Shown piece by piece: positions 1 to 64,000 of a stretch of DNA of 64,000 nt. The notes beneath the pieces were generated by a model, which saw nothing but the letters and a program-made list of their open reading frames with translations, was not told the origin of the DNA and ran no database searches. Position 1 is the first letter of the stretch. Each line of letters starts with the position of its first letter. The translations under genes and the position numbers were made by a program. Origin of the DNA: Astropecten irregularis (lineage: Eukaryota; Echinodermata; Asteroidea; Paxillosida; Astropectinidae); NCBI GenBank assembly GCA_963971285.1, contig OZ020248.1:26215764-26279763 (forward strand), read 5' to 3'.

Positions 1-2300
<2,300 letters not shown>

Positions 2301-2590
2301 CATAACGCTGTTTACAATATTATGGAATTAAAGTGACATCAGGAATACTGAGCAATGTCATCAAATCTAGATTCATTTCGAGATGGATTTTCATTTGTTT
2401 TGTTTTTTAAATTTTTCACTTTTTAATCAGTTCAACTTTAACTTCATTATTTTGATACAAAAAATACATATAGCCTTTCTTATTTTGCTTATCAGAAGAA
2501 TTTGTTATATAGCTCCATGGTAAAAATAAGGACAAGAGCGCCCTCTATCAGTTACACATTGATAGTATGCAAATATTGCCTGCTTCTAAG

Positions 2591-2693
2591 TGCAATGGTT
2601 AAAACTATGACACCCAAGATGATCCCCTAAGCATTATATTTTGCCAAGGCACAGCAGGGCATCACCAAGGGTGTCATAGTTTTAACCATTGCA
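2591..2693. repeat. Hairpin with 25-bp perfect arms
   Basis: Bases 2591-2615 (beginning TGCAATGGTTAAAACTATGA) are exactly the reverse complement of 2669-2693, with a 53-base loop. It could be a small foldback transposon or a transcribed hairpin. No protein is involved. Confidence 0.75.
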
Positions 2694-2783
2694 TGAGACA
2701 AAGCAGTAACTTATTGGTTGCTATGGGATAGTATATGACTTGGTATGGAATAGTAGGTCTCATGTTTGCGTGCTTTTCTATTA

Positions 2784-2945
2784 GTCATTGAAAAGTGAAC
2801 AAAGAAAAATTGACAGGAGCGCCTGTATGGAGTTCAGCTAGGTCACCGCGGTTCGAATCCCGCTCCAGCCAATGTTTCTTTGTTCACTTTTCAATGACTG
2901 GACTTTAAATTCAGTCAGTTTCCCTAGTGGTTATTTGATGATTCT
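2784..2945 (+). mobile_element. tRNA-derived SINE copy with inverted head
   Basis: A box B motif (GGTTCGAATCC, near 2850) is followed by a tail including TTTCTTTGTTCACTTTTCAA and then TTTCCCTAGTGGTTATTTGA. The bases upstream of the box (2784-2822) are the reverse complement of the tail, so the head is folded back. The same tail occurs inverted at 3172-3330. Confidence 0.65.
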
Positions 2946-3017
2946 TTTCTATTAAAGATATGACAAGTCATGTGACATGCTCTAAACCAATCACAAGACA
3001 GAATCTATGCACAGGGT

Positions 3018-3125
3018 GGTATGATATATTATATCATGTCCTGTTGTGTCGTATCATATTGTATCATGTCGTGTTGTGTCGTATCATATTGTATCATGTC
3101 ATGTTCTTTTATGTCATGTTCGTTC
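3018..3125. repeat. 30-bp minisatellite
   Basis: Two near-perfect 30-bp units, at 3041-3070 and 3071-3100 (TGTTGTGTCGTATCATATTG core), are flanked by partial ATCATGTC units. It sits between two inverted SINE copies. Confidence 0.8.
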
Positions 3126-3171
3126 ATTATGTTATAATGTATTTAAATTTCAAATAAATAATAATATTTAA

Positions 3172-3330
3172 TCATCAAATAACCACAAGGGAAACTGTCT
3201 GAATTTAAAGTCATTGAAAAATGTACAAAGAAAAATTGACTGGAGCGGGATTCCGACCGGCGACCTTGTTCAGGAGGTCGCCGGTTCGAATCCCACTCCA
3301 GTCAATTTTTCTTTGTACATTTTTCAATGA
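3172..3330 (-). mobile_element. tRNA-derived SINE copy, palindromic form
   Basis: Bases 3211-3265 and 3276-3330 form a near-perfect inverted repeat with about three mismatches and a loop near TTGTTCAGGA. Each arm holds a tRNA-like box B (GGTTCGAATCC) and the SINE tail. The flanking tail (3172-3210) matches the one at 2903-2945 in opposite orientation, so the two copies lie tail to tail. Confidence 0.7.
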
Positions 3331-4312
3331 AATAAATAATTTATTATACATGTAAATAACAATTTTAAACCTTCATTGAAAGAAAGAAAGAAACAAACAC
3401 ATGAATTTCTGTCTTCATTAAGTTTGCATTTTATTAATACAATTGTATACACGTTATTATGAAATTATAGGTAGTAATTTAACATTTTCTTTGTAAGTTT
3501 CAGCATAAATACATGACAATACATGAATAATATTAGTGTGTGAACATTCGTTATTGCTAGATAATAGTTTAAACGTGAGTAATAGTCCTATATGAAAACT
3601 CTCTCATCAGTTGATAAACTTCCACACTGATTCATTAAACCTAGTAAAAAGTAAACATTTATCTAAATGGAACAATGCCCAATATTGTAAACAAATTAGT
3701 GAAATATGAATCTGAACTACACTTTACAACTATCTTTCTCAGTCCTGAAATACAGTTGGGAATTTTAAACACACAATCAACAAATTTCTAAACCCCTTAG
3801 AAGATATATAACAAACGCAGCTTTCAAGATCTATAACATCTTGTATTCTTTCCAAATAAGTTCAGACCGATTGGACATAACATTATTAGCATGTTTAAAT
3901 ACACAATGCAGTAACTATGATACACGGGACTGACTAACACACCTCAATAAATTATGGAGCACGGCGAACACTGTAAGACTACGGTTAATAGTGGTTTCAG
4001 GCTCGGTAATCAGTGGAAAAATTACAAAACTTTTTTAAAAATGACACATTTGTCTTTATTTTCCTATGTAGGTGGGTCAACAGAAACACGACAGTTATTA
4101 AAAATGTTGCACCATCACGTGTTTGAAATTTCTTGTGCATCTTTGCAGGATTATTTGCAGGGACTTCTTGGAAAGTTTCACAAAACGTACTAAAAACGAC
4201 CAACACAATAGCATGTTATTCCCTATGAAACATCACTCAATCTCTGAACTGATTTAACACATCCAATGTCTTGTTTTCCGAACAAAATTAATGAAATTCT
4301 TTGGCTGTGTCT

Positions 4313-4437
4313 AAAATCTTGGGCTGCGGTTGCAAATTTCACACGCGCACCTATGGCAGCCACTAGCCAGTGACTGCAGCCGTTTCCATAGACTTGTGTG
4401 TTATTTGCGGTCACAGCCAGAGATTTGTGACACAGCC
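4313..4437. mobile_element. Foldback MITE, GGCTGTGTC family, copy 1
   Basis: The termini GGCTGTGTC...GACACAGCC are inverted repeats. The interior (GGCAGCCACTAGCCAGTGAC) matches the copy at 60079-60210. There is no coding capacity, so it is non-autonomous. Confidence 0.8.
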
Positions 4438-4718
4438 TACCATCATTAAATGTCATCAAGACAAGATCCAATGTCCAATTTTCTTTTTTTCTCAGGAAAC
4501 AGTTTGATGCAGTAATCTAAAAAATGACCACTTTATGTCTGGCAAGTAAATGTATACATTTTATGTTAGAGAGTCCGGGGACAGACTAGTTACCACTAGG
4601 TGTTACATATGAGTGTTGCTATACGCCAGGCACTCTGTGCATAACATCACCAGGGGTACAGACTATCTGTGAAGCCCATGAACCAATTTAAAATTTAGAA
4701 TCACTAATCGGGCATTTG

Positions 4719-4917
4719 CAATGGACCGCTCCGGCTTTGCTCTTAAGCCCCGCCCATCTTAGCAATGCCACATGTTTTAGATAACGCATATGATCGAGTC
4801 TGACCTGGGTAATGGACGAAAATGGCTGTTAGCTACCATTGTTAAGTTTTTGCGACCTCAAATTGGTCAATGCAACAGTTTGATTGACAGGCTGGAAGGG
4901 TCCATTGGAAAATGACG
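4719..4917. mobile_element. Foldback MITE, CAATGGACC family, copy 1
   Basis: It is bounded by GCAATGGACC and GGTCCATTG, with an internal GCTCCGGCTTTGC. An internally shortened, inverted relative lies at 19518-19627. Confidence 0.6.
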
Positions 4918-5464
4918 TAGCTGATTAAATGACGTCATGCATAGAGTGGCTGGCGTATATCACAAGAGGGCGACAGATAAGCTATTACACAAAGTTCACA
5001 AAGTCTTCTACAAAATACTTCTACTGACACACTCCCTATAATTCACCTACAATGATAGCACTTGATACGTTGAAACGTCATCAAACCTGAAGTTTTACTC
5101 CGTCAAAATTATTATACGTCACGTTTAATATGGAAGCCAGTTTAATTTAGAATGAAATTAATAGCACAAACAATATTTTAAGGCACGGTTTTTGGAGGAT
5201 CACTTATTTACATTACATAATTAAAACAACCGGTGCTAGCCATTCATTCTTAACAAACTATTTCACTTCAAATTGTGATTTGATAACGAAAAAATATCCA
5301 AAGAAATGAAAGATGAGCGACAAAAAATTGTGTCTAGCAACAATTTGTGACTGAATCCTCAGTAATTAATCAAACCAAACATAAAAGTAAAGCAAAAGTG
5401 AAAATGAGACAAATGTAAAGTTACTGTGTGCCACAGCCGATTCTACAAACAATTCAGAACTCCT

Positions 5465-5610
5465 GGTGCCGATTTCAATAACGCTTTGCGATCATCACTG
5501 AAGCCCAAATCCATCGCTTAACGGAAAATTGCTACGCAAAGTAGCGATCGATTTTCCGTTTAGCAATGGATTTGGGTCTTAGCGATGCAAAGCATTAGTG
5601 AAATCGGCCC
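5465..5610. mobile_element. Foldback MITE, family B, copy 1
   Basis: The termini GTGCCGATTTCA and TGAAATCGGCCC enclose an almost fully palindromic interior built from AGCGATCGATTTTCCGTTTA and its complement. Its relative is at 12747-12892. Confidence 0.8.
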
Positions 5611-6010
5611 ATGTCAGTTTTTGGCCCCATATTGCTCGAGTCGTCTAGCAAACTGCTCATTGCATAGAAAACTATTATTTATTAAATGTACAAAAATAAA
5701 GATGCTTGTTGAAAAAGTACAGCACCAGGATTGGTGTTTAGAAACAGGTAATGTATTCATTGAAATTGGTTCCATAAATGTTGCATTCGATGTATTGGTC
5801 AAGATTCAATTCGTACAAATCAATTTATTAACAATGGTATTAAGATTTCTTCAATACAAGTCCATGAAAGGTGAAAGAATATCTGGTAATAGTTTGAAAG
5901 ATTCAGTAATTTGACACAGCTAAGATCAAGGTGAGAGGATAAGATGCATATAATATAAGTTATTTTTGGACACCATCTCTTGAAATTCACCCAAACTCAT
6001 CCATAGTTCT

Positions 6011-6251
6011 GGGGCCAATTTCACGGCGCTGCTAAGCACAAAAATTTGCTCAGCACAAAAATGTCTTGCCCAATAAAACAACTCACCGTTGAAAAATTCC
6101 ATTTTATATTCATGGTCAGCGAACAACAGCCAAAGAACAATCACAAGTGATACACAACACATTGAAATGGTTGTTAATCCTGTTTTTATTGAGACAGAAA
6201 TGTCATGCTTAGGAAATTTTTGTGCTAAAGCAGCTCCGTGAAATTGGCCCC
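6011..6251. mobile_element. MITE, family A (GGGGCCAATTTCA), copy 1
   Basis: Inverted termini GGGGCCAATTTCAC and TGAAATTGGCCCC are followed inwards by CTGCTAAGCACAAAAAT. The interior (AACAACAGCCAAAGAACAAT) is shared with copies at 31290, 32846, 47552, 48579, 50210, 59521 and 61007. Non-coding. Confidence 0.85.
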
Positions 6252-6294
6252 TGCTGTCATTTGAAGAAATCAGTATTAGGTAGAAGAAAGATTG

Positions 6295-6523
6295 GGGGAC
6301 AATTTCATAGAGCTGCTTAAGCACACAATTTGGTTCAGCATGAAAAGTCTTCCTTGATCAAACAGGATTGCCAACCAAATTTTCAAGTGATGTTTACTGC
6401 ATTTGACTTGTTATATTCAGCCATTGTTTGCTGAGCATAACATTCACAAGGAGTTGTGGCAGCCATACTGATTTTATTTACCAAGGTTTTTGGTGCTTAA
6501 GCAAACTGTATGAAATTGGTCCC
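6295..6523. mobile_element. MITE, family A, divergent subfamily
   Basis: The termini GGGGACAATTTCATAGAGCT and TGAAATTGGTCCC are of family A type. The interior differs (AGTCTTCCTTGATCAAACAG) and is shared with the fragment at 50737-50876. Confidence 0.75.
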
Positions 6524-7241
6524 AGTATGAGTCTATAGGATGGCCCCCAGCCATGGCAGCTCCCAGTAAGATCTATTCAGATTCATCAGCAAAGATGTGT
6601 TTAAAGTATGCCACACTTAATATGCATAAGGTTTTGTTTCAGTATAACACTAAGGTTAACCAAAGCAAACAAAGGCAGAATCTCTATTAGTTTTTTGGCA
6701 GAATTTGGACTAATTTCGTAAGTTAAGCATGATGAAAACATGGATTTAGAATCAAATCACAATGCATATATTGATGCCAACAAGATCATTTCCAAGAAAG
6801 ATTGAATCACATGATTTCTTTAATTATTCAATACTGGCATTTTGAATCCAATATTTTTGTTTTGTTGAGGCACAACGTGGCGATTAATCTGGCAATTGAT
6901 GTGAGGTAGTATTACGCGTAAGAGGCAGAGATTACATTTTAATTAAAAAACAATAATCATCGATTGTTTTGAACATATGAAGCTCGATCAACAAACTGCA
7001 AAGTAACACGAGTGACCATTCATTATTCAGGAAGGTGGTTATTCAGTCCGAACCACACAGGTAACCCTCTTGATGTCAGGGCATTTGATGTACTTGGTCC
7101 GAGTCAGCACCTTGGTCCAGTCGGTCCGAGAGAATCCAGCTAGTGGGAGTTGTCCGACAGTTCTTAAGCTCAGTCAGTTGTGGTAGCACTTTTCTGTAAG
7201 TGGTAGAGAAAATGGAAGATATTTTGAAAGATCATTTAGTA

Positions 7242-7320
7242 ATTCAGTTCAGTTCAGTTCAGATTGTATTTATTGTCCATATATGCAGACATAGAAGAAA
7301 ATTTGCTTTGTTCGCTTTTT
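7242..7320 (-). mobile_element. LINE-like 3' tail with pentamer repeat
   Basis: On the minus strand a short unique segment is followed by GGACAATAAATACAATC and then (TGAAC)n. A unique 3' end closing in a short-period repeat is typical of CR1/RTE-type LINEs. No open frame is attached, so the identity is tentative. Confidence 0.4.
7268..7273 (-). terminator. Candidate poly(A) signal for the MPRIP-like gene
   Basis: This is the first AATAAA on the minus strand after the stop codon at 7958, giving a 3' UTR of about 0.7 kb. It lies inside a LINE-like tail, so it may be coincidental. Confidence 0.2.
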
Positions 7321-7609
7321 CAATGAGCTCATCTATCAAGTGCAAACAACCAAATGAAGGGACTTAGTCCTCAATTTGAGTAGAGCTAGTCATAGGTATA
7401 CAGACACCTTTGAAACTCCAGAGGGCAGCAGACATAATGTACGGTCATCAAGTTTGCAAACTGATATGAAAGTGAGGACTGTCATCATTGTTGCCACTGG
7501 TCCCCTGCTGGACTATATGATTGTTTAACATGAAGACACAGCTATTGGTAACCAGTGTGACCATGCCTGCCATCAGTGCGGATGGCTCAGGCAGGATGGT
7601 CAATCTAAG

Positions 7610-7830
7610 CCCTTTCCACAACCTCTGTTCAGGCTCTAACTAAGGCTCCGGCTAAGGCTAAGTCTCCATTATGTAAATACTGGCTACAAAGGTTGTACTA
7701 GTGTTCCATTGAAGTCAAAGTTCCAGTGTCTTGTTGAAAATAGAGGATCCACTTCAAAATCATAACCCAAAGCCTCTATTTTGACAAATGTTACATAAAA
7801 ATGGTGTATGAAGCTGGAGCTGAGATGGAT
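7610..7830. mobile_element. GGCTC-terminal foldback element (degraded)
   Basis: The left part contains GGCTCCGGCTAAGGCTAAG, the middle has AAAATAGAGGATCCACTTC, and the right part has GAAGCTGGAGCTGAG. The same order occurs at 13450-13670 and 32385-32590. It sits just downstream of the MPRIP-like stop codon, within the likely 3' UTR. Confidence 0.4.
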
Positions 7831-7957
7831 CGGAGTTGATGTCTCATAGAGGGCGCTAGACTGATATCCTCATCATCAAACTGGACCATACATCTTGAAA
7901 CAACTTGTTGCCCACCGGTGAGGTACTGGCAATCTCAAAATGTCTACTTGGACATTT

Positions 7958-8049
7958 CTACTCTGATTCTACCTTGAGTTTAGCCGCAGTCTGACTTCCA
8001 TCAGATCCAGTTCTTCTCCTGGATCCTTTCCCTGTTGAATCACTTCTCT
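7958..8049 (-). CDS. MPRIP: MPRIP-like exon 18 (C-terminus and stop)
   Basis: The acceptor TTTTTCAG leads into 29 codons and TAG. A split Glu codon joins it to exon 17. The encoded tail is basic and Ser/Gly-rich (RSDSTGKGSRRRTGSDG) and ends KVESE. It does not obviously match the vertebrate MPRIP C-terminus, so this last exon rests on splice sites and phase. The choice of stop is fairly secure, because the other frames after this acceptor do not fit the phase. Confidence 0.7.
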
Positions 8050-11000
8050 CTGAAAAATCAATGACGAAGAAATGCTTGGAGTTAGGAGGACCTGACACAT
8101 TTCGATGCTAGCAGGATCTTTTTCAAAGAAGGATCAGGTAGGCAAGGTCAAAGAAACTTAAATAGCTTCACTTGTTTCATGTGATTACTCGCTCATGCAC
8201 AACAAAGAAGAGCATATACTTTACAAAGTACATAAATTTGTTGCAGACACTAAAATATTCATCTCAAAAGGTCAATGCATGCAGATATATTCCTGCAATC
8301 CTTAGATATGACTTAAGATCTGCAAACTTTTGTTAATACCATATCCAAAATGACAAGTTTTCACACTTAAGGCTGCTTCATACTTTCTGTGAATTGTGAT
8401 GTGAAGCAAAAATTACATACAGAATTAAAGGTTCAAATGTCGTAACTGGATTTTATTGTTGTAACTGGATTTTAATGTCGTAACTGGATTTTATTTTGTG
8501 TCATGAAACAATTTCCAGGAGGTGTGCAAAGGCCCTTGGAATAGATGTGAGAAGGCTTTTGGACTAACCTCTCTTTAAGAATGGAATCCAAGACCTTAGT
8601 TTCATGTCTGGTTTAGTATCTCCACTTCCTAAAGATGCACCTGCTTTGTTTCTACCGGTCTCCTGGACTTGATCCGGAGCTGCCTCTCCCTCTCCACTGG
8701 TCCTGACAATCTCTACTTGATGCTGAAGCTCCTCTAAGGCCATCACAAGCTGGTTGATGTGCTCCTCCTGGGAATGATACTGGCCTTCCAGAAACACGTT
8801 CTGCTCCGTTGCTTTGCTCCGCTCCTAGTTGATTGGATTAATTCAATAATCCAAGTTAAGAATCATTACTCTGATTTGACGGGGTCATCACAAAACGTCC
8901 AAATTAACTCAGTAAGAATAGAATTCAGAGTAACCCAAAGTCTGCATGCATACAGACAGTAGGTCCCTGCCAACCAACAAAATATGCTTACATTATAAAG
9001 CAGTAAGCAGCAATTCTTGGCTTACTGTAAGCAAAACTGTGAAATTAAGCCCCTTCATGCAAATATTAACCTCAATCAATCAATCTATCGATCAGTGGCA
9101 GCATATGCCGCGGCAGCATGCCATTGCATCCACCTTCGAGCGGTACTCTTTCGGTCTACTGATAGCCATCCCCAGGCAGCCACGCGACCCATCCCCATCT
9201 CAGCAAAATTAACGATCCATCTGACGCAACCACATGTCATGTGGATGCCCTACTGGGTGAGTCCTACCAGTAAGTTCTCTCATAGAGTGAATTCTCCTGG
9301 CAGGATCGCTCGCAGGGAATCTAGCCACATGACCTGTTATGACGTAATTTAGAGCTTCTTACCTTTTCAGCGTCATCTAGAGCTGCCGTGAGTTGATTGA
9401 TCTCATTGTTGGTGCATTGTAACTCGGCCTCGCGAAATCTCAACAATACCTGTGTAAACAAGAAACAGATGCCGACATCAGAGATGAAATGTTTGTGAAA
9501 TGTTATCATTTGCATACAAATTCTATGGTTCTAGGTCTCCTGATGATGAATAGAGCAGGCTAGTCGAAACTTTGAGGCCTAACAAGAAGTGTGAATGAAA
9601 TATAAGTGTGAAAGTACAAACAAACATCACATGGTGTTTCCGCAAACCGATCCACATACCAATTGTCAATATGCAAAGTCTCAAATCTGGAACTGCTAGC
9701 CTTCATTAGACAATTGATGAAGTTAGCATGTCCTGCAGCCACCTACCGTGATGAATAACCCTTTCCTTTCTAATATATTCGATTTGTTAAATACGACTTG
9801 AAGCTATGCATGGTGGAAGTACTAAAAGAAGGTAGGTTTGCAGTGACACCATGTAATCTCTTCTGTGAGAGTGTGTGGTTCTGAAAAGAACCGGTGGTAT
9901 TATCTCAACATTCCGAACAGTGTTCTATGTTCGTCCTCAGGAGAGTGACTGTCGAGATAAAACCACCGGTTCTTTTCAGAACCACACACTCTCACAGAAG
10001 AGATTGCACGGTGTCACCGCAAACTTACCTTCTTATACAATTAGTTGAATACATGTATGATTAAATGGCATACCTGTAATGGATTCTTCTCATTATCGTT
10101 GCCATCTACTCCCCATTGTCCGTCATCTCCGTTCTTGACTTGTATTTCTTGTTCCTTAAGGGCTGCCATATCTTCTGCCTTCTGACCAATAAGATGCCTG
10201 ACCTGCGTCTGCCATGACTCTAGATTCTGCCTGGTACTTGCTAGACTCTTCTCCAGGCTCTCTAATTGTTTCTTGAGGGACACGTTCTCGGCACAGACTT
10301 GGGTGAATTTGTCCGAGATGATCTTCCAGTCCCGGTCCATTTTGAGGATTACCTCCCTGTTTATCAAAACAACAGTATCTTCAATTACACTCAATAACTC
10401 AAACTCAGATAACTCAAAAGTCCACTTAACTCAAAGTGACGATTTGTTCCCGCCAAAAGAATAGACTTTTGTATACATAAATACTTCTGTGTGTCAAATT
10501 ACCCATGGTCAAAATCCTGCTTAAGTCAAAGTTTTTTCTCCGAACAATGAAAACAAATCGCTGCCGAGTCTGTCCTTTTCAGGTGCTACAGGTATATGAT
10601 TGAAAATGAAGTATATGTACATGTGATTTGGGCTATGTATAAACATGCCACTTCCATTGTTAGTCGATCCCCATACTCTTATGTGCACAATTTGACTTGA
10701 CAATTCAAACCATGCGTTAGTCAAAGTCTGGATAACTCATAGTTTACATTCATTCCCTCGAGGTTTGAGATATCAATGTTTTACTATATTTCAAATCAAT
10801 ACAGCAACATGCAGGGAAAGTATGGCATGCAACTTTGCCTGGAATGTTGGAAAATACTTAATGAAATCTGAAAGATGAATGAAAACTCGTACACGTACTA
10901 ATGTATAACAAGAGACATAAGTGAATGAGATATGTAATTCACTAATAACACTAGAATATTCTACTAATAATAAGCAGAGAATGCTTAAAGTTAATAGGAG

Positions 11001-14000
11001 GGCCTGACGCGTTTTGATCCTAGCAGGATCTTTCTCAAAGGCTGCTCAGAGTTAGGAGGGCCTGACACGTTTCGATCCTAGCAGGATCTTTCTCAAAGGC
11101 TGCTCAGAGTTGGGAGGGCCTGACACGTTTTGATCTTAACAGGATCTTTATCGGAGGCTGCTCAGAGTTAGGAGGGCCTGACTCGTTTTGATCCTAGCAG
11201 GATCTTTCTCAAAGGCTAAATCAGAGAAGTTAGACAGAGACAATTTGCATCAACTCTAAAGAAAACCTTAGAATCTCAAGGCACAAGAAATTTAATAAAT
11301 AATATGAGAACAAGTGATAATGCTTGGTATAAAAATGTAATGAAAATGCAGTGCAAGACAATACTGAGCAAGAGATAGGTACAGTAATACATGTACGATG
11401 AATGTAGACAATATCTATTTATTCATGATCAAAATTTGATTTAATTTGATTTGATTCATTCAAGGTAAGTACAAATGTAGGAGCAAACTGAGTCCATTTG
11501 AGACATCTTTGTTATAGAACGCAGATTAATCCTTGCTTAAAGGGTCTGTGCAATAGGAATATTATGGCTTGAACGTGTGCAAAAGAGCAGCTGTTTAATA
11601 GGGTCTGTGATTTTACCCACTTCCACAACTGTTTTAGGGTTAACAGCAAGTTTTTGGTTTGTATGCTAATTAGAATTTACATATTCATGAGCAAAACTGT
11701 GATGTCATCTAGGTAACTGGGAGCAGTATTAACCCAACTGAATTGTGCACAAAAAGTTGGGGTTGTTTTATAGGTTTTCTGACAGCATTATGTAAATGAG
11801 ATCTCCGTAAAAAGTTCGCTCTGCAGTGAAATGATCTAAAGAATCTAACACTTAAATGTGTGGTATAAAAGGAAGACAAAAGTGAGCATTTCGTGAACAT
11901 CAAAGTATTCCTAAATAACATTAAATGTTATAAATAACAAATTCCAGCTAATTATACAAAGTACACGCATGCATGACAATTGGACAATACACATTACTAT
12001 GGAAACAAGCAGATATCCAAACACAACACAGTGACTGCAAGTTTCACAGATACATCCAAGATTAAAGTGCAACAGTCAAACTTGGCACGGTGTTTTGTTC
12101 TGACGTGACTACTGACAGGAATAACTGACCTGAGAGGACTATGGTGTATGTTGACCTATAGATTGGTCAAACCGTGAAGGGGTTGGGCATCAATCAAAAG
12201 AAAATGCCATTCAAAAAAACAGTCACAGTGTTAGATTAAGGCTGTGTATTAGTCATAGGGTTAATCTCAAGCACTGGGTTGCATCAATGCAAAATAAAGG
12301 CAAATAATTATACACAGACATCTCAATAACTGTACATTTCTGGTATAATTCCGGGAAAAACTTGACTGGGGAAACATGATCGGTATTCTACGTATCACAT
12401 GCATATTTACAAACATGGACACATTTAGGGAATAATCGCCAAAATATCAATTAAAATAAGGGATGTTCTTATCAGGACAGCTACCACAATATTATAATTG
12501 GTTGCACTCTTTCTGATCTCACTGTTCCCCTGTATCTCCGTTGGTTTCTATAAGGATGAAACTGTTCATATATGGATGAATTGGTTCAGCCAAAACAAAC
12601 TGGTCCCCTTCTACTTCACTGGTTTCAATCATGGCCCAATTGCTTGCTTATGGAATAGGCCAGACTGGTCCCCTTCAACTTCACTGGTTCCCAATTGGGC
12701 TCAATGGTTTATTATGAATTAATTGGTCCTCCTTGGTTCCTGACAAGGGGCCGATTTCACAAAATGCTTTGCGATCATCGCTAAAGCCCAACAAAATCCA
12801 TCGCTTAACGGAAAATTGCTATGCAAAGTAGCGATCGATTTTCCGTTTAGCGATGGATTAGGGCTATTGTGATGATCGCAAAGTGAAGGGCTGATAATGC
12901 TATAAATTAATGATTGCCTTGGAAAATCACTCATCCCATTTTTGGCGAACTATATCAAAAGCGGAGGAAAATGTCATAGATAACTGAAACATCATCGTAC
13001 AGACACAATCCTCTATCTTTCAAGACAGCAATTTGTAAGATTAAGATGTTTATCATAAGATGCCACGCCCTATACCACGCCCTATACCACGCCCTGCCAC
13101 ACCCACCTGTGTCTCTTCATGACAACTTCTACATCATTGGTTACATTCTGCTGCATGTCAGACCATTGCTGCTCCATCTCCTGCTTGTGTGCTTTCTGCA
13201 GGGCTGCTATACCTATTCACACCAAATATTCAAATGAGATATGTCAAAGGTCATGATTCCTCTCAAAGATTAATATAGAAGGTTTGCTGTAAAAGCTCTA
13301 TGGGTAAATGGTGGGGTTTTGAAATTTGAAACACGAGGTCTCAAACTTTGCTTCGGCTGCTTTTGGAAGACTCTGGGCACTCTTTGGGAGTACGATGATT
13401 TTGTTTCTAGTACTGTTTTTGGTGACACAGTCTATGTGCATTTACAAAACAGAGGCTCAGGCTCCGTCTCAGGCTCCGGCTCCATTTCATGAATCCATTC
13501 TGAAATAACGGGTATCAAAATAGAGGCTTTTGGATGCGGTTCTTAAGAAGATTCTTTGGTTTGAAAAGGAAAACAGAGATTCAATGACAAACCACAACCT
13601 ATATTTTCAGCATATGGATGTCAGAGCTTGAGCCTGAGCCTAAGCCTTCGTTTTGTAAACGCCCTATGTGAGCACATGGCTGGTCTGTGTTGGTAGCATG
13701 TGAAATCAAACTGTACAATAAATCAATGGATAAAGTATTAGGTATTTCCTCATATAGGTTGTTAACAAGCTGATTCTTCAGAACCTCAGTATAACCTGAC
13801 TTGATGACAGTGTCTACTGATAATCCTATGATTAGGACGAAGATATACTCCGTGGTGTCTAATTATGCTGTGTACAGTGAAACTTCAACATTGATTGAGA
13901 AAAACTGCACAAATTGCCTGGTAATTAGAAAGTCTAACTATCTGAACTGTAATAACATAAGCCCAAGTATCAGGTTAAAGAGAAGACTGTCATAGCTACA

Positions 14001-17000
14001 AACATCAAAACAAGGAAAGAGACTACTACAATCTATCTGCAAAGGCAAAACAGGAGCTCTTACGAGTGCCTACCAAAGAAAGAAAACACTACCATCCTCC
14101 TGAAAAGGAAATTACATTTCCAGGGGGAAGGGATCTACAAGGGTGCAACAGCAAGCAAAGATGTGAAAGGAATCAAACAGCCAAACATCTCAGATATTCC
14201 GAGATTGAAATAGAAATACAAAGATCCTACAACAAAAGAGAACACAAGCATTGTACTGGAAAAAAGTTATTACTTTGATAGCAGGAGAACTACAAGGGTG
14301 TTGAAGCAAGCGAAAGGTGTGATAGAAGTCAAAACGGGGAAACATCCAAGATAGTTTGGAAAATATCAGACTTAACCAGAAAAATGACCAACGTACACGT
14401 AAGTGTTTCTTATAGGTCTTCAGTGCAGGTTGCATAGAAACTAAGATACTTCAGTGACAATGCACAGAGTGGAAGCAGAATCTCAGGAATATGTGTTTGA
14501 CTACTTTGGTGGTTTATTACCAGTTATCTTTTTATCTTACTCGGTATTTGAGGGGGGGGGGGGTGGAGGGGGAGGGGTGGAAAGGGAGGGGTGGAAGGGG
14601 AGGAGAGGGGGGTAAATTGGGTCCCAGCAGACAGCACACTATGTAGCATCTATAACACTATGTTAATCGACTAAGTTCGCACAATCCATGCTCAATCAGA
14701 TAAAAACCTAGCTGGTCACTTTTGAAGTGAATGATTTCTTTTGATGGTGCCAATTAGACAATACTTATTTTTTCATTCATTATTAGAAGGAACGATTGAC
14801 AAAGCATAAGCTTGCGTCTCTAGCAGATGTTATCAAGAAATGTTAGTGTCTATTCCCAGCGACCCACATCGCTTGCATCCATTTTGCCCTCGCAGTGCAG
14901 TGGCTTGCCACACACAAAACCCGATCCAGATAGCACAAGCGTTTTAGCCAGAATGATAACGGTTTCTTGTCCACAAACCGGCAGCGCGTTTGGACGCCTT
15001 GCTGAATTTCAGACTTTTCTCTTTCTTTGACGACTGGGGAGGAGTTGGAGGAGGAACATCTCGGCGCTTCTGCGTAATCTGTCTGAGCATTTGTCTCTCT
15101 GCTTGTAACTCTTGACTGTGCGCATTCTTCAACATCTCAATGGCTGGTGGTTGATGGTTTCAGGAGGTTTAGGAGACAGTTAATCAGTGAGTCCTTACCA
15201 TAGAGATACAAACTAATAAACTAGAGGGCGGGCTCGGCGAAATTTCTGTGACAACATGGGAATCGATCCACCATTACTGAAATGGGCACTGCGCCGGCGC
15301 TTTACTATCCTTGATGTGTACGTACAGCGTAGGCCTTTGTACTGTAGTTTACGCAAATGCTCAGCAATGTCAGCACAGCATTCCCTGGTACGCATGCGTA
15401 TACGTAATTCGTGCCCATAATAGTAATGGCGGCACGGGCCCATGCAATCACAGCGCCACAGTACAGGGGAGTATTGTGCGTCCGCCCTTTAGTTTATTAG
15501 TATGTATCTCTATGGTCCTTACAGAACTTTAAGTGCCAATAACATTTCAACATCCAACAATAAGACCAGTTTGAATTTAAAAGAAGAATAATATTATACA
15601 GTTATAGAAAAGAAATGAACGTCTCAAAGAGTAAAGCCACAAGACAATAGAGAGATTGAATGGTTGTAAACATTTATTTAAAATGATTTAATTTGATGAT
15701 AAATCAGGGCCTTTCTGAATGCTCGGCTCCGGCTCAGGCTCCAGCTTCGTCTCTGCAATCCATATGCTGAAAATACAGGTTGTGGTTTTTCATTGAAGCT
15801 GAAGCTCTGTTTTCTTTTTCAAAACCAGAGAATCTACTTCTGAACCGCAGCCAAAAGTTTTTATTTCAATAACCCAGGCATGCAACTTGAACTTAACAAA
15901 AAAAAACGAAGAAATTCCAACCATTTCCACACTTAATACAGTGTTTTTCACTTTTCAATGGCATAAGAGTGAAGTGAAAAAAAGAGGAAATCAGCTGATC
16001 CAAGGAAAAGTTGCCCGCCTGATAACCGTTATTTTAGAATGGATTCACAAAATGGAGCCAGAGCCGAAGCCGGAGCCAGAGCCAGAGCTGGAGCCGGAGC
16101 CAGAGCTGGAGCCTGAGCCGGAGCCGGAGCCAAGCTTTGAGAAAGGCCTCCATGCTTTGCATGATTGATTAAGGTGAAAATATAAAATAAATGACTTACT
16201 GATTGAGGTAGCCTTCCTCTCTTCAACTAATTCTCTTTCCTTTTCGTCCTCCAACGCCTTGATCTCCTGGTTGTGAGAGCGTCTCATCTCGTCAACAATC
16301 TCCCGATGAGTCTTCTCCTGGAGCACCAAGTCCCCGTTGTTCCTTGTCTGTTTATTGCATGAAGAAGGTCAGGATGATGAGGATGCAGGAGGGGAGGAGA
16401 AGGTGCATAGGGAGATAGTTTAATGATGGAATTGATTCGGTTCGGGGAAAACAGAGACAGGGAGGTTGACAGGTGATGAAAGGAGACAGAAAATTCAGAG
16501 GATGATGCAGTCAGAGACGGAAAAAAGCACGAGGAATACGACAAGATGGTAGAGAGGACAGGCGAAGAATGATATTTGATGAGCAGGAGTCAGGGAGTGA
16601 TGGAAGAGGACGGGAGACACATTGAAAAGAGACGACCCAAGAATGAGCCACGGATAGCAGGAGGAACACATCAAAGAACAATAACATGAAAAAGATGACA
16701 ATTACAGAACAAGAGAGGGTGACGGAATGCCGGTGTAAATTGGAATTCAATGTGATGAGATGACAGCAAAAAGTGCAGGAAAAAGACGAATGAGATTTAA
16801 GAAACAAAGTTGTGCAATGTCAATGAAACCGAGAACCAGAGAAAAAAAAGGGAAACAGAAAAACCATTAGTCAAATTGTCATTAGTGCATAGGCATACAG
16901 ATGGACCAATCTTCAAACTTAGTGGATTGTAAGGCTAGATGTCTAGAACCTCATAACAAATATCACCATACTCCTTAAATAAACTTGAAGCTGTACATGG

Positions 17001-20000
17001 TGGATGAAGTAAAATAAGGTAGGTTTACGGTGACACCATGTAATCTCTTCTGTGAGAGTGTGTGGTTTTGAGAAGAACTGGTGGTATTATCTCAACGTTC
17101 CGAACAGTGTGCTCTGTTTGTCCTCAGGAGGGTGAGATACTACCACTGGTTCTTCTCAAAACCACAAATTCTCACAGAAGAGATTACAGTGTCACTGCAA
17201 ACCTATCTTACTTTTACCATACTCCTTGCTTTGGAAGCTAAACTGACTACCAAACCTGCTCAATATAACCATGAAGCTAGGAAGAGATCTTCCTAACACC
17301 ATGTTATAACTAATTGATTGCAGCATGACTTAATATGCAAGGCAAACTGAATGACCTTTATCAAACAGGTGGCTTCAAGTAGAATACACATTTGAATAAA
17401 GATAAACCACAATCATGAGGTCTCTGATTGGTTGGTTGACAGTCATGTGATACACATCACCAATTCAATTGGACGATAATCTTAAGTTTGAAAACTGGTC
17501 CATTTGAATATACATACTTGATCATTTTCTGGCAAACAAGATGCACATTCCTAAATAACTTGTTTTTGGTGCTGTACAATACAGTAAAAGCAGCATTTTC
17601 AACTCTTAGCACAACATTAACATTACTTTCACTACAAATCACAATAATCATATACTTGTATCACAAATAATTATTCCATGAACAAGCACTTTTCTAAGTT
17701 AACAGAAATTACACTGAACAAACCAAAATGACTCGGCATAGTAAAGTCAATCCAATGCTAATTCAATAACGAAATTATCAAAATAAAAGAAAATCGATGA
17801 AAATTGCTAAGCAGAATTTTTTCATCTAAGCAGGTAAGAGAAATGAAATTTAAAGAGTTCATGAAAAACAATTGCTCATTGCACTAACAGTTGGAAATAT
17901 TGCTTTGAGAACTAAACAGCAATCTATGCACACAGAGAGGATGTAAGCAAGTATCATTCTAATTCTTTCATGAGATGTTTGCTGGCAAACTGTTTCTTAA
18001 TTTCAGCACTTGGGAAGAAATTTCAGCTCACAAAAACAAGTTATTTTTTTTTTGCAACTTGAGCATCACATACAACACATTGCAAATAAAGGCAAACGTT
18101 TTGATCATTTGTAAAGTCAGTCATTTTTTGTCAAAATGCCCAAAACATTTGAAACATTTTGTATGTCAAAATAAATGATCAATTTATATAATCTGTTTGT
18201 CCGTCATATAGTCTGTTTGTCCTAGTCGGTTGTGTGTCTGTGTAGTATCCAATGTTTAGTATCCATCTGCATGTATACTGAACCTCTATCGCTATATCTA
18301 GTCTGGTCCCAGTAAAGATTCTATAAATAGCAAGCAATGGTTGTGATTATCAGTGCAAAATAAGAACAGTCAAATAACCTGAGATATGTGAGAAAGGGCA
18401 CCCATACGTTTAGCTGGTTCCCTGGCCAAAATATGCACAGATGTATACAACTTTTCAGCTGGTAGTCTGTGTATTTGATTCTATTTCTACAAACCCAAAG
18501 CATTATCCATGTTATAGCTGATTAAATGTTTCATTCTGTACACAGAATGCAATGATTGGTCTTCTGTTTTTGAAACTTTCAACCAAATTAAGGGTCAGAA
18601 TTTGTTCCAAAATGATACAATTTGAACATGAATTTTGTACTGATAGACACAATGATAGGACAAAGATGCATGCAGGCAAGATAAGCTACACATGTTTGCT
18701 ATATGTACATGCTACATAACATACTACAAGCGTGCATTACATACTACACATAACATTAAAGGTAGTATCATACTTTGGTAAGAGACCAAAACAGAAATGT
18801 TCACAGGTATATGTATAATTTACAGGGTATGAAGATGGTGGTGGTAGAAACATGCTGTTAAAATTTTTCCACCTGAAATGGTGCATTTATCCAGAAATTA
18901 GTAAAACAACGACCAAAAATCTTTTTGATCTTTTAAAAGATCAAAAATATAAGAGAAAACACTTAAGAAATACTGTGGCCGTTTTCTGCTGTTTTCTCAA
19001 AAAGTGGGCAACGTATGGGACTGAAATTTTCAGATGACTGTTACTGTATATTCCTTGATATTTTTGCCCACGAATCTGTATTTCCTTGACAAAAACCAAA
19101 GTATGATACTACCTTTATTAGGGAAATTGTAACGCTCTCCGCAATAAAAATAAGGAAATCCTTTGTCAGTTTTTCAATTTGAAAACAAAAGACTCAACTA
19201 TAACCCTGCTGATAGGATCACATAATTTGTTGATAGCTGGAGACAAATGCATTATACATTTGAATCATTGAAATTTAGGTTCAGTTTCCATGGGAAAAAT
19301 TATTATTATTATTTTTTTTTTTATGCATTTGCAGAGGAGAATCTTTGAAATTTAGGTTCAGTTTCCATGGGAAAAATAATTATTATTATTATTTTTTTAT
19401 ACATTTGCAGAGGAGAATCATTGAAATTTAGGTTCAGTTTCCATGGAAAAATCATCTGTAAGTTATTTTTGTCCTCAATATGAAAAGGACTCTTTACTCT
19501 CTTGCATTCATCAAAAGCAATAGACCCTTCCGGCCTGTCAATCAAACTGTGCACAATGACCAATTGGAGAACGCATTTTAATCAGGTGACCACGAAAGCC
19601 TCAGGCAAAGCCGGAACGGTCCATTGTAATTGGTCCGTAGTTATGACTTTCGGCCTACAATTTTTAGTATCAGTTTTATTTGATTGTTTGGCTTTGTCGG
19701 AGCAGCATGATGATCTATTACTATCTGTATTATCATGATATGATTTCATCTCTCATTGTATCTATCTATGACTGTATTGTATGAATGGTGTGAATATTAA
19801 ATATTGAATCAGTAGATGACTGAACATGCAGCCAGCTCATGGTGAAGCAATAACATGTATGATATGCACATGCTATGTAACAAACACACACATCTAATAC
19901 TACAGGCCATGTATCTAAATGCATACCTAAGTGTAGTTATTGCTACATTCAATAACCACTCTTTTGTTTTAGGAATTCTAAATCAAAGTCAAATTTGACT

Positions 20001-23000
20001 TTCTACCCTAGGCCTATTTGAAAATGACCTTTGCATAGCCAAATAGCAGTGTAATTGGAATGGAAAACTGTGAGCTCACATTCTACATACTACTTGGCTT
20101 TCTTCTTCTAAACCCAAAACAAGTCACTATTTGCACATAGACTTGTTTAAATGTACCGTATAAAACATAAATTCCTTTTACGGTGCCTAAAAAGGCTGAG
20201 AGCAAAACTCTATGAATAGTGTGTATAACGCACAGGGAAACCAACATGAAGAAAGTCATTCACTCTCAATGTTTCTTGCATGTTGCCATTTTTAGAGTTT
20301 ACATTGACCTATGAAAACCATCTTATGACAGGCTACCAGGGGTCGATTTCACCAAGCCCTGCGATCGATCGTAACTCGAGTAATGAAGGATAACACATCG
20401 TAGCGGGCCTATCCCACGTAGGGCATCAAAAGTCCTACGATTGATAGTGAGTTACGAAGAGTTTGGTGAAATCAACCCCAAGAGTCAACCAAAAGAACTG
20501 GAATCAAATAGCCTTCCAATTACTATGTGTGAATCTCAAACGGAATAAAACAAATTTTAAAGCTGTAAAATAAAAAACAGAAAAATAACAGCAAATTGCT
20601 ATTTGAATTCTGTATCCATACATTAGCAAAATCATATTGGTATAATTCTGCAACATTACTACAAGAAGCATACGTCACAGGTTTCAATATCTTGCAACTA
20701 ACACTGCTGAACACATCTTAAACAAAAAACAAGAACACCATTAAAATACATGAATAAATAATAAACAAAAGCACAAATGATTAACATTGCATAAACAGAG
20801 GTTACAACAGCATATATGCACACATAAATACAACAACAAAAAACGCAACATTTTAGATAATACTAAATTTGTTGTGATACCATGATGATTTACAATGAGT
20901 TTTTTTAAAGAACATAATATTGAAGTTGAAAAAAATTGTACTTTTTAACTGAGTAGTGAAGACAGGCAAAATTACAGCAGCAACCCTAACTTGTATACCA
21001 CTTATAACTATAAATCTGACACAGTTGATTACCAGTATCTTGTTTATTTTTTTGCTGGTTATATTAAGGCAAAATGTAATGTAAACGGAACTAGGACAAG
21101 GAAAATTCCATAGATGATTCATGGGAAATATGAAGCGACATGATTTTCTTGAAGAGAAATAAAGCATTTGACATAAATATACTCATACTCAAATTCTCTG
21201 GAAATCAAAAATAAGACACAAATACTGAAATGATTTGAGAATCATTAAGAACATGAAAGTAAAGAAAAGTGGAGATGACAAGATATATCAATATAACACA
21301 GATGGGACTGATTCCCAAATATTCTATCAAACATCGAATTGTAAACAGTTAATGGTATCACAGCAAACTTATTATTATCTACCTATTCCCATGATGGATT
21401 GAGTTATAGACAGAACACTGAACACACAAACACCGATGTTGTTAGTAAACAGACATACATTTTATTATGGGTTAATTCTGAGCATGATCATCAGACAGTC
21501 ATGGAGGCATCCATGACTGGGGGCCATCACCAGTTGCACTCAATGCAGCATGAACCCACCACAATGTAGGTTAATGAGAGTGTGTATGTCAGAACAGGAC
21601 CCAATTTTCATGGAATCTGTTACCGTAAGCAAAAATTCCTCGCTTACAATAGCAAACTTTTTTTTGCTTACGGTAAGCGTACTTCACAGGAGGGTTTTCT
21701 TTTTGGTTACGGTAAGCAAGAACTTTCTACGTAATGCATATGACAGCGCGTTAGCAGAACATATTCACGGTTAGCCTAGAGATTCTTCGCTAACCGAAAC
21801 TCTTGCTTATGGATTCCATGAAATAGATTTCACGTGTAGCAGTGCCCGTAAGCACAAAAATAGACCGTAACGGATTCCATGAAATTGGGTCCTGGGCATG
21901 AAAGCACATAGACATCGGTAAATCAGTAGAGTAGTTCTCCATTTGATTGATTTGATCAAAGGAGGTCACAAACCACTACATATGCATGGATGGTGTGCGG
22001 TGGCCCCCACTAATGGCTGCCCCCACCAAAGCCTTATCAGACTTGTCTACATACCAACACCTTATGCTGTGTTGAAAATAAATAAACAGAAATTATGCAG
22101 GATATATATTTGGGTATGGCCTAGCGCTGACGAGTATAATATTACACGATACATGCCACAAAGACGACATCATGCTACATTCACGTAGTAATTGCTGGAT
22201 CACAAACAGACACGTAAGGGATACTGACTGACAACGCGTTAGGGAAACTGTAACATCAACAATACAGTAACAAGCATGCACTGCAGTGAGTATACTCATA
22301 TACATGCATGCCACAGTGCATTTAAGGCCATGGGGCGGGGCAGGCGGGCGGGGCAGAGGCTTAGCAGAGTGTAAGAGAACATCAGTACGGGCGGGATATC
22401 AAGATATCGGGCTGATCTTGCAGCTGCAGGGAGACTTGAGGCAGCTTGGAGACTGCATCTCAGTTGCAGATACATGGTACAAGCCAACATGCATGCTGAA
22501 GCCAAAAGCAACGGACAAATCAATAATCGGCAGAACATTAAAAAAAAAAACGACAACGAAAAACAAGATTTGAATAATCAGGCATCAGAGGTTTACAACG
22601 GCAGACGGAGAGAGGTTTGGATGCAACCAAGTTCACAGTCCACAAAATACCAAACACGATACACCGGTCTGCATCGATTCTTACCTGACCCAACTCGTCA
22701 GGACTAGCTTCGGCATTTTGAAGACTTTCATCAACCTGTTGCCGTCTCTTAGTCGCCTCAAGCAAGTGGAGCCGTTTCAGCTGGTCCAGATGCTCCTGGA
22801 ACTCCCGTCGCAGACCCAAAACCATCTTCTCGTGAGCCATCTTCAGCGTTCGTATCTCAGTCTGATACTGTTTATCCATTTTCTCCAGGGAGTCTGTGAT
22901 GGCATCTATCTCACCGCTGTGCTCCTTCTCAACAGCTGCCAGTTCCTCTTGAGTGTTGGCCAGCGTCTCCTTAGTGTGATCTAGCTCTGCGAGTATCTCA

Positions 23001-26000
23001 CTGAGACTCGTCACCACTAAGTCATCGACAATGTCGCTCAAGTCTTCGTCAGGGGTTACTGTAATCTCTGGCTTGCTTGCTTGTCTTGCTTCAACGTCCT
23101 CTAACTTTGCTTCTAATTCCTCAACTTTTGAAAGTGCCTCTCTGTACTTCTCTTGTAAAGAGTTCAGTTCTTGTTCGTATTTTAACTCTTCCTCGTGGAT
23201 CAGGTTCTCATAACGACGCCGAACCTCGGCTAAAATCCGGGCATGATCCGCTGTGACATGTTCAATTGGACTGTAGCGACCCTTCTGCATGATTGCCTCC
23301 CAATTATCCTGCAACTGGCCCTCAAGATGTGCCTGCTCGGCACGAGCTATTGCAGAATCGGCCAAGTGGAATGCCAAGTTTTCATATTCAGCACTAACTG
23401 GCTCAGGAATACGGGAAGGCACATGTTCGGCACTAACTTGCTCAGGGGTACGGGAAACCACATGCTCTGCTTCATTGAGATCACAGCTGACTGCAGCTGG
23501 GTCATGATTAAACAAATCCGCATCACTCATGGTAGCACCATCACAGCTGCTTAAGTGTGGTATTTCCTCAATGACATGCCTGACAAGACCTCCTACCACT
23601 ACCTTTCTGATCATCAGACTACCCAGAAGTCCAACATAATCACCCAGCACGGCGTGGAGGTCCTCATCATCACCGCATGGCAAGCCTTTCCCCTTCCTGA
23701 CCTCACTGACTGCATTTTCATAACTCTCCAGGAGCTGCTGTTTGATCCGAACGATCTCTTCTTCCAGAAGGCATTCTATGTGAGAATATCGCTTGTCCCC
23801 GACAGAGCTAAGAGCTTTAAGAACTATCTGACATGTACTCCGCTCTACAGAGAGCTTCTTCAGGAAATCAGAGACCCTGACTTGGAGCAAGTGGAAGACT
23901 TCGACGAGTAACATCTTGTCCTCAACCAAATTCACTGATGTCCCCCTAGCTTCTCGCAATGCTATCTGCTTTGCGTAAGACACTAAGTCTGGACCCACTG
24001 AATCTAGAATGCCTGTTATGTCTACATCCTTCACGGCTACAGGAAAGATATCATCGAAGCTGCCCAACACATCGTCATCGTCGATGCACAGCCCTGCTCT
24101 TCGATTTCTCTCCTTGTCAGATTTCACACGACTGACATTTTCATGGGCCAGAATTTCAGCCAGTTTTGCGATAACCTTTTTCAAATGTTTCTCAAACATT
24201 TCACTGAATCCTTTTTGCTTCTGCTGGAGTAAAATACCGGCTTCTTCGAGATTCAACTCATAATTGTGCAAATGTGCCAACACATCGCTGCCCACAGAGG
24301 ACGAGGTTGAATTTGTGCCCTTTTTAACTTTTGAGAGATACTCTACTTGCCCTGCCTTTATGATTGTGTTAGACAAGGAGTTACCAAAATTATCTAATTT
24401 GGGAGTCCAGACTGAGGACCGTTCGATGGATTTGGAATGAGACAACTCACTGAAGGGTGGGTTTGTTCTTCTTTGCCTCTTCAAGGGTGATCTAGATTTA
24501 GAATGCCTATCAATAAAAGGCCTGGTAAATTCAGTTTTAGAGCCTTCCGCGCTGTCTGTCGGAGGAGCTTGAGTGTAGCAAGCCTCAGCTTGCAAGAGAA
24601 ATCTTGGCGATAAGAGATCATTGATTGTTTGGGAAGTATGGTGTAAGGAAGGTTGATTCAAATCATGTTGCTCCGAACTTAAAGCAGTTTCAAGTTCCGT
24701 CATCGCAGCCGTGAGAGAATCACTTTCTTCAAGACACATCTGTATCTTGGCAAGCTTCTGCCTGTCCGTTTGATGGAGGACAAAACTGGACTCTCCAAGG
24801 AGGATAACCTCAGCAGACAACCTGTTAGCGAATCGCTCTAACGTCTCAATGACGCTAGGATTCCGATGACGCGACAGCTTCATAGAACCAGACTCATTAC
24901 TCTCATAACTTGATGCTGTTGTAGAAGCAAAGCTACTACTAGCTGAATGGCCCTCGGCACCGCGCCCCCTAATCAACAATGAATGCATAGAATCCCTACT
25001 CTGCTTTTCGATATGGGTCTGTTGGGACATGGCAGTCTGTTTACACTGATCTACTTTGTGGCATGCATCGGTGAGCAGGGATTTGAGGCATGAAAGCATG
25101 TTGTTGTGGCTAGTAGTTGTTGGGTTAGTGGCTACCTCCACCCGCTGCTGCTGATTAGGCAGCCCATCCCAGCTATCCCCTTCCAAGTCTATCTCTAAAT
25201 CAACCCATTCTAAACCAGATCTAACGTCCCCCAAGAGTTGTCCACAGTCAGTCAAGGAAGCCCGCATAGCGCAGGCAAAGGTGCGACTGTTTGACTGTAC
25301 CTGTTGAAGTTCCTTGGTCAATGCTTCCACTTCACGTTCCATGACTTTTAATCTCTCCTTCAGTCGACTCTCTGAGACACTCTTCCCTTGGTAGGCTTTA
25401 CGGTTCTCCAACTCTCGTGTAGTCACATCAACAAGCTTTCTTGTCACCTCTTTCAGTTTAAGCTCCGTCTCACTCAGTTTTGTCTCCAGGAAGCGGGCTC
25501 TGAAAGTCTGCTTTCCCTTATCTGGTGAAGCAGGTGCTTGCTCAGAGTCCTCCGAGTGATCAGGTCCAGAGGTGGAGAGACTATCGCAGGGTGCGCTAGC
25601 AGCTGATGAGCCACGTGACAAGGACAAGGACATCTGTGGTTGATGAGGATGTTCAGCATCAAAACTTGGCACGCTACTAGTCGAAGACAGTTGACCTTGA
25701 GCTTGGACCTGCTGCTCTACTGAGACTATTTTTCCCAGCAGGCTGCTAGTGTCCTGATCCTGATTCTGCATAGTGTTTTCTACATCCCCCAGTTTGGACT
25801 CCAGTTCCTTGAGCTTATTTTCCATTTTCCGGGTTTGAGTTAGTTGCGATCCCATCCCACCAGCTGCCCCTTTTCCCCTATTCCTGTGATCTACCCCACT
25901 CAGATCTCTCACCTTACGCTCCGTTGCTGCCAACTTGCTTGTCAGGTCCTGGATTCTGTACCCCATCTGGCCAATCTGCTCCTCGTGCTGTTGCTCATAC

Positions 26001-29000
26001 CGCTTCATTTCTTCCCGCTTCTTGATGAACTGGAGGTCCAGCTCATCAAAGTTGTCCTGTGCAGCATGGAGTTCTCCACGGAGACGCTTGACATCCTTCT
26101 CCATCCGGTCACATTTGGCCCTCAGTAGCTCCTCCTCCTTCTGCATGTCTAGTTGATTGGCTGCTGCATCATTTTCAGCTCGAGTGAGCGATTCAACTGT
26201 TGCCTTCAACTTCGTATCCAGCGCAGCAACTTTCTCCTGAAGACTCTTAATAGTGTCATTCGCCGTGTCCAACTCACTCTGTCGGTTATGCATATCAAGA
26301 GCATGCTGTTCTTCAAGGGAAGCTATCTGCCGTTTTAGGCGACGTTGCTCTGTTTGCAGTGCCTCCCGTTGGGTACTGGCCTCACTCTCAGTCCTTTGGG
26401 ACACCAGCTTCAACTCGGCTTCCATGCTTTCAACTTTGATTCTCAAAGTTGCTGTTTCCGATAGACTTTCTTGCAACTGCTGTTCCAGTTTGGAGTTTTG
26501 ACTGCCTCTGGTTTCCACCTCAGAGTTGATTTTCTCGATCCTCCTGTCCTTTTCAGATAATTGGTTATTCAGACTATCCACCGCTGCAGCAAGCTGCTTC
26601 CGAACTAAGTTGACGGCTTCTCGTTCCTTCTTAGCTTTCTTCAAGTCAGCACGGAGACTCACTATCTGTGAATTCTTTTGTTCAACTTCATTATCTGAGC
26701 TGCCAGCTTCTTGAGTTGAGTGAGCGATTTGATCTTCCAGCTGTTTTCTAAGAGCTTGTTCTCTCTGGAAGGCTTTCTCAAGTAATGCCTTTTGTTCCTT
26801 CTCAGCAGAACTTTCTTTTCTCAGTTTCTCAATCTCTCGTCCAGCTAGATTCAATTCTGATTCTAGCTTGACTGCATTGTCGTCACTACTAGTGGAAGCC
26901 ATGTCACCCTGACCTTCAAGGAACTGAGTGGCTGACTGTGCTACCAAGTCATCATATTTCCTCTGAAACTCAGATTTTGAAGTGATCTCAGTTTTTAACT
27001 GAGACTTAAGTTCTTGGATGGAAGATTCTAGTTCCTCTATTCTGGCATTACTATCAGTCCGTCCAGCTTGAAGTGTAACAGCTTCAATCTTGTCAACCTC
27101 TTCGTTTCTCTCTGTGAGTCTCTTCTGAAGGGTTTGACTTTCCTCGACGGCTTCCTGAAGTCTGTGTTTGAGAGCAGCATTTTCCTCCTGATACTGACTC
27201 TGCAAGCGATTGAAATGCTTCTGTGCTTTCTCTTCCCTCTCCATAGCATCAGTCTCACTTTTCTCTAATCGCATCCGTGCTTCCTCAAGCATGGTTGACA
27301 GCCTCTCAATGTCCACATCAACGGCTTCGCTTCCCCTCTCCCTAAGGGTCATCCAGGTATCCGTCAATTCTGTCTCCAGACTCTCACTCCGCTCTCGTTC
27401 TGCTTTCAGATTGGATCGGATGTCAGAGATTTCACTCTCACTGGCTGTAAGATCTCTAACCAGGTCCTCAAAGCGGCCTTTTAGAGATACAAACTCCTGG
27501 TCACGTCCTTCGGAGTCTGTCTTCAGGGTGGTCAGTTGGTTGGCTAGCTGCTGGTTCTGCTGTTGAAGGTGCTGGGATGCATTCTTGGATTGTCTCAGTT
27601 CGGCCTGAAGTTTCTGATTGGTCAATTCTGACTGGCGGCTTCGGTTGGCCATCTGCTCAATCTGTATTCAAAAAATCAAAAAGGAAAACATTTGATTTAT
27701 AAATGTGTGTCACTTCCAACAATAAATGGATCTTTACAAAAAAGCTGAATTTGCCATCATTGGCTAATTATTACTGCTCCAGACACTCATCACAGAAAAG
27801 CAATATAAAAAAAAACAGGGCTTCTATCAAATTTTACAAATAAGACATTTTTTTAATAGAATTACCTTTAACAATAATTAATACTGTGTGCCAGAGATTT
27901 TCATTTTCAATATGAAAATCCTGTCAGTTAAAAAAAATCATGACTTCCATTTTCAGATTTGAACAGATCTTCTCTCATTTGATGTGCTGAATTCTTTCTG
28001 AGTCCGAGAATACAACAGAGGATAATTGGAATTGGGGTCGATTTCACCAAACTCATCGTAACTTACTTTCAATCTTAGGACTTATGATGCACTATGTTGC
28101 ATTGCAGCCCTACGTAAGATATGACGGGTTATCCCTTGTAACTCAAGTTACAATTTTTTGGAGGGCTTCGTGAAATCGACCCCTTGGGCCGATTTCATAA
28201 AACTTACGACGCGTCGCAGAGTTAAGACGCATCCTTTCTCTATGGACTCACCACATAGATGCGACGCGTCGCAGCTAGGACGCGTCGCAAATCGAGTTGC
28301 GACGCGTCGCGGAGCTTAATGAAATTGGCCCCAGGAGACATAATTTTCTGACGTACCTGTGTCATATACCCTGTCTGTTCAATTGGCCCCAGGAGACATA
28401 ATTTTCTGACGTACCTGTGTCATATACCCTGTCTGTTCAATTGGCCCCAGGAGACATAATTTTCTGACGTACCTGTGTCATATAGCCTGTCTGTTCAATT
28501 GGCCCCAGGAGACATAATTTTCTGACGTACCTGTGTCATATACCCTGTCTGTTCAATTGGCCTCAGGAGACATAATTTTCTGACGTACCTGTGTCATATA
28601 CCCTGTCTGTTCATTCTCCAGGTCTTGGAAACTCTCCTTATGGTCTCTCTGTTCTGAGTTGAGCTGAGCTTTAAGGTTGGCATTCTCCTGCTGTAAGCGG
28701 CCACAATCCTGCTGCTTGGTCTCCAACTGAGACTTCAACGTATCCACCTTTCAAAAAATAAACGGAAATATCCTGTCAAGGCCTTGTGAGAACTCTCAGC
28801 TCCAAAGCATGGAAGTGATTCAAAAAAGCTATCAACTTGGAAGATTTGGATAAGATTTTCAGTTGACCTGATGTACAAAGAGGGACACTAATACAGGTCA
28901 GCTACTTCTCAGTTGTTGTTGTTGTTCACAGGCTTCAATTCAGACCAAATTGTTTGCATTATTCAATCTCTTCAACGAATAACTAAATAATAACAGATTA

Positions 29001-32000
29001 ATTACGGCGCCCACTGAGACAAGGGATTAAATTCACCCTGCTGACCCCAGCTAGCTCAGTGGCCAAGTGGTATGTCATCTGCACTAGTAAGCAGGAGGTC
29101 ATGGGTTCAAATCCCACCTGAACCAGCACATGATTTTTCATGTGCGCTCAAAAGTCACTTACTGAGGTGATTATCTACGTCATTGAAGAGCAATAAATTG
29201 TTTGTATTATTCTATCTCCTCGATGAATAAATCAATTATATAACAGATTCAAAGAACAAGATAAAAAAATATTGTTTAATGGGTGAGATGATGCCGAATG
29301 AAACTCAGCATACCAAGTGACATCTTCACATCAGTGGAGGACTTACCTCTAGTTCCAGAAGAGACATGACGGTAGTGTCTACAGTAGATGAACCCTTTTT
29401 ACTCTCAGAAACACTGGCTGTAACTCGAGGAGAATGCTGCTGCTCAGCGTTCGTGGATGAAACAACTTCCTCAGTTTGAGAATTACTCCTAGATTTCCGG
29501 GAGGTGGTAGCGTGCTTAGAGTCCGTGTTAGAAGTCCTTTTAGAGAGGGCGGCCGTGACAGCTGCCGCACTGTCCTCCTGGGATCTCTTTTCTGATCGAG
29601 ATCCTTTCCTGCTTCTCCTCTCCTTGGACTTTGCAGATTTCGAAGAGTCCGAGCTCGACCCGTCTTTTGAGGATGAGGACTGCTTTTGTCTTGTCTCTGC
29701 GTTCACAACAGTCTCTTTGGTTACAGAATTCCGCCTGGCTCCCGAGGACGTCGCCTCTTTAGGGATGGAACCTCTCCGGGTTCTCGTATCAGAGTAGGAG
29801 GAGGACTTGGACAATGAGCTCCCTCGTCCTTCTGATTTGCCTGAGGGAACGGGTGGAAGAGTCTCAACGGGAGATGTTTTGGTGGGTACACTAGATCTCT
29901 GTTCGAGAAGCTGCGGAGATTCAAGAGAGGTATGGGTCACCTTCCCGTCAGTCTGTGTGACACCCCTGACGATGGCCGCGGCATCCAAATTATTGGAGTT
30001 CCTCCGCATGGGCTGGAGAGGACTGGGTCTCTCGTCCTTTGGCCGGATGTCTGACGTGCTCTTCGATACTGGTAAGGAGTTGGGTTTGGATGCGGCTAGT
30101 AGAGGCTTGTTCTCCTTGGTAGGGGAATCTACCGGCTTCTTAGCACTGTCTTCCTGTGCTGTCTTGATGGCTTTGTTGATAGCTCCTACCCAGTTGTTAC
30201 GGATACCAGATGTCATAGCAGCGAGAATAATCAGTCCAGTATCCAGCTAAAAGGGAAAAATCACCCAAGAGTCAATAAATACAACTTGACAATTCTAAAG
30301 ATATGGCATCTGCACTGAGGTTGTGGGTTCCAATCCCACCTGAGCCAGCATGTGATTTTTTCACCGGCTCTCACAAGCAATAAGTATACAGTGCTCATCC
30401 AAGTCGGTGAAGGGCAAGCCTAGTTTGCATACAATTCTAAGGATTCTCAACATGCTTTAAATACTTGACGGTGTATAATACCAATACATAGGACCAAGCC
30501 AACGGAGCCATACTGAATGACTATGTGATTGCATTGTACACTATTTATCAATCACAATGTCAAACCACTATCATGGCTGGTCATATCCTGGCATTGTGAC
30601 AAAGCAACATGGCCAACAGGAACTGAGTATTGTGGATTTCTACTGTGTCACTGTGCATGTATTTCCTGTGCCTGACAATATCCAGGTCATGTTGGATTAG
30701 AACTGAAATTCAACAGATTTCAAAAACAAAAATAATCATCTAGTCATGTCATTTTTCATTTGAATAAATTCCAAAGAATTCACAAACATTTCAAAAGAGG
30801 AATAAAAACATTTTTAGTTACTTTAAACTTATTTTGAGGTGAAAATGGTTATTAAAGGTACTATCATACTTTGGTAGCATACCGAAATAGAAATCTCCAC
30901 AGATTTACCTATTAATTACAGGGTATAAAGATGGTACAAACATACCGTAACAACTTTTCAGTCTGAAATGCTGTATTTATCATGAAAAGAGTAAAACCAA
31001 AGACCCAAAACAATTTTGATCTTTGGAAGATCAAAAATAATGGTGGAAAGATTTTTTTTTTAATATTGTTGCCGTTTTTCACTGTTTTCTCTAAAAGTGG
31101 ACACCATATGGGACAGGGAACTTCACAGATGACTGTTACTGTATCTTTCTATATATTTCTGCCCATGAATTTGCATTTTTGTTGACAAAAACCAAAATAT
31201 GATATTACCTTTAAATGAAAACTAATCTTTTCTACATCCATGTAAACAAATCTGTGAGAACTATCAGAAGTATGTGTATAATAAGACCTGGGGCCAATTT
31301 CACAGAGCTGCTTAGCACAAAAAATCGCTAAGCATGACATTTCTGCCTTAATAAAAACAGGATTAACAACCAAATTTCCATGTGTTGTGTATCACTTGCA
31401 ATTGTTCTTTGGCTGTTGTTCACTGACCATGAATATCAAATCAAATTTTCAATGGTGGTTTGTTTAATTGGGCAAGCCAATGTTGTGCTAAGCAATTTTT
31501 TGGTGCTAAGCATCTCTATGAAATTGGCCCCTGAATATAGTTGATATATATTACCTCTATCTGGAAGCCATAGTTTCTGCTGACAGGTGTTTCAGCAGCT
31601 TTGTTGCATTTGGCCAGTTCAATTATTCCATCCAAGTTATTGGGCTGAGGATTAAACATACAAATGTATTTATAAGTATTCCTTGTTAAATACTCACTTG
31701 ATTCAGATTCCTGTATTCAAACTAAAGATCTTCAAGTGACTCAATAAAGTGGATACATGCATGAGATACTGCATGAATAAATCTACTGTAAAACAGAAGT
31801 CAACCAAAAGAATTACCTGAAATATATGAAATGTTTGGAGTTGGGAGCCTGTCATTTCGATCCTAGCACAATCTTTTTTTTACGCTTTGAGAACTTTAGA
31901 TCCTGGTTGGATCAAAACGATAGGCCCCCTTAACTCCAAACAATCTTTTTTTAGTTCATTAGCTCAAGTTGTGGCTTAGGCCTGAGCCTCCGTTTCATAA

Positions 32001-35000
32001 ACGCCTTACATGTAAGTGTCCTCTACTAAGAGACTGTCAACTATCACCTGCTGGCCCCAAAGCATCAGCATCTTATCCATTTATCATACCCATTCATTAA
32101 ACCATGTACAGGTGTAATATGCAATATTAAAATCCATGACTTCTGACACAGCAGGTGTTGCCATATACACATTACACGGTCCAATAATATTACTTTGACA
32201 AATGATTTTGTCAAGGTTGATTAAACACCAAGACGAAACACATGACATCCCGACTGCTAGGAAACCGGAGAAACACACCCTTGATATCAAATTATGCACA
32301 GAGAGAGGTCCCCTTCCGCTTAGTCATGAAACGCAACATGTTACAGATGTATCCCTGACATTCTACCATTTATTCTGATAAGACTGAAAGCCTCTTACTA
32401 AAGCTGGGCTTCGGCTTAGCCTCTGGCTACATTATCTCACATCCATTTTTTAGGAACAAGTATTAAAATAGAGATTATTGGATATGATTCCCAAGTAGAT
32501 TCTCGGTTTTGAACAGGGAAATGAAGCATTAACTTCGGCCAGAAGCCAAAACCTGTATTTTCAGTTTTAAGATGACAGAGGGAAAGCCTGGATCGAAGCT
32601 GGGTCAGAAGACTTTGGAAATAACCAGAGTATACTTACAACTTCATCACTTGAGTCCTTGTAGTAGCTCAGTTTGTTGTCACAGAGCACAAACCAATGCT
32701 TGGTCCAGTCCTGGTAGGATAGACAAGAAGAAATGGTAACTGTTAAAACTTCTTTCGTTTGAATAAGCTTGACAGGTTCATGGCTTATCACATGCTGTCA
32801 GGATTTCATTACCTACCGTGGTCTCCTGGTGAAGACTATAGAGCAGGGGCCAATTTCATAAAACCTTTAAGCACAAAAATTTGCTAAGCATGACATTTCT
32901 GTCTTAATAAAAACAGGGTTAACAACCAAAATGTCCATGTGTTGTGACTCACTTGTGATTGTTCTTTGGCTGTTGTTCGCTGACCATGAGCATCAAATGG
33001 AATTTTCAATGGTGGTTAGTTTTATTGGGCGAGACATTTTTGTGCTAAGCAAATTTTTGTGCTTAACAGTTTTATGAAATTGGCCCAAGGCTAGTTGAAA
33101 CGTTGAGACCTTACGAGAAGTGCGAACGAAATAATAAGTGCACAAGTACGAACGATTCTTACATGGTGTTTCCGCAAACCGATCCACATACCAATTGTCA
33201 CCACGCAAAGCCTCAAACCTACCATGGTCATATTTGTATTAAACTACTTGTCTGGTCACTCAAGTAGAACAAGTACAGCAACATTTCTATTGTTTTAAAG
33301 TGATCATGGAGAAGGTGTAGTGTTAAACATGCATAGCTTTGTGAATAGTCCTTAAATTTAGCTAAATTTTCAAGTTTTTGTGTAAATCCAATAATCCAAT
33401 AACCCTAATCCTCTTGACAACAAAGCAAGTAGGTAGATTTGGAAGGATACTGAAGAATCTTTTACACACTCTTGAAGACAATGCAATTATCCTAATGAGT
33501 TGTTGAAACAGGCACCTTTGTTTGTATAGGCCTACTGCTTCCTCAAAGATGTAAAGTACACACTTTAATCCCATACCATAGAAGTAAGATACCAAACTCA
33601 AAAGATAATCATTGTCAACGCTGTTAATTAAAATAAAAATCAGAACTAACAAAATGTTCTTTTGTTATCATTGATTGATTCGCTCAGAATTTAAAAAATA
33701 ATCGAAAAAAAGAAACGTAATACCTTGATATCAGTCGTCACCTTAACTTTCCATCCGTGTAATGCAATGTGGAAGTATTAGTTTTTTTCCATTTCCCAGT
33801 GGTATATATGTCAATCTATAAACTTTATCAAGCAGGATGCTAAGCCAAGCTGGTTTCCTTAAGCAGGATATACCCAGATCACATGATCATTGTAATCCAA
33901 CAAGAAATGCACTGCCTTACTGGGCATATGTCACACCACTAGTATGGTATGATTCAAGCTGACATTTAAAGGTAACATCATACTTTGGTTTTTGTCAAAG
34001 AAATACAGATTCATGGGCAAAAATATCAAGACAGATACAATAACAGTCATCTGTGAAAATTTCAGTCCCATACGGTGCCCACTTTTTGAGTGACAAACGG
34101 CCATTTTAACGGTATGTTTCTACCACCACCACCTTCATACCCTGTAAGTTATACGTTAATATGTGAACATTTCTGTTTTGGTTTCTTACCAAAGTATGAT
34201 ATTACTGTACCTTTAAAGGAATTCTACATGTATTTTTCTAAATTCAGTACAAAAAAATCAATCTAAATGAAACAATGATCGCTTGTTAGGCTTCCCAGAG
34301 TAACAAAGTTTTTGAAGTGATTTCACAAGCCATCCATAAACTTACACACACATGTACATCTACCAAGTAATCAAATAAATTTTTATTTTATTTTCCCCTT
34401 TAAAGGTAACATCATACTTTGGTTTTTATCAAAGAAACGCAGATTCGTGGGCAAAAATATCAAGGAAGATACAGTAACAGTCATATGTGATTTCAAATTT
34501 CAGTCCCATACGGTGCCCACTTTTTGAGAAAACAGTGACAAACGGCCATTGTAACGGCATGTTTCTACCACCACCATCTTCATACCCTGCAAGTTATACG
34601 TAAATCTGTGAACATTTCTGTTTTGGTTTCTTACCAAAGTATGATACTACCTTTAAAGGAATTCTCCGTGTAATTCTATAAATTTAGTACCGAAAAATCA
34701 ATCTTAATGAAACAATGATCGCTAGTTAGGATAACCAGGGTACCCAACTTTTGAGTGATTTCACAAACCATCCAATACATCTGCCAAGTAATGAAATGTT
34801 CACAGATTTACATATAACTTTCAGGGTATGAAGATGGTGCTAGTAGAAACCTACTGTTAAAATTTTCCCGCCTGAAATGGTGTATTTATCCAGAAATTGG
34901 TAAAACAACGAGTGAAAATCTTTTTGATCTTTTAAAAGATCAAAAATAAAAGAGAAAAGACTTAAGAAATACTGTGGCCGTTTTTCACGATTTTCTCAAA

Positions 35001-38000
35001 GAAAGTGGGCACTGTATGGTACCTTTAAAGGTAGTATCATACTTTGGTTTTTGTCAAAGAAATACAGATTCATGGGCAAAAATATCAAGGAAGATACAGT
35101 CACAGTCATCAGTGATTTGAAATTTCAGTCCCATACGATGCCCACTTTTTTAGAAAACAGTGAAAAACAACCACAGTATTTCTTGAGTCTTTTCTCTTTT
35201 ATTTTTGATCTTTAAAAGATCTAAAAGATTGAAATCTGAAGTTTAACATCCCTGATGATACACGTGCAAACAAAAATGGGGAAAATGCGCTGCGGGAAAT
35301 AAATATTTGTGACTCGAAGTTGAATGTAAATATAGAAAGAAGTGGGACAGAGGGCAACCTACATGTATGTATAATGTAATAATATCTAGTTGCTAAATTC
35401 ATGCTCTGAGTGTGATCATAGAGCTCTATGGTGTGACTATTATTGACTCTGCGAGTTGCACAGCTGCTAACCAGCTGCATCCAAGGTCATCGGAGCATCC
35501 CTCTAGAGTCTCATATATTCAAGACGTCATGGCAACGTCATGGCAACATGAAGGCCAAGAGTATACATTGGTAGAAGAATGGAAGTGGCCAAAATGTGGG
35601 ATGTGATTATAACTTTTGTGGTCAATTTCACAAAACTCTTATCTTAAATTGTAAATCAATCTTAATTGCTAAACAAAGTGTGATGTCACAGTACAAATCA
35701 CTATGGCGATACATGCTGATAACTGAAAACACATCCATTCTTAATTTGAAATGTTGGTTTATTTTGGTATTTTTGACTGTGTTTATGTGAATCCTTCTAT
35801 GTCCATGTTTATTTCTTTCTTTCTCCTTCTTTCTTAAAAGCGCTTAGAGACATCTTTGATTGTGATATGAGCTATATAAAATGAGTTTTCTCTCAAAGTG
35901 TTTTGACTCTATTCTAGAATCTGCAACATATTCCTACCTGTTCTCCATCTCCCTGCTTCACTAACCATCCCTTCTTCAGATGGAACAGACCCTGCAGAGA
36001 TCAAACAAAAACAGGTGAAATTCAAAATGGTTGCTAACAAAAACAGCAAGTAAATCTAACTGATTAAAGGCAGCATACAGGATTTAGTGTCTTTTAAAAA
36101 GACTTGTCTTTTTCGAAAGCGTGGTGTAACCGTGAAGGATTCGGAGGGGGGGCCAAGATTATTTCGGCCATATTTCTGCTATCCAGATGAACAAAGCGTA
36201 AACAGGAACATGAAACAACATCTGTAAGGAAGTTTAAGACCTTCACTTCTGTTTAAGTACTAAATTCAGCCAAAACGCACATCTATGCAAATCCTATATG
36301 CTCCATTAAACTGATAGAATACCCATTATATCAAATACTTACAGGGAAGGTCATCGCTATCTGCTTGCGCTTCAACATGTCGTCGCTGTCTGCAAGATTC
36401 GGGTCAGAATTGGATCGTTTTAACGTCGATGTTTCCTGTACAAGCAAGAAAAATGGAAATGACAACGGGAAACAAAACTTATATTAATGTGCCTTTTGAC
36501 AGGAAATGGTTCAAACGTATTGGTTGAATTGGCATATGTTTACCAATGAGGAAGTAAATTGTAGTGATGTACATGGCTCATATATTTGGTATTCAGAAAT
36601 TAATCTTACAATTTATCAAAACAGAAACACCACTATGTACAATGGGCCAAATTTATATCCGTAACAAATGAATGCATGAAGTATGTATACACAATTAACA
36701 TGTATGGTAGAAGTTTACATCATTTAAATATTGCAAATTAATTCATCAAGAATTTTAGCAGGTTATTTGCTCAAGAAACCAATTAGATTGTAATGAAAGC
36801 TACATTTCGTTTAGGACTTTTAAATAAATTAAAAAATATAAAGAAATTCTATGGATGGATACTTTGGTGTGTTTTTCTCCACAAATTTCTACCGGTAATC
36901 ATTAGAAAGTAGTAACCGTAAGCAATTCCCTACTGATGTAAAAGACCATGTACTCATTTGCTCAACTCAAGTGCAAATATGTAGAAGCATTTAAAGAACC
37001 AAGGGCAGTGATCGTGAAACAAAGGTAATATCATACTTTGGTTTTTGTCAAATAAGTACAGATTCATGGGCAAAAATATCAAGACAGATACAGTAACAGT
37101 TATCTGTGAAAATTTCAGTCCTATACAGTGCCTACTTTTTGAGAAAATCGTGAAAAATGGCCACAGTATTTCTTAGTCTTTTCTCTTTTATTTTTGAAAA
37201 AGATTTTCGGTTGTTGTTTTACTAATTTCTGGATAAATACACCATTTCAGGCGGAAAAATGTTAACGGAAGGTTTCTACCAACACCATCTTCATACCCTG
37301 AAATGTATACGTAAATCTGTGAACATTTCTGTTTCGGTTTCTTGCCAAAGTATGATACTACCTTTAATTACATGTACAGGGCCTTCAGAAATATAACCAT
37401 ACTGAATACTGCAATCCTTTATATGGGGCAATTGCCACCTCACATCACAACACATCACAAATCACAAACATATCACATATCACAAACTATAATAATAAAT
37501 GGATATTGGTTCCAAGTTTAGCAGCAGGGTGTCTAGCTACTGGCTGGGGTACTGTGGAGGTTAAGGACATACCCTCAACTATTCATGTGATCAATGTAAT
37601 AATAAGCCACATACACCTAGTATCATGAATGTTTCCAGTCCAGTGTCTTTCTGTCTACATTCTTAAAGGCAATTTCATACTTTGGTTTTTTTCAAAGAAA
37701 TGCAGATTCATGGGCAAAAATATCAAGACAGATACAGTAACAGTCATCTGTGAAATAGTCACATGGTGCCCACTTTTTGAGAAAACAGTGAAAAATGCCC
37801 ACGGTATTTCTTAAATCTTTACACCATCATTTTTTATCTTTAAAGGATCAAAATTGAGAACCTTCCTGAGCAACACAGAATGGACAGTGTCAATGCTTTC
37901 CACTAATCATCAGCATAAACTATGTTGACACAAGGCAGGATGTGGGATCCATTTCAAACCATGTTAGTAAAACTCTACCCAGAAATGTTTAGAAATCAGA

Positions 38001-41000
38001 GAGGTTATTTAGTGACTCACACACAGTGTATGTATAATAACCATGGAGCTAGAAAGACAACACATATTTGCATACAAGCCCTATTCATAAACCAATGAAT
38101 TGAACTGAAAAACTGAACCACCTTTAAAAAAAATTTTAAGTTAGGAGAGCCTGACGCATTTTGATCCTAGCACCATCTTCCTCAAAGGCTAGTCTTTGAC
38201 AAAGATTGTGCTAGGGTCGAAAGGTTAGTCTTCGATAAAGATTCTGCTAGGATCGAAAAGCGTCAGGCCCTCCAATAAACTCAAAACATTTTATAAATTT
38301 GAGGTCATTATTTTGGCTGATAAGCAGTTTGCACAGTTTATTACTGTATTAACACAATAAAACAAGTTTTTGGTGAGCTATGTTGACAAGGAAAAACACG
38401 TCAAACCAACGCAGACATTTTTTTCCATTAAAAAACACTTCCCCAAGTTTGCAAAAGAAAAAAGTGTTTGAGTGAGTTTATGCAGTGAGTCATGATCTGG
38501 ATAGCGATTAGCGAAGGATTAGGCATTTCCTGTCTGAAATGTCAAGTTGGTTCATGTTTTGTTGCTTAATGTTTACAAGCTGTCAATACATTCATCTTGT
38601 CTGCGAGACATGAACGCCTTCATGACATCAGGAAGGAGATATATTCCACAGGGTACATCATAGTGTCGAAAATACCGACACATTACATCTTCCAAACTTG
38701 AATACTATATCCATCAACTTGGCAGTGCACGTCGTTTCTGAAGCAGGTCCATACTGGTGACAACAGCCTTCATTAGATATCATATACTTGCCTTCTGGTG
38801 ATCTTTCCAAAGTCACTTTCTAATACTCATTACTGTAGCGCCCAAAGTCTTGTCTACTCAAAGCGTCTGGAGTTGGTGCAACACTGATAAAGGATGCTTC
38901 CTTCTTGCTTGAGGTCGATGCAGTCATTTCTGTGGGGTCAACCCTCAGGCGAGATGTCACAGCAGCAGGTTACACGGCCAAGTACAGAGCATAATCCCTC
39001 CCAGCCTAGCTGGGGGCAAACCATGAGGTTCTTGCTGATTGCACTTCAGCACACCAACCAACATCAACTCCTTTCTGAAATTGTGTCAGGTTTAACCAGT
39101 TTGTTTTATCTTCTCTGCAGAATTGACTGTGGTTGTTCGAAGCCATAAATTGGAATAAATCAAAAGTATTCCCAGTAGCTAGACCCTGATGTTGGACACC
39201 TACGAAGTCCTAGAGGCTAGACTCACCTTAGCTGTCCAGCCTTACCAACGGGTGACACATTATGATCAGACATATGCTGAAACGACTCCCTTGGCCCACC
39301 CTCTGCATACTGTGCATTGCCAACCACCAGGGTTCGACCCACAACCCACTCACAAATATAAAGGTGTACATTTCTCCAAAATCATGGTACCCCAAGGTCT
39401 GGCCTTCGCCTGTGGTATTGCATGCAGTGATGTCATCATTTGGTGTGCTGTCACTGCCAGACATGGCAAGACATGATGCATAATATGCAATATGAGACCG
39501 CTGACTCCAGACTAACTTGTACCCTCAGCAGGGCCTCTTAGCCTCGAGGTACCAGTGACAAACTGAGGAACACAAACCTTGCGAAGGAGCATGGGTCACC
39601 AAGGAGAATGTGGCTGTATTTCCTACGGGATTATGACTCAATATTGCAATGATCAGGAAGTGTATCCTTTAGGAACAGTTCACTATAAACCATGTCCTCC
39701 CCCTCCCTCCAAACCCCAAAAGACAGACAACCAACCAAATTCACTGCAAACTGTCAAAATATGAGACAATAATTTGATCTTTAGCTTCCTACACTTACCA
39801 TATGTTTTTGATTTATATTTCGGCATCCCACGCAGTCACATACAGTATAACCTTTTGAGTTTTGTACACTATGTACAATGTATAATACAGGCCCTATACT
39901 AAGATATTACATGCAGAAAACCAATGTCTCATCACATACATGTCTATGTACTTGACTTTTTAACAACTGAGAAATGCCGTAATTTGAGTCAACTCTACTC
40001 AACACGATCCATAGTCTCAGACTCAATTTTCAAGCCTGGAAATAAACGGAGGCCATGGCCTTCGTTGCCCTAGTTCTTGGCCTTGGTGCCCCCTTCAAAT
40101 GTTCCCATAGACTTTATGATTTTCCAATGGAAGTGCCCCTTGCAATGGAAAATTGGCCTTGCCCTCACCAAACCTTATTTCCAGCCCTGAAATGTACAAA
40201 TACCAAATTTTCTTCATTGTACTGTAGGCAACTTGATCCAATACTTTTGTCTTGAATAGGTATTTTATAGTCATCAAATGTTCCCTGATTTCCCTTAACA
40301 GTTTCCCGAATAACATTTCCCCAATGAAGCTTTAGTGCCACCCACTAACTGCACAATTCATTACCAGTGCATTGGTGGTGCACATACACTGGGTGTGAAA
40401 AGCTCAATTATTTTCATCTTGGTTTTAGACACTTTGTTGCCAATAGAGGGCGCTATGCAGTGTGGACAGACAAGAAAACAAAAGCATTCAAGTCACTACA
40501 ATAGAGACCATTGTGTGGTCCTTGTTCATTTCTGTCATTGAACACATACATGTGTGCAGAACGGCAAAAATGAATCATTAGGCCTATGTCGTCTATTCAG
40601 AGTCTACCAGTCCTACTGGTGGTACATGTATGCATGGAAGGCAATAACAAACACACAGACAATTCTCTTTGAGCTGAAACATTAACACAGATCATAAAAA
40701 TCAATGAATTCCTCAGTATTATTTCTTAATTTAAGTCAGTCCAACATAAAGTTCCAGGGGTCGATTTCACCAAACTCATCGTAACCTATTACTATCAATT
40801 GTAGGACTTAATATTGCAGCTCCATTGGAAGTATGCGGAAACACCAAGACAATAGACCTAGCCATAGCTCTTGAAGCCAGTATTGGACACGTCCTGAATC
40901 TGTTGTCTAGAGCTAGAGCTAGGTCTTCGCTTCATTGGAAATACACAGAGACACCAAGACAATAGACCTAGCCGTAGCTCTGGAAGCCCGTTTTGGACAT

Positions 41001-44000
41001 GGCCTTACTACTGATTGTAGGGAGTGCTTTGCATGCTCCACTCTTTGCCATATGTAGCTGTCATGTCACTCGATGGTACTTGATTCCAGACAGGGGATAG
41101 GGTGGGGGGAAATATCAACTATTGAGTGTGTGACTAGACTGTGCAAGTCTGGGTGTTAACTGCTATGGGTGACTGATGTGTAGGGGCATTGGGCCCTGGC
41201 TACAAACCTGACTTGGTTCATGTGAGTCGAGTTAGCAACAAAAAGCACATGATGTATCCCATTCCTGGGGCTAATAGCACTGCGCACTTGTGCTAAAATT
41301 AGCACCGAACCTCAGACAAACATTGTAATCGGCCATATGCAAACGTGTGGTGAGTGGAGGTATGTGTGCACGTGCATGCATGGTGTGACATCATTAGTGC
41401 GGAACGCTATTTCACAAAGCCCTACGATCGATCATAACTCAAGATACAAAGGATAACCCATCGTATCATTCGACTTCTATACATGGTGTCTCTGCAAGTC
41501 TTACTCATTCTTGAACTTCAAAACCGTAAATTGACAAGTGACACAAATACATAAACGCACAGCCATGTATGAATGTACATGCTAGCAATAAATTATTGAA
41601 ATGTCAACAGTATGGCATTCCTAGACCATAAAACACTGAAGAATGCTTAATGGACATCCACAAAAATCAAAATATCACCAACAACAAATAATTTGACAGT
41701 TGTAAACTTCGAACACAAATCCACATGTAGCACTTAAGGAAGAAGAACTGAGTCATAAACAGCATACACTGCATAGCTGACAATCTTACCCAATGGTTTA
41801 GTCATATCAAATCAGACTACATATGTTCCATATAAGTACATGTATGGCACAAAGATTTACTGTCAAGCTAGCCTCGCATCAAACTACTATGACTCCGAGA
41901 CAGCTTGTATGCAGTGAAAGGCAGTCCTGTAAGCGTTGATCTACTATCGAGGCAATGCCACTCAATAAGTCATCAGAATGCTAATCAATCATACCCACAA
42001 CTCTGTTGCCTTACCTGTATAAACTCTGCAATAATCCAGGTCACTATCCTTCATTTGAACATTTTGCTGTCTAGCGTCCCCGATCCCTTACATACAAGAG
42101 GGTTGTACAAGAGGTACAAGAACCCAACAGACGTCGTAGGGTTTATTGGTCTTCCTTTAAAAATGACTCAGTCCCCAGAGGAAATGGTAAGGTCAGAGGT
42201 AAAGAGTCAACATCAAGGCTGGATTAGCTCGAGCTTCTGGAGTCAGGTTTGACTTCTGGTTATGCCTTCTTAAAAGCCGGGGACTTTAAGAAGCTTTGCA
42301 GGGACTCTCGGGAGAGATCCAGGGGTTAAGTACAAGATTTGATTGAAAATTTGACAACCTGTGCATGGACAGAATGTAATGTGCAAGCTGTTCAAAATGC
42401 TGCAGCACTTCTTCTCATCGGAAGTCGAAAATATGACCACATGACAGCAATCTTGACAGAACTGCACTGGTTACCATTACAGTATCGAATCAAATACAAG
42501 ATCTTGCTGCTGAAGGTATTAAATTTCCTTACATACGTTGTTCCATGTACCTTTTTACGTTTGGTTCATCTGGATAGCAGAAATACGGCCAAAATAATCT
42601 TGCCCCCCTCCGAATCCTTCACAGTTACACTACGCTTTCGAAATGCTAAAAAGATCCTTCGGTCTTTTTAAAAGACACTTATTCTTGATTTCCTTGTAAA
42701 ACCCAGCATCTGATGAACCAAGATTTCCCATGGTGACTGTTTGCACTGTTTACGAACAGTTAGTCCATTTTCTGTCTCAAACTCAATAATTTGTTTTTAG
42801 AAGGCCTTGCAAATCCTGTACGCTGCCTTTAAGTCAACACCTGAACTCAGGGACAAACTCGGGCAACGATGGATCAATAAAATATAGAACGATGGTAATG
42901 TACTGGTAGTACAATCAGCAAAATAGATACAGAGACCTGTTGTTTGCCAGATGAACAGTAGTTATGTGTGTAGCAGTTCATTATGGTGTACAGACAGTAC
43001 AGCTCATTAATTTTACATTCTTGACTGATGACATGGATGAAGACTGTTTACACATTAGGCACGTTCTCACACACCAAAAAAGCGCGACTATTTGGGTCGC
43101 GCTCCAAATCGCGACCCAAATAGTCGCACTTTTTGGTGTGTGAGAACGTGCCTATTATAAATGTTTTCCTCAGTATTATTTCTACTATTCAATGAATTTA
43201 TCAAAATCCATGTTTTGTCATTATGTAACTGATAACCAAAAGTATTTACTAATTTTGACCATCAATTGTCATTGATATTTGTTGAATTGTAGGCGCAGTA
43301 TTTGTGCATACATTTGGATGAGGCCAGAGGGACCATTGCATGACTGCAGAGAGGATTCACATGTTGGACTGGATTGAAATTGAAAGGGAGAGTTTACATG
43401 TAGTGGGATACAATGTACATTGTACACCATATTTATACTGGTATTACGGTAACTGGTATTGGAAAGATGCCTTTTGTAGCCTACATGTAATAGGAAAATG
43501 CATTTGCCCAACTATACATTGCTATGTAGTATTGTCATGGTTTGAATGGCAAGACAATAAGTGGCAACTGGTGAAAGTTTGAAATCCATTTCTTCAATGT
43601 CATGCTCAGATTCCAAACCAAAAAGAAGATAAGAACCTTGATGGGGAGGTGATAAATAGCGCCCTCTTGTGGTCAGGTTCAAACAGGATCCAGCCAAGGT
43701 CTCAATCTGTTGAGTTTTGTGTTACCAGTGTTATCACTGAAAACAACATCCATGTACATGAACAACCAATGCTGATGACTTCAATGTACAATAAACATTA
43801 ACATCCATTGAAAATAATGGTCATGGCATCTTAACTGAATAACTGATGATACAGAATCCGTAACTGATTTTGTCCTGTCAACAACAATGCATCATCTAAG
43901 TGTTGCACAAAATAATTCAGTTTGTGCCAGTGCAAAAAAAAGGCACAAGTTCCTGAAAAAATGCACTAAAGCAATGACTGAGATGTGGCATTTTTTAATA

Positions 44001-47000
44001 TATGCAAATTTATGCACATTGAAGGCAGAATATTCATATGACCTTCCTACATTGCACTTCAAATGCAATAAAAAAAATTTCGTGGAGAAAATGCATACGT
44101 CTTTGTTACTCGACGTAATGAATTACACTTCATGAATACGATACCGACACGTTTGCCGCGATATTTTACCAATGGTCACTAATGCACGGAAGCTAATTGT
44201 TATTATTTGATGGAGAGGTCGTCATGACAGCAATGAAATGCCCTAACCAATAATCAGCCATGGTAAATGAACACAAAGGCCAGTGTAATACCTACATCAG
44301 GCTGAACATCATGACATAGAGCACGGCACAGGTCAGGGTCAAATCTATTTGCACCATAAATAGGGATGCATAATGAAGGAGACTGGTGCTGCAATCTGTC
44401 TCTGTTGGATTGGGCTGCAAGAAGTCTAGGTACTATGAACTGTGGATTGATGATGATTGGTACTTTGGAGGTGAACCAACTCCATCATGATTGGCTCGCA
44501 TTCATTCATCACTCTTGACATGATCAAGCTTTCCATTATTTCCATCTCGTTAATTTAATTCTCTTCCCTAATATGACATGATTTACCCACCACTTAGCAT
44601 TTAAAATAAAAGCCTGCAATTTAACGGAGGCCACAGAGGCCATGGCCTTCGCTGCCCTGGATCTTGGCCTTGGTGCCCCTTCAAATATTTCCATAGACAT
44701 TATGATTTTCCAATGGAAGTGCCCCTTGCAATGGAAAAGTGGCCTTGCCCTCACCAAACCTTATTTCCAGCCCTGAAATTTGGCTTGAAATGTACAAATT
44801 CAAGGCCTGAAAAAACATAATCATGAATAAATTTACATACATGTACATGTACATACTTGACCCTTATTTCTTGTTGATACACTGTGCATCTATTTCCTTC
44901 TTTATATACTGCAAGAGGCCTATGCTTACTAGTGATTACGAAGATCTCTGTCACAACAGGTGGAACCGGAAAGTAATATTAACCTTACCTTAATCATCAA
45001 ATAACAAGGGAAAGAAATTGACTGAATTTAAAGTCATTGAAAAATGAACAAATAATCCTTGGGGAATGGCGGTGTGTGCATGGTTTCATGGTTTCATGGC
45101 TCATGACTGCCAAACGAACAAAGACAATTGACTATTGGGGACACCACCAACGTAGGGCTGGATGGCTCAGTTGGTAGAGTGTCTGTACGGTATTCAGGAG
45201 GTCGCCGGTTCGAATCCTGCTCCAGTCAATTTGTCATTAAACTTACCTTATTTGTTTCACTCTCATCACTAGATGGTATGACGTGCATGCTGCTATCCAC
45301 AGTCACTGTGTGTCTGCTACGTCTATTTTGTGCATGCTTCCTCCGTTCTATTGTCCTCTTACTAGGGGAGGGGGAGTCTCCATCCAGCATGGCCTGCAAT
45401 ATTCAAGACAAAATTACTCTGAATTTTCTGAGGATTTTTCAAGCAGAATTTGGAGATTTTCATGGTCGTGTATGAGAAATGGACTTTGACTTGGGGCCTG
45501 GGGAGGCGACTCAATGTCTTCGGTACTGGGTCTCTGAGGAGGATCCTTGGGTACCGCTGGTTGGACTGGTGTCTAACGAGAGGTTACTCAGGGAGAGTCA
45601 GATGAGACCTATTACCTGCATGATACGCGAGCATCAGATGCGAATGTATGGTAATGTGGCTAGATTCCCTGCGAGTGATCCTGCCGAGCGGATTCTCTCT
45701 CTGAGAGAACCTACTGGTAGGAATCGCCCGGTGGGGCGTCCACATGACACATGGTTGCGTCAGATGGACCGTTATTTTGCTAAGATGGGGATGGGTCGCG
45801 TGGCTGCCTGGGGTGCACTCAGAAGACTGAAGGAGTACCACTCGAAGGTAGATGTGCAACGCGCTGCCAATGGGAGACTTTTTGAGAACCGGTCTTCAAG
45901 TCAACAGCGCATGCGCACGTACAACAGCGCAGGTGCAAAACAACGCGCGCATGCTCACAATTGCGTGCGCGTGCACTGTTGACTTGAAGACCGGTTCTCA
46001 AAAGTCTCCCATTGATTGATCTACAGTTATGATGTATGGGCTAGGTAGAATTATACTAGTCTTTTTAAATTAATACATAAACACTGATGCTCCTCACCTT
46101 GTTAAGACGGAATCCAGAGATTTTAGGCTTATCCAGTCTCTCCAAGTCATCACTAGACTGACTACCTGTGCTGACTGCTGATGTTTGAGACTCATTGGTG
46201 CTTGATCGATCCCTTGCAAACACACCACTGTCCTCAGGTGGTGCTTCGGGAGACCTGGTTTCCGTGGGGGTTGAGAGCGTCTCCGCTGGTGTCTTCTCCT
46301 TAGGTGATGGGAGTTCCTGAGTAGCTGGTAAATGCTGCTCTTGACTGCTCCGGAGTCTCCAGCTCCGACGTTGAGGATCCCCCCGGCTTCCCAGTCCAAG
46401 CTGATCGGAGTTAACGTTGTTGTTGTTCTGATGCAGCGGGGTGTACGCAGACCTGTCGACGTTGACGTCACTGCGACTTCTCTGAATGCCGAGAGCAAGA
46501 GCAGCACTGCTCTTAGAGAGTTCTGAGATCCCTGTATCCGAGGCACGGATTCGAGACCGCATTCTGGATGCTCTTGTGCTGATGTGGATGTCCGTCAGGC
46601 CATCGTACTCCGTTTGATTTCTGGCATGAGATGATCGTGTCTCTTCATCAGCACGGATTGATTTGGAGGACACGTTGGATGGAATCTCGTTCTTCCTCTT
46701 ACCTCCTTGAAATGAATAATCCTGCTGATCAGTCCCCGGCCTGATCTGTAAAGAAGCACTCCTTGACAGGCCGGATGAACCAGCAGGATCAGAGTATCTT
46801 GACTTAGTCTCCAGAGTACTCTGCGATCGTTTGTAGGTGTCATTGCTGTTCACTGCCTTTGGCTGGTCCAACTCTTTCAAGATGTCTTGCTGATCGGAAT
46901 TACTCTTGGGCCAGGATTGGTTCAGATTGTTCTTGGGAGTTGTCTCTGCTTTGGAGCTGGGTGGGGCATCGGTTTTAGCATTCAGCTTGCCGTACTTTTC

Positions 47001-50000
47001 CTGCAAAAACAAGAAAGTTTTCAGATGTTGATTCACATGACATAAAATGGTCTTGTTGCAAGCAGGAGGTCAAAGTTCAAGTCCTCCTTGGGAAGCATGT
47101 CTACATCTTTCTCAAAGGCAAAATAAAAATTACTAAAAACCTTTCCTGTTTAATACACATACATCCGGCATCCTCTGTTTAGAAATCAAGGACGAAATCC
47201 ATTATTATTTCTTTTTCAACATAATTTGAAGTAATTGTTCTACATGTATATTCCTCCAAGAGTTGATATTTATGAACGATCTACATTTAATTCTATACCT
47301 CTCATATCACGCCTTCAATGCAAAATTTAACAATTTGTTTCCCACCCCAATGATAACACACACACACAGATGTCTAACTAATAAGTAAGTTTGTTTATCC
47401 AAATGCGGCAAAATACTTTGATGTACTGTGCATCCAATTACCAGTAACATGTGCAGTGACACTACACTGGAATATGATTACAAATCTCATCACTGTCTGC
47501 TTGGAACCAAGGACAGAGGGATACTGGCATCTGGCTCGTTATAATCAGCAAGGGGCCAATTTCATGGCACTGCTAAGCACAAAACAATTTGCTTAGCACA
47601 AAAATGTCTTGCCCAATAAAACAAACCACCCTAACAAATATTTATTTTTTATATTCATGGTCAGTGAACAACAGCCAAAGAACAATCACAAGTGATAAAC
47701 AACACATGGAAATTTGGTTGTTAACCCTGTTTTTATTTATTTCAGTCAGTTTCCCTTGTGGTTATTTGATGACTGTTTTTATAAAGATTGTCATGCTTAG
47801 CAGATTTTTGTGCTAAGCAGGGCACATTTTTGTGCTAAGCAGCGTCGTGAAATTGGCCCTAGATGTTAAGTGATTGTGGATTTGTTTTCAACTCGAGCTG
47901 TTCGTTTGTTTACAGGGTTTACAAGCTATGGACATGACTTGAAGATGAATGTATTTACAGGGAACATCTGCATCCCACATGTAACTTAGCTCATCATCAG
48001 ATGAAGCTCAGCAAGCATCTGTTTATTTCATGCTCACTTGTACTAGATCTAAGCATGTCAAATTACATGCATTTGATTTACACAGTATGGTAAACATTAT
48101 TTCACCGGCCATATGGTTAATACATTCTTGGTATACTGACTCATAACACTGCACATAATTTGCTATTTTCTCAATATCACGCAGGATGCCGTAAGTGCAG
48201 TTTATGGTCCTTTCTGTGTCCTATCCACATTCTTGGCAAACAGCCAAAAATACAATGGACACCAATAATCCTGATAATACATGTACACATAAGGAAAGCT
48301 GCTTTTGCTTAGTAAATCTCACTTTATGTAAAAGCCACACTGATTTACCTCCTTGGTGAAAATTAAAACTACTCATTCAAAAAAACTTTACAGTGACGCA
48401 TTTCATTCCAATAAATTTCAAATCAAGTGACTTTTCACAGACGGATTCAATGATTCATCGAGTACGATCACCAGTTTTAATTTCCGTATGTCTCGCGTTG
48501 CAATCACAAAAAACATGAAATGTAATTCCTTCTGGCATGTGGTTGTACTAGACATAAAAAAACATACATTAATCATCCGGGGCCAATTTAATGGAGCTGC
48601 TAAGCAAAAAAAAATTGCTTAGCACAAAAATTTCTTGCCCAATAAAACAAACCACCATAAAAGAACTCCATTTGTATTCGTGGTCAGTGAACACTGAATA
48701 ACAGCCAAAGAACAATCACAAGTGATACACAACACATGTTAATCCTATTTTTATCAAGACTGAAATTTCATGGTTAGCAAATTTTTGTTTGTGCTAAGCA
48801 GGGCCGTGAAATTGGCTCCCGATGCAAAGCTGAATCCGACGGTAATATTGAAGATGGGTTTTCATTACTCTCCATACAGTGTACGTGATGGAGGCTGTGG
48901 AGTCCATATGTCTGCAATGAACATTGCCTGGATAAGTAATAAGCTACCAATCATGTCACACATGGACATTCCTCACTGTGTAAGAATGCCTGGTAGATAA
49001 TGATGACAGAGAAGATGAAGATGAGGAATAACTCTGTAGTAAAGGTTCCTGTTTACACGATGCCTCCATCTCATACTAGCAATGGATAAACAACTTGCCA
49101 TTTAGGATTGATGATCACTCTTTCCGGTGTATATAACAGAAGAGAAGTGATTTGTTTTGGCATCATGGCTTTTTAATTTCAAGGTATAATACACGATTGG
49201 TAAAGATCACAGAACATCATCCACAATTTGTTTAATGCAGCATACATGTACATAAAATGATAAACCTGTGGAAATTTGAGCTCAATCAGACATTTGAGTC
49301 ACGAGAAAATAGCAAAAAACCTGACTCAATTTGTCTTATAAAACATAAAGAATGGTTTTGATCTTACCCCGAGATCAAAACTGTTTGCTTTACTAATTTC
49401 TGGATAATCATAAATACACCATTTCAGGCAGAAATATTTTGACAGTATATTTCTACCAGCACCATCTTCATATCGTGAAAGTTATACACTGTACGTAAAT
49501 CTGTGAATATTTCTGTTTGGGTACATGTATATTTCCAATCATGTACTGTACCCTCTAAGCCATAAAATGAAGTACGTGCACATGTAAACAGGAGATAGAA
49601 TCAAATGTTATTTTGCTCTAAATTGCAAAAACAAATTTCACAAAGCACAATGATTTGCTCTATTTATTAAGAATGAGAATTAAGAATTAATGCAGCAAAA
49701 ACCCCACTTCAATTGTTAGTACCAATGCACTATTTCCCCCATAATGCCACAAACATAATGAAGTAAACATGTCATTTGTGGTAATTGGTAGCCTTGCTAG
49801 CATAACAGTGCAGATGGCACGTGAACTTTTGTGCTCTAATGGGCAATGTGCGTGCTGCTCTTTTGAAGTAACTCTCGTGGGATTTACAGCCCTAAAAAAC
49901 ATCGCAGTTGCGTTCCCAGGCGTGACCAATAAATGAAACTGTTTAAAATTTGGAGTCTGACTGTCGTCAGTAACCGTTTCAAAGACTGTTTTTCTAATTA

Positions 50001-53000
50001 TGTAAGATGAGATCACGATAAATGGTTTACTTCAACCATCCAAGTAACAAATCAATATGGTCAATTCATCCGGACCGTTTTAATTGTCAGAATTTGATTT
50101 CAAGAGTATTTTAAATATTTGCTTATTGTTTATGTACGTGACAATTTCAACTGCAGATCTATGACAACTAAGTGTACATGATATACATACATGTATGCAA
50201 GTGAAGTCTGGGGCCCAATTTAATAGAGCTGCTTAGAACAAAAAAATGCTTAGCACAAAAATGGCTTGCCCAATAAAACAAACCACCATTGAAAATTCCA
50301 TTTGATATTCGTGGTCATATAATACACAACACATGGACATTTGGTTGTTAATCCTGTTTTTATAAGCAAACAAAAATGTCATGCTTAGCAATATTTTGTG
50401 CTAAGCAGCTCTATGAAATTGGCCCCTAGTTAATTTTGAACTGAGTTTTGTATAGCACAGCATCCACATGTGGCATTGGGTTTAAGCTTCAGATGGCACG
50501 CATCAATGCATCAAACTATTAATATCATATTAATTACACCTAACTCAGCGCCAGCAGGGTGAGACTGGTAATTCAATTGCATTTTGATGCTAGGTCCTAC
50601 AGTCTGACATTTACATATCACAGTTCAAGCAGACTGGTACAGTAATTTGCTACAAATTATCTCTTTTCTACAATTTCAAAGTGTGTGCTTTTTGTTTTCA
50701 GTAATAAGATGTGCTTACTAGGTCTGCTTTCAGTCTGGGGCCAATTGCATAGAGCTGCTTAATCACAAAATTTGCTTAAGCATGAAAGGTCTTCCTTGAT
50801 CAATCAGGATTACCAACCAAATTTTCATGTGAGGTTTACTGCTTTTGTCTATTCGGCAATTGTTTGCTGAGCTTACACTGTAATAGTGGTCGTTCGTTAA
50901 AGTGAACAATGTTCAGCACTTCTATGATACATTGTACATAAAGATTGGGAGCCAAGGATGATGTTCGGTATAGCCAAATGTTTGGTATAGCGGTGTTTGT
51001 TATAGTGGCATTCCACTGTAAATTATTGTGATAAAGAGTACTGTACATATAATTAAAACTGATGGGCAGGTGGTTTTGTGTGAATTCTGCATTTGAGGTC
51101 AAAGGCTAATCATCCTTACTGGCAGCTGGGGTGCTGAATTATGAAGGATGCGGCTACAACGTGATCCAGTTGACAGCGGCGCCCTTGCCTGCCAGCACAC
51201 TTCAACCCATATATGATCACAGAGCACAGCCTGAGATCGAAAGTGTTTGATTTTTGTGGAGGGAGGAAAAGCAGAGAACTCAGAGAAAAACCCTCGTAGC
51301 ATAGAAGAGAACCAACGCACAACTCTACTCACATATGACCCAAGCCAGGATCGAACCCGGGCCACATTGGTGAGAGGCGAGTGTATGCCCCTGCGATGCT
51401 ATATGTACATCATGTACTCTCATACAGACAGCCAACCATGTACAGCATCTGTTACTATATCATCCCACTAACCAGGGGGTGCTTCCTCACAGGTTGCACT
51501 ATCATATGGGCAATTCCAGCGTAACGGACATGACAATTACACAGTTTTTGCCTTATTCAGAGGATCATAAAGTAGGATTGGCAGTTTGCAAACAATTTTA
51601 ATTAGGCTTATCAGACACATTTAACTATCAGTGACATATGTAGTAAATTTTATGTAATTTCATTGAACAGTTGTAGAGAAAAAGCACTTCTTGTGACCGT
51701 AACGGACATGACAACTTAGTGTCATGTCCGTTACGGTCACAAGCAGTGCATTTTCTCTACAACTGTTCAATGAAATTACATAAAATTTACTACATATGTC
51801 ACTGATAGTTAAATGTGTCTGATAAGCCTAATTAAAATTGTTTGCAAACTGCCAATCCTACTTTATGATCCTCTGAATAAGGCAAAAACTGTGTAATTGT
51901 CATGTCCGTTACGCTGGAATTGCCCATATGGGAAGGAGGACGTCAATCATATGATCAACTTAATTAAGAGAGGATACTGCAGTGTTATATCAATGGCACT
52001 CACATTGACATGTGCATCATGGTGAATGATCCCAGATAGACCATGTGATTATATCTGTCAGAATGATTAGTCTGCTTTGTAATTACCTATGACTGCAGTG
52101 TCAGACAATTTACTGCAGTCCAATTAAGGTTTGTCAAAATGATGTTAAGAGTAATGATGGAGGATTATCCCATCCAGCTCGCAATCTATTCCAGACCATG
52201 AGCTCTGGCAACTGATTCCAAGCAATGAAATCAGATTCCAAATGCAGCATGATAATGAAAACTGCACTGAATAGCCGATAGTATCTTCAAGATGCTCGGA
52301 GTTAGGAGGGCCTGACGCGTTTCGATCCTAGCAGGATCTTTCTTAAAGGCTGCTCAGAGTTAGGAGGGCCTGACGCGTTTCGATCCTAGCAGGATCTTTC
52401 TCAAAGGCTGCTCAGAGTTAGCAGAGCCTGACGTGCTTCGATCCTAGCAGGATATTTCTCAAAGGCTGCTCAGAGTTAGGAGGGCCTGACGCGTTTCGAT
52501 CCTAGCAGGATCTTTCTCAAAGGCTGCTCAGAGTTAGGAGGGCCTTACGCGTTTCGATCCTAGCAGGATATTTCTCAAAGGCTGCTCAGAGTTAGGAGGG
52601 CCTGACGTTTTAATCAAAAGAGGGCGCCATTCTAAACAGTGTGCTCAAATGACTGGATAAATAAGTCAAGGACTAACCTCTCGTGCAGCATGTTGTGCAG
52701 CAAGCTTCAGCTGTCGTTGTTTGAGTCGTTCATTCTCCTTGTTGATTTCAGGATATTCTGCTAATGTTTCCAACCAGCTGCAGGCAGAGAGAGAGGTACA
52801 CGGAAGGAATAGAGAATGACATGAGGATGGACAATCATGAACTACTGATCATGAGTAGATACATCCTGGTGCCAGTTTACATGTGGATTGATTGATGGCA
52901 TTGTCACATTGATGTAACTGTCTTCAAATGTCACACATATCTGTCAATCTCCTCAGATGTCACCACATACATGTATATGCCACTGTCTTCATGTCACACA

Positions 53001-56000
53001 TTGCTGTCACTGTCTTCAAATGACACACATACAATGTGACATTGCTGTCATTGTCTTAAGAATGTCACACAGTTTGACACTACCATTGTCCTTGTCTCTT
53101 ACATACTGTCTGTTTAACTTGGCACTGTCCTTGTCTCCAAATACCACACACACACTGTATTATTCAATCTTTTAACTTATTACTGATAATACATGTAAAC
53201 AGACAGAAACAAATAGGCCTAATGAATAGCTTTTTGACACACAATCATGGCAAGGGAGTCAGGTTGGCGTAGCGGTTCTTTCCTTGCCTGAAAACCTCGG
53301 GCGGACCGGGTTCAAGTCCGACTCGGTCCACAAGTGGATTGGGGTTTCAGTGGCTACCTGATTCTATGGGTTTTACCCAGAATATTACTCTGGGGTTTTC
53401 CTCCCACCTCTAAAAACTGTATCTTCTTCTCATTATCTTTCCACAAAAGGTTTCATCAGGCTTTCGAGCTACAGTGCCTAGGATGCTTTTGAAGAATCCT
53501 TGGTTTCATTACCAGAAAGAAATAAATAATTAATGGCTATCTAACTAGGTGTGAGATCCATGGCTTTAATCAAAGGTAATCAATCATTTCCTCCTTTAAA
53601 AAATGTCATAATTTGGTGACATAGCAAGACGGCACTTCATGGAAATTAATCAAAACGAAACATTTTGAACAAACAACCGAACAACCGCAAAATAATCCCC
53701 TATAGTAGACGGACAGGAAGAACATACTGCACATATGGTTTTTATTGATAGATTGAATCATGGACACATTAAATCATTCCCCAGGTATTTCCCAGTCACA
53801 CTCGGCTATTTGTTCTGTCAGTTTCATTTTCCGGGTAACACATAGGCCCCAGAGATTTGTTTTTTTTATTGATCATGATTTGAATGTTCATTGTGTAACC
53901 ATGGTGTAACTTTGCCCTGATGTTTTGCAGATATTTTTATGGTTAGAAAAAAAAACAAATAAAAAAGTTTTACTGGTAATTGGTGAGATTTAAAATAACA
54001 TACATGTACATGTACATTGTTCATGTAAATCATACATCTCCACAAACAGTAAAATTTGCAAAATATTCAAAGGAAATTTCTGGATGAAGTTGAAAATAAT
54101 TCATTACCGGTATTTATTATTGCTCAAAGAATCAGCAACTTAAAATGTGCACATATGTTGGGCTATTGGTTTGATCATGGAGGAATTCCTCCATGGTATG
54201 ATTGACATAATGAGTCTGCAAAAAGGCTGTGAAACATGTTTGAACATTGAAGTCTTTTACATATCAAAACAATCAACATTCACCCACATAGTTTAATTAA
54301 TGGAATCTCTACTTTGTGGTCTTTGCGTAAATATTTTATCAATGTCCATGGGCCATCAGCAGAACCCGAGGCAAGTCAATTTCACTTTAAAAAAATAAAT
54401 GCCACTTCCACTTGACATTCAAATTTGGAAAGGGGAATTTTCAGGGTCTCGAAGGCAAAGACCAAAGGTCACTGGAGGAAATTTTGCTTTTCCTTGCTGA
54501 AAGTTTACATAAATATTCTTCACAGATTCATACTTATATTTAGATGGTGAATGAATACCGATATGCACATTACGTGGCCTTCTTAATCCTCGATATGATA
54601 AGGATGCCATAAATTTCACTTGATATTCTACACAAATTTAATCAACTTTCTATTGTTGTGTTGAACATAAGATCAGTCCTTTGTAGAATTGCTTGAAGCA
54701 ATTCTACTCATATGCAGATGACTGAAAGACACTAGGTTAATGGACAGGAAACCTAGGACTGACCCTAAGGCTCTTTGGTGTGGTGCCCAACATGAGATGA
54801 GGGTTAAATAAAATACTCCACCCACGACACAAGGGTTGTGACTGGCCACACACACACACAATCTGAAAACACCATGAGAAAAGCTGAAATATAAAAGTTC
54901 TTAGATACTTTTGTTCAGGTGTACAAAAAAGCTGAAATTTAGAGTTAAAATCCAAACAAATAATCGGGATTCAGATTTAAATCTGAAGTTTCACATCCAT
55001 GAATATTGTACATCACCCTGTGCACAGAGCAAGAAGGGATGAACATAAAACTAACAAAGGGACTGTGGCTCTTCCATGGAGTCACATTTTGAATGATAGC
55101 TTTAGAAATACATGTAGTGCTACAGGAAATAATAACAGTGGACTTGAATGTCTTCCCTCGAGCAATTTAAGGCTGCATCTGAATCTGTTGTCTAGAGCTA
55201 GGTCTAGGTCTTCGCTCCATTGGAAATATGCGGAGACACCTAGACAATAGACCTAGCCATAGCTCTGGAAGCTCGTTTCAGACATGGCCTAAATTCCACT
55301 AATCTTTATACTGCCTATAACCGACCACATGACTACACATCCATCATAAGGAGACTCCAGGTCTCTGAGGATGATGCTGAAGACAGGGGAAAAGTTGAAG
55401 TAGGTCATTTCAGTTTAAGAGTAGACGTTTGATGTAATCAGACCAGACATAATGCCTAACAGGCAGGCAGTAGGCAGGCTGTAGCCCTAGCTGACTGTAT
55501 GCGACATGTATCAACAGTGCGATCAAAACTAAAGCGTAATCCAAATCCATTCCTCACGTTAGGGACGGATATCAATGCATTAATTACTTCGCCAAAGATT
55601 TCTTGAATACTTCTTGTCAGTAAAAAACATGTGAATGTTTAGCCCTGACACCAGTGCAAGTTGGCCACATGCAATTTTCAATTTGTCTATTTTGGGTTTT
55701 TTTAAAGAAGATTTTAGGGCGTGAGGGAAAGACATCAATAAAAATGACTACCTTCACCTGAGTCTACGGATTTTTTTTTATTAGAAAAATGTTGGAAACA
55801 TTTCAACTTTGCTTAATTAAGTAATGTAAGAAATTTCTTTTAGATGAGAAAAATATTATCCTTACTTAGTGAAAAGAAGTCATTTTTAAGGGTGTTATAT
55901 ATGTTTTTGAATGTTACCTAATTTTGGATCACGCTCTAAACTTTCTTTGGCAAGACCCATATTAGCCTCTTTGAAAATACTGTAGAGAATTCAGTAGTTG

Positions 56001-59000
56001 CATAATTGTACGGCAGGTCAAATGCCAAAATAACAAGCGAGTAAAAATAACAACAAACAAAAACACTACCTCCTACAATACAAACTACTAAAATTGAATC
56101 AATAAATAAATAGAAATGAAGGATTACGTGTGGTCATGCATGAGTATTTATGGTTCCTTTTTTTGGTCACAAACATGTGCATTCATTTTATTCATCACAA
56201 TAAATAGTATTTTCTGTTCAATACTATTGAAACTATTTTTGGCGAGGCAAAACCCATTAAAATGAAAAAATGGCAAGCAAAATCGGGGTTTGAACTTCAG
56301 AGAGACAATACTGCACAAATTGTATAATATCCCATGTCTTTTATTCCCGAGTACACTGTATATGGCACATAAAGCGCAACCAATTTATGGAATTGGCACA
56401 GTAACAAATCTAGCATACATCACCGACACAACTTTAAAGTAAACAGTTTGTCAATGTTAGGTCAGAAGCCAAACAGGCTTTTTCCCAATCTACAACACGG
56501 TGAGAATTCCCTGTAGAAAATTCTCAAGTTTGATAATATTTTTTTCCTCAACTTGGGTTTTCTGCTACCAAGTTAGGGTTAGCAGGGGTTTTGGTTGAGA
56601 TAGATGATTTTTCTTCCTTTGACAAGTAAGATTTGGTGACCCTCGGGGAATAGATGCCAAAAAGGTTAACATTTTCTGCACTGTAGCCTACAACTTGTTG
56701 CATTTATGATCTACATGTATAATTTACAGGGTGTGCGAAGAGTAAAATAAAAAACTAGAGTGTGTACTCTGTGCATGATACACTCAACCATGGCCAGCGC
56801 CATTGCCTAAGAAAACCAAACAAATTGTGCGTACATATTCTTACCCCGGTTCTTGCGCGCAGCACTGTGCAAAATACGGGATGTTCCACACATTGCGTCA
56901 CCCGCACCGTCACGCACAGTATGCGCAGTTCACCGAATAACATCGGGGTACGGTATTTTGACTCTATTGCGCCTGCGAAGTTACACCGGGACAGATGCCG
57001 GCTAAGAGCCGGGAAAGAGTGCAAACAATGTGTACGTTGAATACGAAGCATGCACTCTAGTTTTTTATTTAACTCTATGGAAGAACCCTAGCCACATATA
57101 AAAGTCACATACATGTACACGTATGAACATCAGGAGTTGGTGTAATATAGTTTTTCTGCATCCTGCTGAAATTAATATTCTTTGTTCAATGAAACATATC
57201 CTGCCAGTCTCCTAATGTTAATTGATCTGTACCCTTTCCTAGTCTGGTTTCATCAGCTGACCTTCATAAAGTGCACACTCTTGCACCATTTCTACCTCCA
57301 TGCTTGCACTATGTGACTTCTGCGACCTTGAACTTAAATCAATTACAAGTTGACGCACATGTTACAATAATCTGTGGGAATATTACCTCTCTCTGAGAAT
57401 CATCTTTACTATGGTGATTTTCCTTGCCAACAATTTAGAGGATTAGTGAAATTGAAATTAATTTGTGATCTTTCTTGGAATATTGAGAACGATTTTAATG
57501 GGTATCACAGCTTTAGAATTGATAGAATGTTAAGTAGTGTAAGCAAGTTGATAGAAGTTGGCAGTCGAATAGTGACATCTATACCAAAGGAGAGTGTTTG
57601 GGGAGCCTTCTGTCTGCAACAGTGGAAGAAGTATGCTGTACACAAACATTATGTACAGTACACACACATTTTTCTAGGAGTTCCAGCTCTTAGGCCAACA
57701 AGTTACAGTACATGTTGTTGCACACAGCAATAGCGCTCCGCACTTGCGCTAACCGATCTCAGACAAACATTGAAACCATGCAAACGTGTGTGTGAGTGTG
57801 CGCTTGCATGTACACTATGTGTGTGAGACAATGTTTGCCCATATATTATTACTGTACCATTTACATGAATACATGTCTAATGGAAAGTCATGTTGTAGGT
57901 TTTGAGCAATCAGATGAGTAGACTGGTTCCAGACTGGTCTCGGACTGGTCCCTTGATTCAGACTAGTACGATGACCTGTATGTAGAATCCCAATGCAGAC
58001 AATCAGACTGGTTTATAGCCCAAACAGCTCCAAGTGCTGTACATGTTCATGTGCATACCTATAAGTCTACAATCTGTCAACAACTTGAAATTATACTGCA
58101 CAGGATTACACCGTGATCAGACTAAGATGTGATCCGTGACCAAAGGGCTACAATGTTACATGATTAACTAGCAGCATCTTCTCCAGCTAGTCCTAGACTT
58201 GCATGTGTACTTCATTTCCCAGGGAAAATTACCACTCCGACCAAGGCAGAAATAATCAGTCATCGGATGGGATGGTTCCATTAGGCATATAGGGAGGAAC
58301 GTCCGATGAGTAAAGATGGATTACGGCAGATGACAGCTGCCTTTTGGGGCAAAGAGGCAGTTTGATGAATTCTTTGATGAGCTCTCTCTGATGAATATCT
58401 GGAATTTTGCTCGACAGCAATCCAAGACAATCACACATTTGATATAACGGTACTGTAACAGTACCTATTAAATAAGCAAGCAAATAATGACTAAGAAAAT
58501 ATAAACTACATTTGTAAATTTCTCCTCCTACAACCAACTTCTTCATCGGTAAACTAGAACAGCGAAGCTGTCATGGCTCGCTGCAGCCTTACGTGCAGTT
58601 ACAAACATGATAGCAAATTTCATTTAAAAAAAAAAGTAACATTTTTCTATTGTCTTTCCGGATTAAAATAATTAATTTTAAGAGTATAAACTCTAATTTG
58701 AGGTTATAGAGATGAATTTTATTACGTTCCCAAAAAGCACTGAAAAACTTTAACTTTTCATCCAATTAAAAAAAATAAAACTTTAGGCCTAAAATTTCAT
58801 GTGGACGGACGATAAACACGGACAGAATTCAGTATTACATTAGACTCGCACTGCTTCGCAGCAGCTCGCCAAAAAGCATTTGTCTCTTCAAATACAGGAA
58901 TACAGGAATACAGGAATAGTACACTTTAACAATCCTTTCGATTTCAAATTTGAACAGTTTCCAAAGCATAGGAAATTATTTCCAGACTTTGGAGTGGTTA

Positions 59001-62000
59001 GCCTTCACAAAGTCAACTATTCATTTCCCCACAAACAAATCACAAAGCATCACCCGAGGTCCGATTGTCAAACTATTTCCAGAGATTCAATGCGCTGCTC
59101 TGCTTTTTGGTGACTTTTCAAGTTCTATAATAACCACACCTGTAGCTTTCTAGGTCACATTAGGATAAAGCCTTTCTCGTTGATTCTAGGTTTGGGGATT
59201 TTCTATGTGGACCATTCCAACCGGGGTGGGCAATGATTTGTGACGGTGTCAAAAGTTAAGTCTGCACACTTGCACATATCCATTATCCTTTAATTTGACT
59301 CGATGCATTTATTAATCTAAGGATAAGTGTGTAGAAGAAGCATTTAAAGGGCATGTACAACATTGGTAACGAACCAATTCAGAAATTTTTGTATAACTTT
59401 CAGGTTATGAAGATGGTGCTGGTACCTTTAACAGTGCCCCAACCTGGCGGATTGGCCCATGCTGGCCCATGCACCTGTAGATAAATCCAGGGCGCTTTTA
59501 GCCAGAAATTATATCACAGAGGGGCCAATTTCATAGAGATTGCTTAGCACAAAAAAATTGTTTAGCACAAAAATGTCTTGCCCAATAAAACAAACCACCA
59601 ATGAAAATTCGATTTGATATTCATGGTCAGCGAACAACAGCCAAAGAACAATTGCAAGTGATACACAACACATGGAAATTTGGTTGTTAATCCTGTTTTT
59701 ATTAAGACAGAAATGTCATGCTTAGCAATTTTTTGTGCTAAGCAGCTCTATGAAATTGGCCCCAGGGTGAAACGTAGAATTCATAAAGTCAGAAGTAGGG
59801 CACTTGGTGACAAGGAGTAAGAATCGTGGAGTTTGGGAATAAAGCAATCCTTTGCCATTGTATCCCGTGAGTACATTTCACCATACTGAGATCTCTGACA
59901 TGCATGGGTTACCTTCATTGCTTCATGACAAATCGTTTCGGTTAAAGACACCTGAATCTGGATGTTGTAAACTAACCGTGACTCAACAACATACGGTATT
60001 GTTATCAATCCAATAAGCAGTGATACTTCCAACAACTGTATCTACTTTCACACAACTGGATTTGTTTTTCACAACCAGGCCGTGTCCCAAATCTCTGGCT
60101 GCGGCTGCAAATTACACACGCACATATGGCAGCCACTAGCCAGTGACTGCAGCCGTTTCCATAGTCTTGTGAGTTATTTGCAGCCCCAGCCAGAAATTTG
60201 GGACACAGCCAAACATACACAGAAAAGGTATCCTGATGACAACTACAGAGGGCGACAGATCAGTAGTTCCAAGGAATGTCATGTGACTATTAAAGGGCCT
60301 GTTTGTTTAATGCACAAGATCACGAATCCTGCAGATCCGGATCCCATTTTAGCACACCCTGCATGTGTGTGTAGGACGTGGATCCGCAAATCTGGGATCC
60401 TGTGCGTTAAACAAACAGGCCCTATAAGGCAAACTCCATGCAACTGTAAAATACATGTGCAGTAGTCCTGAAGATATTTTAAAGAAGATGACAAATGACT
60501 CTTTGATCTTGACACTTAACAATTACACCTGCCCCACCTGTCTCCAAGAAGCTTAATGTGATTACAGTCAAACTACTATGTAATCCTGCATTAAGCTTTA
60601 CCCATGAAAGTTCAATGCCAACTACTGAACAAGCCAACAGACAGCGAAGCAGAACTAAACTGTAATGCAAGGCACTTATAATGACTATACACTCCCTGGC
60701 AATACTTGACAATGTGCCCTACATCAAACTGTAACACCCAGTGCTATCATATCATACAGTAACCAGACATTCAACTAGCCCCTCCCCTCTCTACAAGTAG
60801 GATTTGACCTCTAAATGACCTCATTCCATGCCATGCATCAATGACAATATATGTACATGTATGTAGGTTTCAACCATTAACATCAGTGCAAGTCCTAGCT
60901 TTAGCAGTTAACTTTTATTCAGACAAAGCAGTTAAACCATGTATACATATGATTACAATCATCCTATGCAAATACATGCATCTCTCATGGTATTCATGTA
61001 TGCACAGGGGCCAATATCATAGAACTGCTTAGCACAAAAATTCACTAAGCATGACATTTCTGTCTAAGTAGAAAAAACAGGATTAACAAACAAATTTCTG
61101 TGGGTTATGTACATGTATCACTTGTGATTGTTCTTTGGCTGTTGTTCGCTGACCATGAATATCAAATGGAATTTTCAATGGTGGTTTGTTTGATTGACCA
61201 AGTTTTTTTTGTGCTAAGCAATTTTTTTGTGCTATGCAGCTCTATGAAATTGGCCCCGGATGGATTATTTCAATTTCAACCTGTGTAGCCTATACAGTAC
61301 ATAGGCCTACCTAAACTGGGTTAAACACATTTTGGAGGAAATTATGCTGAACTAGCAACTGATTCATCAGACAATCTACGGATTCCATAAATAAACTGCA
61401 CCTTTAGGCCCTATCTGGTGTTCAATCAGGTTAGCCCTACATGAGTCAATGTCACAAAGAAGCATACCACAATCTCTCATAGTCATATTCAAATTACTAA
61501 CTGACATCACGTTTCACTTATGTGTATCTTTACTTGCATGTTCTTGTCCTCTTGTCACTTAGCCTTCGATAAAGATCCTGCTAGGATCGAATCGTCAGGC
61601 CCTCCTACTAAATTGTAACTCCAAGCACTTTATGAATTTCAGGTCAACATTTTGGCTGATGAGCAGTTTGCAGCAGATATCACATACATGTACATACATT
61701 GACTACACCTGAGTTTTAGTGTTTGTTTTGTTTTAATTGAAGAGATAAAGACTTCATTTCTTCAGATATACCTTAGTGGCAATATTCAAGATGGAAATGT
61801 GCTGATCACATATATTTCTCCAAAGTTACTAGCGCATGTACAGCGTACTGTAGTGGTGGATATTTAACCTCATGTGTAACCTATATATGTACACACTGTC
61901 TACTCAAACTCACACACAGAGCAACGGAAAGCACCAGTAAATTTATAGTTTGTGTCTACAGGCAATGCCTAGCTTGGTTTCACGCTTGTACAATACCAAG

Positions 62001-63668
62001 TATACCAGGAATCGGACCACTTTCACGCAACCAGGCTAGATTACAAAGTCCCAACCCACATCTCATATTATGTTTCAGAGTAACAGGTATTGTTAATGAC
62101 TATCCAAAATGACAAAGCAGCTTTCGGAAGCTGTAAATTTACGTGGGATTTTTCTTCTCTTTTTTTTGGGGAGATGGACTTGTGACCTTTCCTTTCATGA
62201 AATGTGTGGGTTGGCTTTGTTTGTTGACATATTTACTACGTCCATACCGATAGGACACAACTCTAGGCATTCATTGCTTTTAACTGTATTCATTTCCACA
62301 TACCAGATTAAAAATAACTTCTTACATGTAGGCCTACAGTTCACGGTCTGTGTTGTACAGTAAAAGCAATGACCGAAAAAAAGTTTTCAAAGAATTCCTT
62401 TTTTCTACAAATGGATTTTTTACTGAATGGGTTTTTCATTTCAAGTTTATAGAAAGAAGGGAAGCAAAAAGATCAAAGAAAAGGAAGGTTGAATAAAGCT
62501 ACGCACGTAACAAAACACAATACAGTACATACTGTGGTTTAGAAGGACCTACATGTACAGTACATGTAAAACTAAACCAATGTTTTACTTCATTAGGTCG
62601 AATTAGTGATAATGTTTAAACAGCAAGATGCTCACATTTATAATAAATTTCTTTTTGCTTACAGTTACATGTAGGAGGGCCTGACGTTTCTACTGTACAT
62701 TATCTTAGCAGGATCTTGGGGAGACCATCCATACTCCAAGCAATGGTATTTTATATTTCAGGTCATTATTTAAGTTGATGAGCAGTTTGCAGTGCTCAGT
62801 TTATTGCTTGTATTAATTTAACCCTAACCCTCCTGCATATCACTGTTTACCACAGTGTGGTTTGTGTGTGGTAATGCATGGTTTATGATCCAGTTCCCCT
62901 GTGGAGACTGTGGTAATGTGTGGTAAGCAGCTCTTGTCTTGTTTGGTAGGTGCAGGGGGTTAGGGTTAATATCCAGTCCCCCTGTGTAGACAGTGATAAT
63001 GTGTGGTAAGCAGCCCTCATCTTGTGCGGTAGGTACAGAGGGTTAGGGTGAATATATCCAGTCCCCCTGTGGAGACTGTGGTAATGTGTGGTAAGCAGCT
63101 CTTGTCTTGTGTGGTACATGTAGGTGCAGAGGGCTAGGATTTAATGATTATAATAATGCTGGATACTATTAAACCGCACGTTCCGTCTTCCAACGCTCAA
63201 GACGTTTATAACTTCTTTTTGAGTTTGACTGTTGAGTTAAATTCTTTAAGTTTCGAACAGGAAGTCTGACAACTGACAGGACATTATATACAAACGTCTT
63301 TCAGTACAACACCCATTCTACATGTGTCTCCGGCTAATTTGATGACTTCACACACAAATTACCACCCAAATAAAATAAAACAACGGACAATTTTGGGTGG
63401 CAAATAATTGGCCTGTTCCTAAACGAACAAGTGTTCTTTGGTTTCACTCATTGGACAATAGGAGGGGCGTGACTGACATGGAGGGGAGGGGAGGGGAGGG
63501 GAGGGGGGGGACCCACCTGTCTTTCTCCTCACGCGTCTCCGCTCTGATGAAAGTCGTTGCCGTAGTTGTCTGAATAGCGAGAGAGAACTTCTGTCCCGTT
63601 TGTTCGTCAGCGTTGAAGACGGTGGAACACTGGTACATGTTGATAACACCCTGAGGAACTGTGTTAAT
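7958..63668 (-). CDS. MPRIP: Myosin phosphatase Rho-interacting protein (MPRIP/p116RIP-like), 18 coding exons, 5' partial
   Basis: Joined exons give 2,927 residues and a stop. In order: the C-terminal half of PH1 (1 to about 68), Ser-rich linker (85-465), PH2 (466 to about 565), basic Ser-rich region (to 837), coiled coils with a giant central exon (891-2549), and the conserved C-terminal coiled coil (2550 on). Diagnostic stretches are QGVINMYQCS and TGQKFSLAI in PH1, KKGWLVKQ, WTKHWFVL, PVSRNYGFQIE and AMTSGIRNNW in PH2, EMLKNAHSQEL and VLLRFREAELQ in the tail. All align with vertebrate MPRIP and TRIOBP. Known family members bind F-actin through the N-terminal half, and RhoA and the myosin phosphatase targeting subunit through the coiled coil, acting on stress fibres. 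Vertebrate MPRIP is usually about 1,000 residues, so this one is far longer. TRIOBP is the sister paralogue; a pre-duplication orthologue of both is likely. Confidence 0.93.
8050..8568 (-). other. MPRIP-like intron 17
   Basis: It holds one single 58-bp-type unit (8082-8140, see 52301-52608) and, at 8440-8490, a short threefold repeat of GTAACTGGATTTTA. Otherwise nothing was recognised. Confidence 0.6.
8569..8824 (-). CDS. MPRIP: MPRIP-like exon 17
   Basis: The exon starts after ACTAG in phase 0 (ERSKATEQNVFLEGQ) and ends AGAGAG/GTTAGT with one base left over. It encodes the last coiled-coil stretch (HINQLVMALEELQHQVEIV) and an acidic-to-basic tail with KPDMKLRS, positioned like the KSNPDFLKKDRS segment of vertebrate MPRIP. 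Confidence 0.82.
8825..9362 (-). other. MPRIP-like intron 16
   Basis: Most of the right half is a LINE fragment (9127-9332) in the same orientation as the gene. The left part shows nothing recognisable. Confidence 0.6.
9127..9332 (-). mobile_element. LINE fragment (RT C-terminal region), copy b
   Basis: On the minus strand this matches the LINE fragment at 45500-45867: the segment encoding arginine- and glycine-rich C-terminal sequence, followed by a Trp-Leu-Arg-Gln block. It carries frame breaks and is a dead copy. Confidence 0.75.
9363..9449 (-). CDS. MPRIP: MPRIP-like exon 16
   Basis: This is an 87-bp, phase 0-0 exon encoding VLLRFREAELQ and NEINQLTAALDDAEK. It aligns directly with the VLLRVKESE...LKQEISSLKDELQ block that is the best conserved coiled coil in vertebrate MPRIP and TRIOBP. 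The splice sites are CACAG/GTATTG and AAAAG/GTAAGA. Confidence 0.93.
9535..9745. mobile_element. Dispersed repeat (T family), copy 1
   Basis: GAGCAGGCTAGTCGAAAC at the left, ATGGTGTTTCCGCAAACCGA and TCCACATACCAATTGTCA in the middle. The same blocks lie in the same order at 32813-33225, where a family A MITE interrupts them. Non-coding. Confidence 0.6.
9789..10034. mobile_element. Foldback MITE, family F, copy 1
   Basis: Long inverted termini run from GGTAGGTTTGCAGTGACACC to its near complement at 10012-10033. They include TCTTCTGTGAGAGTGTGTGG and an AAAAGAACCGGTGGT block. A sister copy lies at 16985-17212. Confidence 0.8.
10074..10356 (-). CDS. MPRIP: MPRIP-like exon 15
   Basis: The acceptor is AAACAG; one base completes the Arg codon split from exon 14. 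It encodes a coiled coil (VCAENVSLKKQLESLEKSLA, SWQTQVRHLIGQK) ending in an acidic Asn/Gly-rich spacer and Q/GTATGC. It corresponds to the SEQYSQKCLENAHLAQALE region of human MPRIP, near where the myosin phosphatase targeting subunit is reported to bind. Confidence 0.9.
10990..11215. repeat. 58-bp tandem array, four units
   Basis: Units of 58 bp carry GGGCCTGACGCGTTTTGATC, CTAGCAGGATCTTTCTCAAA and GGCTGCTCAGAGTTAGGA. They match the array at 52301-52608 and single copies elsewhere. Each unit contains the palindrome GATCCTAGCAGGATC. Confidence 0.9.
12747..12892. mobile_element. Foldback MITE, family B, copy 2
   Basis: It begins GGGGCCGATTTCAC, and its palindromic centre around AAAGTAGCGATCGATTTTCC is nearly identical to 5465-5610. 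The right terminus is degraded. Confidence 0.8.
13107..13212 (-). CDS. MPRIP: MPRIP-like exon 14
   Basis: Two bases complete a split codon, then 34 codons follow (AALQKAHKQEMEQQWSDMQQ, DVEVVMKRH), with two bases left over that join exon 15 exactly. The splice sites are AATAG and CACAG/GTGGGT. It is a coiled coil equivalent to the DVEALRRQYLEELQSVQ block of human MPRIP. Confidence 0.88.
13450..13670. mobile_element. GGCTC-terminal foldback element
   Basis: The left end GAGGCTCAGGCTCCG is mirrored by GAGCCTGAGCCTAAGCC at the right. Between them lie AAAATAGAGGCTTTTGGATG and ACCTATATTTTCAGCATATG. Related copies are at 7610-7830, 15715-16142 and 32385-32590. Confidence 0.55.
14100..14400. repeat. 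Diverged tandem duplication
   Basis: CTACAAGGGTGCAACAGCAAGCAAAG and the following CATCTCAGATA block recur about 140 bp later as CTACAAGGGTGTTGAAGCAAGCGAAA and CATCCAAGATA. Two units can be seen, substantially diverged. Confidence 0.5.
14549..14614. repeat. G-rich low-complexity tract
   Basis: A 12-G run is followed by repeated GGAGGGG and GGTGGAA units on the plus strand, the template strand for this gene. Several G4-compatible runs are present. Confidence 0.85.
14979..15143 (-). CDS. MPRIP: MPRIP-like exon 13 (3' end uncertain)
   Basis: The acceptor CCACCAG leads to CC, which completes a Thr codon from exon 12, then IEMLKNAHSQELQAERQMLR. This matches the SAIEAMKNAHREEMERE block of MPRIP. 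A basic Pro-rich stretch follows (RRDVPPPTPPQSSKKEK). Phase requires one leftover base. The donor candidates are GCCG/GTTTGT (used here, ending at 14979), AAAA/GTCTGA and ACC/GTTATC, all weak. Reading on without splicing reaches a TAA at 14944-14946, which would be an alternative C-terminus. Confidence 0.75.
15191..15522. mobile_element. Non-autonomous DNA transposon with 8-bp target-site duplication
   Basis: Direct repeats GTCCTTAC (15191-15198 and 15515-15522) flank inverted termini CATAGAGATACAAACTAATA... and ...TATTAGTATGTATCTCTATG, which run on through CTAGAGGGCGG. Ends of CA...TG with an 8-bp duplication fit hAT or P superfamily elements. The roughly 316-bp interior is GC-rich and non-coding. 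Confidence 0.85.
15715..16142. mobile_element. GGCTC-terminal element with GAGCCR hexamer array
   Basis: The left end CTCGGCTCCGGCTCAGGCTC is mirrored by a long array of GAGCCR units at 16051-16135. The interior (GGTTGTGGTTTTTCATTGAA) matches 13450-13670 inverted. The array is open in several frames and gives spurious Glu-Pro or Gly-Ser repeat peptides. Confidence 0.6.
16200..16347 (-). CDS. MPRIP: MPRIP-like exon 12
   Basis: The acceptor AAACAG leads in phase 0 to TRNNGDLVLQEKTHREIVDE and MRRSHNQEIKALEDEKEREL, ending ATSI plus one base before GTAAGT. It is a charged coiled coil equivalent to the QRQHQRELEKLREEKDRLL...EETAAT block of vertebrate MPRIP. It therefore marks the start of the conserved C-terminal module after the giant exon. 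Confidence 0.9.
16358..16860. repeat. Purine-rich (GA-biased) tract
   Basis: About 500 bp with strong A/G bias on the plus strand, e.g. GAGAGGACAGGCGAAGAATG. In the pre-mRNA it is pyrimidine-rich and runs up to the exon 12 acceptor. No exact repeat unit. Confidence 0.7.
16985..17212. mobile_element. Foldback MITE, family F, copy 2
   Basis: It shares with 9789-10034 the left flank CTTGAAGCTGTACATGGTGG, the TCTTCTGTGAGAGTGTGTGG arm and the CCGAACAGTGTGCTCTGTTT centre. Confidence 0.8.
18758..19116. mobile_element. MITE, family E (AAAGGTAGTATCATACTTTG), full-length copy
   Basis: The inverted termini AAAGGTAGTATCATACTTTG and its complement enclose about 320 bp with an internal hairpin TGATCTTTTAAAAGATCA. 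Flanks show ATT/ATTA, consistent with a short TA-rich target. Other copies lie at 30854, 33968, 34402, 35027, 37021 and 37664. Confidence 0.85.
19263..19457. repeat. 77-bp tandem repeat, 2.5 units
   Basis: GAAATTTAGGTTCAGTTTCC starts at 19270, 19347 and 19423. The units are separated by (ATT)n and T-runs of varying length and end GCAGAGGAGAATC. Confidence 0.9.
19518..19627. mobile_element. MITE, CAATGGACC family, shortened copy
   Basis: CAATAGACCCTTCCGGCCTG and AGCCGGAACGGTCCATTG are the two ends of the element at 4719-4917, with most of the interior missing. Confidence 0.55.
20339..20479. mobile_element. Foldback MITE, family C, copy 1
   Basis: GGGGTCGATTTCACCAA and TTGGTGAAATCAACCCC flank inverted CCTGCGATCGATCGTAACTC-type arms. 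Relatives are at 28034-28183, 40755-40816 (half) and 41409-41465 (half). Confidence 0.85.
21597..21892. mobile_element. MITE with GGACCCAATTTCATGGAATC ends
   Basis: The termini GGACCCAATTTTCATGGAAT and ATTCCATGAAATTGGGTCC are inverted. The interior is built from repeated CTTACGGTAAGC and GTTAGC hairpin blocks. Non-coding. Confidence 0.75.
22685..27661 (-). CDS. MPRIP: MPRIP-like exon 11, giant coiled-coil exon
   Basis: A single open exon of 4,977 bp (1,659 codons, phase 0-0) lies between AATACAG/ATTGAG and GGTCAG/GTAAGA. It encodes a long heptad-rich coiled coil (exon residues 1 to about 655), a Ser-rich low-complexity break, a second coil (about 720-790, LETKLSETELKLKEV), a long less regular region with Ser-rich patches and acidic segments, and final coils (about 1470-1525 and 1555-1655, LKMAHEKMVLGLRREFQEHL). 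There is no enzymatic motif. Standard vertebrate MPRIP of about 1,000 residues lacks a block this size at this point. Whether long vertebrate isoforms contain an equivalent I could not check. A 13-residue duplication lies at 23391-23468. Lengthening of the scaffold or extra partner sites is the simplest role. Confidence 0.9.
28034..28183. mobile_element. Foldback MITE, family C, copy 2
   Basis: GGGGTCGATTTCACCAAACT and TCGTGAAATCGACCCC flank arms with ATCGTAACTTAC and GTAACTCAAGTTAC. It is separated by only two bases from the next foldback element. Confidence 0.85.
28186..28332. mobile_element. Foldback MITE, family D (GCGACGCGTCGC core)
   Basis: TTGGGCCGATTTCATAAA and TTAATGAAATTGGCCCC are the ends. 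Between them GCGACGCGTCGC or close variants occur at least four times, which gives unusual CpG density for this region. Its right terminus is incorporated into the neighbouring tandem array. Confidence 0.8.
28322..28616. repeat. 58-bp tandem array spanning an exon-intron boundary, five units
   Basis: Five nearly identical 58-bp units contain, read on the minus strand, the last 24 bases of exon 10, its GTACGT donor, about 24 intron bases, and CAATTGG/GGGGCC matching the end of the adjoining foldback element. Donor copies fall at 28588, 28530, 28472, 28414 and 28356. Only single-base differences separate the units. Confidence 0.95.
28589..28747 (-). CDS. MPRIP: MPRIP-like exon 10
   Basis: A 159-bp, phase 0-0 exon encodes VDTLKSQLETKQQDCGRLQQ through NEQTGYMTQ, the first heptads of the long coiled coil. 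The acceptor is TTGAAAG/GTG and the donor ACACAG/GTACGT. The last eight codons and donor belong to the first unit of a 58-bp tandem array. Use of the next donor would read into a TGA within 36 bases, so the outermost donor must be the functional one. Confidence 0.9.
28748..29346 (-). other. MPRIP-like intron 9
   Basis: It contains a tRNA-derived SINE (29041-29180) between two direct copies of a roughly 50-bp unique segment (28950-29003 and 29197-29248). Confidence 0.65.
29041..29180 (+). mobile_element. tRNA-derived SINE
   Basis: Box A TAGCTCAGTGG (29052-29062) and box B GGTTCAAATCC (29104-29114) are correctly spaced for RNA polymerase III. A short non-tRNA body with GTGCGCTCAAAAGTCACTTA follows. 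A partial relative is at 30300-30400. The acceptor stem does not pair as in a functional tRNA. Confidence 0.7.
29347..30246 (-). CDS. MPRIP: MPRIP-like exon 9 (end of PH2, basic Ser-rich region)
   Basis: 300 codons, phase 0-0. The first 30 or so finish PH2 (LAAMTSGIRNNWVGAINKAI); this matches the SAMTSGIRRNW signature that closes PH2 in MPRIP and TRIOBP, including the conserved Trp. The rest is disordered: Ser/Lys/Arg-rich with many RRxS and SxxS patches (KERRSRKGSRSEKRS), likely a phosphorylated, actin-associated linker. It ends SLLELE before GTAAGT and leads into coiled coil. Confidence 0.92.
30854..31212. mobile_element. MITE, family E, copy 2
   Basis: It begins AAAGGTACTATCATACTTTG and ends CAAAATATGATATTACCTTT. 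The internal TTTTGATCTTTGGAAGATCA hairpin is retained with mismatches. Confidence 0.8.
31290..31531. mobile_element. MITE, family A, copy 2
   Basis: GGGGCCAATTTCACAGAGCT and ATGAAATTGGCCCC ends with the standard family A interior, inverted relative to 6011-6251. Confidence 0.85.
31555..31644 (-). CDS. MPRIP: MPRIP-like exon 8 (PH2, middle)
   Basis: A 90-bp, phase 0-0 exon encodes NNLDGIIELAKC and PVSRNYGFQIE. It matches the ELDGEIDLSTC...PVQRNYGFQIHTK strands of PH2 in vertebrate MPRIP almost residue for residue. The acceptor is AATCCTCAG and the donor ATAGAG/GTAATA. This is the strongest single family signature in the window. Confidence 0.95.
31645..32638 (-). other. MPRIP-like intron 7
   Basis: It holds inverted single copies of the 58-bp-type unit (31838-31950) and a degraded GGCTC-type element (32385-32590). 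No coding signal. Confidence 0.6.
32385..32590. mobile_element. GGCTC-terminal foldback element (degraded)
   Basis: GCTGGGCTTCGGCTTAGCCT at the left, AAAATAGAGATTATTGGATA and AACCTGTATTTTCAGTTTTA inside. Same order as 13450-13670. Confidence 0.5.
32639..32710 (-). CDS. MPRIP: MPRIP-like exon 7 (PH2, beta strands)
   Basis: A 72-bp, phase 0-0 exon encodes DWTKHWFVLCDNKLSYYKDS. It matches the WKKHWFVLTDQSLRYYRDS core of PH2. The acceptor is CTACCAG and the donor GTT/GTAAGT. Confidence 0.95.
32813..33225. mobile_element. Dispersed repeat (T family), copy 2, interrupted by a MITE
   Basis: The T-family blocks seen at 9535-9745 (GAGCAG/GCTAGTTGAAAC, then TGGTGTTTCCGCAAACCGAT and CCAATTGTCA) are split at 32846-33086 by a family A element. 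Confidence 0.6.
32846..33086. mobile_element. MITE, family A, copy 3 (nested)
   Basis: GGGGCCAATTTCATAAAACC and TTTTATGAAATTGGCCC ends. It is inserted inside a T-family repeat whose uninterrupted form is at 9535-9745, so the empty site is known. Confidence 0.85.
33968..34795. repeat. Tandem segmental duplication with family E MITE copies
   Basis: Two units about 434 bp apart (33968 and 34402) each contain a shortened family E element followed by the same unique flank (GAAACAATGATCGCTTGTTA / GAAACAATGATCGCTAGTTA, GTGATTTCACAAGCCATCC). The shared non-element flank shows that the whole unit was duplicated. Confidence 0.8.
34796..35235. mobile_element. Two adjoining family E MITE fragments
   Basis: A right-hand part (34796-35026) is followed directly by a left-hand part (starting 35027, AAAGGTAGTATCATACTTTG). 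Both retain AAAAGATCAAAAATA-type internal sequence. Confidence 0.7.
35938..35991 (-). CDS. MPRIP: MPRIP-like exon 6 (start of PH2)
   Basis: An 18-codon, phase 0-0 exon (GLFHLKKGWLVKQGDGEQ). It matches the FKKGWLTKQYEDGQ first strand of PH2. The acceptor is CTCTGCAG and the donor AACAG/GTAGGA. It is too short to stand out as an open frame; it was found by continuity with exon 7. Confidence 0.92.
35992..36342 (-). other. MPRIP-like intron 5
   Basis: It holds part of a LINE 3' region on the minus strand (36066-36250) that matches the sequence downstream of the reverse transcriptase fragment at 42339-42840. Confidence 0.6.
36066..36250 (-). mobile_element. LINE fragment (CR1/L2-like), 3' portion
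   Basis: The minus strand matches the plus-strand LINE at about 42585-42840: GATAGCAGAAATATGGCC, then the CCGAATCCTTCACGGTTAC, GCTTTCGAAA and GTCTTTTTAAAAGACA blocks. Confidence 0.65.
36343..36435 (-). CDS. MPRIP: MPRIP-like exon 5
   Basis: 31 codons, phase 0-0: TLKRSNSDPNLADSDD and MLKRKQIAMTFP. The KRSNSDP motif is a probable basic phosphosite of the kind found in such linkers. The acceptor is TGTACAG and the donor CCCT/GTAAGT. It sits just before PH2, as the RAKSLDRRSTEPSVTPD region does in human MPRIP. Confidence 0.85.
37021..37365. mobile_element. MITE, family E, near full-length copy
   Basis: AAAGGTAATATCATACTTTG to CAAAGTATGATACTACCTTT, with the interior inverted relative to 18758-19116. 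Confidence 0.85.
37664..37851. mobile_element. MITE, family E, truncated copy
   Basis: It starts AAAGGCAATTTCATACTTTG and stops after the internal hairpin region near TTTATCTTTAAAGGATCA. Confidence 0.7.
38139..38285. repeat. Inverted pair of 58-bp-type units
   Basis: GGAGAGCCTGACGCATTTTG...AAAGGCTAGTC is followed by the reverse-complement form ending GATCGAAAAGCGTCAGGCCC. The two units face each other and form a hairpin. Confidence 0.75.
40034..40205. mobile_element. Dispersed repeat (GGCCATGGCCTTCG), copy 1
   Basis: CCTGGAAATAAACGGAGGCC to CTTATTTCCAGCCCTGAAAT; the ends carry inverted CTGGAAATAA. The middle (TTTTCCAATGGAAGTGCCCC) is shared with 44608-44790. Confidence 0.6.
40755..41010. 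mobile_element. Family C half-element joined to W-family repeats
   Basis: GGGGTCGATTTCACCAAACT (family C) runs into AGACAATAGACCTAGCCATA, CTGTTGTCTAGAGCTAGAGC and a second such unit. A complete W copy with inverted ends is at 55169-55288. Confidence 0.6.
41262..41420. repeat. Dispersed repeat shared with 57717-57830
   Basis: CTAATAGCACTGCGCACTTG, CTCAGACAAACATTG and GCAAACGTGTG occur in the same order at 57717-57830. Confidence 0.5.
42330..42840 (+). mobile_element. LINE fragment (CR1/L2-like reverse transcriptase C-terminus)
   Basis: The plus strand encodes VQNAAALLLIGSRKYDHMTA, LTELHWLPLQYRIKYKILLL, the well-known conserved block at the C-terminal end of CR1/L2-type reverse transcriptases. 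It is followed by an in-frame stop and a 3' tail also seen at 36066-36250. The upstream catalytic domain is absent: a 5'-truncated dead copy, antisense to the host gene. Confidence 0.85.
43057..43153. mobile_element. Near-perfect foldback with 45-bp arms
   Basis: The left arm AGGCACGTTCTCACACACCA...GGGTCGCG and its reverse complement enclose an 8-base spacer (CTCCAAAT). The arms differ by one or two bases. Likely a young minimal foldback transposon. Confidence 0.85.
44608..44790. mobile_element. Dispersed repeat (GGCCATGGCCTTCG), copy 2
   Basis: It matches 40034-40205, including CCATAGACATTATGATTTTC and GTGGCCTTGCCCTCACCAAA. Confidence 0.6.
45155..45235 (+). mobile_element. tRNA-derived SINE head
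   Basis: Box A TGGCTCAGTTGG (45163-45174) and box B GGTTCGAATCC (45207-45217) have correct spacing, ending GCTCCAGTCAAT. The same 3' part occurs at 2850-2880 and 3211-3330. A tail-like block lies at 44992-45050. It sits about 12 bp from the exon 4 donor, in antisense orientation. Confidence 0.75.
45247..45393 (-). CDS. MPRIP: MPRIP-like exon 4
   Basis: 49 codons, phase 0-0: AMLDGDSPSPSKRTIERRKH, RRSRHTVTVDSS, PSSDESETNK. The acceptor is ATTGCAG and the donor AATAAG/GTAAGT. Basic, Ser-rich linker between PH1 and PH2, predicted disordered. Assigned by splice sites and phase rather than strong similarity. Confidence 0.85.
45500..45867 (+). mobile_element. LINE fragment (RT C-terminal region), copy a
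   Basis: It encodes VSNERLLRESQMRPITCMIR, EHQMRMYGNVARFPASDPAE and GRPHDTWLRQMDRYFAKMGM, typical of the region after the reverse transcriptase domain in a class of endonuclease-bearing LINEs. The upstream LRRILGYRW part is in another frame, so a frameshift is present. It ends where the foldback at 45868 begins. Confidence 0.8.
45868..46014. mobile_element. Foldback element with alternating purine-pyrimidine core
   Basis: CAATGGGAGACTTTTTGAGA...CAAGTCAAC and its reverse complement form arms of about 40 bp. The core holds GCGCATGCGCACG, ACGCGCGCATGC and GCGTGCGCGTGC, strongly alternating and Z-DNA-prone. It lies inside or at the edge of the LINE fragment. Confidence 0.8.
46098..47000 (-). CDS. 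MPRIP: MPRIP-like exon 3 (Ser-rich linker)
   Basis: 301 codons, phase 0-0, from TTTGCAG/GAAAAG (EKYGKLNAK) to AACAAG/GTGAGG. It is a low-complexity hydrophilic sequence rich in Ser, Gln and Asn with repeated SRSxS and RSxSD motifs (RSQST, GLSRSASLQ, GIQRSRSDVNV), which look like basophilic kinase or 14-3-3 sites. No folded domain. It occupies the interval between PH1 and PH2, which in mammalian MPRIP is part of the F-actin-binding half. Confidence 0.88.
47552..47859. mobile_element. MITE, family A, copy with SINE-tail insert
   Basis: It starts GGGGCCAATTTCATGGCACT and ends CGTGAAATTGGCCCT. At 47741-47783 it contains TCAGTTTCCCTTGTGGTTAT, the tail of the SINE seen at 2903-2945. Confidence 0.75.
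48579..48820. mobile_element. MITE, family A, copy 5
   Basis: GGGGCCAATTTAATGGAGCT to GTGAAATTGGCTCCC, with the standard interior. Confidence 0.8.
49358..49530. mobile_element. MITE, family E, fragment
   Basis: It contains TACTAATTTCTGGATAA, ACACCATTTCAGGCAGAAAT and CATCTTCATATCGTGAAAGT in family E order; both termini are missing. Confidence 0.6.
50210..50426. mobile_element. MITE, family A, copy 6
   Basis: GGGGCCCAATTTAATAGAGC to TCTATGAAATTGGCCCC. It has a small internal deletion relative to 59521-59763. Confidence 0.8.
50737..50876. mobile_element. MITE, family A divergent subfamily, left fragment
   Basis: It begins GGGGCCAATTGCATAGAGCT and continues with GTCTTCCTTGATCAATCAGG as at 6295-6523, but lacks the right end. 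Confidence 0.65.
51236..51385 (-). mobile_element. tRNA-derived SINE with GAGGGTTTTT body
   Basis: The minus strand shows box B GGGTTCGATCC (51348-51358), then a body with GCTACGAGGGTTTTTCTCTG and TTTTCCTCCCTCC. This body type is typical of SINEs in marine invertebrates. Confidence 0.65.
51503..51930. mobile_element. 428-bp near-perfect foldback element
   Basis: The arms 51503-51713 and 51720-51930 are reverse complements over 211 bp with only two mismatches seen. They begin CATATGGGCAATTCCAGCGT and meet at a 6-base loop (ACTTAG). GTAACGGACATGACAA occurs both near the outer ends and at the apex. Non-coding. Confidence 0.95.
52301..52608. repeat. 58-bp tandem array, five full units plus a part
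   Basis: GTTAGGAGGG starts at 52301, 52359, 52475, 52533 and 52591, with a variant at 52417 giving an exact 58-bp period. Each unit includes CGTTTCGATCCTAGCAGGAT and CTTTCTCAAAGGCTGCTCAG. There are no spacers. It ends 70 bp from the exon 2 donor. Confidence 0.95.
52678..52777 (-). CDS. MPRIP: MPRIP-like exon 2 (end of PH1)
   Basis: The acceptor GCCTGCAG leads to one base that completes a Ser codon, then 33 codons: WLETLAEYPEINKENERLKQ and RQLKLAAQHAARE, ending GAG/GTTAGT. The Trp is the invariant residue of the final PH helix. It matches GWLEMLMVYPRTNKQNQKKK in MPRIP. Confidence 0.93.
53262..53520 (+). mobile_element. tRNA-derived SINE
   Basis: Box A TGGCGTAGCGG (53275-53285) and box B GGTTCAAGTCC (53309-53319) are followed by a body with CTGGGGTTTTCCTCCCACCT and a TTCATCAGGCTTTCGAGC tail. 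The AGAAATAAATAATTAATGG end may be the A-rich terminus. Confidence 0.7.
55169..55288. mobile_element. Foldback element, W family, complete copy
   Basis: CTGTTGTCTAGAGCTAGGTC and TAGACAATAGACCTAGCCAT form the inverted arms around GCTCCATTGGAAATATGCGG. Partial copies are at 40817-41010. Confidence 0.65.
56745..57070. mobile_element. Non-autonomous transposon with AAATAAAAAACTAGAGTG ends
   Basis: The left end AAATAAAAAACTAGAGTG and the right end CACTCTAGTTTTTTATTT are exact inverted copies apart from one base. The 290-bp interior is GC-richer than its surroundings (GTTCTTGCGCGCAGCACTGT). Non-coding. Confidence 0.8.
57717..57830. repeat. Dispersed repeat shared with 41262-41420
   Basis: CAATAGCGCTCCGCACTTGC, CTCAGACAAACATTG and GCAAACGTGTGTG repeat the order seen at 41262-41420. 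Confidence 0.5.
59521..59763. mobile_element. MITE, family A, full-length copy
   Basis: GGGGCCAATTTCATAGAGAT to CTCTATGAAATTGGCCCC. It is the best-preserved family A copy in the window, with GTCATGCTTAGCAATTTTTT near the right end. Confidence 0.88.
60079..60210. mobile_element. Foldback MITE, GGCTGTGTC family, copy 2
   Basis: GGCCGTGTCCCAAATCTCTG to AGAAATTTGGGACACAGCC, same interior as 4313-4437. Confidence 0.85.
60294..60426. mobile_element. Foldback MITE with AGGGCCTGTTTGTTTAATGC ends
   Basis: The left end AGGGCCTGTTTGTTTAATGC and the right end GCGTTAAACAAACAGGCCCT are inverted. GATCCGGATCCC and GTGGATCCGCAAATCTGG fold inside. Only copy seen here. Confidence 0.8.
61007..61257. mobile_element. 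MITE, family A, copy 8
   Basis: GGGGCCAATATCATAGAACT to CTCTATGAAATTGGCCCC, inverted interior relative to 59521-59763. Confidence 0.85.
61556..61625. repeat. Single 58-bp-type unit, inverted
   Basis: AGCCTTCGATAAAGATCCTG and GGATCGAATCGTCAGGCCC are the reverse complement of the unit in the arrays. It is followed by GCACTTTATGAATTTCAGGTC and GATGAGCAGTTTGCAG, blocks also found at 38285-38340 and 62735-62800. Confidence 0.6.
62887..63140. repeat. 84-bp tandem repeat, three units
   Basis: GTGGTAAGCAGCTCTTGTCT-type blocks recur every 83-85 bp together with CCCCCTGTGGAGACTGTGGT and GGGTTAGGG. The open frame on the minus strand is a by-product of the near-multiple-of-three period. Confidence 0.85.
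63478..63511. repeat. G-rich tract next to the PH1 exon donor
   Basis: GGAGGGGAGGGGAGGGGAGG continuing into a G8 run, ending 5 bp from the donor GT of exon 1 (63515-63516). In the transcript it is C-rich. Confidence 0.9.
63517..63668 (-). CDS. MPRIP: MPRIP-like exon 1 of window (PH1, middle to end)
   Basis: The acceptor CTGAACAG leads to INTVPQGVINMYQCSTVFNA, TGQKFSLAIQ and FIRAETREEKD plus two bases before GTGGGT. It matches GTIPQGSIDMNQCTDV...TGQKFSLCILT...FIRAETKE of human MPRIP PH1. The upstream PH1 strands and the start codon lie beyond the window. PH domains here are membrane or protein adaptors; whether this one binds phosphoinositides cannot be judged from this half. Confidence 0.95.
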
Positions 63669-64000
63669 CTGTTCAGATTGAATACAATTACTCATCAGAA
63701 AGATGACAGAACAAACATCTGTACGTGGCTTTATTAAAACAAATAACCGCCAGGGAAACATTCGTAAATCATTAATTTATGAAATTAATAACATTCACAA
63801 ATTCAAGCTGAAATTCAAGAAAATCAATTCTCATTATTTAATTCGGGTTCGGGCTAGTGCTGTGCATTAAAAACGGATTTCCGGGCTACCGCTTTGGACT
63901 TAGCCATCCGGTTTCAAAATTGAAAAAAAAACTGTATAACGAAACCAAATTTTTTAAAAGTAGACTAACGTTTGCCTAATGAATAAACAACCCCAAAAGT
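63669..64000 (-). other. Upstream intron of the MPRIP-like gene (partial)
   Basis: AT-rich sequence upstream of the PH1 exon acceptor. I see no exon for the beginning of PH1 and no repeat. Confidence 0.55.

Follow-up and report, generated by a model that had tools for sequence, protein, structure and literature searches.

Why does the end of a coding exon, together with its splice donor, stand five times in a row beside a small transposon, and what would such a row do to the transcript? The question arises in the window, a stretch of 64,000 nucleotides of the Astropecten irregularis genome that is part of contig C11 of the 475.7-Mb assembly and is represented here by one assembly and one allele. 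Our favoured answer, which we hold to be probable, is that the array is a minisatellite confined to this locus, which straddles an exon-intron border and arose from an ordinary small tandem duplication, and that the exon-side donor is favoured while the others serve mainly as decoys.

At positions 28323-28612 of the window, five units of 58 bp lie head to tail, with starts at 28323, 28381, 28439, 28497 and 28555. By direct reading, only 2 of the 290 positions are off the array consensus, namely 28485 in unit 3 and 28563 in unit 5, and TRF delimits the array at 28323-28613 (period 58, 5.0 copies, 98% matches, score 568). A sequence-only reading of this DNA had proposed a fivefold 58-bp tandem amplification, which both TRF and the unit-by-unit reading bear out. 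Read on the minus strand, which is that of the gene, the consensus unit has three parts: 24 exon bases (GAACAGACAGGGTATATGACACAG), then 25 bases of the intron (GTACGTCAGAAAATTATGTCTCCTG), which begin with the donor GTACGT and end with the MITE-target CTG, and finally 9 bases of the MITE (GGGCCAATT); at the unit junction, MITE and exon overlap by one base. The claim that the units carry the last 24 exon bases thus holds for each of them, whereas the approximately 10 element bases assigned to each unit have to be split: nine belong to the MITE end, and the tenth, a C, is part of the CAG target site. The last 9 bp of MITE 1 are present in every unit, with one base changed in unit 5. In that same unit, of which the intron part lies 3' of donor 1, a C>T change at 28563 (plus strand) has removed a GGGG run, which units 1-4 retain. 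A 466-bp query comprising array and exon gave a single match, and no second locus or allele was found in the 475.7-Mb assembly. Two more arrays with a 58-bp period are present in the window (10995-11217 and 52293-52607); they have a common rotated unit that is unlike the unit of the exon-border array, and their equal period looks coincidental.

The array adjoins an exon of 159 nt or 53 codons (28589-28747, minus strand; exon 10 of the sequence-only reading), which has an open frame and an acceptor GAAAG|GTGG, ends in ...GGGTATATGACACAG and fits the next exon in phase. Its last 24 nt form the exon-side part of unit 5. The next exon, which is very long and coiled-coil-like (22685-27661, minus strand; 4977 nt; acceptor GAATACAG|ATTGAG), is open for 1,659 codons from 27661 to an inferred donor CAG|GTAAGA at 22684. 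Between both exons, the minus strand reads CAG|GTACGT five times, once in each unit: donor 1, on the exon side, at 28583-28591 (first intron base 28588, in plus coordinates as for the following), donor 2 at 28525-28533 (28530), donor 3 at 28467-28475 (28472), donor 4 at 28409-28417 (28414) and donor 5, on the intron side and adjoining the MITE, at 28351-28359 (28356). The donor consensus is CAG|GTAAGT, with which all five agree at eight of nine positions, and their contexts are identical over 21 nt, in line with the row of five near-identical donors noted earlier. Only donor 1 keeps the frame: it joins the giant exon in phase 0 and the frame stays open. When spliced to the same exon, donors 2-5 all add VRQKIMSPEAN followed by a TGA, 34-36 nt past donor 1. 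The predicted exon lengths with donors 2, 3, 4 and 5 are 217, 275, 333 and 391 nt, and the TGA is located 22, 80, 138 and 196 nt ahead of the exon junction, respectively. Translation of the spliced frames agrees exactly with the earlier claim that only the outermost donor is in frame and the others reach a TGA. Frame and acceptor phase together point to donor 1 as the authentic donor.

The host gene itself is probably cytoskeletal. Upstream on the same strand lies a partial PH domain (Pfam E = 1.1e-4, 23.1 bits, below the cut-off of 25.1), and the exon that encodes it also matches PH-domain chains of the PDB, from E = 1.1e-4. The giant exon yields coiled-coil or lever-arm matches, all of them below the cut-off. 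The combination of a PH domain and a long coiled-coil-like exon fits the tentative label MPRIP-like by its architecture. In the intron upstream lies a tRNA-like sequence with an incomplete anticodon call (29052-29127), which is probably where a tRNA-derived SINE has its head.

On its intron side the array is bordered by a foldback MITE of 146 bp (MITE 1, GGGCCGATTTCAT...ATGAAATTGGCCC), which starts at 28186, as had been read before, and ends at 28331 rather than 28332. Its family was sampled by a genome search in which 40 of 1,677 candidates were scored, the window's own copy included; the other 39 were taken with their flanks and aligned. As best matches to the query these 39 copies are a biased sample, with 95-98% identity to the window copy over the match, inverted ends and a shared family sequence. 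They mostly end in GGGCCGATTTCAT and ATGAAATCGGCCC (n=39), and the majority have the terminus AATCGGCCC, from which the window locus differs by a T at one base. At this position the 39 copies have C in 36 cases, T in two and A in one. The T, which gives AATTGG, is present in all five units; it is the minority base in the family, yet common among MITE ends genome-wide. The preferred target is CWG, often in the form C-CWG-G (C before in 22 of the 39, G after in 33), and in 25 of the 39 copies of this best-matching sample the two 3-bp flanks are identical. MITE 1 is flanked by CTT on the left and by the target-site trinucleotide CAG on the right (28332-28334); these do not match, hence an intact target duplication is absent at the window locus. 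The left flank may have been altered by the history of a second, related MITE that abuts MITE 1 (28034-28183, ends GGGGTCGATTTCAC / GTGAAATCGACCCC, delimited by inverted repeat I1). Related MITEs that directly adjoin each other, apparently with a common target trinucleotide, are seen in the window (28034-28331) and in 3 of the 39 copies: in two of these (L035 and L044) the adjacency is similar but on the other side than in the window, and in the third (L048) a partial second copy stands directly beside a full one. Given the C-CWG-G preference, the right end of many MITEs reads CAGG, and that of some CAGGT, which makes them look like an exon-end donor (L010-L048).

The order of events can be read from this anatomy. 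The earlier proposal that the element preceded the amplification is supported, because the 9-bp family terminus, bar one base, occurs in every unit and no array remnant was seen to the left of MITE 1. The anatomy shows that the MITE inserted at a CWG site in the intron, 23-25 bases from its start. Subsequently, a single duplication linked a position 9 bp within the MITE to one lying 24 bp within the exon, the junction of which is visible with its 1-bp overlap, and unequal exchange or slippage may then have raised the number of copies to five. The array had also been described as recent or homogenised, which fits the 2 differences in 290 positions; compared with the 4 of 147 positions at which the MITE copy departs from the family majority, this divergence is not significantly lower (Fisher p = 0.10), and a younger age of the array than of the MITE is only suggested.

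Head-to-tail units that span an authentic donor, with a donor consensus in each, make the array, by its sequence, a splice-donor minisatellite, a kind already known in human genes (ABCA7, IFI6). It is set apart by units that extend into a transposon and include a copied exon end; no report of a transposon-bridged donor array was found among the papers listed from the open-access literature searched, which is not proof of absence. The closest relative is the VNTR in intron 18 of human ABCA7, described here after excerpts of one account (PMC5954066). As in our array, its tandem units start at the donor of an exon (exon 18): the first donor is canonical, and retention of one unit occurs via the donor in the next unit. 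Two frame-shifting isoforms account for 14 ± 6% and 2 ± 1%, of which the order of listing assigns the 2% to unit retention, and both are described as subject to NMD; a retained unit puts the mRNA out of frame and makes it a substrate for decay, as is predicted for donors 2-5. A longer VNTR goes with more exon 19 skipping and a lower expression, while unit retention is unchanged. The ABCA7 units differ in being 25 bp long, in numbering about 12 to 427 copies, a number shown to vary between individuals, and in beginning at GT; a copied exon end and a transposon terminus, both features of our array, are unmentioned in the excerpted account (PMC5954066). The minisatellite of IFI6 (6-16, G1P3) likewise supplies several donors, and two downstream repeat units are used as such (PMC4526556, citing Turri et al., 1995). 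According to that citing passage its products are protein isoforms, whereas those of donors 2-5 would carry a stop. The paired donors of DOK7 intron 4 resemble the array in that they compete and one leads to a truncated product, but, as far as the excerpt goes, they are two dissimilar donors 11 nt apart that are regulated by SRSF1, without an array (PMC5585400).

In the pre-mRNA the spliceosome would meet five equal donors 58 nt apart. By analogy with ABCA7, the exon-side donor would be favoured, as it alone ends a real exon of 159 nt with whatever enhancers are present there. Use of donors 2-5 would add 58-232 nt to the exon and introduce their common TGA, and the resulting mRNA should be degraded. 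As a general rule, a stop ahead of a further downstream exon junction leads to mRNA decay, and it is expected for these mRNAs because a further junction would lie downstream of the giant exon. The array would act mainly as a row of decoys at the cost of some productive splicing, again following the ABCA7 analogy. We expect donor 1 to be mainly used, with leakage to donors 2-5. This leakage may exceed that of ABCA7 because the exon end has been copied too: with 24 exon bases in each unit, donors 2-5 may compete better than their ABCA7 counterparts. The loss of the GGGG run in unit 5 could, judged from the sequence, weaken donor 1.

Other outcomes of splicing have to be weighed against this expectation. 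In older donor-competition experiments the intron-proximal donor was favoured, and if this rule applied to the five identical donors, the one nearest to the 3' splice site (donor 5) would win and the allele would be largely non-productive. In line herewith, the excerpted DOK7 study reports that SRSF1 promotes the intron-proximal of two donors, which would correspond here to a stop-bearing one (PMC5585400). However, use of donor 5 would produce a 391-nt exon that carries the stop, and in ABCA7 it is the exon-side donor that is canonical (PMC5954066, in excerpt). In addition, the predicted RNA fold, in which the MITE makes its own hairpin, leaves donor 5 least accessible (mean unpaired 0.42 vs. 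0.63-0.75 for the other four), which would mildly disfavour it, and we regard dominance of donor 5 as doubtful. The opposite extreme, an inert array of which donor 1 alone is ever used without measurable effect, has a slim chance: only donor 1 has a true exon upstream, but all five donors are identical, with the same 24 bases before and 34 bases after them save two single bases, and a next-unit donor is used in ABCA7 (PMC5954066, in excerpt). We further think it unlikely that the transposon-bridged minisatellite functions as a copy-number dial, in which more units result in fewer transcripts, via stop-bearing forms or skipping of the giant in-frame exon, and tune the output between individuals. 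The excerpted ABCA7 data point both ways, since VNTR length tracks lower expression and more next-exon skipping while unit retention does not change with length (PMC5954066). That each CAG|GTACGT doubles as an acceptor, so that units leave as 58-nt introns or by recursive splicing, is the least credible of all readings. AG|GT is in register in every unit, and a duplicated AG|GT segment is shared with the AGGT-duplication model of intron gain (PMC3443670, in excerpt; see also PMC4974935). Yet our array spans an existing exon-intron border and not the interior of an exon, and it lacks a good acceptor context: pyrimidines make up 32-36% before each array AG, whereas the two acceptors inferred to be real have 73% and 68%.

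Regarding the origin of the array, an assembly artefact, with one copy or another number at the true locus, is very improbable. The array is short (~290 bp), contains two unit-specific variants and occurs at a single place in the assembly, and short arrays are usually collapsed in assemblies, not expanded. A driving role of the foldback MITE in the amplification, for instance via replication stalling at its hairpin, is also quite unlikely. The single-stranded DNA of MITE 1 does have a very stable fold (z = -7.3), a partial second MITE directly adjoins the full copy in L048, and a MITE end is also part of some other arrays, one of them 14 x 81 bp at C24:5884003. TRF, however, detected no tandem array touching either end in the 39 sister copies. 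The terminus pattern AATYGGCCCCWG occurs 22,400 times in the genome and recurs directly at a start-to-start distance of 27-88 bp in 31 cases (0.14%); the reversed-pattern control, with 0 matches, speaks for a role of the MITE. For ordinary 12-mers the rate is 58/51,979 (0.11%) in the flanks and 273/62,431 (0.44%) in the remainder of the window, a rough comparison given that two wobble bases are permitted in the terminus pattern but none in the 12-mer control, and that the two backgrounds differ fourfold, the terminus rate being just above one and below the other. These backgrounds exclude repeats inside the MITE and the array itself, with which they are inflated to 463/63,331 (window) and 230/63,641 (39 loci). 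MITE-driven amplification as a general process is thus not supported, the terminus recurring about as often as ordinary 12-mers, and the MITE is probably not the cause of the amplification. The 31 matches represent 24 places, the window included. When TRF was run on wider DNA at 11 of the other 23 places, five of the 11 (C24, C17, C23, C18:18769500 and C1:6412761) had an array with a MITE end in its unit. All 31 small loci were also put to a cruder test, in which adjacent units had an identity of 90% or more in 10 loci, representing four places; this test missed C17 and C1. A short direct repeat (CCTGGAGAAT in the exon, CCTGGGGCCAAT from the MITE insertion) was also considered as a seed for slippage and rejected, since among 20,000 random pairs at the same distance of 58 bp, 2,706 scored no worse.

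With the minisatellite as our preferred reading, the value of the array lies in its testability, not in a new mechanism. The choice between equal donors has often been tested with constructed minigenes. Here, donors 2-5 are identical over the 58 nt that precede and the 34 nt that follow them, apart from two single bases, and differ mainly in position, and the readout of donor choice is simple, with one donor in frame and the other four not. The suggestion of a natural competition assay therefore appears sound as a design, as far as the nearly identical contexts of donors 2-5 indicate.

Some minor observations were made elsewhere in the assembly. The 14 x 81-bp array at C24:5884003 (L080, 2503-3638) is the largest seen; it starts at another MITE terminus and its unit contains a donor-like CAG|GTTAGT. 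That the breakpoint lies at a similar depth in this array and in the window is a biased likeness, the terminus pattern requiring at least 9 MITE bases. A mitochondrial COX1 on contig C168 was translated with six genetic codes (2, 4, 5, 9, 13 and 14); tables 9 and 14, in which AAA encodes Asn, yield STNHKDIGTLY and DRNVNTTFFDP, the motifs usual in animals, and table 9, the code of echinoderms and flatworms, is the likelier of the two, in keeping with an echinoderm. At C25:9951047-9952018, a partial COX1 with seven in-frame TGA codons on a large contig is probably a nuclear copy of mitochondrial DNA. An uninterrupted bacterial-type COX1 at C131:32162-33484 (L091, L093), on a contig of 102,890 bp, suggests a bacterial associate or contaminant.
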